From Thermococcus sp. (GTDB lineage: Archaea; Methanobacteriota_B; Thermococci; Thermococcales; Thermococcaceae): DNA of 41,078 nucleotides. Below the pieces are notes generated by a model that was not told where the DNA came from, searched no databases, and saw only the letters and a program-made list of their open reading frames with translations. Shown one piece after another: positions 1-41,078 of this stretch. Numbering within the stretch: position 1 is the first letter of the stretch; each line of letters begins with the position of its first letter. The stretch is from NCBI RefSeq assembly GCF_015523185.1, contig NZ_WAKV01000062.1, positions 1 to 41,078 on the forward strand, read 5' to 3'. A program made the translations under genes and the position numbers.

Positions 1-150
1 CCCTACGACGGCAAGCTCTTCAGAGAGACACTAAAGCACTTCTACTCCGTTAAAAAGGCCTATGAGAATGGAAAACCTCCTGAGGGCTGGAAAAGTTACG
101 CCTGTAAGTTCTGCCCTTATAGGTACCTCTGCTATCCGGGTGAGGAGTAG
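1..150 (+). CDS. C-terminal tail of a Cas4/RecB-like PD-(D/E)XK nuclease (partial)
   Basis: An open frame enters from the left edge and stops at TAG 148-150, giving 49 residues. Near its end is a cysteine cluster, CKFCPYRYLC (Cys-x2-Cys-x5-Cys), after a Trp-Lys-Ser-Tyr-Ala stretch. This matches the C-terminal Fe-S cluster of Cas4 and related RecB-family single-strand nucleases, where three C-terminal cysteines join one N-terminal cysteine. The nuclease core lies outside the window, so the assignment rests on this tail alone. No CRISPR repeats or cas genes follow, so a stand-alone Cas4-like nuclease is as likely as a CRISPR-linked one. Bases 151-320 between this stop and the next gene hold nothing I can assign. 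Confidence 0.5.
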   Translation, partial: PYDGKLFRETLKHFYSVKKAYENGKPPEGWKSYACKFCPYRYLCYPGEE

Positions 151-320
151 CCAGCTCCGATTAATCCTCTGGCCTTTCATCCATAAATCGAAGGATACGA
201 CCTGTCGGGCCATTAATGGGCAGAATCGTCAAGCATTACTTAATACCATAATCCAACTGAGGAATTAGAAAGAACCCAGCAAAGGGTGTGAAATCGAGAA
301 TTGGAATGGAAGAAAGAGAA

Positions 321-500
321 TCAGACGTGTCTGGCGTAGAGGGTCTTCCTGCCCTCGGCCTTGGCCCTCTTAACTGCCTTCTCGACGAGGGCCTTGATTT
401 CCTCCTCAAGGGCGTCGTAGAACTCAGGGCTAACCCTCATCTCGGGGTCAATACTCTTGACGAGCTCCTTAACCTTGGACTTAACTATCAGCTCGGCCAT
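321..500 (-). CDS. Small histone-fold protein (DUF1931-like)
   Basis: This is a 59-residue, highly charged helical protein that starts MAELIVKSKVKELV and ends in KRAKAEGRKTLYARHV. The pattern (short N-terminal helix, SxxFxxALEEEIKALVEKAVKRAKAEGRKT, then Ala-Arg) is that of a minimal histone fold. It resembles the DUF1931/archaeal histone-like group rather than canonical HMf histones. The ATG at 500 is chosen because GGAGGTG lies six bases upstream on the minus strand and the conserved region begins there; an upstream ATG at 584 would add 28 unlike residues. A TATA-like TTATAAAGG lies at 551-559. It probably binds DNA or acts in a histone-fold complex, which is inferred from the family. Confidence 0.7.
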   Translation of the reverse strand: MAELIVKSKVKELVKSIDPEMRVSPEFYDALEEEIKALVEKAVKRAKAEGRKTLYARHV

Positions 501-635
501 TTTACACACCTCCTTGTTGGCCTTTGAGGCCGTTCTTAGTTTGCCGTTCCCCTTTATAACCTTTCTCCTCGGAGAGTGTTCCATAGCGGGGAAAAGATTA
601 AATTAACTCGAGGTTACCTACCATGAGGTGAGGGG

Positions 636-1934
636 ATGAAAAGGCTCGCCCTAATCGACGGCGAGCACTATCCGCCGGTTACACGCTGGGCCATAAAGAA
701 GCTCGGCAACGTATGCTGTGCAGTCTTTCTCGGGGGTAGTGAAAAGATAGGCTCGCTCGGACGACTTGAGCGAGAGTTAGGGGTTAGGCTCTACCTCGAC
801 CGGGATCCGTTGAAGGCCCTTGAACTGGCTCTTCGGGAGAATGATGTTGATGAAGTCGTTGATTTGAGTGACGAGCCCGTTGCTGACTATAAACTGAGGT
901 TTAGGATAGCGTCCCTATGCATAAGATACGGCGTGGTTTACAGGGGAGCGGACTTCGAGTTCAGGCCCGGGGGACTGATAAAGCCATCAAAGCCCACTAT
1001 AAGCGTTCTCGGCCTCGGAAAGCGCGTCGGAAAGACCACCATAGGGAGCTTTGTTGCGAGGGTTCTAAAGGAGAGATACCGCCCCGTCGTGGTTACGATG
1101 GGCAGGGGCGGTCCTGAAAAGCCCGAGCTGGTAGACGGTGAAAGCGAAGAGCTGACACCGGAAAACCTCCTCAGGCTGGCGGAGATGGGCAAGCACGCCG
1201 CCTCCGACCACTACGAGGATGCCCTCGTTGCTGGGGTCACGACCATTGGTTGCCGTCGCTGTGGCGGGGGTATGGCCGGCTTTCCCTTCTTCCACGTCTT
1301 TCACAGTGGGATAAAACTCGCCGAGAAACTTCCCCACAATATCATAATCGCCGAGGGAAGCGGGGCAACGATTCCACCGGTTTTGGCGGACGGCTACATC
1401 ACAGTTCTGAGCGCACTCCAGGGGGAGGAAAGCGTTGGGGGCTTTTTCGGGCCCTTCCGGATTGGGTTAGCCGACATAGTGGTAGTCACGATGGCCGACT
1501 TAAACCCCGAACAGGCAGAAGTTTTCAGGGACTTAGCTGAAAGAATCAACCCGAAGGCTGACGTGCACCTTGTTGCCTTTAAACCCCGTCCCCTTGGGGA
1601 AGTTTCGGGGAAGAGGGTTGCCCTCTTTATGACTTCCAACCGGGCGCTTGACGGTGCTAGGGAGAAAGTTGAGGGTCTGGGAGCAGAGGTGGTATTTACC
1701 AGCGGAAACCTCGCCAATAGGATGGTTCTTTCAAAGGAACTCGCGGAGCTCGATGGGGTTTCATTGGATGCAGTCCTCGTTGAGCTCAAGGCGGCGGCCG
1801 TTGATACCGTGACGCGGTGGGCCCTCGAAAGGGGGTTGGAGGTAATATACCTCGCCAACGAGCCCGTAAACGTTGATGGAAAGAGCCTGAGGGATGCCGT
1901 TTTGAGCCTAGCGGAAAGGGTGATGGGCAAATGA
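636..1934 (+). CDS. cpgS: Cyclic 2,3-diphosphoglycerate synthetase
   Basis: The product is 432 residues and resembles archaeal cyclic 2,3-diphosphoglycerate synthetase, which closes 2,3-diphosphoglycerate into the cyclic anhydride using ATP. The N-terminus reads [15 protein letters not shown] and a P-loop, GLGKRVGKT, sits at residues 126-134. The length fits the family, whose characterised methanogen members are about 460 residues. The start at 636 follows GAGGTGA. The gene overlaps the next one by ATGA, and that next gene is a 2-phosphoglycerate kinase, the preceding step of the same pathway, so the pair supports the assignment. cDPG is a thermoprotectant and phosphate store in some methanogens. 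Whether this organism accumulates it cannot be read from sequence. Confidence 0.85.
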
Positions 1935-2788
1935 TAATAGTCACCGACCCCGAGCGGAGGATTCAGTTGCCCTTCTCAAGGGGAATACTCACGCGCTCGA
2001 TTACACTGGCCGGAGTTGACGTTGGCATAGCCTACATAATAGCTAGCGAGGTCCAGAGGGAGCTCGTTGAGAGGAGGAAACGCGTTGTAAGCACGGAAGA
2101 GATAAGGGAGCTCACATACCGGAAGCTCCTAGAGCACGGGCTCAAAAAGGAGGCAGAGCGCTACCTCTTCTGGCGCGAGTTCAGGAGGAAGAAAATACCC
2201 CTAGTCGTGCTCCTTGGAGGAGTTACCGGCGTTGGGAAGTCCACGATAGCGACGGAACTGGCCTTCAGGCTCTCCATAAGAACTATAATCGGAACTGACA
2301 CTGTCAGGGAGGTGATGAGGAAGATAATAGCGAGAGAGCTCCTCCCGGATTTGCACGCGTCGTCCTTTCTAGCGTGGCGCGAGCTGAAGGCCAACAGTCT
2401 CATCGAGGGTTTTGAGAGCCAGGTAAGACACGTCTCGGTGGGTGTCAAGGCCGTTCTCGACAGGGTTCAGCGCGAGGGCATGAACGCGATAATCGAGGGA
2501 ATCCACCTCGTCCCGGGCTTCGTTGAGACGGGCCAGAACGCATTCATGTATATCCTGACCGTAAGCGACAGAAAAGCCCTCGAGGCCCACTTCTACGAGC
2601 GCTCTCGCTACAGTAAGAGGCCGGCCGATTACTACATAGAGCACATCGACGAAATCCTCTGGCTTCAGGATTATATAATCAGAAAAGCCAAAGAACAAGG
2701 GGTCAAAGTAATAGAGAACATCGAGCTCGAAAGGACTGTAAACGAGATAATGGAGGACCTCATGAAGCGCCTGCGCGAGGGCCTTTGA
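1931..2788 (+). CDS. 2-phosphoglycerate kinase (ATP-cone plus P-loop kinase)
   Basis: This 285-residue protein has an ATP-cone-like N-terminal domain (about residues 3-90) and then a P-loop kinase domain with [10 protein letters not shown] at 96-105. The family phosphorylates 2-phosphoglycerate to 2,3-diphosphoglycerate, the substrate of the adjacent cyclising synthetase. Translation is coupled to cpgS by a four-base ATGA overlap, so the two form one operon. The 3' end overlaps the convergent metallophosphoesterase gene by 29 bases. The architecture matches the archaeal 2PGK family well. The substrate is inferred from family and operon partner. Confidence 0.85.
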
Positions 2789-4274
2789 ACTTCCAGACGC
2801 CGAGAAGTCTTCTGCTCCCCCACGTTGCCTGAACCTCGAAAGCTATGACCATGCAGGGGTAGATGTCTATCACGTTGAAGCTGTTGCCGAAGGAGTTCCT
2901 GTGGAGCTCCCAGCTGACGGAACCGGCGTTTATAATAACGGTGTTCTCGACCTTAACGGCAAAGGCGTTACCCCCATGACCCGTTAAGACGAGCTCGGTT
3001 CCCCTCTCGGTCAGGAGCTTGAGCACGTCTCCAGCGTCCTCAAGAAAACCACGCTCCCTGCTCCTTGGAATCGGGACGACGTTGTGGTGCATGAAGACCA
3101 CCCTGAACTTCTCGGACTCGTCGAGCTGTTTCGCGAGCTTCCTCTGGCCGAACCTTCCAACCACGCCTATCTCGGTTTCGTACTGTGGCGTCGAGACCGG
3201 AATGAATGTGAAGCCGTCGAGGGACATCTCTTCCGGCTCGCCGAAGTACTCCGGGAAGAGCTCGTAGCCAAGGTAGGTCATGTCGCTGTGGCCCGGAACC
3301 ACGAGCTTGGGAACCTCAATCCTCTCCCAGAAGGTCAAGGCGCGCTCGAAGTTCCTCTCAATTCCCATGTCAACGACGTCTCCGTTGTGGATTACAATAT
3401 CTGGTCTCAGCTTCTCTTTTATCAGGTTTACCACGTTTTCAAGGACTTTTTTCCTGAAGTAAACCCTATCCGAGACCTTGCTCTCGCTGAGCTGGACTAT
3501 CCTAAGAAGCCTCTTTCCTCTCGGAACGAAGAGCTTCGGCCTAACCGCTCTGTGCTCCGCTCTAACTTCCTCACCTGTAACGCGCCTTATCGTTACCTCA
3601 ACCCGTCCGTCGTCATGGATTGTGACGATGTTGTAGCTGTTAACATCACCGCGCCTCGTCTTCCGGCAGGATGCACAGCCCGCGTTGTCAACGACCAAAT
3701 CTTCAACGCGGTAGACATTGGGAACGTGCTTGTGACCGCAGAGGTACAGCGTCACGTCGTTCCTGAGGAGCAAATCGAGGACGTCTCCAGCGTTAAACAG
3801 AACGTTTCTCTCCCTGCCAGTGTTGGGGAGCGGAACGAGGTGGTGATGGGCTGAGACTATCTTTACCTTCCTGTCGGAATACTCCTCAAGCTTTCTCTTC
3901 AGCCAGCGGAACTTGTGTTTTCCAATCCTGCCGTCGCTTAAATCCGGAATCGTGGAGTCTACCCAGATGAGAACACCGTCCTTGAACTCGTAAACGCCGT
4001 TGAGGGACCCTATGAAGGTCTCGAAGAGGTCGTAACCAACGTTTCTTACGTCGTGGTTGCCGGGAACAACGATGAGGGGCTTCTGAATCTTTCTGAGCTC
4101 GTATTCAGCCCTCTCGTACTCCTCCCTGAGGCCGTTGTTGGTCACATCACCTGTGTGCACGACGAAGTCGAAGTTGAGCCTGTTGATTTCGTTCGCTATT
4201 AAATCGTAGGCGTAGCCCTTGTAGGCGCTCTCGCCGGTTATGTGGGTGTCGCTTATGTGGGCAATCCTTATCAT
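2760..4274 (-). CDS. Tandem calcineurin-like metallophosphoesterase
   Basis: The 504-residue protein holds two calcineurin-like phosphoesterase domains in tandem. The first has the full metal-site set: SDTH (8-11), GDVTNNG (42-48), GNHD (72-75), a paired His, and GHKH. The second keeps the framework (NGDVVDMG, a double His) but several ligands are altered: SDTH is now SESK, GNHD is GHSD, and GHxH is GHGGN. One active and one structural domain is the simplest reading. The ATG at 4274 is preferred over GTG 4283 and ATG 4280 because GGAGTG lies six bases before it. The substrate is unknown. It follows the CBS protein gene closely and is probably co-transcribed with it. Confidence 0.85.
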
Positions 4275-4279
4275 GGCCA

Positions 4280-4687
4280 TCACTCCGCCGCTATGGCCGT
4301 TTCGAGCTTCCTCCTGCTTGCTGTTAATAGGTCACTGAGACTGAATATCCCGACTATCCTCCTATTCTCGCTGACGAGCATGTGCTTTATCCCCTTCTTG
4401 GCCATTATGTTGAGGACCTCGCGGAGAGGGGTGTTGGCATCAACTGTCACGAGCTCCCGAGTCATTATCTCCCTGACCGGGGTCGTGTTGGGCTTTCCGG
4501 GAATTACGACACGCCTTATGACATCCGTTTTTGTAAAGAAGCCAACGACCTCGTTTTCCTCCACCACGACGAGCGAACCTATGTCGAACTCCATCATTAT
4601 CTCACAGGCCCTCTTAACGGTGTCCTCCGGTGAGACACCAATCAGCTTCCTCGTCATGTAAACCCTAATCGGGGCGTTCTCGTCCAT
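4280..4687 (-). CDS. Two-CBS-domain protein
   Basis: This 135-residue protein consists of two CBS domains. Each opens with the usual module (VYMTRKLIGVSPEDTVKRA; VREIMTRELVTVDANTPLREV) and contains a G-F/I-F-S/T-x-x-D segment (VVGFFTKTDVIRR, IVGIFSLSDLL). CBS pairs bind adenine nucleotides such as AMP, ATP or SAM and usually regulate a partner. No catalytic domain is fused here. The ATG at 4687 follows GGGGTGGTG; a longer frame to 4729 would add unrelated residues. It sits between a class II amidotransferase and a metallophosphoesterase in one minus-strand string with gaps or overlaps of a few bases, so either could be the partner. Confidence 0.85.
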   Translation of the reverse strand: MDENAPIRVYMTRKLIGVSPEDTVKRACEIMMEFDIGSLVVVEENEVVGFFTKTDVIRRVVIPGKPNTTPVREIMTRELVTVDANTPLREVLNIMAKKGIKHMLVSENRRIVGIFSLSDLLTASRRKLETAIAAE

Positions 4688-4688
4688 G

Positions 4689-5477
4689 TCACCACCCCGG
4701 GGAGAGGCGTTCGACTTTATCCGCATCAATCAGGTACGTGCTTCCGTTTGAAATCGTCTTCCAGTCCGCCCTGTGGTAGAGCTCAAGCGTGGAACTCGCA
4801 ACGGCGAAGACCTCGCCGTCAAGCTCAATAAGCCTCGCGTAGTCCCTGTGAAGGGGATTTTCCCAGTATTCTTCCGTCATGTAAGCCGTCACGAAGGCTT
4901 TCCAGCTTCCATCTGGAAGGAGAAAGAGGGTCGCGGTGTTGAAGGTTGTCCTTGTAAGCGATACTCCCCGGGAGTAGTGCCTCAAAAGTTCTTCCCTCTC
5001 GGGCCTTTCTAGGGCCCTGCAGAGATAAGCGGAAAAAACGTAGCTGTCCGAGACCTCTCTGAGGTCGTTCTCGTCGAAGCCCGCCAGTTCTATTACCTTT
5101 TCCTTGTCGAGGTCACCGTTGTGAAGGAACCAAAAGGAAAAGCCCCTCCTCGTTGAGAAGGCAAAAGGCTGGACGTTGAAGAGACCGAGCGAGCCCTGGG
5201 AAGACGCCCTCGCGTGGGCGAGAAGAACTGCTTCCTCACCCCCCTCCAGGAGGCCTAGAAGTTTTGAGAATCCTTCTCCGTCTTCAAAGACGGCCTTTGA
5301 TGAGCGGTAGTGATAAACCACGCCGTTCCTCAGGAGGACGTAGCCCCAGCCGTCCGCGTGTTGTCTTTTACCGCTTCTTCTGGCCCTGTAGGGGTCGTTC
5401 TCGGCGGACTTCCTGAAGGCCTCGGTTAAAGACCCAATCTTCTCCCCTGGCCCCCTCGCAAAGAGTATTCTGCACAC
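4689..5477 (-). CDS. Class II glutamine amidotransferase (EgtC/YafJ-like)
   Basis: Choosing the GTG at 5477 makes the product begin Met-Cys-Arg-Ile-Leu-Phe. This is the Ntn-amidotransferase arrangement, in which residue 2 is the catalytic Cys exposed after Met removal. GGTGG lies five bases upstream. A GTG at 5486 would bury the Cys at position 5 and is probably wrong. Other family features are HADGWGY, an LLAHARA segment and LHNGDLD. The 262-residue protein is a stand-alone glutaminase domain, like EgtC and YafJ, with no synthetase domain. The ammonia acceptor or amide substrate is unknown. It heads a minus-strand group with the CBS protein and the metallophosphoesterase. Confidence 0.8.
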   Translation of the reverse strand: MCRILFARGPGEKIGSLTEAFRKSAENDPYRARRSGKRQHADGWGYVLLRNGVVYHYRSSKAVFEDGEGFSKLLGLLEGGEEAVLLAHARASSQGSLGLFNVQPFAFSTRRGFSFWFLHNGDLDKEKVIELAGFDENDLREVSDSYVFSAYLCRALERPEREELLRHYSRGVSLTRTTFNTATLFLLPDGSWKAFVTAYMTEEYWENPLHRDYARLIELDGEVFAVASSTLELYHRADWKTISNGSTYLIDADKVERLSPGW

Positions 5478-5554
5478 GGTTTCCACCTTATGTGTCTAAG
5501 CCATCAAACCCCAAAAGCTTTTAGGTGCCCCGACGAAAGAGAGGCGGTGGGTTG

Positions 5555-6418
5555 ATGGAGCGCGCGGTTCTCAACGTCATGTCCCGCATCAGCCAGCACA
5601 GGAACCTCTACGAGAGGAACGAGGAGGCGGTAAAGCAACACCTCATAGGCGAGATTATGATTGCTCTCGGATGGGACTGGAGCAACCCTGAGGAGGTAAG
5701 GCCTGAAGAGAGGACAGAGGATGGAAGGGCCGACTACGCGCTCCTCCTTAACGGGGAGATTGTCGCTTTTCTTGAGGCAAAAAACCTCTCGGTGAACGTC
5801 ATAAAGCGGGACGAACCCCTCAGACAGCTCGCCCGCTACTGTTTCAGCAGGGGGGTTAAGTACGGAATCCTCACCAACGGTGCCAAGTGGGTCGTCATCA
5901 AGGCCTTCGCTGAGGGAACTTCCCTCAGGGATAGAGTCCTCTTCACGGTAGATTTGGAGGAGGAACCCCTTGAGCGGGTTCTCGTCAAGCTCTCGCTCCT
6001 CTCAAAGGAGCGCATAAGGAAGCTGGAGCGACTCGCGACTCTTCTCAGTGCCCTTGAGATTGCCCACAAGAGCCTGCTCAACGAGGGTTTTGATGAAGAG
6101 TCCCTGCTGGACTACCTCCGGTCAAGGAGCGGGTCCTCGATAGTGCCCGTGGATAAACTGTCCGGCGTCGAGGTTCCAAGGGCCCTCTACGTTTATGAGA
6201 ACGGCTGGAAGCCAATCCCCCTCGGCGATAAGAGTCTCAGAGGAGTTCTTATGGCTGTTCTCGACTACCTTGAGGGAAGGTCAAGTGGCGATAAGAGAGA
6301 TGAAGTTAGAAAGGCCAGAAAACTGCTCTCAAGAATGAAACTGCCCCCCGAAAAGGTGGTTCTACTCCTCAGGGAGATAGAGAGGGGCGAGGGAATAAGG
6401 ATTGGGGTGGAGATATAG
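5555..6418 (+). CDS. HsdR_N-type PD-(D/E)XK domain protein
   Basis: The 287-residue protein resembles the N-terminal nuclease domain of type I restriction HsdR subunits. The core reads GRADYALLLNGEIVAFLEAKNL, giving the Asp...Glu-x-Lys nuclease signature, then YGILTNGAKWVV, typical of HsdR_N. There is no helicase/translocase domain, and no HsdM or HsdS gene nearby, so it is not a standard restriction system. The C-terminal ~120 residues are helical and charged. The ATG at 5555 follows GGCGGTGGG; an upstream ATG at 5525 would add ten arginine/glycine-rich residues. A TATA-like AAAAGCTTTTA lies near 5512-5522. The role is unknown; such orphan proteins are common in archaea. Confidence 0.75.
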   Translation: MERAVLNVMSRISQHRNLYERNEEAVKQHLIGEIMIALGWDWSNPEEVRPEERTEDGRADYALLLNGEIVAFLEAKNLSVNVIKRDEPLRQLARYCFSRGVKYGILTNGAKWVVIKAFAEGTSLRDRVLFTVDLEEEPLERVLVKLSLLSKERIRKLERLATLLSALEIAHKSLLNEGFDEESLLDYLRSRSGSSIVPVDKLSGVEVPRALYVYENGWKPIPLGDKSLRGVLMAVLDYLEGRSSGDKRDEVRKARKLLSRMKLPPEKVVLLLREIERGEGIRIGVEI

Positions 6419-6419
6419 C

Positions 6420-7310
6420 TCATCCAATGATTTCCTCCGCTATTCTCTCGGCGATTTCCTTCAGGGCTTTGCTTGCCAGACTTTTGGGGAAGGCCTCCAC
6501 AACAGGCTTGAGCATGGACATGCTCTTTGGAATGGCCCTGTCGTAGGGGACCTCGCCTATTATCGGTATCCCCTCGCCCTCAGCCCACTCCCATAAAGCG
6601 GTAAAGCCGGGGTTAAGGTCTGCCTTGTTGATTATCAGGTAGGCCGGCTGTCTGAAGTGCTGGACGACCTTGTAGGCGCGCTGGACGTCGCTTAGGGAAG
6701 CGGGCGTCGGTTCTGCAATCAGTATGGTCAAGTCGGCCCCCCCTATGCTCGCTATCACCTGACAGCCGATTCCCGCGGCACTGTCAACAATCATGTGCTC
6801 CAGGTTGAGCTCCTCCATGATTTTCTTGGCCCACTCCTTTTCCTCAGTGACAAGCTTACCGCTCTCCGGCCTTCCAACGTCGAGCTGGGCCGAGATAATC
6901 GGGAAGCCATACTTGGTGGTTGCCTTTCTAATGACACCTGAGCGTGCCTGTTCAAGGGTTATCGTTCCCGGAACGGGGCAGACTAATCCACAGACGTTGC
7001 AACCCTCACAGGTGAGCTCGTTGACGACGTAGTTACCCTCATTGTCTATGTAAATGCTCTCGTACGGACAGCGCTCCATACAGATTCCACAGCGGACGCA
7101 GGTTTCGGTGTTTATCCTGGCAACCTTTGCACCTATGTGCTCTTTCTCTTCTTCCCACTCCTCAACACCAAGTAGCAGGCCGAGGTTAGGAGCCTCAGCA
7201 TCGGCATCAACCGCGATAAGCCTGTATCTGTCCTTCAGGAAGTAGAGGAGGGAAGCCGTTATCGTGCTCTTTCCAACACCGCCCTTACCGCTCGCTATCG
7301 CTATCTGCAT
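6420..7310 (-). CDS. MinD/ParA-family ATPase with inserted 2[4Fe-4S] ferredoxin domain
   Basis: The 296-residue protein begins with a deviant Walker A, SGKGGVGKST, followed by DADAEAPN as in MinD/Mrp ATPases. A ferredoxin-like insert then carries two cluster motifs: CVRCGICMERCP and CEGCNVCGLVCPVPG. This is the COG1149 type, seen in archaea and anaerobic bacteria and thought to act in Fe-S or metallocofactor handling. The ATG at 7310 overlaps the stop of the upstream paralogue (TGATG), so the two are translationally coupled and may form a heterodimer. The initiation region contains GGTGGTGAGTG. The client protein is not known. Confidence 0.85.
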   Translation of the reverse strand: MQIAIASGKGGVGKSTITASLLYFLKDRYRLIAVDADAEAPNLGLLLGVEEWEEEKEHIGAKVARINTETCVRCGICMERCPYESIYIDNEGNYVVNELTCEGCNVCGLVCPVPGTITLEQARSGVIRKATTKYGFPIISAQLDVGRPESGKLVTEEKEWAKKIMEELNLEHMIVDSAAGIGCQVIASIGGADLTILIAEPTPASLSDVQRAYKVVQHFRQPAYLIINKADLNPGFTALWEWAEGEGIPIIGEVPYDRAIPKSMSMLKPVVEAFPKSLASKALKEIAERIAEEIIG

Positions 7311-8179
7311 CACTCACCACCCCCGAGAAAGCCGGCAACCTTCTCGGCCATTTCGCTGAAGATTTTCGCCTCGGGAACGTCTTCAAGGACAACGGGCCTT
7401 CCGGAGACGTAGCTCCTGACGATGTTCTCGCTGTAGGGTATCTCAGCTATAACCTCGGCCCCGTATTTTTCCGCTAGCTCCCTGACCCTTCCCGTATCGC
7501 CCAAATCAGCCCTATTGATGACCACCCATGTCTTTAGGTTCATCAGTTTTCCGAGCTTGAGAATGAGCTCTGTATCGTGAATTCCGAGGGGGGTCGGTTC
7601 GGTAACCGCTATTAAAAGTCCCGAGCCCTCAATGGCCTTCGAGACGGTGTTACCTGTTCCAGCGGCTGTGTCAACCATGAGGAGCTCGTAGTCTAGACCT
7701 TTCGCACGTCTCTTTGTTTCAACGACTAGGGGCATCGAGCGTTCCTCTCCTTCCTTTAGCTTTCCGGTAACGAGTGTGAAGCCGTAAGGAGTTTCGGTCA
7801 CGTATGTGTGGCCTATGACACGGAAAGCCTCTTGAATTGCCCCCGGAACCGGGCAGACTATCTCACAGGCCCGGCAGCCGGAACAGAGGTTAGGCATCAA
7901 AAACGGCGTTCCGTCTTTCAGCGTTATTATAGCGTGCTCCTCACAGACCTCGGCACACTTTCGGCACTTGATACACTTGGAGTAGTCGAACTTCGGCATG
8001 AACTGATTAACGGGTCTCTCGTTTGAGAGCTCAACGCCAAGGAGCAGGTGGTCGTTTGGAGCTTCAACATCTAAATCTGCTAAAACCATCTTGAAACGCT
8101 TTGCCAGCTCAACGGCGAGGTTAATCGCGACGGTTGATTTTCCCGTTCCTCCTTTTCCACCGCTCACTGCTATCTGCAC
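7310..8179 (-). CDS. Second MinD/ParA-family ATPase with inserted ferredoxin domain
   Basis: This 289-residue paralogue of the following gene has SGGKGGTGKST and DLDVEAPN. Its insert carries CIKCRKCAEVCEEHA and CSGCRACEIVCPVPG, so two [4Fe-4S] clusters are likely. It starts with GTG at 8179 after GGTGAG. A minus-strand TATA (TTTAAAA near 8214-8222) lies about 40 bases upstream. The pair's divergent neighbour is a helical-bundle protein followed by a NifX-like protein, an association frequent for this ATPase family. Together they suggest assembly or delivery of an Fe-S or Fe-containing cofactor, which is inference from neighbourhood. Confidence 0.85.
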   Translation of the reverse strand: MQIAVSGGKGGTGKSTVAINLAVELAKRFKMVLADLDVEAPNDHLLLGVELSNERPVNQFMPKFDYSKCIKCRKCAEVCEEHAIITLKDGTPFLMPNLCSGCRACEIVCPVPGAIQEAFRVIGHTYVTETPYGFTLVTGKLKEGEERSMPLVVETKRRAKGLDYELLMVDTAAGTGNTVSKAIEGSGLLIAVTEPTPLGIHDTELILKLGKLMNLKTWVVINRADLGDTGRVRELAEKYGAEVIAEIPYSENIVRSYVSGRPVVLEDVPEAKIFSEMAEKVAGFLGGGE

Positions 8180-8291
8180 GTTCTCACCCCCGGAAATTAG
8201 GGTAGCCGAATTCCTTTTAAACTTTGTGCATAATCACGAAAGTCGCGAAAAGTTTTTATTAACTCAAAGTTATTAAAGCTTGGTGATGAGC

Positions 8292-8765
8292 ATGGAGCTG
8301 GCGAAAATCGAAAGAAAGAAAGCCGAACTCTACAGGGCGTTAATACCGCTCGTTCCGAGGGACTTTAAGGACGACCTCAAACTGCTCGCGAGTCACTCCG
8401 AGAGGAACGCAAGACTGCTCGAGAAGGTTAAGGTGCCCGAGGAAACGAGGGGATTAAAAGAAGTCGAGGTTGCCCTCGAGTTTCTGAAGAAGGCACTCAC
8501 GAACCCCGAGTCAAGGGTCGAGGACTACTACAGATACGCCATAGATGCCGAGGAAGCAACCGCTAGGCTTTACTCGGAGCTCAGCATGAAAGCTAAATCG
8601 GAGAGAACCAGAAGGCTCTTCCGCTGGCTGGCCGAGATAAACAGGGAACATGCAGAAATACTGAGGAGACACCTTGAGATGTGGGAGTTCATGCAGGAGC
8701 AGGTCGAGGAGGAAGAAATCCCCGAGGACCTGCTCGAGCAGTGGTTCGAGGACATAGACCTGTAG
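8292..8765 (+). CDS. Ferritin-like four-helix-bundle protein
   Basis: The 157-residue protein is almost entirely helical. Its two repeat-like halves resemble rubrerythrin/ferritin-like domains (ERKKAELYRAL...SHSERNARLL and DAEEATARLYSEL...INREHAEILRRH). The second half keeps a Glu-Glu and a late His, but a strict ExxH diiron motif is not present in either half, so metal binding is uncertain. The C-terminus is very acidic. The ATG at 8292 follows GGTGATGAGC at good spacing; earlier TTG/GTG/ATG codons sit on top of that ribosome binding site. A TATA-like TTTTTATT at 8253-8260 fits a short leader. It lies divergent from the MinD-ferredoxin genes. Confidence 0.65.
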   Translation: MELAKIERKKAELYRALIPLVPRDFKDDLKLLASHSERNARLLEKVKVPEETRGLKEVEVALEFLKKALTNPESRVEDYYRYAIDAEEATARLYSELSMKAKSERTRRLFRWLAEINREHAEILRRHLEMWEFMQEQVEEEEIPEDLLEQWFEDIDL

Positions 8766-8821
8766 TTAGGTTCCCCTAAATCTTTTTAAAATCCCCTTCA
8801 GAGGTTTTAACGGTGGTTGGT

Positions 8822-9238
8822 ATGAGATGCCTGAAGGTTGCCTTTGGAATGGAGGACGATGAGCATCTCATAGATGCCCATTACGGTGACTCGGAGTTCT
8901 TTGCAATCTATGAGGTTTGTGAAAACGGGAGCGTTAAACTCCTGGAAAAGAGGCCGAACAAAGCCAAAGACTTTGAAGAGGAGCACGATGAAGGCCACGG
9001 TGACCCGAGGAAGTTCAAAGCCGTGGTGAGCCAGCTTTTGGATGTTGATGTTCTAGCAGCTTTCAGAATGGGGCCGAACTTTTTGAGAATCCGGGACAAG
9101 ACCAACAAGGTGGCCTTCTTTACAAGGACAAGAGACCTAAAGCTCGCCCTCCAGCGCGTCCTTGAGAACTTCGATGAACTCTGGGAGCAGGTGCAGGAGA
9201 AGAAGAGGGCCATTGAAAAGCCTATCCTTGAGGAGTGA
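8822..9238 (+). CDS. NifX/NifB-type Fe-Mo-cofactor-binding-like protein
   Basis: This 138-residue protein carries the dinitrogenase Fe-Mo cofactor domain (PF02579 type): an N-terminal strand, then AHYGDSEFFAIYEV, then a region with VLAAFRMGPNFLR. Nitrogenase genes are absent, so this is one of the many archaeal homologues thought to bind or carry an Fe-S or Mo-type cluster. A His/Asp/Glu-rich stretch, EEEHDEGHGDPRKF, could contribute ligands. The ATG at 8822 follows GGTGG at five bases. A TATA-like CTTTTTAAAA lies near 8782-8791. Its closeness to the MinD-ferredoxin pair supports a shared cofactor role. Confidence 0.75.
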   Translation: MRCLKVAFGMEDDEHLIDAHYGDSEFFAIYEVCENGSVKLLEKRPNKAKDFEEEHDEGHGDPRKFKAVVSQLLDVDVLAAFRMGPNFLRIRDKTNKVAFFTRTRDLKLALQRVLENFDELWEQVQEKKRAIEKPILEE

Positions 9239-9240
9239 GC

Positions 9241-9669
9241 ATGAAATTTTGGGGAATTGAACCGAAGGTCGGGCTTGTCTCGGGTTCATACGCCCTTCTA
9301 GCCTTTTATCTTAACGCGAGGTCTGGCAGGGGCTTATCTTTCCCCCTCTTCGGACTCTCCCTTCTTGTTCTCGGAGTGGTCCTCTGGTTTGTCTGCTACC
9401 TTCAGGTTTCAAGGGCTTACTCGCGAGGAGAGCTCTTGACTAAGGGCTGTTACTCGAGAGTTAGACACCCGATATACTCCATCTGGGGCTTTCTAATCAT
9501 TCCGGGCTTTTCCCTTGTCGTCGGCGGTTTCATGCTCCTACTCCCTGCAATCTACTGGCTCTCGGTTTTAGCTTTTATAGGCGAGGAGGAAAAGGTTCTC
9601 GAAAGGAGGTTCGGTGATGAGTGGAGGAGATACGCGGATAGAACGCCCCGTTTCGTCCCAAGGCCTTGA
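9241..9669 (+). CDS. ICMT/PEMT-type membrane methyltransferase family protein
   Basis: The 142-residue protein has about four hydrophobic segments. It ends with the signature of the isoprenylcysteine carboxyl methyltransferase/phospholipid methyltransferase family: GCYSRVRHPIYS, a long hydrophobic stretch, then EEEKVLERRFGDEWRRYADRTPRFVP. These residues form the SAM-binding cytosolic cap in the family. The real substrate in archaea is unknown. The ATG at 9241 follows GGAG six bases upstream and lies two bases after the NifX-like gene's stop, so the genes are co-transcribed. The downstream DUF2250 gene begins inside this one. Confidence 0.75.
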   Translation: MKFWGIEPKVGLVSGSYALLAFYLNARSGRGLSFPLFGLSLLVLGVVLWFVCYLQVSRAYSRGELLTKGCYSRVRHPIYSIWGFLIIPGFSLVVGGFMLLLPAIYWLSVLAFIGEEEKVLERRFGDEWRRYADRTPRFVPRP

Positions 9670-10156
9670 ACTCCTTCCGGTTCATCTCTACGTTTTGGCC
9701 CATCTCAGAAAGGCGGGCGTTGACTACGCTAAGATGATGGCGAAGATGAGCGAGCTTCCTCTTTCTCTCATCGAGGACACGATAAAGGACCTAATGGAAA
9801 CTGGGTTGGTAGAGCGGGACTCTGGAAGCGCGATAAAGAGGAGTAAGGCGAGGTTTAAGAAGGCCTTTGAGGTTCACAAGCACCATACCTACTACCGTCT
9901 CTCGCGCGAGGGAGAGCTTTTCGTGCGCTCCATTGACGAGAAGTGGCTGGAAAGCTATTTCAACTCGCTTTTTCCAGATGGGTGGAAGGTGGTCTTGGCC
10001 CTAACTAAGGCCAAAGGCTTCAACCAGCTTCCGAAGGAGTTAAGAAACGATAGAATCAGGGAGGAACTCGTTCTTCACCGCTTCATAACACCAAACGGGC
10101 GAAAGACGACGTTTTTCAAACTGCTGGCTGAATTCTTAGGGATTACAACTCGATGA
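9617..10156 (+). CDS. DUF2250 (winged-helix-like) protein
   Basis: This 179-residue protein matches the archaeal DUF2250 family as I know it: LLPVHLYVLAHLRKAGVDYAKMMAK near the N-terminus, GLVERDSGSAIKRSKARFKK, and HKHHTYYRLSREGELFV. The first ~110 residues read like a winged helix-turn-helix, so a DNA-binding role is plausible but unproven. Its ATG at 9617 lies 53 bases inside the preceding methyltransferase gene and has GGAGGT six bases upstream, a good reason to accept the overlap. The 3' end overlaps the convergent MBL-fold gene by 14 bases. Confidence 0.7.
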   Translation: MSGGDTRIERPVSSQGLELLPVHLYVLAHLRKAGVDYAKMMAKMSELPLSLIEDTIKDLMETGLVERDSGSAIKRSKARFKKAFEVHKHHTYYRLSREGELFVRSIDEKWLESYFNSLFPDGWKVVLALTKAKGFNQLPKELRNDRIREELVLHRFITPNGRKTTFFKLLAEFLGITTR

Positions 10157-10793
10157 TTGTTCCAGTTTTCACTTCCACAAACTTCCTTGGATAGTTTTTC
10201 CGCATGTAAACCTTCGCCTCATCGCCGGAACAGTGCGCTGGGGCTATGAATTCGGTCATTCTGGTGAGTTTATCAAGGGTTCTCCGTGAAGGATAATGGA
10301 AGCCGCCGATGACGAGATGGGCTTTCTCATAGCCCGAAACATCTAAGAGGGTCTCGGTGAGCCTGTCAACGCCCGGATGGGAACAGCCCACAATGATTAC
10401 CAATCCGGAAGGAGTTTCAATCGCAATGGCGTGCTCAAAACCGTTCAGCGCTCCAGAAGTCCAGACCCCCTCGGCTATCTCCCCAGCATCAATGACTTCG
10501 AAAACGGTCAGCCCCTCTATCGTTCCACCCGGCGGTGCGTAGAGCCTCAGACCCGGATTAAGCTGGGCAATTAGGGGAAAGCCACCATAGTGGTCATAAT
10601 GCCAGTGGCTTAAAACTGCAAAGTCTAGGTTTCTCAGTGAAGTCCCCAGAACCTTCGAGTTGTGGGCTAAAACTTCTCCCCTCGTGTCGGCATCGAAGAG
10701 GAAGCGGTAGTTTCCTTCGGCAAGGACGCTCCAGCCCCAGTCGTTGATGAGACCCTTTGCCCGGGTGTTGTCGTTGAGGACTGTCAGCCTCAT
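10143..10793 (-). CDS. MBL-fold metallo-hydrolase (COG1237-like)
   Basis: The 216-residue protein has the metallo-beta-lactamase motif SHWHYDH (His63, His65, Asp67, His68). Further ligand segments are GCSHPG, GGFHYP and APAHCSG. The start MRLTVLNDNTRAKGL and the CSHPG segment are typical of the COG1237 group, which includes the beta-RFAP-synthase-annotated archaeal proteins. The exact substrate is open. No ribosome binding site precedes the ATG at 10793. Instead a minus-strand GAAAGGTTATATCC lies about 25 bases upstream, so the transcript is probably leaderless. It is divergent from moaB. Confidence 0.8.
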   Translation of the reverse strand: MRLTVLNDNTRAKGLINDWGWSVLAEGNYRFLFDADTRGEVLAHNSKVLGTSLRNLDFAVLSHWHYDHYGGFPLIAQLNPGLRLYAPPGGTIEGLTVFEVIDAGEIAEGVWTSGALNGFEHAIAIETPSGLVIIVGCSHPGVDRLTETLLDVSGYEKAHLVIGGFHYPSRRTLDKLTRMTEFIAPAHCSGDEAKVYMRKNYPRKFVEVKTGTIIEL

Positions 10794-10812
10794 CGAGGGT
10801 TCTTGTCCGCAG

Positions 10813-10826
10813 GGGATATAACCTTT
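10813..10826 (-). promoter_or_regulatory. BRE/TATA promoter of the MBL-fold gene (leaderless)
   Basis: The minus strand reads GAAAGGTTATATCC, a strong archaeal BRE plus TATA. Its centre is about 25 bases from the ATG at 10793, which places transcription start at or next to the start codon. There is no Shine-Dalgarno-like sequence. A sister element, GAAAGGTTATTAAGG, faces the other way at about 10849-10863 and should drive moaB. Confidence 0.65.
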
Positions 10827-10891
10827 CCGTTAAACGCTTTCGTTTGCTGAAAGGTTATTAAGGTGAGGAGATATTTTACCCCGGTGATAGC

Positions 10892-11407
10892 ATGGGAGCG
10901 GAGGAACACAAGAGGAAAGCCCCCAAAAAGTTCAAATTCGCGGTCATAACGGTTAGCGATACCGCAAGCAGGGGAGAAAAGGAAGACAAAAGCGGGAAGT
11001 TCCTTGTTGAGGAGCTTGAAAAGGCCGGACACGAGAGGGTTCTTTACAAGATAGTGCCCGACGAGAAGATGGCCATAATTGGAGCAATCGTAGATGCCTT
11101 CAATAGGGGAGCTGAGGTTGTTGTTACCTCTGGAGGAACCGGAATAGCTAGCAGGGACGTTACGATAGAGAGCGTTAGGCCACTTTTCGATAAAGAACTG
11201 ACGGGCTTCGGGGAGATTTTCAGACTAATGAGCTACGAAGAGATAGGGACCTCTGCCATCATGACGAGGGCAACCGCCGGGATAATCAGAAGCTCAGGCA
11301 GGGCAATGGCCGTCTTCTGCCTGCCAGGAAGCCTTGGAGCGGCTAAGACCGGGGTGGGGATTATCCTCAACGAGGCTGGCCACGTCCTAAAGCACGGGAG
11401 GGAGTGA
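10892..11407 (+). CDS. moaB: Molybdenum cofactor biosynthesis protein MoaB/MogA
   Basis: The 171-residue protein is a MoaB/MogA-type molybdopterin adenylyltransferase, which activates molybdopterin with ATP before metal insertion. Seen are FAVITVSDTASRGEKEDKSG, VVTSGGTGIASRDVTIE (the SGGTG substrate loop) and LPGSLGAAKTG. The length fits. GGTGATAGC precedes the ATG at 10892. It is followed one base later by moeA, giving a two-gene operon for the last steps of Moco/W-cofactor synthesis. In Thermococcales tungsten enzymes (aldehyde:ferredoxin oxidoreductases, formate dehydrogenases) are the main users, and a molybdopterin oxidoreductase lies about 9 kb downstream. Confidence 0.93.
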   Translation: MGAEEHKRKAPKKFKFAVITVSDTASRGEKEDKSGKFLVEELEKAGHERVLYKIVPDEKMAIIGAIVDAFNRGAEVVVTSGGTGIASRDVTIESVRPLFDKELTGFGEIFRLMSYEEIGTSAIMTRATAGIIRSSGRAMAVFCLPGSLGAAKTGVGIILNEAGHVLKHGRE

Positions 11408-11408
11408 A

Positions 11409-12599
11409 ATGAAAGAGTTCAAGCGCCTCACGCCTTACAGGGAAGCCCTGAATTTGCTGTTAAAGGATTTGACCGAGATTAGCGAGTTTGAAGAAGTCCC
11501 CCTGGATGATGCCCTTGGACGGGTTCTTGCAGAGGACATAGTCTCGCCAATAGACAGCCCGCCCTTCAACAGGTCGGCCGTTGACGGCTACGCCCTTCGC
11601 GCGGAGGACACGTTTCCAGCCAGGGAATACAACCCGGTCGAGCTTAAGGTAATAGATGAGATTACTGCCGGTGAAGAGAGTGGCGCTAAGGTCGAGTCCG
11701 GAACGGCGGTAAAGCTCATGACGGGCTCGAAGATACCAGAGGGTGCCAACGCCGTTCTCATGCAGGAGATGGCCGAGCGTGAAGGAAACGTTATAAAGGT
11801 CCTTCGCCCCATTGCGCCAGGCCAGAATGTTGCCTTCGCCGGAGAAGACGTTAAGAAGGGGGAGGTAATCCTTAGAAGGGGACATGTTCTAAGGCCCCAG
11901 GATTTGGCCCTGCTCAAGAGTGTGGGCTTCAGAAGGGTGAAAGTTAAGAGAAAGCCCCGCGTTGGGATAATCATCACAGGAAGTGAGCTCATAGAAGAAT
12001 TCAACGAAGAGGCGCTGAAGTCGGGCAAAATCCTTGAGAGCAACTCCATAATGCTTAAGGGTCTTGTGAAGCAATACTTCGGCGAACCCCTCCTTTACGG
12101 TGTCGTTCCGGACGATGAAGACCCGATACGGGAAGCAATCGAGAGGGCCAAGATGGAAAACGACCTCGTCCTCGTTACGGGCGGTTCCGCCTTCGGCGAC
12201 AGGGACTTTGCCCACCGCTTTGTCAGGTTGCTCTTCCACGGGACTACCATAAAGCCCGGAAGGCCAATAGGCTACGGTGAGGGAGTCTTCATAATGAGCG
12301 GTTACCCCGTGGCCGTCTTCGCCCAGTTCCACCTCTATGTCAAGCACGCTTTGACCAAGCTCGTCGGTGCTAAAAACTATGGGGCTCGCGTTAGGGCGAA
12401 GCTAACCGACAGGGTACCGAGCCAGCTTGGGAGATATGAGTTCGTCAAGGTCTGGTACGAGAACGGTGCGGCGAGACCCATTAAGAAAAAGGGAAGCGGA
12501 ATAATAAGTTCACTTGTGGAGAGCAACGGCTACATAGAAATTCCAGAGGACAGTGAAGGTTACCTTGAGGGAGAAGAGGTTTGGGTGACCCTATACTAA
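11409..12599 (+). CDS. moeA: Molybdopterin molybdenumtransferase MoeA
   Basis: The 396-residue protein inserts the metal into adenylylated molybdopterin. Recognisable are FNRSAVDGYALRAEDTF, the MTGSKIPEGANAVLMQE stretch, the MoaB-like domain with ITGSELIEE and LVTGGSAFGDRDF, and the C-terminal barrel. Length and domain order (linker, lid, MoaB-like, C-terminal) are standard. In the MoaB-like domain the usual GGxSxGxxD is here GGSAFGDRD, a mild variation. GGAGTGAA precedes the ATG at 11409. The stop overlaps a small minus-strand frame by four bases. Confidence 0.93.
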   Translation: MKEFKRLTPYREALNLLLKDLTEISEFEEVPLDDALGRVLAEDIVSPIDSPPFNRSAVDGYALRAEDTFPAREYNPVELKVIDEITAGEESGAKVESGTAVKLMTGSKIPEGANAVLMQEMAEREGNVIKVLRPIAPGQNVAFAGEDVKKGEVILRRGHVLRPQDLALLKSVGFRRVKVKRKPRVGIIITGSELIEEFNEEALKSGKILESNSIMLKGLVKQYFGEPLLYGVVPDDEDPIREAIERAKMENDLVLVTGGSAFGDRDFAHRFVRLLFHGTTIKPGRPIGYGEGVFIMSGYPVAVFAQFHLYVKHALTKLVGAKNYGARVRAKLTDRVPSQLGRYEFVKVWYENGAARPIKKKGSGIISSLVESNGYIEIPEDSEGYLEGEEVWVTLY

Positions 12600-12823
12600 A
12601 AGTCTCCTACCAACGCCCCGCTGTCTGGAATCTTTATAATCTCTCTAACATCCTCTGGAAGTTCATCAATAATTTTCAATTCCTTTTGGACAATTTCTTG
12701 AATTATCTCCATTGTCTCACGCTTTCTCTGTTCTAACACATCATAGACTGGATTATCTTTAAGCCAAGGTATAATTTCTTTAACATCCTGCTTTGGAGAG
12801 TTAATAAGACCACTCTCTGTCAT
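12596..12823 (-). CDS. Small hypothetical protein, AT-rich, possibly a remnant
   Basis: This frame encodes 75 residues, largely helical and charged (EQRKRETMEIIQEIVQKE). I do not recognise a family. Its DNA is clearly more AT-rich than the flanking moeA and guide RNA. There is no convincing ribosome binding site. A minus-strand ATATAAT at about 12839-12846 would sit roughly 20 bases upstream, so a leaderless transcript is conceivable. It ends four bases inside the 3' end of moeA. It could be a real small gene or the decayed end of an inserted gene. Confidence 0.35.
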   Translation of the reverse strand: MTESGLINSPKQDVKEIIPWLKDNPVYDVLEQRKRETMEIIQEIVQKELKIIDELPEDVREIIKIPDSGALVGDF

Positions 12824-12934
12824 AGCATAGCATTACCCATTATATTCTTTGGGTTAATAATCTTTTCTATTCTCCCGTTGGCACAACCATGGAATGTAAC
12901 TAAGTGGAACGTTAAGATGAAAATCGAAGAACAA

Positions 12935-13148
12935 TGTCGCCCGCCCGTAACTCCCGCCATCATCTCAGCCAGACGGCAGAATCAGCGGGCTAACCCAGGC
13001 GGGCGAGAAGTGTGCCCGGTCTGGGTTTCCCGCGGTCATTGCGCTCCGTAACGCGGAAGGCCCTCCCGCGGGGACCTCGCTGAGACCGGGCTGTAGCCCC
13101 CGCATCGCCCCCCGGTTCATTCTCCCCGGGGTCCTCGCGCGGGGGCAT
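12935..13148 (-). ncRNA. Three-hairpin H/ACA guide RNA
   Basis: A GC-rich, gene-free block reads on the minus strand as three consecutive H/ACA units. Each has a lower stem, an asymmetric pocket, an upper stem, a k-turn or k-loop and a following ACA. Unit I: stem 13139-13146 with 13096-13103, upper stem 13126-13131 with 13110-13115, ACA at 13094-13092. Unit II: stem 13083-13091 with 13014-13022, upper stem 13066-13072 with 13029-13035, ACA at 13013-13011. Unit III: stem 12998-13005 with 12938-12945, upper stem 12985-12989 with 12953-12957, ACA at 12937-12935. Unit III shows UGA facing GAUGAUG, a k-turn pattern. A TATA at 13168-13175 sets the 5' end near 13148. Such RNAs direct pseudouridylation with Cbf5, Nop10, Gar1 and L7Ae. 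Confidence 0.88.
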
Positions 13149-13164
13149 TTTTAGTTTGAAACCG

Positions 13165-13180
13165 CGGTTTATAAAACCTC
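13165..13180 (-). promoter_or_regulatory. TATA promoter of the H/ACA RNA
   Basis: The minus strand reads GAGGTTTTATAAACC. The TATA core (13168-13175) is about 23 bases upstream of the first base of hairpin I's lower stem, which fits archaeal spacing for a start near 13146-13148. The element overlaps the last bases of the DUF835 gene. Confidence 0.65.
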
Positions 13181-14273
13181 ACTCTAAGAGTTTTCTAAGC
13201 TGGTTGAAGAGGCGTTCCTCAATGCTATTTTTGTCTATAACCAATATCAGAGTTCCGCCCTTCACCATGACGATGTCTCTGAGCTTGGATAGAAACTTCA
13301 TGATAGAGTCCCATGAGTTGTACATGCTCAGGTATTCAAGGCAGTCAATTATTACCACACCTGGAATGCCCCTTCTTGAAGTTTCCTCAAGGTACTGAAA
13401 GGCTATCTCCGTCATCTTCGCTAGGTCCGTGGGGTTCAGAGTTCCTGATATGTTCTCCTTCCTGAAAGGAACGGCGGTTACAAAGTACGTTTTCCATCCC
13501 TTCCCAGCATACTTCAAATCCCTGAGAAACGCGAGAACAGGGGCATTTTCGAGTTTCTGCAACAGGGACTGGAATTCCTTTGGGCTGACTATAATCGTAC
13601 CGTGGTGTATTTTGGGCGCTTTGATTTCCCCACTTCCTTCCAAGAACTCCCTTGTGGAAGTCAGTCTGTACATTGAGTAGGCCATTGAAATTGTAAGAAT
13701 CGTTGAAAGGGTGAATCCTATTGGCAGGTACCATATATAGAGCCCAAAAATGGCTGCAGGTATTAGATGAAGACCAAAAAGGACAATACTCCAGTAGAGA
13801 ATCCTCGCCGGCCGTTTGTATATTTCCTCAATCGGCCTAAGTAAAAGCCCGCTCGCGAAGACGAATGCCCCGCTCACGCCTAAAGAAACTCCAGCCGTCA
13901 GGGCCCAGTCAGGATTTTCTGTGAGTCTGTAAACCAAGTAAACGAAGCAGTAGAATGTTGGAGCTATAATTCCCATGTTCTTCAAGGTGGAATGGGGGAT
14001 TGGAATTGACTCCTCCTCAAGAAGCTTTGTAGAGCCTACAAATATAAGGGCGGCGAAAACTGTGAGGGAGAGTTCGGCTACTCCGAGAAGGACCTGATTC
14101 TGGGAGGCTGATAGAACCACCATGACGAAGTCAGCAAGCCACGCCACTGAAAAGAACAGCGCGGATTTCCGCCTGTGTCTGAGGTAAATCCTCATTATCA
14201 GGGCGAAGGCCGTTAAGTCTGCCAGCATAACTAGGCTTCCGCTTACGAGGGGGATTATGTCATGTGGTTCCAT
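13179..14273 (-). CDS. Multi-pass membrane protein with C-terminal DUF835 domain
   Basis: The 364-residue protein starts with about seven hydrophobic helices (roughly residues 5-210) and ends in a cytosolic domain of about 130 residues. The latter matches DUF835: GTIIVSPKEF, a FVTAVPFRKENI segment, GVVIIDCLEYLSMYNSWDSIMKFL and GGTLILVIDKNSIEERLFNQLRK. DUF835 proteins are expanded in Thermococcales and look like a degenerate RecA/KaiC-type ATPase fold lacking a P-loop. The function is unknown; membrane signalling is a guess. The ATG at 14273 has AGGAGG seven bases upstream; an ATG at 14303 would add ten residues without a site. It overlaps the upstream adenylation-like gene by 14 bases. Confidence 0.8.
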   Translation of the reverse strand: MEPHDIIPLVSGSLVMLADLTAFALIMRIYLRHRRKSALFFSVAWLADFVMVVLSASQNQVLLGVAELSLTVFAALIFVGSTKLLEEESIPIPHSTLKNMGIIAPTFYCFVYLVYRLTENPDWALTAGVSLGVSGAFVFASGLLLRPIEEIYKRPARILYWSIVLFGLHLIPAAIFGLYIWYLPIGFTLSTILTISMAYSMYRLTSTREFLEGSGEIKAPKIHHGTIIVSPKEFQSLLQKLENAPVLAFLRDLKYAGKGWKTYFVTAVPFRKENISGTLNPTDLAKMTEIAFQYLEETSRRGIPGVVIIDCLEYLSMYNSWDSIMKFLSKLRDIVMVKGGTLILVIDKNSIEERLFNQLRKLLE

Positions 14274-15312
14274 GGACAAACCTCCTGGGGTTGGAAAACC
14301 CATCCCATCTGAAGAGTCCGCGGGGGGCTACCCTCGTTGCCGTTTCATTTTCAACCTTAATCACCAACACCTCTGGTCGGGCAACTACAACGGCGAGCTT
14401 TCCTCTCTCATTGTAGTCAACCACGCGGTAACCTTCCTCGGTCTTCTCAACCGGGAAGATGAGCGTAAAGGGCCAGTTGGGGTAGTAGGCTATCTCCTCA
14501 CCCTTTGGAACCCCCACAAGGTCCCCAAAGAGATAATAGCCGTAGAGGGGAATCGTCCTGGCGTTTGGGAACTTCTCCTCGACGTTTCTAAGGAAGGCGA
14601 CGTCTGTTCCCACTCCGCTCAGGATAACAGCCTCGATGTTATTAGATGCACTCTCAAAGAGGTTTACGAGAGGCGGTGCCGTTCTCGCGAGGTTTATGGT
14701 GTCTCTTTTCAAAACACGCTCCGTGTACTTGACGAGGGGATTAAGAATGTGGAGAACCTCTTCAACTCCCTTCTCCTTTAGAATCCTCTTCAAACCGTCT
14801 GTTTCCATGCCTATGAAGTAAAGGTAACCTTCGTAACTCCAGACGAGCTCGCTTATCTCATCCTGATACCATCCATAGGGTCCATGAGCCAGTGCGCGCA
14901 TCTTTCCCGGGGGAAACAGCTCATCGAGACCGTATATTTCATCGAGGGAACGCCTGAGATAGGCAACGAGGTAGTCAACGTAATCCTTGTCCCAGTGGCC
15001 GATTGCCCTCTCGCGGGTCGTTCCAGACGATTGATAAAACCTTATTTTTCCCTGGTAGCCTTCGGGCAGGAACTCGACCCAGTTAGCACGGAGGTAGTCT
15101 TCATCAACGGAAAGTCCAGCGTTGAGGAGGTTTTCTACGGTCTCTGCAACAGTATCCCCAATAAGGTTATTGACATCGTTTGAAAACCTTCTCCAGTAGG
15201 GAGTACGCTTGAAGTGAAATCCAATTATCCTGTTGAGGTATTCAAGGACGTCGTCTTCCCCGACTTTAAGGGGTTCTTCAATTAAATCCTCTGGTACATT
15301 ATCATACGTCAT
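14260..15312 (-). CDS. Adenylate-forming-enzyme-like protein without C-terminal domain
   Basis: This 350-residue protein resembles the N-terminal part of PaaK/coenzyme F390 synthetase-type ANL enzymes. It has a P-loop-like YQSSGTTRERAIGHWD at about 93-108, preceded by the PYWRRF segment typical of PaaK N-termini. The SSGTTGxPK motif is altered (Arg-Glu-Arg after GTT). The A5-like segment (PLYGYYLFGD) is unusual, and the ~80-residue C-terminal lid seen in its 426-residue neighbour is missing. An acyl-adenylating activity is therefore uncertain. No ribosome binding site precedes the ATG at 15312. A minus-strand GGCTTATATTCCC at 15331-15343 implies a leaderless mRNA. It is co-transcribed with the DUF835 gene and divergent from the full-length homologue. 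Confidence 0.65.
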   Translation of the reverse strand: MTYDNVPEDLIEEPLKVGEDDVLEYLNRIIGFHFKRTPYWRRFSNDVNNLIGDTVAETVENLLNAGLSVDEDYLRANWVEFLPEGYQGKIRFYQSSGTTRERAIGHWDKDYVDYLVAYLRRSLDEIYGLDELFPPGKMRALAHGPYGWYQDEISELVWSYEGYLYFIGMETDGLKRILKEKGVEEVLHILNPLVKYTERVLKRDTINLARTAPPLVNLFESASNNIEAVILSGVGTDVAFLRNVEEKFPNARTIPLYGYYLFGDLVGVPKGEEIAYYPNWPFTLIFPVEKTEEGYRVVDYNERGKLAVVVARPEVLVIKVENETATRVAPRGLFRWDGFSNPRRFVHGTT

Positions 15313-15330
15313 GGTCTGTAATTGTCCGTA

Positions 15331-15343
15331 AGGGAATATAAGC
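15331..15343 (-). promoter_or_regulatory. TATA promoter of the adenylation-like gene (leaderless)
   Basis: GGCTTATATTCCC on the minus strand is centred about 25 bases before the ATG at 15312, and no ribosome binding site lies between. The divergent gene at 15430 has its own GTTAAATAAAAT (about 15392-15403) and a GGTGAGACC site. Confidence 0.6.
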
Positions 15344-15429
15344 CTTTCTTAAACTACTTTTTATATCCTGGTTGCATACGAAACCCATAGAGTTAAATAA
15401 AATTGTCCCCAATTCCCGTTGGTGAGACC

Positions 15430-16710
15430 ATGAGTGTGGTAATCTACAGGAAGCCCCTGATTAAGGGGTTCAAATACACAGTGGAAAAGGCCGTGGAAAC
15501 GACACCCTTCTGGGCGGAAAAGTTCGGGGGTGTTGAAATCGAGGGTTTAACTCCCGAAGGGCTGGCAAAATTAACCAGAAAGGTCACAATAAAGCCTCAT
15601 GACCTGTATAACAGGGAGAAGGTCTGGCCAAATTACATCATGGAGGGGAGGATTTTCCACGCGGTAATGAGAACCAGCGGAACGACGGGCAGGCCAAAGA
15701 GAATACCCTTCACAATGGATGACAAGAAACGAACCGCCCGCCAGATGAGGCCATGGATAGAGGAATACTTTGAGAAAGGGGAAAGGGTTGCATCCTTCTT
15801 CCCGCCATTGCCGTCATCCTCCGGAAACTTCGCCCTCAGCGGGCTTGAGCTCAACGGCGCGGGGGTTGCCTACTTCCAGGTCCCGATAACCTACCTCCAG
15901 AACCGCGAGCTACTCCTGAGGGAGCTCGAAGATATAAAGCCAACCTCAATATGGGCTTTAACCGCTACCGCTTACAACCTTGGGCTTACCCTTCCCGAGA
16001 AGCTCAGGGAGGACATAAAGACAATAGTCGTCGGCGGTGAAACCCTCACGCCGGAGCTGGCAAAGGTCACACTTGAGCTCTTCCCGAACGCGGTAATAAT
16101 AGACAACTTTGGCTCAACTGAAGACGATGTAACTGGATTCCGCATCGTTACTGGAAAGGGTGCCAGCCCTTTCCGCTTTGAGGAGTCCATACTCGTGCTT
16201 GAGGAGACGGGTGATGATGACTACCCCGAGTACAAGAGGCTCTACATCACGAAGGTCATGCGCGAGGGAGAACTTACGGGTTTGCCCCTCTTCAACTACG
16301 ACATAGGCGACCTTGCGAGGCTTGAAAATGGGGAAGTCGTCAGTATAATCCGTGTGAAGGACGTTGTTGTTCTCTCCGGTGCAAAGCTCCACATTGACCA
16401 AGTTATGGACATTGTTTACGGACACCCCTCACTTAAGGACTTTGTAATCCTATACTACCCTCTCAGCCCTGAGAATCCAAAGCCAAAGGCAATCATAAGG
16501 GTTGCCTACGAGGGAGAAAAACCATCGGGTATAGAGGACGAAGTCAGGGAGCTCATCTACGAGGCCAACAACCCCGTTCGTTACGAGGTGGAGGAGGCCA
16601 AAACATCGGAGCTGATAATAGAGGCTGTGCCCCTTGAAAAACTGCGGGAGGGCCTTCCCACAAAACCGGGCAAGACCAAGAGAATATACGTTGCTGGAAG
16701 GGACTTCTGA
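15430..16710 (+). CDS. Phenylacetate-CoA ligase/F390 synthetase-like AMP-binding protein
   Basis: The 426-residue protein is a complete ANL-superfamily enzyme of the PaaK/coenzyme F390 synthetase type. It has TSGTTGRPK at 82-90 (ATP phosphate loop), FGSTED (adenine-binding A5), YDIGDLARL (A7 with the ribose-binding Asp) and a lid domain with SGAKLHIDQV. It should adenylate a carboxylic acid and pass it to CoA or another acceptor. Neither the acid nor the acceptor can be told from sequence. The ATG at 15430 is preceded by GGTGAGACC; an upstream in-frame start at 15403 would add nine residues. It is divergent from a truncated homologue and the DUF835 gene. Confidence 0.82.
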   Translation: MSVVIYRKPLIKGFKYTVEKAVETTPFWAEKFGGVEIEGLTPEGLAKLTRKVTIKPHDLYNREKVWPNYIMEGRIFHAVMRTSGTTGRPKRIPFTMDDKKRTARQMRPWIEEYFEKGERVASFFPPLPSSSGNFALSGLELNGAGVAYFQVPITYLQNRELLLRELEDIKPTSIWALTATAYNLGLTLPEKLREDIKTIVVGGETLTPELAKVTLELFPNAVIIDNFGSTEDDVTGFRIVTGKGASPFRFEESILVLEETGDDDYPEYKRLYITKVMREGELTGLPLFNYDIGDLARLENGEVVSIIRVKDVVVLSGAKLHIDQVMDIVYGHPSLKDFVILYYPLSPENPKPKAIIRVAYEGEKPSGIEDEVRELIYEANNPVRYEVEEAKTSELIIEAVPLEKLREGLPTKPGKTKRIYVAGRDF

Positions 16711-16789
16711 TTTTTCCATTTTTAACTCCCTTGTCATAATGCCGAAAAGTTATTTAAGGCTTTTCTCAGATTTCCAGCCGGTGGTGGGT

Positions 16790-18037
16790 ATGGGAAAGGC
16801 CAAGATTATCCACGACGGAATCCACGGAAGCATGAAAGTCACCGGCGTAATCCTCGACCTCGTTAAAACCCCTGAGTTCCAGAGGCTTAGGCACATTAGA
16901 CAGCTCGGCTTGGCGTACCTCGTTTATCCCGGGGCCAACCATTCGCGCTTCGAGCACTCCCTCGGAACGTGGCACATAGCAAAGCGCCTTGCAGATGAAG
17001 TTGGCCTGAAAGAAGAGGAAAGCCTTCTCCTTCAGGTTGGTGCCCTTCTCCACGACATCGGCCACGGCCCACTGAGCCACACATTTGAGGGAATCTACCG
17101 ACACTATGTCAAAGAGCGGGACCACATGCGTCTCGGTCAGGACATCATAATGGGCAGGATAAACATAACAGGTGAGGACGACGGGGGCAGGATTCCGGAG
17201 ATACTTGAGAGTTACGGCATGGGGCCTGAGGAAGTGGCCAACCTAATCCTCGGAAAATCTGAGAAGCCCTACCTCGGCCAGATGCTCCACGGCGGTGTTG
17301 ACGTTGACCAGCTTGACTACCTAATCAGGGACGCCCACTACACCGGCGTCGCCCACGGAATAATCGACCTCGAGAGGCTCCTTAAGGTTCTTGAGATACA
17401 CAAAAACGAGCTCGTAGTTGATGAGAAGGGCGTTGAGGCCGTTGAGGGAATGATGGTGGCGCGCTCTCTGATGTATTCGCGCGTTTACTTCCATCACACT
17501 GTCAAGATAGCCGAGGGAATGCTAACGAGGGCCCTTGAGTTCGCACTGGAAGAGGGTCACCTGTGGGACTTCTGGAAGATGACGGACTGCAGGGTTCTAG
17601 TTGAGCTTGAGGATCTTGAGGGCCTTCCTGCCGAGCTGACGAGGAAAGTCCTCCACAGGAAGCTCTACAAGGCTGCTGTCCTGGCAAGTGCCGAGGAACT
17701 CACCCCCGAGGAAAAGCGGGAACTGCTGAGTGCCTACAAAAACGTAAAGAGAAGGCAGGAACTTGAGAGGGCTTTGGCTGAAAGCGTTGGCGCAAACGAA
17801 GGTGAAGTTATCCTAGAGTTCAGCATAGCGGATTTAATGCTTAGCGAGCCGAGGCTCAAGGAAACGGGGATAAAGGTTCTCCTCGAAAACGGCGAAGTTC
17901 AGCCTCTCTCAAAAGTGACTCCCCTTGCAAACGCATTGAAGAGGCGTCAGACCCCAAGATGGACCGTTTTAATAGCCTCTCCGGAGAAGTACGTCGAAAA
18001 GCTCCGTGAGGGCTGGAAGAAAGTCCTCTTCAGCTGA
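16790..18037 (+). CDS. HD-domain phosphohydrolase (dGTPase/SAMHD1-like)
   Basis: The 415-residue protein has HSRFEHSLGT (His51, His56), the HD pair in LLHDIGHGPLSH (His88-Asp89), and DVDQLDYLIRDAHYTG with the distal Asp. This is the pattern of dNTP triphosphohydrolases and SAMHD1-like proteins. It begins HDGIHGSMKVTGVILDLVKTPEFQRLRHIRQLG, another hallmark of the family. The likely reaction is hydrolysis of dNTPs or related nucleotides, but specificity is untested. GGTGGGT precedes the ATG at 16790, and a TATA-like GTTATTTAAGG lies near 16748-16758. The gene overlaps the convergent HTH regulator by eight bases. Confidence 0.85.
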   Translation: MGKAKIIHDGIHGSMKVTGVILDLVKTPEFQRLRHIRQLGLAYLVYPGANHSRFEHSLGTWHIAKRLADEVGLKEEESLLLQVGALLHDIGHGPLSHTFEGIYRHYVKERDHMRLGQDIIMGRINITGEDDGGRIPEILESYGMGPEEVANLILGKSEKPYLGQMLHGGVDVDQLDYLIRDAHYTGVAHGIIDLERLLKVLEIHKNELVVDEKGVEAVEGMMVARSLMYSRVYFHHTVKIAEGMLTRALEFALEEGHLWDFWKMTDCRVLVELEDLEGLPAELTRKVLHRKLYKAAVLASAEELTPEEKRELLSAYKNVKRRQELERALAESVGANEGEVILEFSIADLMLSEPRLKETGIKVLLENGEVQPLSKVTPLANALKRRQTPRWTVLIASPEKYVEKLREGWKKVLFS

Positions 18038-18986
18038 AAAGCTTTGCCTTTATCTCCTTTTTGAGTTCCTCAATCATCTCTATGAGCTCGTCTGCGTCTT
18101 TAACTTCCTTAAGGCTCTCCTTCGGAATGAGGGGCACCTCCTTAACGACCTCAGTCTTGGTCTTTTCGAGGATAAAAACGCCGTCGGAGTTAATTATCTT
18201 TCCAACCTCCGCAACCATCTCAACCCTCTTGAGGGTGGAGCGTGTCTTCTTCTCGTCTATGCCGGTGAGGATTCTAAATTCCTCCCCCTTCGAGACCGCG
18301 TTGAAGGGCGCTTTCTTAACCTTCACAAGGCCGAGGCCGAGGTGCTTCAACCTCTCAAAAACCTCCTTTTCCAGCGGGCTTTCCGGTTTAACGTCGAGTT
18401 TTGCCTCGACATTTGCGTTGAGTACGTCAATCGGCTCCGCGAGGGGTTCGTCAAAGAGCTCTTCAAGTCTAATAGCCACATCGAGGGAAACCGCCTGCTC
18501 GCCCCTCTCGTAGTTCAAGAGCGTTTTCCTGGAAACCCCGAGCAGTCCGGCCAGCTCGTTGATTGAATAGCCGTGCCTCTCCCTGAGCTCTTTCAAAAGT
18601 TGGCCGTTTATCCTGACGTAGAGTCCCCCGCGCTCCGCAAAGATTGCCGGGAGCTCATTTTTCATGAAAACATCGTAGAGGGTCTCCGGTCTAAGGGCAT
18701 AGATTCCAAAGCGCTCATAGACAACACCCTCCTCAAGTTCGGCGTTTTTTGAGCGGAGACCAACAATGAGGGGCGAAGCGTTGAAGAACTTGGCGAGCCT
18801 CTTTAAATCTTCGGCCTGTTCCTCGGTGACCGTGTCTATGTTAGAGACGACCTTGATGAAGAGAAGGAGGACTAATCTGCTTGCGACTATGTCAAAGCAT
18901 GAGCCCCTGAACTCAAGGCGGGCCGTTTTGTAACCGGCACTCCTCAGTATTGCCTCGACGGTTTTAATCAGTTTCTCCCTCACCAT
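18030..18986 (-). CDS. HTH (Cro/C1-type) regulator, UPF family of Thermococcales
   Basis: The 318-residue protein has a Cro/C1 helix-turn-helix at about 131-180 (LLKELRERHGYSINELAGLLGVSRKTLLNYERGEQ). It is flanked by an N-terminal ~120-residue domain beginning VEAILRSAGYKTARLEFRGSCFDIVASR, similar to a restriction-endonuclease-like or ligand fold, and a C-terminal charged tail. It matches the family of putative archaeal HTH-type regulatory proteins annotated in Pyrococcus and T. kodakarensis. No target is known. A minus-strand TTTATTA at 19010-19016 lies about 27 bases before the ATG, suggesting a leaderless mRNA. The promoter region is shared with the divergent acetyltransferase, a natural first target. 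Confidence 0.8.
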   Translation of the reverse strand: MVREKLIKTVEAILRSAGYKTARLEFRGSCFDIVASRLVLLLFIKVVSNIDTVTEEQAEDLKRLAKFFNASPLIVGLRSKNAELEEGVVYERFGIYALRPETLYDVFMKNELPAIFAERGGLYVRINGQLLKELRERHGYSINELAGLLGVSRKTLLNYERGEQAVSLDVAIRLEELFDEPLAEPIDVLNANVEAKLDVKPESPLEKEVFERLKHLGLGLVKVKKAPFNAVSKGEEFRILTGIDEKKTRSTLKRVEMVAEVGKIINSDGVFILEKTKTEVVKEVPLIPKESLKEVKDADELIEMIEELKKEIKAKLFS

Positions 18987-19033
18987 TGGGTTTAAATACT
19001 CATAACCGCTTAATAAAGTTAAGGTGCTTTTTC
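18987..19033. promoter_or_regulatory. Overlapping divergent promoters (HTH regulator / acetyltransferase)
   Basis: Only 47 bases separate the two start codons. The plus-strand TATA (TTTAAATACT, 18991-19000) lies about 38 bases before the acetyltransferase ATG. The minus-strand TATA (TTTATTA, 19010-19016) lies about 27 bases before the regulator ATG. Each promoter therefore sits inside the other's leader, so one bound protein could control both. No clear palindrome is visible beyond the TATA sequences. Confidence 0.5.
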
Positions 19034-19567
19034 ATGAGGCCCCTCATCCTGAAGGGTACCCTAGTTTCCCTTGCCGTTCCTATAAGGGAGGACCTTAAAA
19101 AGGCGTGGCTCTGGTACAACGACCGCCAGGTAAGGCTCTTTCTGACAAACCCGGATGGAATCTTGTTCCTTGAGGATGAAGCTGAGTGGTATGAAAGGCT
19201 TAGACGCGAAAAAGAACGCAACAGGGTCTTCGCAATCATTGAAAACGCAACATCATCGCTTGTCGGCTTTCTCGGCCTCCACAAAATAAACCACCTCGAT
19301 GGAAACGCAGAGTTGGGCTATACTATAGCTAGAGAACATTGGGGAAGAGGTTACGCCACAGAGGCTGTCAGGCTGGCTTTAATCTATGCCTTCGAGTGGC
19401 TCAACCTCAGAAAGGTCTACGCAAGGGTTTATGAGCCAAACGTCGCCTCGATTAGGGTCCTCAAAAAGAACGGCTTCGAACCTGTTGGAAGGCTGAGAAA
19501 ACACCACTACGTCCCGGGATATGGCTTCGTTGACGAGCTGATTTTTGAGAGGTTTAGAGAAGAATAG
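19034..19567 (+). CDS. GNAT-family N-acetyltransferase (RimJ/RimL-like)
   Basis: The 177-residue protein fits the RimJ/RimL branch of GNAT acetyltransferases. It has the acetyl-CoA pyrophosphate loop REHWGRGYATEAVRLAL at about 100-116, a preceding beta strand (AELGYTIA), and the NVASIRVLKKNGFEPVGRLRKH segment typical of the family's C-terminal half. The substrate may be a protein N-terminus or an amino group on a small molecule. The ATG at 19034 is preceded by AAGGTG at eight bases. The 3' end is 11 bases from the convergent peroxiredoxin gene. Confidence 0.82.
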   Translation: MRPLILKGTLVSLAVPIREDLKKAWLWYNDRQVRLFLTNPDGILFLEDEAEWYERLRREKERNRVFAIIENATSSLVGFLGLHKINHLDGNAELGYTIAREHWGRGYATEAVRLALIYAFEWLNLRKVYARVYEPNVASIRVLKKNGFEPVGRLRKHHYVPGYGFVDELIFERFREE

Positions 19568-19578
19568 GGGAAAGAAGC

Positions 19579-20229
19579 TCACTCGAGCTTCTTGTAGCAG
19601 AACCACCAGTCGTAGCACTCGATTTCGCCCTTGGCCTTTGCTTCCTCGCGCTGCTTGACCTCCTCGATAGTGCTGGCCGGTGGGACGATGACTTTGTCAC
19701 CGATGAGCTCGTTCTCGGGCCACTTGTGTGGCAGAGCGACACCCTTCTCATCACTTATCTTAAGGGCCTTGACGAGCCTGAGTATCTCGTCCCAGTCCCT
19801 GCCGACCTCGGCCGGGTAGTAGACGATGGCCCTTATGATACCCTTGTCGTCAACTATGAAGACAGCCCTAGCGGTAATGGTGGCGCCGCTCGGAATCATG
19901 CCGAGCTTGTCGGCGAGCTCACCGCGGTCGTCGGCTATAACTGGGAACTCAATCTCGACACCGAGGTTCTCCTTTATCCACTCCATCCACTTGATGTGGC
20001 TGAAGACCTGGTCAACGCTCAGTCCAATCGGCTCAACGCCGAGCTCCCTGAACTTGTCAAGCCTCTTCTGCATGGCATAGAACTCGGTTGTACAGACCGG
20101 GGTGAAGTCAGCCGGGTGGCTGAAGAGTATGAACCACTTGCCCTTCTCAGCGAAGTAGTCGGGGAGCTTTATCACTCCGTGGGTGGTCTTGACCTCAACC
20201 TCTGGGAACTTTTCTCCTATGACGACCAT
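19579..20229 (-). CDS. Peroxiredoxin (archaeal Prx6-type)
   Basis: The 216-residue protein has the peroxidatic cysteine in FTPVCTTEF (Cys46) and two further cysteines near the C-terminus in [11 protein letters not shown] (Cys205 and Cys211). This is the arrangement of the decameric archaeal peroxiredoxins, which reduce hydrogen peroxide and alkyl hydroperoxides. Length and sequence are typical of the family. Translation starts at 20229 after GAGGTGATG. A strong promoter lies about 60 bases upstream. It should be an abundant peroxide-defence protein alongside superoxide reductase and rubrerythrin, which are not in this window. Confidence 0.95.
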
Positions 20230-20285
20230 TTTTCATCACCTCTTCTTTTTTTGTGTCGTCTTCACTAAAATATGGTTAGGTTCGA

Positions 20286-20301
20286 ATATATAAACCTTTC
20301 G
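20286..20301 (-). promoter_or_regulatory. Strong BRE/TATA promoter of the peroxiredoxin gene
   Basis: The minus strand reads CGAAAGGTTTATATA (BRE 20295-20301, TATA 20287-20294). The predicted start is near 20265, giving a leader of about 36 bases that contains GAGGTGATG. The remaining 20302-20452 holds no gene I can support. Confidence 0.65.
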
Positions 20302-20452
20302 GTTCGTTTTTCACAACAAAACTCGACGAATATGCAATCAAGCTATGGAGTCTTTGACGGGGAATATAAAACCGTGCACAACTGGTCGTCATTGTGGAAA
20401 AAGTCCCATTCCAGCTTTGTCAGAAAGTAGACAGAAGAACTATAATTTTGCC

Positions 20453-22366
20453 TCAAACTTTTTTCACATCAACCCATGTTGAATGATATGCGGAAGCGTT
20501 GCCATAGTTTTGGACGGTCTCGTCAGCCGTCAGAAAGTTGACATTCCAGCCGAGCAGGGACACCCAGAATGCCTTGTACAGCAGGACAACTCCTCTGGGC
20601 ACATCTTCGCTTACTTTTGCTCTCGTCCTGACCTTTCCATGGTCGTTAAAGACTTCCACCTCGTCCCCCTCTTTAATCGCCCTTTCCTTGGCATCGGCCG
20701 GGCTGATGTAAAGGTGGGAGTCTATCATTCCATAGGTGTTGTGGTACTGGCTCGTAATCGTCATTCTGTAGGTGGGTGTGAGAAGCCTGAGGGGATATTT
20801 TCCGCTGAATCGCCTGTATCTCGGAAACAGACTTAGGCCCCTTTCAACGGCCCTCTGGGAGGAAAACTCGATTTTTCCGCTCGGAGTCTCCCACTTCCTC
20901 GGCCTTTTCGACACTTTGATGAAACCTTTCCTCCTTAACTCTTCCCAGCTTAGGCCGTTCAGCTCAAGGATTTTTCTTATAACCTCCTCATCGTTCTCAT
21001 ACAGGTAGGGATTTTTAATGCCCAACGCCCTCGCAAGCAGTCTCGTAACCTCGCTGTTGCTCTTCCCATGAAGCTTTGCGATGGGTTCGTTTAAAGCCAC
21101 GTAGCGGTGGTAGTAGCTGTCGGCTATGTCCAGCCTCTCAAAGAAAGTGTTGGCAGGAAGAACAATGTCAGAGTATAGTGCCGTATCTGTCAGAAAGATG
21201 TCATGTGTGACGACGAAGACGTCGCTTTCAAGCAACGCTCTCCTCAGCCTTCTCTGGTTCGGTAGGCTCGCGAGGGGGTTTGAGTTGTATACATAAAGGA
21301 ACTTAACCTCTCCCTTTTCGATGTATTCGGCAAGCTTCATCTGGGGGATTCTCTTCGCTGGCTTCGTCCTCAGGAATACCCCTTCCGCGTAGCTCTTGTC
21401 TATAGTTTTCATGTCGTAGATGAAACCGAAACGGTGACCGACTATAGCAGGGAGCATCGCTATGGCCCTGACTGCTTCACCCCCAGCTAAAGAACGCTGA
21501 AAGCCGTAGCCGATATGTATTACGCCCCTCTTTTCGGCGTATTCCCTGGCAAAGGTCTCTATCTCCTCAACGCTCAGGCCCGTCTCTTTACTTACATAAT
21601 CAAGCGATAATGTTTTTACATAATTCTTGAATTCCTCAAAACCATAAACGTTCTCGCGGACAAAGGCTCTGTCGTAAAGTTCTTCTTTGATTATCACCTT
21701 GGCAACTCCCAAAGCGAGGAGAACGTCAGTATCGGGCCTTATCTGAAAGAACCTGTCGCTTCTCTTTGCGGTCTCGGTTCTAACCACGTCAACGGTCCAT
21801 ATTTCAAGACCTTTTCTCCTGGCCAGCATGAAACCGTGAAGGTTCGTCCAGAAGGCGTTTATCCCCCAGTAGACGATTAGCCTCTGATTTTTGAGCTCCT
21901 CTGGGTCGAGACCAACCGCCGTCCCGTAAACGTCCTTCAGCGCCTCCTGTCCGGCCCTGTCGCAGATTCCGTAATCAAGCATGGACGCGTTTAGATAGTG
22001 GAAGAGCCTGAGCGGAAAGGCGTAGTTCACAACACCCCTGTCGCCTGCGTATTGATAAACGAGAACGCTCTCGCTCCCATGCCTTTCAATTACATCCCTC
22101 AGCTTCCTAGCAACGAGGTCTATCGCCTCTTTCCAGCTTGCTTTTTTGAACTTTCCGCTTCCCCTCTCACCGGTTCGGATTAACGGTTTCCTTAGTCTGT
22201 CTTTTGAGTGGAACCACTTCGGGAGAAGGGCGCCCTTTGGACAAAGGAAGCCCGCGGTTATAGGGTGTTCGGGGTTACCCCTAACAATAAGCTTGCCGTT
22301 CTTCAGCTCGCTCACCATCGAGCAGGTATCGTAACAGTCGCGCATGCAGACGGAGAACATGGGCAT
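20453..22366 (-). CDS. Molybdopterin (Mo/W-bis-MGD) oxidoreductase
   Basis: The 637-residue protein belongs to the DMSO reductase/formate dehydrogenase superfamily. An N-terminal [4Fe-4S] site is formed by Cys7, Cys11, Cys15 and Cys42 (CMRDCYDTC...FLCPKG). DYGICDRAGQEAL places Cys135 where the metal-ligating Cys, Sec or Ser normally sits. Later segments (YVYNSNPLASLPNQ, DIVLPANTFFERLD, and the C-terminal barrel with NDHGKVRTRA) bind the pterin dinucleotides. With Cys as ligand the substrate cannot be named. No electron-transfer subunit or hydrogenase genes accompany it. The ATG at 22366 overlaps the Gins51 stop (TGATG) and no clear ribosome binding site is seen, so it probably relies on translational coupling. 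Confidence 0.85.
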   Translation of the reverse strand: MPMFSVCMRDCYDTCSMVSELKNGKLIVRGNPEHPITAGFLCPKGALLPKWFHSKDRLRKPLIRTGERGSGKFKKASWKEAIDLVARKLRDVIERHGSESVLVYQYAGDRGVVNYAFPLRLFHYLNASMLDYGICDRAGQEALKDVYGTAVGLDPEELKNQRLIVYWGINAFWTNLHGFMLARRKGLEIWTVDVVRTETAKRSDRFFQIRPDTDVLLALGVAKVIIKEELYDRAFVRENVYGFEEFKNYVKTLSLDYVSKETGLSVEEIETFAREYAEKRGVIHIGYGFQRSLAGGEAVRAIAMLPAIVGHRFGFIYDMKTIDKSYAEGVFLRTKPAKRIPQMKLAEYIEKGEVKFLYVYNSNPLASLPNQRRLRRALLESDVFVVTHDIFLTDTALYSDIVLPANTFFERLDIADSYYHRYVALNEPIAKLHGKSNSEVTRLLARALGIKNPYLYENDEEVIRKILELNGLSWEELRRKGFIKVSKRPRKWETPSGKIEFSSQRAVERGLSLFPRYRRFSGKYPLRLLTPTYRMTITSQYHNTYGMIDSHLYISPADAKERAIKEGDEVEVFNDHGKVRTRAKVSEDVPRGVVLLYKAFWVSLLGWNVNFLTADETVQNYGNASAYHSTWVDVKKV

Positions 22367-22941
22367 CACAGTGAGAGTTTGACCCTGAGGGCAACCTCCC
22401 TCTCAATGAGAACCCTTCCTATCTCCTCTGGGAGAACGGCCATGTCCCACGCCTTAAAGGGCCCGTATTCTCTCATGTCCGGCCCGAGAATCGTAGGTAA
22501 ATCGATGGTTATTATGTATGCTTCCTTGGGGGTTATCACATCCCGTGTCTTCTCCCCGGTATTCTCGGTTGCCGTGAGTTCTTTTTCGACTTCGATTTCG
22601 TCAACTTCCGGCAGTTCCTCCCTCTCAACGAAGGCCCTGAGGATTTTGAAAATCCTGAACTCCTCGGCGGTCATCTCGGTTGGCCTTCCTTCAACGGCGA
22701 GGTCTACTATCTTATGGAGGCGGAGCTTGATTATCTCCTTCACAAGCTCCTCGGCAATCCGGAGCTGGGCTAAGTAAAGTCTCTCCTCAACGTTTTCCCC
22801 CCTCTCACGGGAGCTTTCGGCGCTCAGTTTGAGGGCCTTGATTAGGCTATCGAACTCGCGGTAGAAGTCGCCGTCAAGTTCCGTTAACTCCACGCTGGAG
22901 AGCTCCTGCTCAAGCAACTCCCTGAGCTTGACGATGTCCAT
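22366..22941 (-). CDS. GINS complex subunit Gins51
   Basis: The 191-residue protein fits archaeal Gins51: a helical N-terminal A domain (MDIVKLRELLEQELSSVEL..., RLYLAQLRIAEELVKEIIKLRLHKIVDLA), then a small C-terminal B domain (AYIITIDLPTILGPDMREYGPFKAWDMAVLP). GINS joins MCM and the Cdc45/GAN nuclease in the archaeal replicative helicase complex. It lies 30 bases downstream of the PCNA gene on the same strand, an arrangement I recall from other Thermococcales. GAGGTGG precedes the ATG at 22941. Confidence 0.9.
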   Translation of the reverse strand: MDIVKLRELLEQELSSVELTELDGDFYREFDSLIKALKLSAESSRERGENVEERLYLAQLRIAEELVKEIIKLRLHKIVDLAVEGRPTEMTAEEFRIFKILRAFVEREELPEVDEIEVEKELTATENTGEKTRDVITPKEAYIITIDLPTILGPDMREYGPFKAWDMAVLPEEIGRVLIEREVALRVKLSL

Positions 22942-22971
22942 GGAACCACCTCGTAGAAAAGAAAAGGGAAA

Positions 22972-23721
22972 TCATTCCTCAACGCGAGGTGCGAGCAGGA
23001 ATACGAGCTTTCCTTCGTCCCTAATAAGGTACTCCATCTGGAGGGGCATCTCGTTTCCGAAGCGGAGGATGACCTCATCGGCCTTGCCTATGCCCTTAAT
23101 CATGTCGCTGAGGTAACTGATGCCGTAGGCACTTCTGGTCTCCTCCTCGACCTCAAGGTCGAGTAAGCCCTCGTCCTCAAGGGTGAGCTTAATCTCCACC
23201 TCTTGAGTTTCGCCCTCAGCCTTCATTATGAACTCGTTCTCTGTTGCGATGAACTTTATAGCGTCGCTAACGAGTGAGGCATCTTTAACGGCCTCCTTGA
23301 GAACCTCTCCAAGGACGACGACCTTGGCCGTGAACGGAAGCTCCGGGAGTTCGAGCTCGAGCTCCTCAACGTCTATGAGCGGAAGGCGGAAGGTTCTCTT
23401 GGCTGTACCCTCGAAGGTTATTTCGAGGAAGTTCTCGTCGCCCTTCCTGAGGATGAGTGTGTCCTTGGCCTTTCCGCGCTTGAGTATCTTCTTGAACTGG
23501 TCCATGTTGATTCCAACGGTTTCTGGTTCCTCGACCTCGTACTTTGAGAATATGCTTTCCGGCAGGTTGAGGTCTATTAGGACAACCCTGCTTGGGTCCA
23601 TGGCGCGCATGCTTATTCCTTCCTCTGTAAACTTGAAGGCGGCCTCGTCAATAAGGTTGCTAGCGGTCGCGATGAGGTCGGCAAACTCCTTGGCACCGTC
23701 AAAAACGACTTCAAACGGCAT
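22972..23721 (-). CDS. pcn: DNA polymerase sliding clamp (PCNA)
   Basis: The 249-residue protein is nearly identical in layout to Pyrococcus PCNA: MPFEVVFDGAKEFADLI at the start, SMRAMDPSRVVLIDL, the interdomain connector, and KLVFLLAPRVEE at the end. It forms the trimeric clamp for PolB, PolD, ligase, Fen1 and others. The ATG at 23721 matches the known family N-terminus, and GGAGGGATG lies upstream; the frame extends two codons further to 23727. It is followed by Gins51 and preceded by a tiny conserved-looking protein and TFS, so replication and transcription factors share one string. Confidence 0.97.
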   Translation of the reverse strand: MPFEVVFDGAKEFADLIATASNLIDEAAFKFTEEGISMRAMDPSRVVLIDLNLPESIFSKYEVEEPETVGINMDQFKKILKRGKAKDTLILRKGDENFLEITFEGTAKRTFRLPLIDVEELELELPELPFTAKVVVLGEVLKEAVKDASLVSDAIKFIATENEFIMKAEGETQEVEIKLTLEDEGLLDLEVEEETRSAYGISYLSDMIKGIGKADEVILRFGNEMPLQMEYLIRDEGKLVFLLAPRVEE

Positions 23722-23723
23722 TT

Positions 23724-23885
23724 TCATCCCTCCAGTATTTTAAGCATGAGCCTAACCCTTTCTTTCCCACGGAATAAATAAGCTTTTCCGTTGTCGGTAT
23801 CTGGTATTCTAAGGTATGCCTCCTCAAGCTCCCTAAGGGCCTTTTTTGCGAGTCTGATTAAGGTTTCTCTCTCAAGCTCGTTCAC
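23724..23885 (-). CDS. Small hypothetical protein between TFS and PCNA
   Basis: This is a 53-residue helical protein: ERETLIRLAKKALRELEEAYLRIPDTDNGKAYLFRGKERVRLMLKILEG. I assign no family. The GTG at 23885 is chosen because it overlaps the TFS stop as GTGA and has GGAGGG seven bases upstream. A longer frame to 23921 would lie inside TFS without its own site. It ends two bases before the PCNA start. The tight spacing on both sides argues that it is translated. It might modulate PCNA or TFS, but that is only a guess from position. Confidence 0.65.
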   Translation of the reverse strand: MNELERETLIRLAKKALRELEEAYLRIPDTDNGKAYLFRGKERVRLMLKILEG

Positions 23886-24214
23886 TCGTAGGCCCTCCAC
23901 ACGTAGCCACACTTGGTGCATTTATAGAATATCGTGCTCGGCTCATCTCCAGCCCTCGTCTGCATCTCCCACCAGTAGGCGGTATCGTTACCACACTTCG
24001 GACAGGTTACCTTCGTTGTCGGCAACGTCTTGACGTCCTGCTCAATAACGACTATTTCCTCATCAGGCTTGTGCTCGACTTTCTGGGTTATTCTTGTTTT
24101 AGCTCTGTCTTTTTCCTCATCAAAGGGCTCTTCATAGCCACAAACCCTACAAACCCAAACCTTTCTCTTCCTATCAGGGAGCATAAGGTTACCGCATTTG
24201 GGACAGAACTTCAT
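23882..24214 (-). CDS. tfs: Transcription factor S (TFS/TFIIS-like)
   Basis: The 110-residue protein has two zinc ribbons: CPKCGN...CRVCG at residues 4-25, and a C-terminal CPKCGNDTAYWW...CTKCGYVW. The acidic hairpin reads RAGDEPSTIFYKC; the Asp-Glu pair is the catalytic tip that restarts RNA cleavage in backtracked RNA polymerase. This is the canonical archaeal TFS. The ATG at 24214 follows GGAGAGGTGGTG; an ATG at 24277 would add 21 unlike residues. Confidence 0.95.
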   Translation of the reverse strand: MKFCPKCGNLMLPDRKRKVWVCRVCGYEEPFDEEKDRAKTRITQKVEHKPDEEIVVIEQDVKTLPTTKVTCPKCGNDTAYWWEMQTRAGDEPSTIFYKCTKCGYVWRAYE

Positions 24215-24295
24215 AGACACCACCTCTCCAGCCGGGGGTTGGGTATGTGGGAGGAGAATAAAAAGTTTTGCCAGCATCCAAAAGAATTCTCGGAT

Positions 24296-24721
24296 TTATT
24301 CCTTAATGTAAAATTCGACACTGACCGAAAGTGTCCTGTCCCTTGTTGATATACTCTTTACTATTTTATAGTGCCCGGGCGAAAGTCTGAGTTTGGTCAA
24401 ATCTATCTTCTGGCTCCAGCTCTTTCCCGGCTCGAGCTGGACAGCTGACTGTATGAACATGATGTCGAGTTTTACCTTAACCCACTTACCGTTTTCCTCC
24501 CGGTAGAGCTCGAAGGGGTAGCCAACGGTCACGGTTTCGTTGCCATTGTTGACAACCGTTAATGTCATAGTATCTGTTGGGGAGTAGCTTTCCCTGTTGA
24601 GCTTCAGCTGGATAGGGGCATTTTTATCAAGGGAAGCCTCAGCCGAACCACTCGGCCCGAGAAACACATAACCCCCGACCAGGACTGCGATTATTAAAAC
24701 CGCAAGCGCGACCCTTTTCAT
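24296..24721 (-). CDS. Membrane-anchored extracellular immunoglobulin-like domain protein
   Basis: The 141-residue protein starts with a signal-anchor (MKRVALAVLIIAVLVGGYVFLG), then a single beta-sandwich domain. It contains LKLNRESYSPTDTMTLTVVNNGNETVTVGYPFELY and ends LSVSVEFYIKE. The pattern resembles the bacterial Ig-like domains found in many small exported proteins. It is probably a surface-anchored protein of unknown partner. The ATG at 24721 follows GGTGGT at five bases. The ~300-base stretch upstream (24722-25023) holds a GC-rich island, promoter and terminator signals but no other gene. Confidence 0.7.
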   Translation of the reverse strand: MKRVALAVLIIAVLVGGYVFLGPSGSAEASLDKNAPIQLKLNRESYSPTDTMTLTVVNNGNETVTVGYPFELYREENGKWVKVKLDIMFIQSAVQLEPGKSWSQKIDLTKLRLSPGHYKIVKSISTRDRTLSVSVEFYIKE

Positions 24722-24852
24722 GGATACCACCAAAACAACTAATTGTCTAAGTAATTAACGCTTTCGTTCACTTCAACGTGATTTGAAGGGTTGATTTAAG
24801 ATGAATGATTTGAGTTTCTTATTCCAGCCCCCTGATTTAACCCGCTTATTTT

Positions 24853-24912
24853 ACGCGCACGGCTACGGTGCCCGGCGGGGGTGCGCGGTGAATGAAGGCC
24901 AGGCACCGCTGG
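24853..24912 (-). ncRNA. Candidate GC-rich structured RNA
   Basis: A ~70-base GC-rich island lies in AT-rich intergenic DNA. It can form a seven-base-pair stem, 24854-24860 with 24881-24887, or alternatively a stem of CGGTGCC with GGCACCG (24866-24872 with 24902-24908). A strong minus-strand promoter (GAAAAGGTTATAAGC, 24931-24945) predicts a start near 24911. Unlike the RNA at 12.9-13.1 kb it has no ACA box after a stem, and no C/D boxes, so its class is unknown. It might also be a structured leader of the exported-protein gene at 24721. The strand is inferred only from the promoter. Confidence 0.4.
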
Positions 24913-24930
24913 AAACGGCTACAGAAGCCA

Positions 24931-24945
24931 GCTTATAACCTTTTC
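24931..24945 (-). promoter_or_regulatory. BRE/TATA promoter facing the GC-rich island
   Basis: The minus strand reads GAAAAGGTTATAAGC, with TATA at 24933-24938. It starts just after the glyA terminator tracts and would begin transcripts near 24911 that enter the GC-rich island and possibly the exported-protein gene. Confidence 0.6.
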
Positions 24946-24948
24946 TTC

Positions 24949-24968
24949 AAAAAAATCCAACAAAAAAA
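24949..24968 (-). terminator. Double poly-T terminator of glyA
   Basis: Two runs of seven T on the minus strand (24962-24968 and 24949-24955), separated by GTTGGA, lie 56 bases after the glyA stop. Archaeal RNA polymerase terminates at such T tracts. Confidence 0.6.
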
Positions 24969-25023
24969 CTTCAGTCTTGCAAAGTGCACAACGTAGAAGG
25001 GGTAAAAAGTGGAGAGAAACCAA

Positions 25024-26307
25024 TCACTCCCTGAGCGGGAGCCCATGGTCGAAGGAGTAGTAGACCTTCTGGAACTCGGCGCGGAAGCCATAGACGTCGC
25101 GCCTGACCTTGGCAGGATCCTCCCTGTCGATGAGGACGCGCCTGATGAAGTGGGCAATCTCCTTCATGTCATCCTCAAACATTCCAACGCGGGTCATCTC
25201 CTGGACGCCTATCCTGAGACCGCTTGGCTCGTTGACCTTCTCAAGCGGGTCCCACGGCAGGAGGTTCTTGTTGAGGATTATGCCCGCTTCCTCCAAGAGG
25301 GGAGCCGCCCAGCCACCGGCCGCTGGATGGAGGTCTGAGACATCAACTATTACCTGGTGGCTCTCGGTGTAGCCCTTGTCCTCGCCTATGACTTTAAAGC
25401 CCTCCTCAGCGAGAGCCTCGGCGAGGGCCTTTGCGTTCTTGACTATCTGTTCTGCATACTTCTCACCGTATTCGAGCATCTCGGCCGCGGTGAGGGTCTT
25501 TCCTGCCATGTGGTGGAGGTGGTGGTTGCTTAAAACGCCAGGGAAGATGGCCCACTGGAGCTTGGCTATCTCCTCCGTCTCGCCGAAGCGCTTGTAGATA
25601 ATCACACCGCCCTGCGGTCCCGGGAAGGTCTTGTGGGTTGAGGCCGTGATTATGTCTGCTCCTTCCCTGAGCGGGTCCTGGAACTGCTTGCCGGCTATAA
25701 GGCCAAGGACGTGGGCGCCGTCGTACATGACGTAGGCACCAACCTCCTTCGCAACGGGCGCGAGCTCCTTGACCGGGTGCGGGAACGGGAAGAGAGAACC
25801 ACCGAAGACGACTATCTTTGGCTCAAGCTCGCGGATGAGCTTCTCGGCCTTGTCAACGTCAATGTTGAACTCTTCGTTATCGAAGGGCCAGGTGTGAACC
25901 TCCAAACCGCGCATTCCAGCGGCACCGAAGGGCATGTGGCTTATATGACCACCGTGGCTAGTGTGCAGAACGATTGCCTTGTCCCCTGGCTGGGTTAGGC
26001 CGAAGAAGACTGCCTGGTTGGCGTTGGTTCCGGAAATCGGCCTGAGGTCGGCGAAATCGCTCTGGAAGAGCTTGGTGAAGAGTTCGACACCAATAAGCTC
26101 AACCTCGTCAACGTACTTACAGCCCTGATAATAGCGTTGCTTCGGCCAGCCTTCAGCGTATTTGTGCATGAATCCGCTCGCTACAGCTCTGGTGACGGTC
26201 GGAGAAGTCACGTTTTCGCTCGCTATGAGGTTTATCGTGTGGGCCCTCCAGTGCTCGTGGTCCTCAATAAAGTTCAGAACCTTGTCGCGGTATTCACGGT
26301 AGCTCAT
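25024..26307 (-). CDS. glyA: Serine hydroxymethyltransferase
   Basis: The 427-residue protein is an archaeal SHMT, a PLP enzyme that interconverts serine and glycine with a pterin one-carbon carrier. Seen are HRAHTINLIASENVTSP-type N-terminal residues (HWRAHTINLIASENV), GTNANQAVFFGL, the PLP-lysine segment TASTHKTFPGPQGG, and GLRIGVQEMTRVGM near the end. Length is standard. The ATG at 26307 follows GAGGTG at six bases; codons further upstream lie in the promoter. A TATA box (GGTTTATATCC) is at about 26340-26350. It is divergent from the m5U methyltransferase. Confidence 0.95.
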   Translation of the reverse strand: MSYREYRDKVLNFIEDHEHWRAHTINLIASENVTSPTVTRAVASGFMHKYAEGWPKQRYYQGCKYVDEVELIGVELFTKLFQSDFADLRPISGTNANQAVFFGLTQPGDKAIVLHTSHGGHISHMPFGAAGMRGLEVHTWPFDNEEFNIDVDKAEKLIRELEPKIVVFGGSLFPFPHPVKELAPVAKEVGAYVMYDGAHVLGLIAGKQFQDPLREGADIITASTHKTFPGPQGGVIIYKRFGETEEIAKLQWAIFPGVLSNHHLHHMAGKTLTAAEMLEYGEKYAEQIVKNAKALAEALAEEGFKVIGEDKGYTESHQVIVDVSDLHPAAGGWAAPLLEEAGIILNKNLLPWDPLEKVNEPSGLRIGVQEMTRVGMFEDDMKEIAHFIRRVLIDREDPAKVRRDVYGFRAEFQKVYYSFDHGLPLRE

Positions 26308-26431
26308 CGTGGACACCTCGGTTGTGCTTCGAACGATGGGGATATAAACCTTACCACACCTGTGCACACGTGCAGAGTTGTGCATTATCGTATTCGATGG
26401 GTTCTTAAACCGAGACCAAGAGGTACCCCTC

Positions 26432-27700
26432 ATGATTGCCGGCAGGGTCGAAGGACTCAGTGATGACGGACTGGGAATCGTAAGGGCCAAAAAGAAGCCA
26501 GTTTTCATTCCATTCACTTATCCCGGGGATTATGTGGAAGTTCACGGCACAAAGAGGCGCTTTGGAAGGTTACTAGCGAGGGACTTCGCCCTGCTTGAAC
26601 ACTCGCCGTTACGGCAGAGGCCAAGGTGCCTGCACTTCGGGAAGTGCGGGGGCTGTCTCTGGCAGGGGCTTAAATACGGGGCTCAGCTTAAACTTAAGGG
26701 CGAACTTTTCGAGCGAATCACGGGGATAAACGCACCTATTAAAGGCTCACCAAAAATCTGGGGCTTCCGCAACGTGAGCAACTTCATAGTCACAACCGAA
26801 GGAATCGGACTCAAGGAGTACGGAAACCCTCTCGGAGTCGTTGATTTAAAGGAGTGCCCGGTCTTCTCGAAGAGAACGCCGGAATACCTCCGCTCCCTCA
26901 CGGGTTTTCTAAGGGAAACTGGCCTGAGCCCGTGGAACCTGAGAGCAAAAAGCGGTGAAGTCCACTACATCCAGGTGAGAGAGGGCAAGTTCACGGGCGA
27001 GGTTATGGTGAACCTTATTGCCCATGTCGAACCTTCGAGAGAAGTTAGGGAGGCTTTCAAGGACTACTTTTCCTTCGCTACCTCCCTCTACTGGAGCCTG
27101 AAGGCAGATGAGAGGGATGACCCCCGCGGTGAGGCGACGCTAGTGAAAGGAAAGCCCTACATACGCGAGCACATCCGGGACGTCACTTACCTGATACATC
27201 TCAATTCCTTCTTCCAGACTAACAGCTACGCCTTACCTCTCCTCCTTAAGGCCGTTGAAGGCTTTACCGGTGGGGAGAAGGTCCTTGACCTTTACTCTGG
27301 CGTTGGGACGTTTGGGGTCTACTTGGCGAAGAGGGGCTTTAGAGTTGAGGGGATAGAAATCAACCCCTTCGCCGTTGAGATGGCCAACGAAAACGCCCGA
27401 ATTAACGATGTCAGTGCAACCTTTAAGGTCGGAAGGGCCGAGGAGACACCAATAGGGGACTATGATACTGTAATCGTTGACCCACCGAGAAAAGGACTCA
27501 AAGAGGTTGCAGAACTCCTCGTAAAGAGCGGGATTGAGAAAATCGTTTACGTCTCCTGCAACCCGAAAGCCTTCAAACTCGACTACGGGAGGCATCTGAA
27601 AAAGGCCTACCGCATTGAAAACGCCCTCCTCATTGACATGTTCCCCCATACGCCACACGTTGAGGCAGTGGTTGAGCTCCGCAGACGGTTAGGTTTTTAA
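26432..27700 (+). CDS. RumA/TrmA-family RNA m5U methyltransferase (Fe-S)
   Basis: The 422-residue protein begins with a TRAM-like domain (VEGLSDDGLGIVRAKKKPVFIPFTYPGDYVEV). It then has a cysteine set CLHFGKCGGC with a later Cys in KECPVF, which would hold a [4Fe-4S] cluster. The SAM-dependent domain follows, with LDLYSGVGTFGVYLA, DPPRKGL, the nucleophile VSCNPKAF and the base PHTPHVEAV. Archaeal members modify U54 of tRNA or specific 23S rRNA uridines. I cannot tell which from sequence alone. The ATG at 26432 is preceded by GAGGTACCCCTC. A TATA-like TTCTTAAAC is at 26402-26410. Confidence 0.9.
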   Translation: MIAGRVEGLSDDGLGIVRAKKKPVFIPFTYPGDYVEVHGTKRRFGRLLARDFALLEHSPLRQRPRCLHFGKCGGCLWQGLKYGAQLKLKGELFERITGINAPIKGSPKIWGFRNVSNFIVTTEGIGLKEYGNPLGVVDLKECPVFSKRTPEYLRSLTGFLRETGLSPWNLRAKSGEVHYIQVREGKFTGEVMVNLIAHVEPSREVREAFKDYFSFATSLYWSLKADERDDPRGEATLVKGKPYIREHIRDVTYLIHLNSFFQTNSYALPLLLKAVEGFTGGEKVLDLYSGVGTFGVYLAKRGFRVEGIEINPFAVEMANENARINDVSATFKVGRAEETPIGDYDTVIVDPPRKGLKEVAELLVKSGIEKIVYVSCNPKAFKLDYGRHLKKAYRIENALLIDMFPHTPHVEAVVELRRRLGF

Positions 27701-27727
27701 AATCCTCACTACTACTCACGCTGGTAG

Positions 27728-27991
27728 AATTTCGCGGTCTTTGGCAGGAAGAAGAAGTTAAAATTCATAGATGGAATCCATCACGGAAGTCATCTAGATA
27801 CCGTCTGCGTATCCCAGAAGAGAGGACTAGAACTCATTGAGGACGCCATCATCGGAAAGTATCCGACTAAAAGTGTCGAATTCGAAAAGAAAAAGCTCTT
27901 TGGAAGGGAGAGAGTTGCCTACGAGGTCGTAGACATCCCCCTTGTCTGCGGATTGGTTCTAAGGGTTGTGAAGCGTGAGACGAGCCGGTGA
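27728..27991 (+). pseudogene. 5'-truncated coding remnant of unknown family
   Basis: After an in-frame TAG at 27725-27727 the frame stays open for 87 codons to TGA 27989-27991. It has good coding character (FIDGIHHGSHLDTVCVSQK, later YPTKSVEFEKKKLFGRERV). There is no ATG, GTG or TTG codon until seventeen codons before the stop, so it cannot start normally. It starts directly after the methyltransferase gene. It looks like the C-terminal part of a gene whose 5' end was deleted or frameshifted. The stop overlaps the GTG of the next gene as GTGA, suggesting the intact ancestor was translationally coupled to it. I recognise no family. Confidence 0.55.
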
Positions 27992-28521
27992 CGGCGTTTC
28001 CCGTTCTGAAGGGAACGGAGGTCGAGTTCGCAGTTGAGAACGTCCTGGAGTGGAGAAAGTGGCCCGAGGCCGACGTCTCCGAGATAGTTCTAAACGAGCA
28101 CTCCCCGGCGGTCGTTTTCTACGCAATGGACTACATAGAGCGGAAGGAGGCATACCTCAACTCCGAAAAACTCCACGTCAAGCTGGCGTTTTTTGCCTAT
28201 ACCGGAGCGGCGGAGGAGTTAAAGCAGGAGACGGCGAAACTACCCGATGGCAAGGACGTCGTCATTGACCTCAACGAGGCCGAAATACTTCTCCCTGCAT
28301 CCGTAAGCGTTCAGGGCGCGTTCATAGACGATTACGTGATGACCGTCCATGTCCTTGAGCTTGAGGAAGTCGAAACGCCCTGTGGCGATGGCTACGTGAT
28401 GCTCCTAAGCAACGAGCCCATCGGGAAGCTTAGGGCCTTCGCGCTGAAGGAAAACCTAAAGGGAGAAATCGAAAAAGGAACGAGTCTAAAGCTCGCCGGA
28501 TGGCTCCAGGGCGGGCTTTAA
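27988..28521 (+). CDS. Hypothetical protein (Thermococcales type)
   Basis: The 177-residue protein has no signal peptide or membrane segment. It is acidic, with mixed alpha/beta character (VEFAVENVLEWRKWPEADVSEIVL; VTPCGDG-like VETPCGDGYVMLLSNEP). I recognise no family and no catalytic motif. The start is GTG at 27988, overlapping the stop of the truncated upstream frame. A weak GTGAG lies eight bases before it. Loss of the upstream coding start may have reduced its translation. It converges with a small zinc-ribbon gene eight bases away. Confidence 0.6.
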   Translation: MTAFPVLKGTEVEFAVENVLEWRKWPEADVSEIVLNEHSPAVVFYAMDYIERKEAYLNSEKLHVKLAFFAYTGAAEELKQETAKLPDGKDVVIDLNEAEILLPASVSVQGAFIDDYVMTVHVLELEEVETPCGDGYVMLLSNEPIGKLRAFALKENLKGEIEKGTSLKLAGWLQGGL

Positions 28522-28529
28522 CTTTATCA

Positions 28530-28706
28530 TCAATCAAAGTCCCATATTGTTCTTCCCTTGTAGAACAGCATCACGTAGCCACAGTTTTTGCAAATCACAA
28601 TCTTGACTTTATGGGCGGTGAAGCCCCACTTGCTGTCGAGCTTACCCTCTTCAACTTGAAACTCCGTTCCACCGCAGAGGGGACAGACCAACCGGCGCCT
28701 TTCCAC
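28530..28706 (-). CDS. Small zinc-ribbon protein
   Basis: This is a protein of about 58 residues with one zinc ribbon: CPLCGG near the N-terminus and CKNCGY 30 residues later, followed by VMLFYKGRTIWDFD. Such proteins often bind nucleic acid. The GTG at 28706 is preferred because GGTGA lies five bases upstream. A GTG at 28718 would add four residues but sits on that site. A minus-strand TATA (TTTTTATAC, about 28739-28747) fits a short leader. Confidence 0.75.
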   Translation of the reverse strand: MERRRLVCPLCGGTEFQVEEGKLDSKWGFTAHKVKIVICKNCGYVMLFYKGRTIWDFD

Positions 28707-28755
28707 AATTCTCACCACTCAAAGTTAGAAAAAAGAGTATAAAAATCTATCGGAA

Positions 28756-30552
28756 TCAAACCGCCCTCCAGAACGGGTCTTCTTTCGCCTTGACCTTTGC
28801 CGTCATCTTCAGGGCCTTTATATCCGTCTCCTCCAGCTCGTCCCTGAGCTGTTTGAGGAGCACTATGACGTCGTTCTTGCTGAGGTCAACGTAGAGGGTC
28901 TCACCGGGGTGGATGTGCCTGCCGACGATTGCCCCTTCAATCGCTATCGCAACCGCGTCGCCCTTCTTGGCCTCCTGAACGAAGTCGTTCTTGTTCTTGA
29001 TTGACTTAATCACGCCGACTTTTTCACCAGTTTCTTTGATGAGTGTAACTCCCGGCCTTATCCTGCCCTCAAGGACTTCAACACCAACTATCGCTGGCTT
29101 GCTCCTCCTGAAGACATAGCGCTCGTCGGGGTAGAGCCTGATAACTCCGGGGAATGTAACGTTCTTCAAAAGCTCGCGCTTCCGCTTTTCTTCCTCGGCT
29201 TTAACCCATGCCTCATAATCCTCGATGAGCTTGTAGATGACGTTGCCGACGAAGATTGGAACGCCCTTGGCCTTCGCTACTTCCTCGGCGTCTTCGTTAA
29301 CCTTCACGTTAAAGCCCAGAACGACACCGTACTTCGGTTCTTCCTCCCTAACGCTCAAGGCCTCCATCACGTCGGTCTTGCTTATGTTTCCAACGTCTGC
29401 CTTCCTTATCGGAATCCCCTTCTCCTGCAGTTCCTTGCTCAGGGCCTCAAGGCTTCCAAGCGTGTCGGCCTTGACGATGACGCCGACTTTTCCGGTGTTT
29501 ATGACGACGCTCTGTATCTGGTTAAGGATTTCTTGCTTGGCCTTCTTTATCTCCTCCTCGCTCCTCGCGGCTATGACGGGTGAACCGGCTAAGGCCTCCT
29601 CAAGGTCGGGGGCAGCTATCTTGACACCGGCAGCGGCTGTGACCTCATCAACTTGGTCGAAGCGGAACCTCGGGTCCCTAATCTCGTCAAGGGGCTTCGG
29701 CTTAAGGAGTGCGCGGATTTTCGTTACTATGGCCTTGTCTTTTCCACCGACAACTATAGTGTCATCCTTTCTCAGCGTTCCGTCGTAGATGATAACATCT
29801 ATCGTCGTTCCAAGGCCGAGCTCCTCTCTCACTTCGAGTATTGTACCCCTCGCAGGGCCGTCAACTTCTATCTTGAGCTTCTCCTCAAGGTATTTCTGGC
29901 TCAGTCCCGCAATGAGCACGAGAAGTTCCGGGATTCCAATACCGTACTTTGCCGAAATCGGGACTATGGCGAGTTCCCTCGTAAAGTTCTGAACTCTGTC
30001 AAAGCGGTTCGCCTGAAAGCCTAGCTCGTAGAACTTTCCTATCAGCTCCCAGAGCTTGGTTTCGAGCTCTTGAACTGCCCTCTGGTCCTGCTTCTTGATG
30101 TTCACCAAAAACGGCTCGTCTTCCTCAACGACCCAGCCCTTAATCCTGTCTATCTTGTTGGCGGCAACTATGAATGGGGTTTTGTAGCGCCTGAGTATTT
30201 CTATGCTCTCTATCGTCTGGGGCTGGAAGCCCTCGTTGATATCAACTACCAGAACAGCTAAATCCGCCAGGCTTCCTCCCCTAGCCCTCAAACTCGTGAA
30301 TGCCTCGTGACCGGGGGTGTCTATGAAGAGCAAACCGGGGAGCTTTATCTCGCCCTTCCAGAGCTTTATGAGGGGACCAGCGAGTTGCTTGACGACGTCA
30401 ATCGGGACCTCTGTCGCGCCTATATGTTGCGTTATTCCCCCGGCTTCCTTGCTAGCCACGTTAGTTTTTCTTATTCTGTCGAGCAATGTCGTCTTACCGT
30501 GGTCAACGTGACCGAGAACCGCTATAATAGGCTGTCTAATCCTCTTGGCCAT
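28756..30552 (-). CDS. infB: Translation initiation factor aIF5B/IF-2
   Basis: The 598-residue protein is aIF5B, the GTPase for subunit joining. Its G motifs are GHVDHGKTT (14-22), DTPGHEAF, NKIDRIKG and SAKYG. Domains II, III and IV follow, ending in KVKAKEDPFWRAV. No intein is present, whereas inteins occur in aIF5B of several Pyrococcus species and, as I recall, T. kodakarensis. The ATG at 30552 has GGTG six bases upstream; GTG 30561 and ATG 30558 are on that site. A minus-strand TATA-like CTTTAAAAGG at 30588-30597 gives it its own promoter downstream of ndk. Confidence 0.96.
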   Translation of the reverse strand: MAKRIRQPIIAVLGHVDHGKTTLLDRIRKTNVASKEAGGITQHIGATEVPIDVVKQLAGPLIKLWKGEIKLPGLLFIDTPGHEAFTSLRARGGSLADLAVLVVDINEGFQPQTIESIEILRRYKTPFIVAANKIDRIKGWVVEEDEPFLVNIKKQDQRAVQELETKLWELIGKFYELGFQANRFDRVQNFTRELAIVPISAKYGIGIPELLVLIAGLSQKYLEEKLKIEVDGPARGTILEVREELGLGTTIDVIIYDGTLRKDDTIVVGGKDKAIVTKIRALLKPKPLDEIRDPRFRFDQVDEVTAAAGVKIAAPDLEEALAGSPVIAARSEEEIKKAKQEILNQIQSVVINTGKVGVIVKADTLGSLEALSKELQEKGIPIRKADVGNISKTDVMEALSVREEEPKYGVVLGFNVKVNEDAEEVAKAKGVPIFVGNVIYKLIEDYEAWVKAEEEKRKRELLKNVTFPGVIRLYPDERYVFRRSKPAIVGVEVLEGRIRPGVTLIKETGEKVGVIKSIKNKNDFVQEAKKGDAVAIAIEGAIVGRHIHPGETLYVDLSKNDVIVLLKQLRDELEETDIKALKMTAKVKAKEDPFWRAV

Positions 30553-30643
30553 TTCCATCACCTAAGCTTTAGCTCAAGCCAGGCCTTTTAAAGGGTTCGT
30601 CTACTAACCCCTGGGGAAATCGGGAAGAAACAGGAAGAAAAGC

Positions 30644-31168
30644 CTAACGTTCCATACAATCCATGCTGTCCAGATACTCCTTTCTGGCCCTGGAGTGGGT
30701 GTGGTAGAACCAGTCTGAAGCTTTACAGTACTCAAAGAGTTCCTCGGGCTTGAAGTAGAGACTTATCTCCCTCTCAGCGCTTTCCGGACTGTCGGAGGCG
30801 TGGATAACGTTGTATATTGCATCACCGACGTCGAGGCCGTAGTCGCCCCTTATGCTCCCTGGTTCGGCATCCTTGGGGTCAGTCGCCCCCGCCATCTTCC
30901 TGACGACGCTTATCGCATAACGTCCTTCAACGACCATGACCACGCTCGGAGCCTTGGTTATGTAATCTATCAGAGCCTCGAAGAAGGGCTTGCCCCTGTG
31001 CTCCTCGTAGTGCTTTTCAGCCAACTCGCGGTCAATCCATATCATCTTCATTCCCACAATTTTGAGGCCTCTTTTTTCAAAACGGCTTATGATTTCGCCC
31101 ATCAGTCCACGGACAACCGCGTCGGGCTTCAGAATAACGAGGGTTCTCTCTATCTGTTTGTCCGCCAT
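30644..31168 (-). CDS. ndk: Nucleoside diphosphate kinase
   Basis: The 174-residue protein has [20 protein letters not shown] at the start, the phospho-His in [17 protein letters not shown], and a short C-terminal extension. It equilibrates NTP and dNTP pools. The ATG at 31168 follows GGTG; a longer frame to 31267 has no site. In many archaea ndk follows rpl24e directly and precedes infB. Here a secreted-protein gene separates it from rpl24e. A TATA-like CCTATTAAC at about 31208-31217 suggests ndk now has its own promoter. Confidence 0.96.
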
Positions 31169-31259
31169 CGGCAACACCAGTTGTAGAATGGGGAATGTAG
31201 TTAATAGGTTTTTTGGAGTCCATGAGAAGAGGCACAAACGAAGGGAAAAGAAAGAAATA

Positions 31260-32417
31260 TCAGCCAACTTTTACGTACCATGTAACTCCGCCCCAGGTCT
31301 CGTGAGTATCCCAACCACTGTAATATTGGAACATTGCTTGGAACTTTACGTTTACTATAGCATGCCATTGTCCATTGTGAAGCACGTTCTGGCTCACGCT
31401 CCCTTCCGATGCAACGTTTGTCTTGAAGGAATACTTAGCATCATCAGAGTCTGTATTAAACTTCAAGAGCCACGTGGCTTTTTTAGTGTATCTATCAATT
31501 GCAGGGAGCATTTTAGAGTCAGGTATCGTCACGGTAAACGTGACGGCAGGAGGGTATCCTATAGTAACCTGAATGGTACTGTGTCCACCTAAGGATTCCA
31601 CCGGGTCAGCTTCTCCTAGCTTGGGATTAAGATTATGTTCAAGGTTCCAGTTGTGAATTATTTTGGCGGATTTAGTTACATAATATTTGTAGTTCTCATC
31701 CTCCCCAACTTCCCATAGACCATATCCAGGGTCTATTTCGTATCTTCCTCCCCCACTTTTGTCTGGGGCAACCAAAAAGTACTCCCTGTTGGGATCGTTG
31801 TCATTCCAGAGACCATACATATAGAACTTTGCATAGATGTTTCCATAGGGCGGGTCGTTGACTTCAATCTTTACTGGGCCGAAATTGTGCCAGTATGGGG
31901 AGCTTTCTCCTGTGTATGTCCTAACGTTTCCATTGCTATCAACGCTTTTCGCTTCCCAGCTCGGAGGAAGGCCAGCATCCTTGCCGAGGGGGATGTTCTC
32001 CCCAAAGGTGGGCCTTTTCACTGCCCATTTTGAGAGTTTCTCCCTGAGCATCAATGAGGTTAGTGGATACCCCTTCCTTGAGGCTATTATATATACGCTA
32101 ACCCTCCCGTCCTTTGCCACCTTTATTCCGTATCCATAGAGAGCGAAGCTAGGTGGAATATCTGGAACAGCATAGACGTGCCACTTCGCCTTTGGAGCGC
32201 TCTTCAAAACGAACTCCTGAACAGCTTTCTGAACATTCTTAACGTCCAGCGGAAGGCCATTCGGGGTGTAGAGGAGAAGGGTTGTGTAGTTGTTGCCCGG
32301 AATCCTCTGAACCGCTGGGGTTACGTACTGAACGTTGCCCCCGGTTGGATAAGCAGATGCCAAAAACAGACTTCCAACCAAGACTCCGAGTACAAACCAT
32401 ACCACTTTCTGTCGCAT
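31260..32417 (-). CDS. Secreted protein of unknown function
   Basis: The 385-residue protein has a clear signal peptide ([23 protein letters not shown]). The mature part is rich in Tyr, Trp, Gly, Pro and Asn, looks beta-rich and has no cysteines, hence no disulfides. Segments include [26 protein letters not shown] and, at the end, [17 protein letters not shown] recognise no family or enzyme motif. Its DNA is more AT-rich than neighbours, and it interrupts the ribosomal-protein/ndk/infB block. GGGGGGTC precedes the ATG at 32417, and a TATA-like ACTTAAATAC lies near 32463-32472. A pyrimidine-rich tract after the stop (about 31237-31255) could terminate it. Confidence 0.75.
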
Positions 32418-32543
32418 CCGACCCCCCCAACGGGGTTGTCAAGTGAAACTAACTGGCTTTTAGTATTTAAGTATTTCGTTCTCTCAAAATTAAGGATTCA
32501 CAAAAGTACTCATTGAATTAAAATTACTAAGAAAAGAAAGAAA

Positions 32544-32747
32544 TCACTTTTTCTTAGCCCTCTGAAGTCTGGCCTCCTGAAAGGCCTTGGTCCACTTGAG
32601 CTTTCTTGGATTTCTGCCCATGAAGTAGAGCTTCTCGCACTTGCTGGAGCAGAAGAACAGGACTCTTCCGTCGTTTCTGACGAACATTTTTCCTGTCCCT
32701 GGCTCGAACTCCCTTCCACAGTAGGAGCAGACGTTCCAGCGGGCCAT
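32544..32747 (-). CDS. rpl24e: 50S ribosomal protein L24e
   Basis: The 67-residue protein is L24e with its zinc site: [13 protein letters not shown]...[23 protein letters not shown]. Length is typical. The ATG at 32747 has GGAGG eight bases upstream. It lies two bases after the S28e stop and is part of the L7Ae-S28e-L24e operon. Confidence 0.97.
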
Positions 32748-32749
32748 CT

Positions 32750-32962
32750 TCAACGCCTCCTCCTGATTTCTCTCGCCTCTCTTTCGGTCTCCCTGAGGAT
32801 GACTATATCACCAACGCGAACGGGGCCCTTAACGTTCCTCCTGATAACGCGCCCCTTATCGCGCCCCTCGAGGATTCTGACCTTAACCTGAGTAACGCCA
32901 CCGGTGACACCTGTCCTGCCAACGATTTCAATAACCTCGGCGGGGTAACCTTCGTCGCTCAT
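32750..32962 (-). CDS. rps28e: 30S ribosomal protein S28e
   Basis: The 70-residue protein is S28e: [50 protein letters not shown], ending in [21 protein letters not shown] precedes the ATG at 32962. It is the second gene of the operon, 67 bases after L7Ae. Confidence 0.97.
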
Positions 32963-33029
32963 ACCTCACACCTCGTAAAGACTCGCGGGATGAACCTTAA
33001 ACCTTTCGTGATAAGGAAGGAAAAGGAGC

Positions 33030-33401
33030 TCACTTCATGAGCTCCTTAACCTTTGTGGCAATCTCCTCAACGAGCTCGCGGGCCTTGCCGGGCTCGATGA
33101 TGGCGACGCTGGCGGCCGGGACCTCTATACCAGCCGCGGCGCCGAGTTCCTTCTTGCTCGGAACGTAGATGTACGGAATCTCCTTCTCCTCACAGAGCGG
33201 GGGAAGGTGGGCAACTATCTCCTCGGGGTCAACGTCCTCAGCAATTATAACGAGCTTGGCCTGGCCCCTCTCAACGGCCTTCGTTGTTTCGTTGGTTCCC
33301 TTCCTTATCCTTCCGGTGTCCCTGGCTATCTCAACGGCTTCGAGAGCCTTTTCGGCAAGCTCCTGAGGAACTTCAAACTTCACGTAGCTCGGCTTCGCCA
33401 T
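33030..33401 (-). CDS. rpl7ae: 50S ribosomal protein L7Ae (also k-turn protein of guide RNPs)
   Basis: The 123-residue protein is L7Ae, which binds kink-turns in 23S rRNA, C/D and H/ACA sRNAs and RNase P RNA. Seen are [43 protein letters not shown] and [31 protein letters not shown] precedes the ATG at 33401. A TATA at about 33460-33467 gives a leader of about 40 bases containing a hairpin described separately. The two guide RNAs found in this window are expected ligands of this protein. Confidence 0.97.
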
Positions 33402-33415
33402 CTTTCATCCCTCCG

Positions 33416-33438
33416 AAACCTCATCGTTCATCCGGTTT
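33416..33438 (-). promoter_or_regulatory. Possible k-loop hairpin in the L7Ae leader
   Basis: On the minus strand AAACC (33434-33438) pairs with GGUUU (33416-33420) and closes the loop GGAUGAACGAUGA. The loop has two GAUGA motifs, and the 3' side (AUGA before the stem) resembles k-loops of archaeal H/ACA RNAs. It sits at the predicted 5' end of the mRNA, two bases before the GGAGGG site. L7Ae binding here could repress its own translation. Confidence 0.4.
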
Positions 33439-33458
33439 TGCGAGGGGAGTTTGGGGGA

Positions 33459-33470
33459 GAATTTAAAAGG
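33459..33470 (-). promoter_or_regulatory. TATA promoter of the L7Ae-S28e-L24e operon
   Basis: The minus strand has CCTTTTAAATTC, TATA core about 33460-33467. The predicted start near 33440 gives a leader of about 40 bases, long for this genome, which leaves room for the hairpin. Confidence 0.5.
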
Positions 33471-33476
33471 GTTTCG

Positions 33477-34667
33477 CTACTTTACCTTTCGCAACACGAA
33501 CTCGCAGTGTTCGGCACCCATCGCCTCGCATTTGGTCTCTTCGCCCTCCCAGTGCTCGCCCGTGAATTCTGTGAGGAATTGAGCCAGGGCTCCTGCATAG
33601 TTAGGATGGAGCGGGTAGGGATACCCCCTTCCGCTCGGGAAGAGGTCGATGCCCCGGATTATAACGACTGAGTCCGAAAGCTCAACGAGTTCGAGTTTTC
33701 CGCCACCGCTTGCCATCGTAAACTTAAACAGGTCTTCAAGGGCTTCTTTAATGTCTGTGCTGTGTCTCTTGGAGTATTCGCCATATCCGATGAATTGCTT
33801 TTTACCCCATACATAAAGGAGTTCCTTACCCTTTTCAAACTCAAGGAAGTCGTAAACGGTCTCAATTAAGCTTCTCTCTGTCTCTTCCTCTCTTATTTGA
33901 ATTCTATGTGTTTTTAGGTCCTTTATCCATATTGTTCCGTTTTTCCCTGCTTGAAGTTGGGCTTTAAGCCCTTCTAGGCTCTGATAGAGTTCCTTTTTTA
34001 GCCTTATTCCCCTGTTCGTTCTTATGTATGAAAACCTCGGTTCTATAACCCTAAGTGGTTTAGGTGAGCGTTTAATCTCAACTACCTCACGGGATACCTC
34101 GATGACGTAATCAAAGGGAATCAGAATCGTGGCAAGGCTTGATTTGTCAAATACATCCGCATAAAGGGCAACAAAGGTAAACTTTCCAAGAGATTTAACT
34201 GAATTTGTTAGTCTAACAATAGCTTTTATGTAACTTTTCGGGTTAGATTGTAGAGTGTACTGTGAAGTTAAATCGTCGATTACTAAAATGTCGTAATTGC
34301 CTTTCTGGAGTTTTTCTTTTATGATGGCCGTTGTTATACCAAGGTCGAGGGGATTAGGGAGTATGTTCTCCCCGCTCTGGACGGTTTGCCCGTAGAGGTT
34401 AGAGTAGCCGTCGAGTATAGTGAGCGAATCATTAAGAAACGGTCTGTAGTCTATGCCGTGGTTTTTGAGTTCCTTGAGAAGGGTTGGAGGTGGTTGCCTG
34501 AAATCAACTATCAACACCTTTTTACCAGCCTTGAGGGCCTCCATGACTGCCTGATGCATGAGGATGATGTTGTCGTATTCGATTGAGCCAACGAATGCAA
34601 TGCTCGAACCTTCCTCAACACCACCCCCGAGAACCTCGTCGAGTTGTCTCACTCCCAGTGATAGCAT
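33477..34667 (-). CDS. KaiC/RecA-like pseudo-ATPase with C-terminal V4R domain
   Basis: The 396-residue protein begins like KaiC/RadA-family ATPases (LSLGVRQLDEVLGGGVEEGSS), but the Walker A position reads FVGSIEYDN (about 26-33) with no Lys-Thr/Ser, so ATP hydrolysis is unlikely. A Walker-B-like YDILVIDDL follows at about 125-133. The C-terminal ~60 residues (HPNYAGALAQFLTEF..., TKCEAMGAEHCEFVL) match the V4R (4-vinyl reductase) domain, a small-molecule-binding domain of sensory proteins. A sensor or scaffold is likely. GGTGAT precedes the ATG at 34667. A strong TATA (GGTTATAAAA) near 34699-34707 is bracketed by an inverted repeat. Confidence 0.75.
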   Translation of the reverse strand: MLSLGVRQLDEVLGGGVEEGSSIAFVGSIEYDNIILMHQAVMEALKAGKKVLIVDFRQPPPTLLKELKNHGIDYRPFLNDSLTILDGYSNLYGQTVQSGENILPNPLDLGITTAIIKEKLQKGNYDILVIDDLTSQYTLQSNPKSYIKAIVRLTNSVKSLGKFTFVALYADVFDKSSLATILIPFDYVIEVSREVVEIKRSPKPLRVIEPRFSYIRTNRGIRLKKELYQSLEGLKAQLQAGKNGTIWIKDLKTHRIQIREEETERSLIETVYDFLEFEKGKELLYVWGKKQFIGYGEYSKRHSTDIKEALEDLFKFTMASGGGKLELVELSDSVVIIRGIDLFPSGRGYPYPLHPNYAGALAQFLTEFTGEHWEGEETKCEAMGAEHCEFVLRKVK

Positions 34668-34689
34668 TTTATCACCATCTACTCCTTTA

Positions 34690-34727
34690 CACGTCGTTTT
34701 TATAACCTTTGCGTGTAGTACGACGTG
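34690..34727. promoter_or_regulatory. Inverted repeat bracketing the KaiC-like gene's TATA box
   Basis: CACGTCGT at 34690-34697 is repeated inverted as ACGACGTG at 34720-34727. The 22-base interval holds the minus-strand BRE/TATA (GCAAAGGTTATAAAA). Two half sites about 30 bases apart centre to centre (near three helical turns) could bind a dimeric regulator that occludes the promoter, possibly the gene product's own system. Confidence 0.5.
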
Positions 34728-34784
34728 CATTAAAAAATGAACATAAAGGTTCAAAATAATTACCATGAGAAAGCAGGCGGAGCG

Positions 34785-34846
34785 GTATCAGTAGCGGCCA
34801 AGCTCATCATCCCGTCGGTCAGGAAAGTAAAAAGCTCATCACTTGG
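34785..34846 (-). ncRNA. C/D-box guide sRNA
   Basis: The minus strand has all four boxes in order. C box GUGAUGA is at 34842-34836, guide 1 (13 nt, GCUUUUUACUUUC) at 34835-34823, D' CUGA at 34822-34819, and an 8-nt spacer at 34818-34811. C' AUGAUGA follows at 34810-34804, then guide 2 (12 nt, GCUUGGCCGCUA) at 34803-34792, and D CUGA at 34791-34788. Guide and spacer lengths are those of archaeal 2'-O-methylation guides, which work with L7Ae, Nop5 and fibrillarin. The RNA starts about four bases after the stop of the upstream zinc-finger gene, so it is likely processed from that transcript or driven from a promoter inside the gene. Confidence 0.9.
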
Positions 34847-34849
34847 AAA

Positions 34850-35464
34850 TTAGGTGGTCTCCTTTCCATAGCCCCTGTAAAGCTCAAGGCTCCTCCTCGC
34901 TCTGGCGCGCGGTATGTGGTGCCCCATGATGGCAACTATCCTGTCGGCTTTGGCTTTCCCGTGGTGGAGCATCTTGTTCTCCGTCTTAATCTTCTCGATT
35001 TTGAATGTGTAACCACCAACTTCAACGACCTCCCCAATCGCGAACTCCTCGTCCCGCGGAACCTTAACGCGGAAGGACTGGGTGATTCCCCTCGGGAGGT
35101 AGATTGACACCTTGATGACCCTCGGGTAGGTTAGACTCTCGCCCCAGAGGGTTTTTATCTCCTCAACTCTGGCCTTGTTGGCTCTCTTTCCGCCTTCAAG
35201 CTCAATCCCGGTAATCCTGACTTCATCGTCTTCAGTCTCAACGATGTCACCAACCCTGATTTCTTCCCTCTCAGGCAGTTCCGTCTCGCTCTTGAAGCTC
35301 ACCTCGTGCTTGCTCACTATTAGCGGGACCTTAACGAGCTTTGGAAGGGTCACGTGCCAGACGTTACCGCATTCGTTACAGCGTAGGGTTAGCTCCCTTC
35401 CGCGCTCTTTAATGACCTCAACGTCATCACTACCGCACTCAGGACAGATGAAGTACTCCTCCAT
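34850..35464 (-). CDS. HVO_0476-family zinc-finger protein
   Basis: The 204-residue protein begins with a four-cysteine zinc finger (FICPECGSDD...LRCNECGNVWHVTLP). It continues with a beta-rich region of repeated EIRVGDIVETEDDEVRITGIEL and EFAIGEVVEVGGYTFKIEKIK segments. This fits the archaeal HVO_0476 family, function unknown, perhaps nucleic-acid binding. The ATG at 35464 follows GGTGAGG. A TATA (TTTATAAA) is near 35493-35501. The C/D sRNA lies directly behind its stop codon. Confidence 0.8.
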   Translation of the reverse strand: MEEYFICPECGSDDVEVIKERGRELTLRCNECGNVWHVTLPKLVKVPLIVSKHEVSFKSETELPEREEIRVGDIVETEDDEVRITGIELEGGKRANKARVEEIKTLWGESLTYPRVIKVSIYLPRGITQSFRVKVPRDEEFAIGEVVEVGGYTFKIEKIKTENKMLHHGKAKADRIVAIMGHHIPRARARRSLELYRGYGKETT

Positions 35465-35517
35465 TTTCCTCACCGATGGGAGAAAAGGAAGGGAGTTTAT
35501 AAAGGTGCCCTACGATG

Positions 35518-37413
35518 CTAAAGCTGGCTTCCCTCCTCTGGGTTTTTAATCTTCAACAGCGGGCAGACCTCCATGCACTCCCTACAGTGAACGCAGGAAT
35601 CCCAGTCCACCACTATCTTCTTGCTCCTCCCGTCTATGCTCAGCGCGTTTTCGGGGCATTTTCCAACGCAGACGCCACAGCCGACGCACTCGTAGGCCCT
35701 CTTAACCAGATAGTAGGCGCTCCATGCCTCCTCCTCGTTCGGCGCTCTGGCTTTCCTCGTCCCGGTGAGGAACTCGACCGCTCCAGCTTTAACGACGTCT
35801 CCCTCAACGGTAACTTCGCCGAGGATTGGGGCGACCTCAAGGAGGCGTTTTTTGTTGAGGATTGTGTTGAACTCCAGCTCGTAACCCTCTGGCGTTTCCC
35901 TTATCTCAACTCTAACCGGCTCCCATGAGCGCTCCTCCAGAATCTCAACGCCGAGTTTTCTAGCTATGGCCTTTTCGCCCTTGCTGAGCTTCTTCCAGCG
36001 CCAGAATCCGTGGGTAATCCACTCCTTCGGAAGGTTAAAGCGCTTTCTCCAGTAGTCCAGGGCTTCAAACCACTTCTCCCACAGTTCGGGCTTTTCTCTC
36101 TTGAGCCTCTCGAATTCCGCCAGAGAAGCGCTTGGACAGAGGAAACAGCCTATCCTGTCAAAACCCCTCTCGTAGAGCGGGTTGTAGGGGAGCTTCCTGC
36201 TGAAGATGTAGAGCCACACCTCTATCGCTCTCCAGTGGAATATAGGGGATGCCCCAATCTCGTTGGGCACCCACTCATTCCTCCAGACCCTCGGTTGCTT
36301 GAAACGCTTTATGCTCTCGTACTTCCTCTGGCCAACGAACATTAAGACGCCTTTGGGGTAGTTCTCCTTTATGGCGAGGGTTATCGGGCCGAGCTTTGTA
36401 ACCTTACAGCACCAGCGGTAGTCCCTTCCCGGTGGCGAGAAAACGTACAAAGCCCTCCAGAAGGCATCTCCTGCATCCGCAACGACGAACTTTATCCCCT
36501 TTGGCTCTAGCTCCTTTTTCAGCTCTTCCACGTACTCAACAGTCTCAGGAAACTCTATTCCCGTGTTGTTAAAAAAGACGGTAAAGCCATTTCCAAATTC
36601 CTCCAAGGCGAGCCCTAGAACTGCTAGGCTGTCCTTTCCGCCGGAGAATGCAACCGCCACCGGAAGGTCGGAGTATTTTTCAGAAACGCGCCTCATGAAC
36701 TCCCTAGCCTTTACAACTTTCTCCTCGAGGGCTATGCTGTTTGCCCTCAGGACATCCTCCATGCTCGCTTTTCTTCCTTCGCGGTACCTAACGGTCTTCT
36801 GTCTCTTCGGCTTAACCCCAGTCCCACGCTCGCCCTTAATTAGAGCTTTGTAGTCCTTCTTTGCTATTCCTGTGGCGAAGACCTCGCCGTCCTCAGAAAC
36901 GAGGATTACCTCGTCGTTTATCCTTATGCTGGAATCAGCTTCGAGAACGCCAACTGCCAGAAGGTTTGCTCCCCTTTTTATCGGCTCCACCGCGCCTTTG
37001 TCAACGATAACCCACTTTTTCATTTTCTTCCCGTAGAGCTTCCAAAGGGCAATGGCGCCTTCGACCTTCAAACCGGCCCTCCATTTAAGTTCAACGGGGT
37101 CGAACTTAACGTAGCCGAAGATATAACCGTCTACGATTATCTCATAGGCCTCATCCTCGCTTGGAAGCTTGTTGAGGAGGACGACCTTTCCGTCGAGGAC
37201 TTTCCCGATATCAACGCCGAAGTGCTCCCTGAAAACCTCCCTGATAAACCCCAAATCCCTCTCGAAGGCGAACCTCAAATCACCTGGTGGCGTTACATCG
37301 AGACGGAATATGCTCTCTTTCCCGTGTATTGCGCAGGAATCCCCGATAAGCGGGACGTTGCACTTCTCGCACCAGTTTATGTAAGCCTTACCGAGGAACA
37401 CCGGCCTTCCCAT
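35518..37413 (-). CDS. Multidomain PAPS-reductase-family protein with PUA-like and ferredoxin domains
   Basis: The 631-residue protein combines several modules. An N-terminal zinc ribbon (WCEKCNVPLIGDSCAIH) is followed by a middle PUA-like region (GAVEPIKRGANLLAVGVLEAD...DEVILVSEDGEVFATGIAK). Next comes an ATP-pyrophosphatase domain with VAFSGGKDSLAVLG, RDYRWCCKVTKLGP and RIGCFLCPSASL. A C-terminal ferredoxin has CVGCGVCVGKCP and CVHCRECMEVCP. PAPS reductase homologues of this build occur in archaea. The PUA-like part hints at an RNA substrate, such as tRNA thiolation, rather than sulfate assimilation. The substrate is unknown. GGTGAG precedes the ATG at 37413, and a TATA (TTTATAAA) lies near 37445-37452. 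Confidence 0.8.
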   Translation of the reverse strand: MGRPVFLGKAYINWCEKCNVPLIGDSCAIHGKESIFRLDVTPPGDLRFAFERDLGFIREVFREHFGVDIGKVLDGKVVLLNKLPSEDEAYEIIVDGYIFGYVKFDPVELKWRAGLKVEGAIALWKLYGKKMKKWVIVDKGAVEPIKRGANLLAVGVLEADSSIRINDEVILVSEDGEVFATGIAKKDYKALIKGERGTGVKPKRQKTVRYREGRKASMEDVLRANSIALEEKVVKAREFMRRVSEKYSDLPVAVAFSGGKDSLAVLGLALEEFGNGFTVFFNNTGIEFPETVEYVEELKKELEPKGIKFVVADAGDAFWRALYVFSPPGRDYRWCCKVTKLGPITLAIKENYPKGVLMFVGQRKYESIKRFKQPRVWRNEWVPNEIGASPIFHWRAIEVWLYIFSRKLPYNPLYERGFDRIGCFLCPSASLAEFERLKREKPELWEKWFEALDYWRKRFNLPKEWITHGFWRWKKLSKGEKAIARKLGVEILEERSWEPVRVEIRETPEGYELEFNTILNKKRLLEVAPILGEVTVEGDVVKAGAVEFLTGTRKARAPNEEEAWSAYYLVKRAYECVGCGVCVGKCPENALSIDGRSKKIVVDWDSCVHCRECMEVCPLLKIKNPEEGSQL

Positions 37414-37512
37414 GTTCTCACCAGAGGCGACATGAGGTTATTCATTTATAAACTCGGCGATGTTTCGATACCCATTTAAGGGCCGACACTTTCAATTCTA
37501 TGGTGGGTCTAA

Positions 37513-38151
37513 ATGACACGCAAGCTCTACTACGAAGATGCCTACCTGAAGGAGGCAAAGGCAAAGGTCGCAGAAATCCGGAAGGGTGCCTTGCTCCTCG
37601 ATCAGACGATATTCTATCCCACTGGGGGTGGCCAGCCCCACGACAAGGGCTGGATAAACGGCGTCGAGGTTCTCGACGTTTATAAGGACGATACCGGAAA
37701 TGTGTGGCACGTGGTAGCTGAACCCGAGAAGTTCAAGGTTGGGGACGAGGTTGAGCTCAAGATTGACTGGGACTACAGGTACAGGCTCATGAGAATCCAC
37801 AGTGCCCTTCACCTCCTTGAGCATGTCCTCAACGAGGTTCTGCCCGGGAAGTGGGAACTCTACGGTAGTGGAATGAGTGCCGAGAAAGGTCGGTACGACA
37901 TCCTCTACCCGGAGAACGTTAACCAGTGGAAGGAGCAGATTATAGAAACCTTCAACCGCTACGTTGACGAGGGCGGTGAGATGAAGATATGGTGGGAAGG
38001 AGAGACGCGCTATACCCAGATAAGAGACTTTGAGGTAATCCCCTGCGGTGGAACCCACGTGAAGGACATAAGGGAGATAGGGCACATCAAAAAGTTCAAG
38101 CGCTCCAGCCTCGGAAGGGGAAAGCAGAGGCTTGAAATCTGGCTGGAATGA
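37513..38151 (+). CDS. alaX: Alanyl-tRNA editing protein AlaX
   Basis: The 212-residue protein is a free-standing AlaRS-like editing domain. Its zinc ligands are the two histidines in RIHSALHLLEH and the CysxxxHis of IPCGGTHV. FYPTGGGQPHDKG is the Gly-rich motif that distinguishes medium-size AlaX. It hydrolyses Ser- or Gly-tRNA(Ala). GGTGGG precedes the ATG at 37513. A TATA-like CATTTAAGGG is near 37471-37480. Its 3' end is two bases from the convergent pelota gene. Confidence 0.93.
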   Translation: MTRKLYYEDAYLKEAKAKVAEIRKGALLLDQTIFYPTGGGQPHDKGWINGVEVLDVYKDDTGNVWHVVAEPEKFKVGDEVELKIDWDYRYRLMRIHSALHLLEHVLNEVLPGKWELYGSGMSAEKGRYDILYPENVNQWKEQIIETFNRYVDEGGEMKIWWEGETRYTQIRDFEVIPCGGTHVKDIREIGHIKKFKRSSLGRGKQRLEIWLE

Positions 38152-38153
38152 AA

Positions 38154-39227
38154 TCATTTCACTCTGAACCTTAGGAGTGCCGCGAGACCGCCCAGAGCCT
38201 TTAGTTTTTCTCCCCCCTCATGCTCTGAACTTACGACGACAACTTCGCCCCTTGAATACCTGACCGCGTCCATTAGTTCCTCGATTTTCTCCCTGTGGTC
38301 ACCTTTGAGAAGTTCATCGAGAACCAGAAGAGTCTCAACGGCACCGTAGTTAATGGCCTCCTCCACCTCCCTGAGACCGTACGTTGCCAGACCGTTGTTT
38401 TTTGCAACGCTTTCAAGAACCTTCTCGACGAGCTGGACCTCCTTCGCAACGCGGTTCTCGTGGTAAACCTTGTCCACGGTCCCGCGTTTTATGACCTCGT
38501 AGATACCGGTTCTTCCGGTTACGCTGGTGTCTTCAACGACGACTTTCTTCGCCAAATCCGGGTAGTTCTCGCTAAGGAACTTGTAGAAGTCCTCCTTAAC
38601 GAAGCCGGGACCTGCGACAATTGCCTTCTCGACCCTTTCCCTCTCGATGAGCTCCTCCATCTTCCTCGCCAGGTCGTGGAAAAACCTCTTCTCCTCGCTT
38701 TCCCTGTCGGTGTTGTAGCGCTTCCCCCCGAGGTTCCGCCTTATGCTCGCCACCATCTCGACGCCGTATTCCCTTACGAGGGCTATGTCTGCCTCGCCAT
38801 CGTCAACGACAACTATCATTACCTTGGCCCTCTTGGAGGCTTCTACTGCTTCCTTAAGCCTCTCGATGTGGTGCTCCTTCCAGCGGGGCTTTTGGATTGT
38901 TACAACCGTGCCCTCTTCGATTGTTATGGTGTGGTACTTGCCAAGGGGAACGTCGTCCCTGCTGGCGTAGACAATCGGTCCGGTTACGCGGACCTGATTG
39001 GCGAACTTGTGGAAGTTTATCTTCTCAGCCTTAACCCCGAGGTAAACGGGGACAACCTCCACTTTTTCGGCCCTTAGAGAGTCAGTTCGCTGGGCCTTCT
39101 TTCTCAGGGTCTTGGCGTAGACGACATCACCCGGGTCTATGATGTGGTAGAGGTGCCACAGGTCGTCCAGTGTTTCGGCCTTTACCTTGACGATGCCCTC
39201 CTTGGGCTTCTCCTCAATTATCTGCAC
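38154..39227 (-). CDS. pelA: Pelota/Dom34 ribosome-rescue factor
   Basis: The 357-residue protein is aPelota, which with aEF1A or ABCE1 releases stalled ribosomes. It has the N-terminal Sm-like domain (QIIEEKPKEGIVKVKAETLDDLWHLYHIIDPGD). The eRF1-like middle domain has AGPGFVKEDF in place of the release-factor GGQ, and the C-terminal domain ends GGLAALLRFRVK. The start is GTG at 39227 with GGTGAG upstream. A TATA-like CTTTAAATTC lies near 39257-39266. Confidence 0.95.
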   Translation of the reverse strand: MQIIEEKPKEGIVKVKAETLDDLWHLYHIIDPGDVVYAKTLRKKAQRTDSLRAEKVEVVPVYLGVKAEKINFHKFANQVRVTGPIVYASRDDVPLGKYHTITIEEGTVVTIQKPRWKEHHIERLKEAVEASKRAKVMIVVVDDGEADIALVREYGVEMVASIRRNLGGKRYNTDRESEEKRFFHDLARKMEELIERERVEKAIVAGPGFVKEDFYKFLSENYPDLAKKVVVEDTSVTGRTGIYEVIKRGTVDKVYHENRVAKEVQLVEKVLESVAKNNGLATYGLREVEEAINYGAVETLLVLDELLKGDHREKIEELMDAVRYSRGEVVVVSSEHEGGEKLKALGGLAALLRFRVK

Positions 39228-39267
39228 CTTCTCACCCCTGACTGACTTGGGGAGAAGAATTTAAAGG

Positions 39268-40026
39268 TTACCAGCCCTCTTCAAAGCGGATTCCCAGGCT
39301 TTCCATGAACGCTTTCGCGCGCTCTATCTCCTCTTCGCTTTCGCCGAATATTATCAGTCCGATGTACTTCCCGAAGCCCTTCGGCGAGGAGTGAATCCTG
39401 ACCTTAAAGCGCTTCAGCGTTTCGTTAAGTATCGGGGCGAGCTTGCTCTCGTCGGTTATCTCCGCCAGAAGCTTCCTCTGTATGAACTTCCTCTCGCCGA
39501 GCCTCGGGAGAACTTCCTTTTCAAGCATTGCCTTCATCTCCCTTGGCATTCCGGGGAGAACGAATATTTTGACACCCTCATGCTCGATGTAAGCCCCGGG
39601 AGCGGCCCCTTCGGTGTTCTCCAACGGCTGGGCCCCCTCAGGAAGGTATGCCATCTTTTTGCGGGCCTCGTTGAGTTCGGGGTCATCTATGAGACCCTTT
39701 TCGTAAAGCTCGCGGTAGAAACTCTTAATCCTCTCAAGACACTTCTCGCAAAGGGCGAGCTCCCTTCCAAGGGCTTCGGCGACGGCCAGCATAGTAACGT
39801 CGTCGTGTGTTGGTCCGAGTCCACCGTTTATCACAAGGACTTCGGGTTTTCTGCTTAGGATTTCCCTGACGACGGTTTTAATTTCCCCAACGTCGTCTCC
39901 AACGGTTGTTTTCCTCCTCACCCAGTAGCCCTTCTCAGTAAGTTTCTTCGCTATAACAGCGGAATTGCTGTCAACTGTGTTTCCAGTAAGGAGTTCGTCG
40001 CCTATTGTCAGTACCTCGGCGAACAT
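39268..40026 (-). CDS. CinA-like molybdopterin-binding-domain protein
   Basis: The 252-residue protein is the MoCF/COG1058 domain of CinA-type proteins. It contains LTIGDELLTGNTVDSNSAVIAKKL, GGLGPTHDDVTMLAVAEALG and PGAYIEHEGVKIFVLPGMPREM. It lacks the C-terminal nicotinamide-nucleotide amidase domain of bacterial CinA. Archaeal stand-alone forms are annotated variously, and a pyrophosphatase-type activity on ADP-ribose or related nucleotides is possible. The ATG at 40026 follows GGTGG; a GTG at 40035 would add three residues. A minus-strand TATA (GTTATAAC, about 40060-40067) precedes it. Confidence 0.85.
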   Translation of the reverse strand: MFAEVLTIGDELLTGNTVDSNSAVIAKKLTEKGYWVRRKTTVGDDVGEIKTVVREILSRKPEVLVINGGLGPTHDDVTMLAVAEALGRELALCEKCLERIKSFYRELYEKGLIDDPELNEARKKMAYLPEGAQPLENTEGAAPGAYIEHEGVKIFVLPGMPREMKAMLEKEVLPRLGERKFIQRKLLAEITDESKLAPILNETLKRFKVRIHSSPKGFGKYIGLIIFGESEEEIERAKAFMESLGIRFEEGW

Positions 40027-40119
40027 GTCCACCACCGATTGAAGTTTAGCGGTGAACGTTATAACTCCAGCGGTAGAAGGTTTGCAGGAGAGTGTTAAAA
40101 TTCACTCAGCTAAAACCAC

Positions 40120-40138
40120 TTTTCACCACGAGTGAAAA
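40120..40138. promoter_or_regulatory. Thermococcales-glycolytic-motif-like operator upstream of gap
   Basis: TTTTCAC-CACGA-GTGAAAA is a perfect inverted repeat with seven-base arms and a five-base gap. The regulator Tgr/TrmBL1 recognises TATCAC-N5-GTGATA. The CAC-N5-GTG core and A/T flanks match, with T/A swaps in the arms. The site lies upstream of the gap TATA, the position that gives activation of gluconeogenic genes. Confidence 0.65.
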
Positions 40139-40143
40139 CAACG

Positions 40144-40168
40144 CTTAAGTATTTTACAGCTATAAAAC
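40144..40168 (+). promoter_or_regulatory. TATA region of gap
   Basis: CTTAAGTATTTTA begins at 40144 and is followed by CTATAAAA at 40160-40167. The first fits best, since a start about 25 bases on leaves a short leader with GGTGGTTGCC before the ATG at 40183. The second would put transcription start inside the gene. Confidence 0.5.
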
Positions 40169-40182
40169 TCCTGGTGGTTGCC

Positions 40183-41078
40183 ATGGCGAAGGTAAAGGTG
40201 GGAATCAACGGGTACGGAACGATAGGAAAGCGAGTCGCTTACGCCGTAACCCGGCAGGACGATATGGAGCTCATCGGTGTAACCAAAACCAAGCCGGACT
40301 TTGAGGCTTACCGCGCAAGAGAGCTTGGAATTCCAGTTTACACCGCGAGCGAAGACTTTCTCCCGCGCTTTGAAAAGGCCGGCTTCGAAGTTGCCGGAAC
40401 CCTAAACGACCTCCTTGAGAAGGTGGACGTGATAGTTGATGCCACCCCAGGCGGAATGGGAGAGAAGAACAAGTCCCTCTACGAGAAGGCGGGCGTTAAG
40501 GCCGTTTTCCAGGGCGGTGAGAAGGCGAGCGTTGCAGAGGTTTCCTTCGTGGCCCAGGCCAACTACGAGAAGGCCCTCGGTAAGGACTACGTCAGGGTCG
40601 TTTCGTGCAACACGACCGGTTTAACCAGAACACTCAGCGCGATTCAGGAGTACGTAGACTACGTTTACGCCGTGATGATAAGAAGAGCCGCCGACCCGAA
40701 CGACACGAAGCGCGGGCCGATAAACGCCATAACGCCGAGCGTTACCGTTCCGTCTCACCACGGACCCGATGTCCAGACGGTAATCCCGATAAACATTGAG
40801 ACTTCCGCGTTCGTTGTCCCCACCACGCTCATGCACGTTCACAGCATCATGGTGGAACTTAAGAAGCCGATAACCGAGAAAGATGTAATTGATATCTTTG
40901 AGAACACTACGCGCGTTCTTCTTTTCGAGAAGGAGAAGGGCTTCGACAGCACGGCACAGCTCATAGAGTTCGCCAGGGATTTACACCGTGAGTGGAACAA
41001 CCTCTACGAGATAGCGGTCTGGAAGGAGAGCGTAAGTGTGAGAGGAAACAGGCTCTTCTACATTCAAGCAGTGCACCA
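40183..41078 (+). CDS. gap: Glyceraldehyde-3-phosphate dehydrogenase, archaeal type (partial)
   Basis: 298 codons are visible before the window ends; the family is about 335. The N-terminal NAD(P) fold reads [18 protein letters not shown]. The catalytic Cys142 is in VVSCNTTGL, and the SHHGPDV segment is also archaeal-type. In Thermococcales GAPDH serves gluconeogenesis, since glycolysis uses GAPOR and GAPN. The upstream operator-like repeat fits that role. GGTGG precedes the ATG at 40183. It is divergent from the CinA-like gene across 156 bases. Confidence 0.95.

Follow-up and report, generated by a model that had tools for sequence, protein, structure and literature searches.

The closest described relatives of the RNA discussed here are the HgcG guides of the Thermococcales. 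HgcG, also known as Pab40 or Pf7, has been described as a series of three hairpin motifs (PMC2584109; also PMC4652768), and the published guide-target pairs for Pab40 are Pa40.1-L2588, Pa40.2-L1932 and Pa40.3-L2016 (PMC4652768). In vitro, the P. abyssi RNA directs modification at U2588; the homologue in T. kodakarensis bears the name Tko1, and the equivalent modified residue in that organism, Psi2592, requires Cbf5, Nop10 and Gar1 (PMC6138745). HgcG has furthermore been detected in the transcriptome of T. onnurineus (PMC5316973).

We analysed a stretch of 41,078 nucleotides of Thermococcus sp. DNA (hereafter the window), in which an earlier note had recognised, from the raw sequence alone, a guide RNA with three hairpins and an ACA box after each of them. 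The guide RNA proves to be real. Three-hairpin H/ACA RNAs are indeed rare, as that note had said (reviewed in PMC7991803), but the form was already on record for Pab40.

Identity, layout and conservation of the RNA

The window RNA is the Thermococcus orthologue of the already described HgcG/Pab40, of which both the family and the three-hairpin form were known before. We regard it as almost certain that it is an HgcG (Pab40/Pf7/Tko1) orthologue serving as a three-motif H/ACA guide that is made from its own TATA promoter. The proposal of an H/ACA RNA was checked against the covariance models of Rfam, which returned RF00064 (HgcG, also Pab40 and Pf7) with 215.4 bits against a gathering threshold of 77. 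This is the sole Rfam match in the whole window; it runs over 12930-13204 of the minus strand (model positions 1-276) and takes in sequence upstream of the RNA. Pab91 (23.9 bits) and HgcE (19.8 bits) were rejected at this locus, both scoring far under threshold. The element itself, 13146-12935 of the minus strand, consists of three stem-pocket-stem units, each ending in ACA, and its features are as follows.

12935..13146, minus strand: HgcG/Pab40 RNA with three H/ACA motifs (RF00064)
13092..13146, minus strand: H/ACA motif 1; predicted target, the 23S U at P. abyssi 2588 (E. coli 2496)
13146-13139/13103-13096, minus strand: motif 1 lower stem, 8 bp, GCCCCCGC/GCGGGGGC, one U separating it from the ACA
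13138-13133, minus strand: motif 1 5' guide, GCGAGG
13131-13126/13115-13110, minus strand: motif 1 upper stem, CCCCGG/CCGGGG, with the cap GGA...UGA
13108-13104, minus strand: motif 1 3' guide, GCGAU
13094-13092, minus strand: motif 1 ACA
13011..13091, minus strand: H/ACA motif 2; best conserved candidate target, the 23S U at E. coli 2586
13091-13083/13022-13014, minus strand: motif 2 lower stem, 9 bp, GCCCGGUCU/AGACCGGGC, directly adjoined by the ACA
13082-13073, minus strand: motif 2 5' guide strand, CAGCGAGGUC
13072-13066/13035-13029, minus strand: motif 2 upper stem, CCCGCGG/CCGCGGG, with GA...UGA (K-turn)
13028-13023, minus strand: motif 2 3' guide, A-AACCC
13013-13011, minus strand: motif 2 ACA
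12935..13005, minus strand: H/ACA motif 3; predicted target, the 23S U at P. abyssi 2016 (E. coli 1915, helix 69)
13005-12997/12946-12938, minus strand: motif 3 lower stem, 9 bp, CGCCCGCCU/GGGCGGGCG, directly adjoined by the ACA
12996-12991, minus strand: motif 3 5' guide, GGGUUA
12989-12985/12957-12953, minus strand: motif 3 upper stem, CCCGC/GCGGG, one C fewer than in relatives
12951-12947, minus strand: motif 3 3' guide, GUUAC
12937-12935, minus strand: motif 3 ACA
13168..13176, minus strand: TATA box, TTTTATAAA, just past the stop codon of the upstream DUF835 gene
12914..12934, minus strand: T-rich stretch after the last ACA, TTGTTCTTCGATTTTCATCTT, read from the sequence

The positions of the three ACA boxes agree with those reported earlier, as do the lower stems, which had been put at 8-9 bp and are read here as 8, 9 and 9 bp. 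The spacing from ACA to pocket, previously given as about 14-16 nt, is reproduced by distances of 14, 15 and 14 nt between the ACA and the upper stem; all three motifs are hence of the archaeal H/ACA pattern, a hairpin with an internal pocket and an ANA box 14-16 nt from the upper stem. Each also has UGA on the 3' strand and GA opposite, which as a sequence signature only is that of a K-turn or K-loop. A GA stem of 10 bp fits motif 2 and, if an A.G mismatch is accepted at its closing position, motif 1; motif 3 of the window lacks a base that its counterparts have.

Conservation was followed in an alignment of 47 distinct Thermococcaceae orthologues with the three-hairpin structure. The covariation in the stems on which the earlier note had staked its reading is present, 97.7% of the tested pair cells being standard pairs. 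Double-sided changes occur at 14 pairs, distributed over six of the seven helices, and amount to 103 cells compared with 27.6 in shuffles; when partners are slid by one column, pairing falls to about 50%. The seventh helix, the apical stem of hairpin 2, gives evidence neither way because it is fully invariant. The bases of the guide pockets are invariant at all positions bar one. ACA1 and ACA2 do not vary, and ACA3 is ACA or AUA in relatives. The fold is also far more stable than dinucleotide shuffles of the same RNA (z = -4.66, with 0 of 200 as good). The reading as a three-hairpin H/ACA guide is supported by covariation, by the pocket-rRNA matches and by membership in RF00064.

HgcG is present in 55 of the 61 Thermococcaceae genomes sampled, including all 53 that are near complete (completeness of 90% or more, contamination of 5% or less); a search of plasmid records gave no match. 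One genome, G007, was taken to be P. abyssi because its HgcG match (382332-382604) sits on the coordinates printed for Pab40 (PMC4652768). A weak second match in the source genome is the H/ACA guide HgcE/Pab105 (RF00060; L067 498-621, contig C54) and not another copy of HgcG. Outside the Thermococcaceae, two further families of the class yielded sub-threshold matches, G098:C17:2699-2943 (62.7 bits) and G101:C18:20372-20612 (35.3 bits), which are possible divergent homologues.

Predicted targets in 23S rRNA

No 16S or 23S gene was found by searching the draft assembly of the source genome, though it is rated 97% complete, and the targets were therefore checked in relatives. In Thermococcus 23S rRNAs, hairpin 1 pairs 4+6 bp around UN at the site of P. 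abyssi L2588, and hairpin 3 pairs 5+6 bp around UN at the site of L2016; a 23S alignment places these positions at E. coli 2496 and 1915. All three published positions, L1932 included, show the same numbering offset of 26 nt from the match start in P. abyssi 23S. Shuffled guides equal the hairpin 1 match in 4-8% of trials and the hairpin 3 match in 2-3%, and taken alone these pairings are of moderate strength. They carry more weight because they fall on published targets and the guides are invariant. Hairpin 1 is listed with the U at P. abyssi 2588 as its predicted target, and hairpin 3 with the U of helix 69 at 2016. Among the 16S genes of relatives, no convincing target was found for any of the three hairpins.

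For hairpin 2, both stems drawn in RF00064 are contradicted by the alignment: in the local stem one pair fails in 40 of the 47 sequences, and in the second stem there are two such pairs, failing in 40 and 36. When the upper stem is instead drawn as CCCNCGG/CCGNGGG, 98.8% of cells are paired. The variable pair of this stem is found as G-C, A-U, U-G, G-U and C-G among the orthologues, and the stem sets GA opposite UGA in a K-turn-like arrangement.

Judged from complementarity, the most likely target of hairpin 2 is the U that corresponds to E. coli 2586, an assignment that we make with moderate confidence. Pairing of 5+4 bp, through invariant guide bases, is possible there in all 47 orthologues and extends to 7+4 bp in 33 of them, the window included. 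Shuffled guides reach the same score in 0.13% of trials, a figure that overstates the significance, this being one chosen frame among several. Confidence is limited to moderate because in this frame one A stays unpaired where the upper stem meets the guide, and because the 7-bp match would open the lower stem at a cost of two pairs. Haloarcula has a pseudouridine at the equivalent residue (2621), which had earlier been put forward as the target of the homologous hairpin; in P. abyssi its modification was not found (PMC2584109).

The published alternative, in which hairpin 2 guides the U at P. abyssi 1932 as in Pab40 and not the 2586 equivalent, appears doubtful for this RNA. In the 23S alignment this U corresponds to E. 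coli position 1816. Pa40.2-L1932 is among the models of experimentally tested P. abyssi pairs (PMC4652768), the guide of P. abyssi forms 6+8 bp at the site, and the site itself is unchanged in the four Thermococcus 23S genes that were compared. Against this, P. abyssi is the only one of the 47 orthologues with the full 6+8 bp; in the other 46 the 5' side of the guide stops after one pair, and the competing CCCNCGG/CCGNGGG stem, which covaries, uses the same bases. With 5+1 bp only, L1932 was rejected as the target of hairpin 2 of the window. The mismatch is no bar to membership in HgcG, because nearly all accepted orthologues fail it too; complementarity to L1932 characterises the P. abyssi member and forms no part of the Rfam family definition.

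A broader form of the 2586 assignment can be offered tentatively, as a serious possibility that falls short of probable: hairpin 2 of Thermococcus would fold as CCCNCGG/CCGNGGG and guide U2586 of the peptidyl-transferase centre, not L1932, the target having changed within the Thermococcaceae. If this is true, the novelty would reside only in the lineage-wide covariation and the lost L1932 pairing, the 2586 target having been proposed before (PMC2584109).

The base missing from hairpin 3, the promoter and the flanks

The hairpin structure stands as the earlier note had read it, with one correction: relative to the 46 other orthologues, hairpin 3 has lost a base from its upper stem in the window sequence. 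The absent C belongs between 12986 and 12985 of the minus strand, and the closest relative (L034, 97.8% identical) has it. The gap is possibly an error of assembly or sequencing. That hairpin 3 is truly one base shorter, and weakened, in the source organism we consider unlikely. The presence of the C in 46 of 46 other aligned sequences, L034 among them, and the deleterious effect of GA-stem length changes on activity (PMC4652768) would be in keeping with a weakened motif, but an error of one base in a draft assembly of 85 contigs is no less likely, and the guide bases and ACA of hairpin 3 are intact. A real loss would leave a shorter GA stem and may lower activity.

The promoter is conserved. 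Between the TATA box (13176-13168) and position 13146, the first base of the stem, lie about 22 nt, close to the figure of about 23 bases proposed previously, and 46 of the 47 orthologues have a TATA-like hexamer 26-31 nt upstream of the corresponding base. The flanking sequence diverges strongly among orthologues, the RNA and its TATA box being retained. The T-rich stretch at 12914..12934 is a possible transcription terminator; a scan for sigma-70 promoters and terminators yielded nothing of use for an archaeon. Downstream of the RNA, at 12596-12823 on the minus strand, there is an open reading frame of 75 aa with no Pfam match, a possible gene.

It might be supposed, from a TATA box that begins directly past the stop codon of the DUF835 gene, that the locus is a GC-rich structured element other than a guide, for example a structure in the 3' UTR of that gene or a terminator array, but this is exceedingly improbable: the RNA and TATA box persist while the flanks differ, the pockets are invariant and the stems covary in the 47 orthologues, and the RF00064 match together with the pocket-rRNA matches refutes it.

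Proposed action and comparison with described guides

By analogy with the published relatives, the HgcG orthologue of the window would be transcribed from its own TATA promoter as a three-motif RNA, each hairpin of which would bind Cbf5, Nop10, Gar1 and L7Ae. The internal pocket would then pair with 23S rRNA on either side of an unpaired UN, and Cbf5 would isomerise the unpaired U to pseudouridine. The residues so modified would be P. abyssi 2588 (E. coli 2496) for hairpin 1, 2016 (1915) for hairpin 3 and the E. coli 2586 equivalent for hairpin 2. The RNA adds a further member to a family whose activity in vitro has already been published. The only useful addition made here concerns hairpin 2, for which neither the structure drawn in Rfam nor the published target suits most of the family; both could be revised.

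The RNA resembles HgcG (Pab40/Pf7/Tko1, RF00064) in having three H/ACA motifs in the same order, with the same ACA boxes and its own TATA promoter, and the pockets of hairpins 1 and 3 are the same. It differs from the Pyrococcus members, in which the 5' pocket of hairpin 1 is longer (AAGCGAGG, compared with GCGAGG in Thermococcus), and also in that the apical part of hairpin 2 is altered and the L1932 pairing is incomplete; hairpin 3 of the window is one base shorter. HgcE (Pab105, RF00060), HgcF (Pab35) and Pab91 are further H/ACA guides of the Thermococcales, and Pab35 likewise has three motifs (PMC4652768), but their pockets and targets are others than those of the window RNA. Homologues of hairpin 3 (E. 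coli 1915) and of hairpin 2 have also been published, namely Afu4.3 of Archaeoglobus and the halobacterial hairpins HP1 and HP2 (PMC4652768, PMC2584109).
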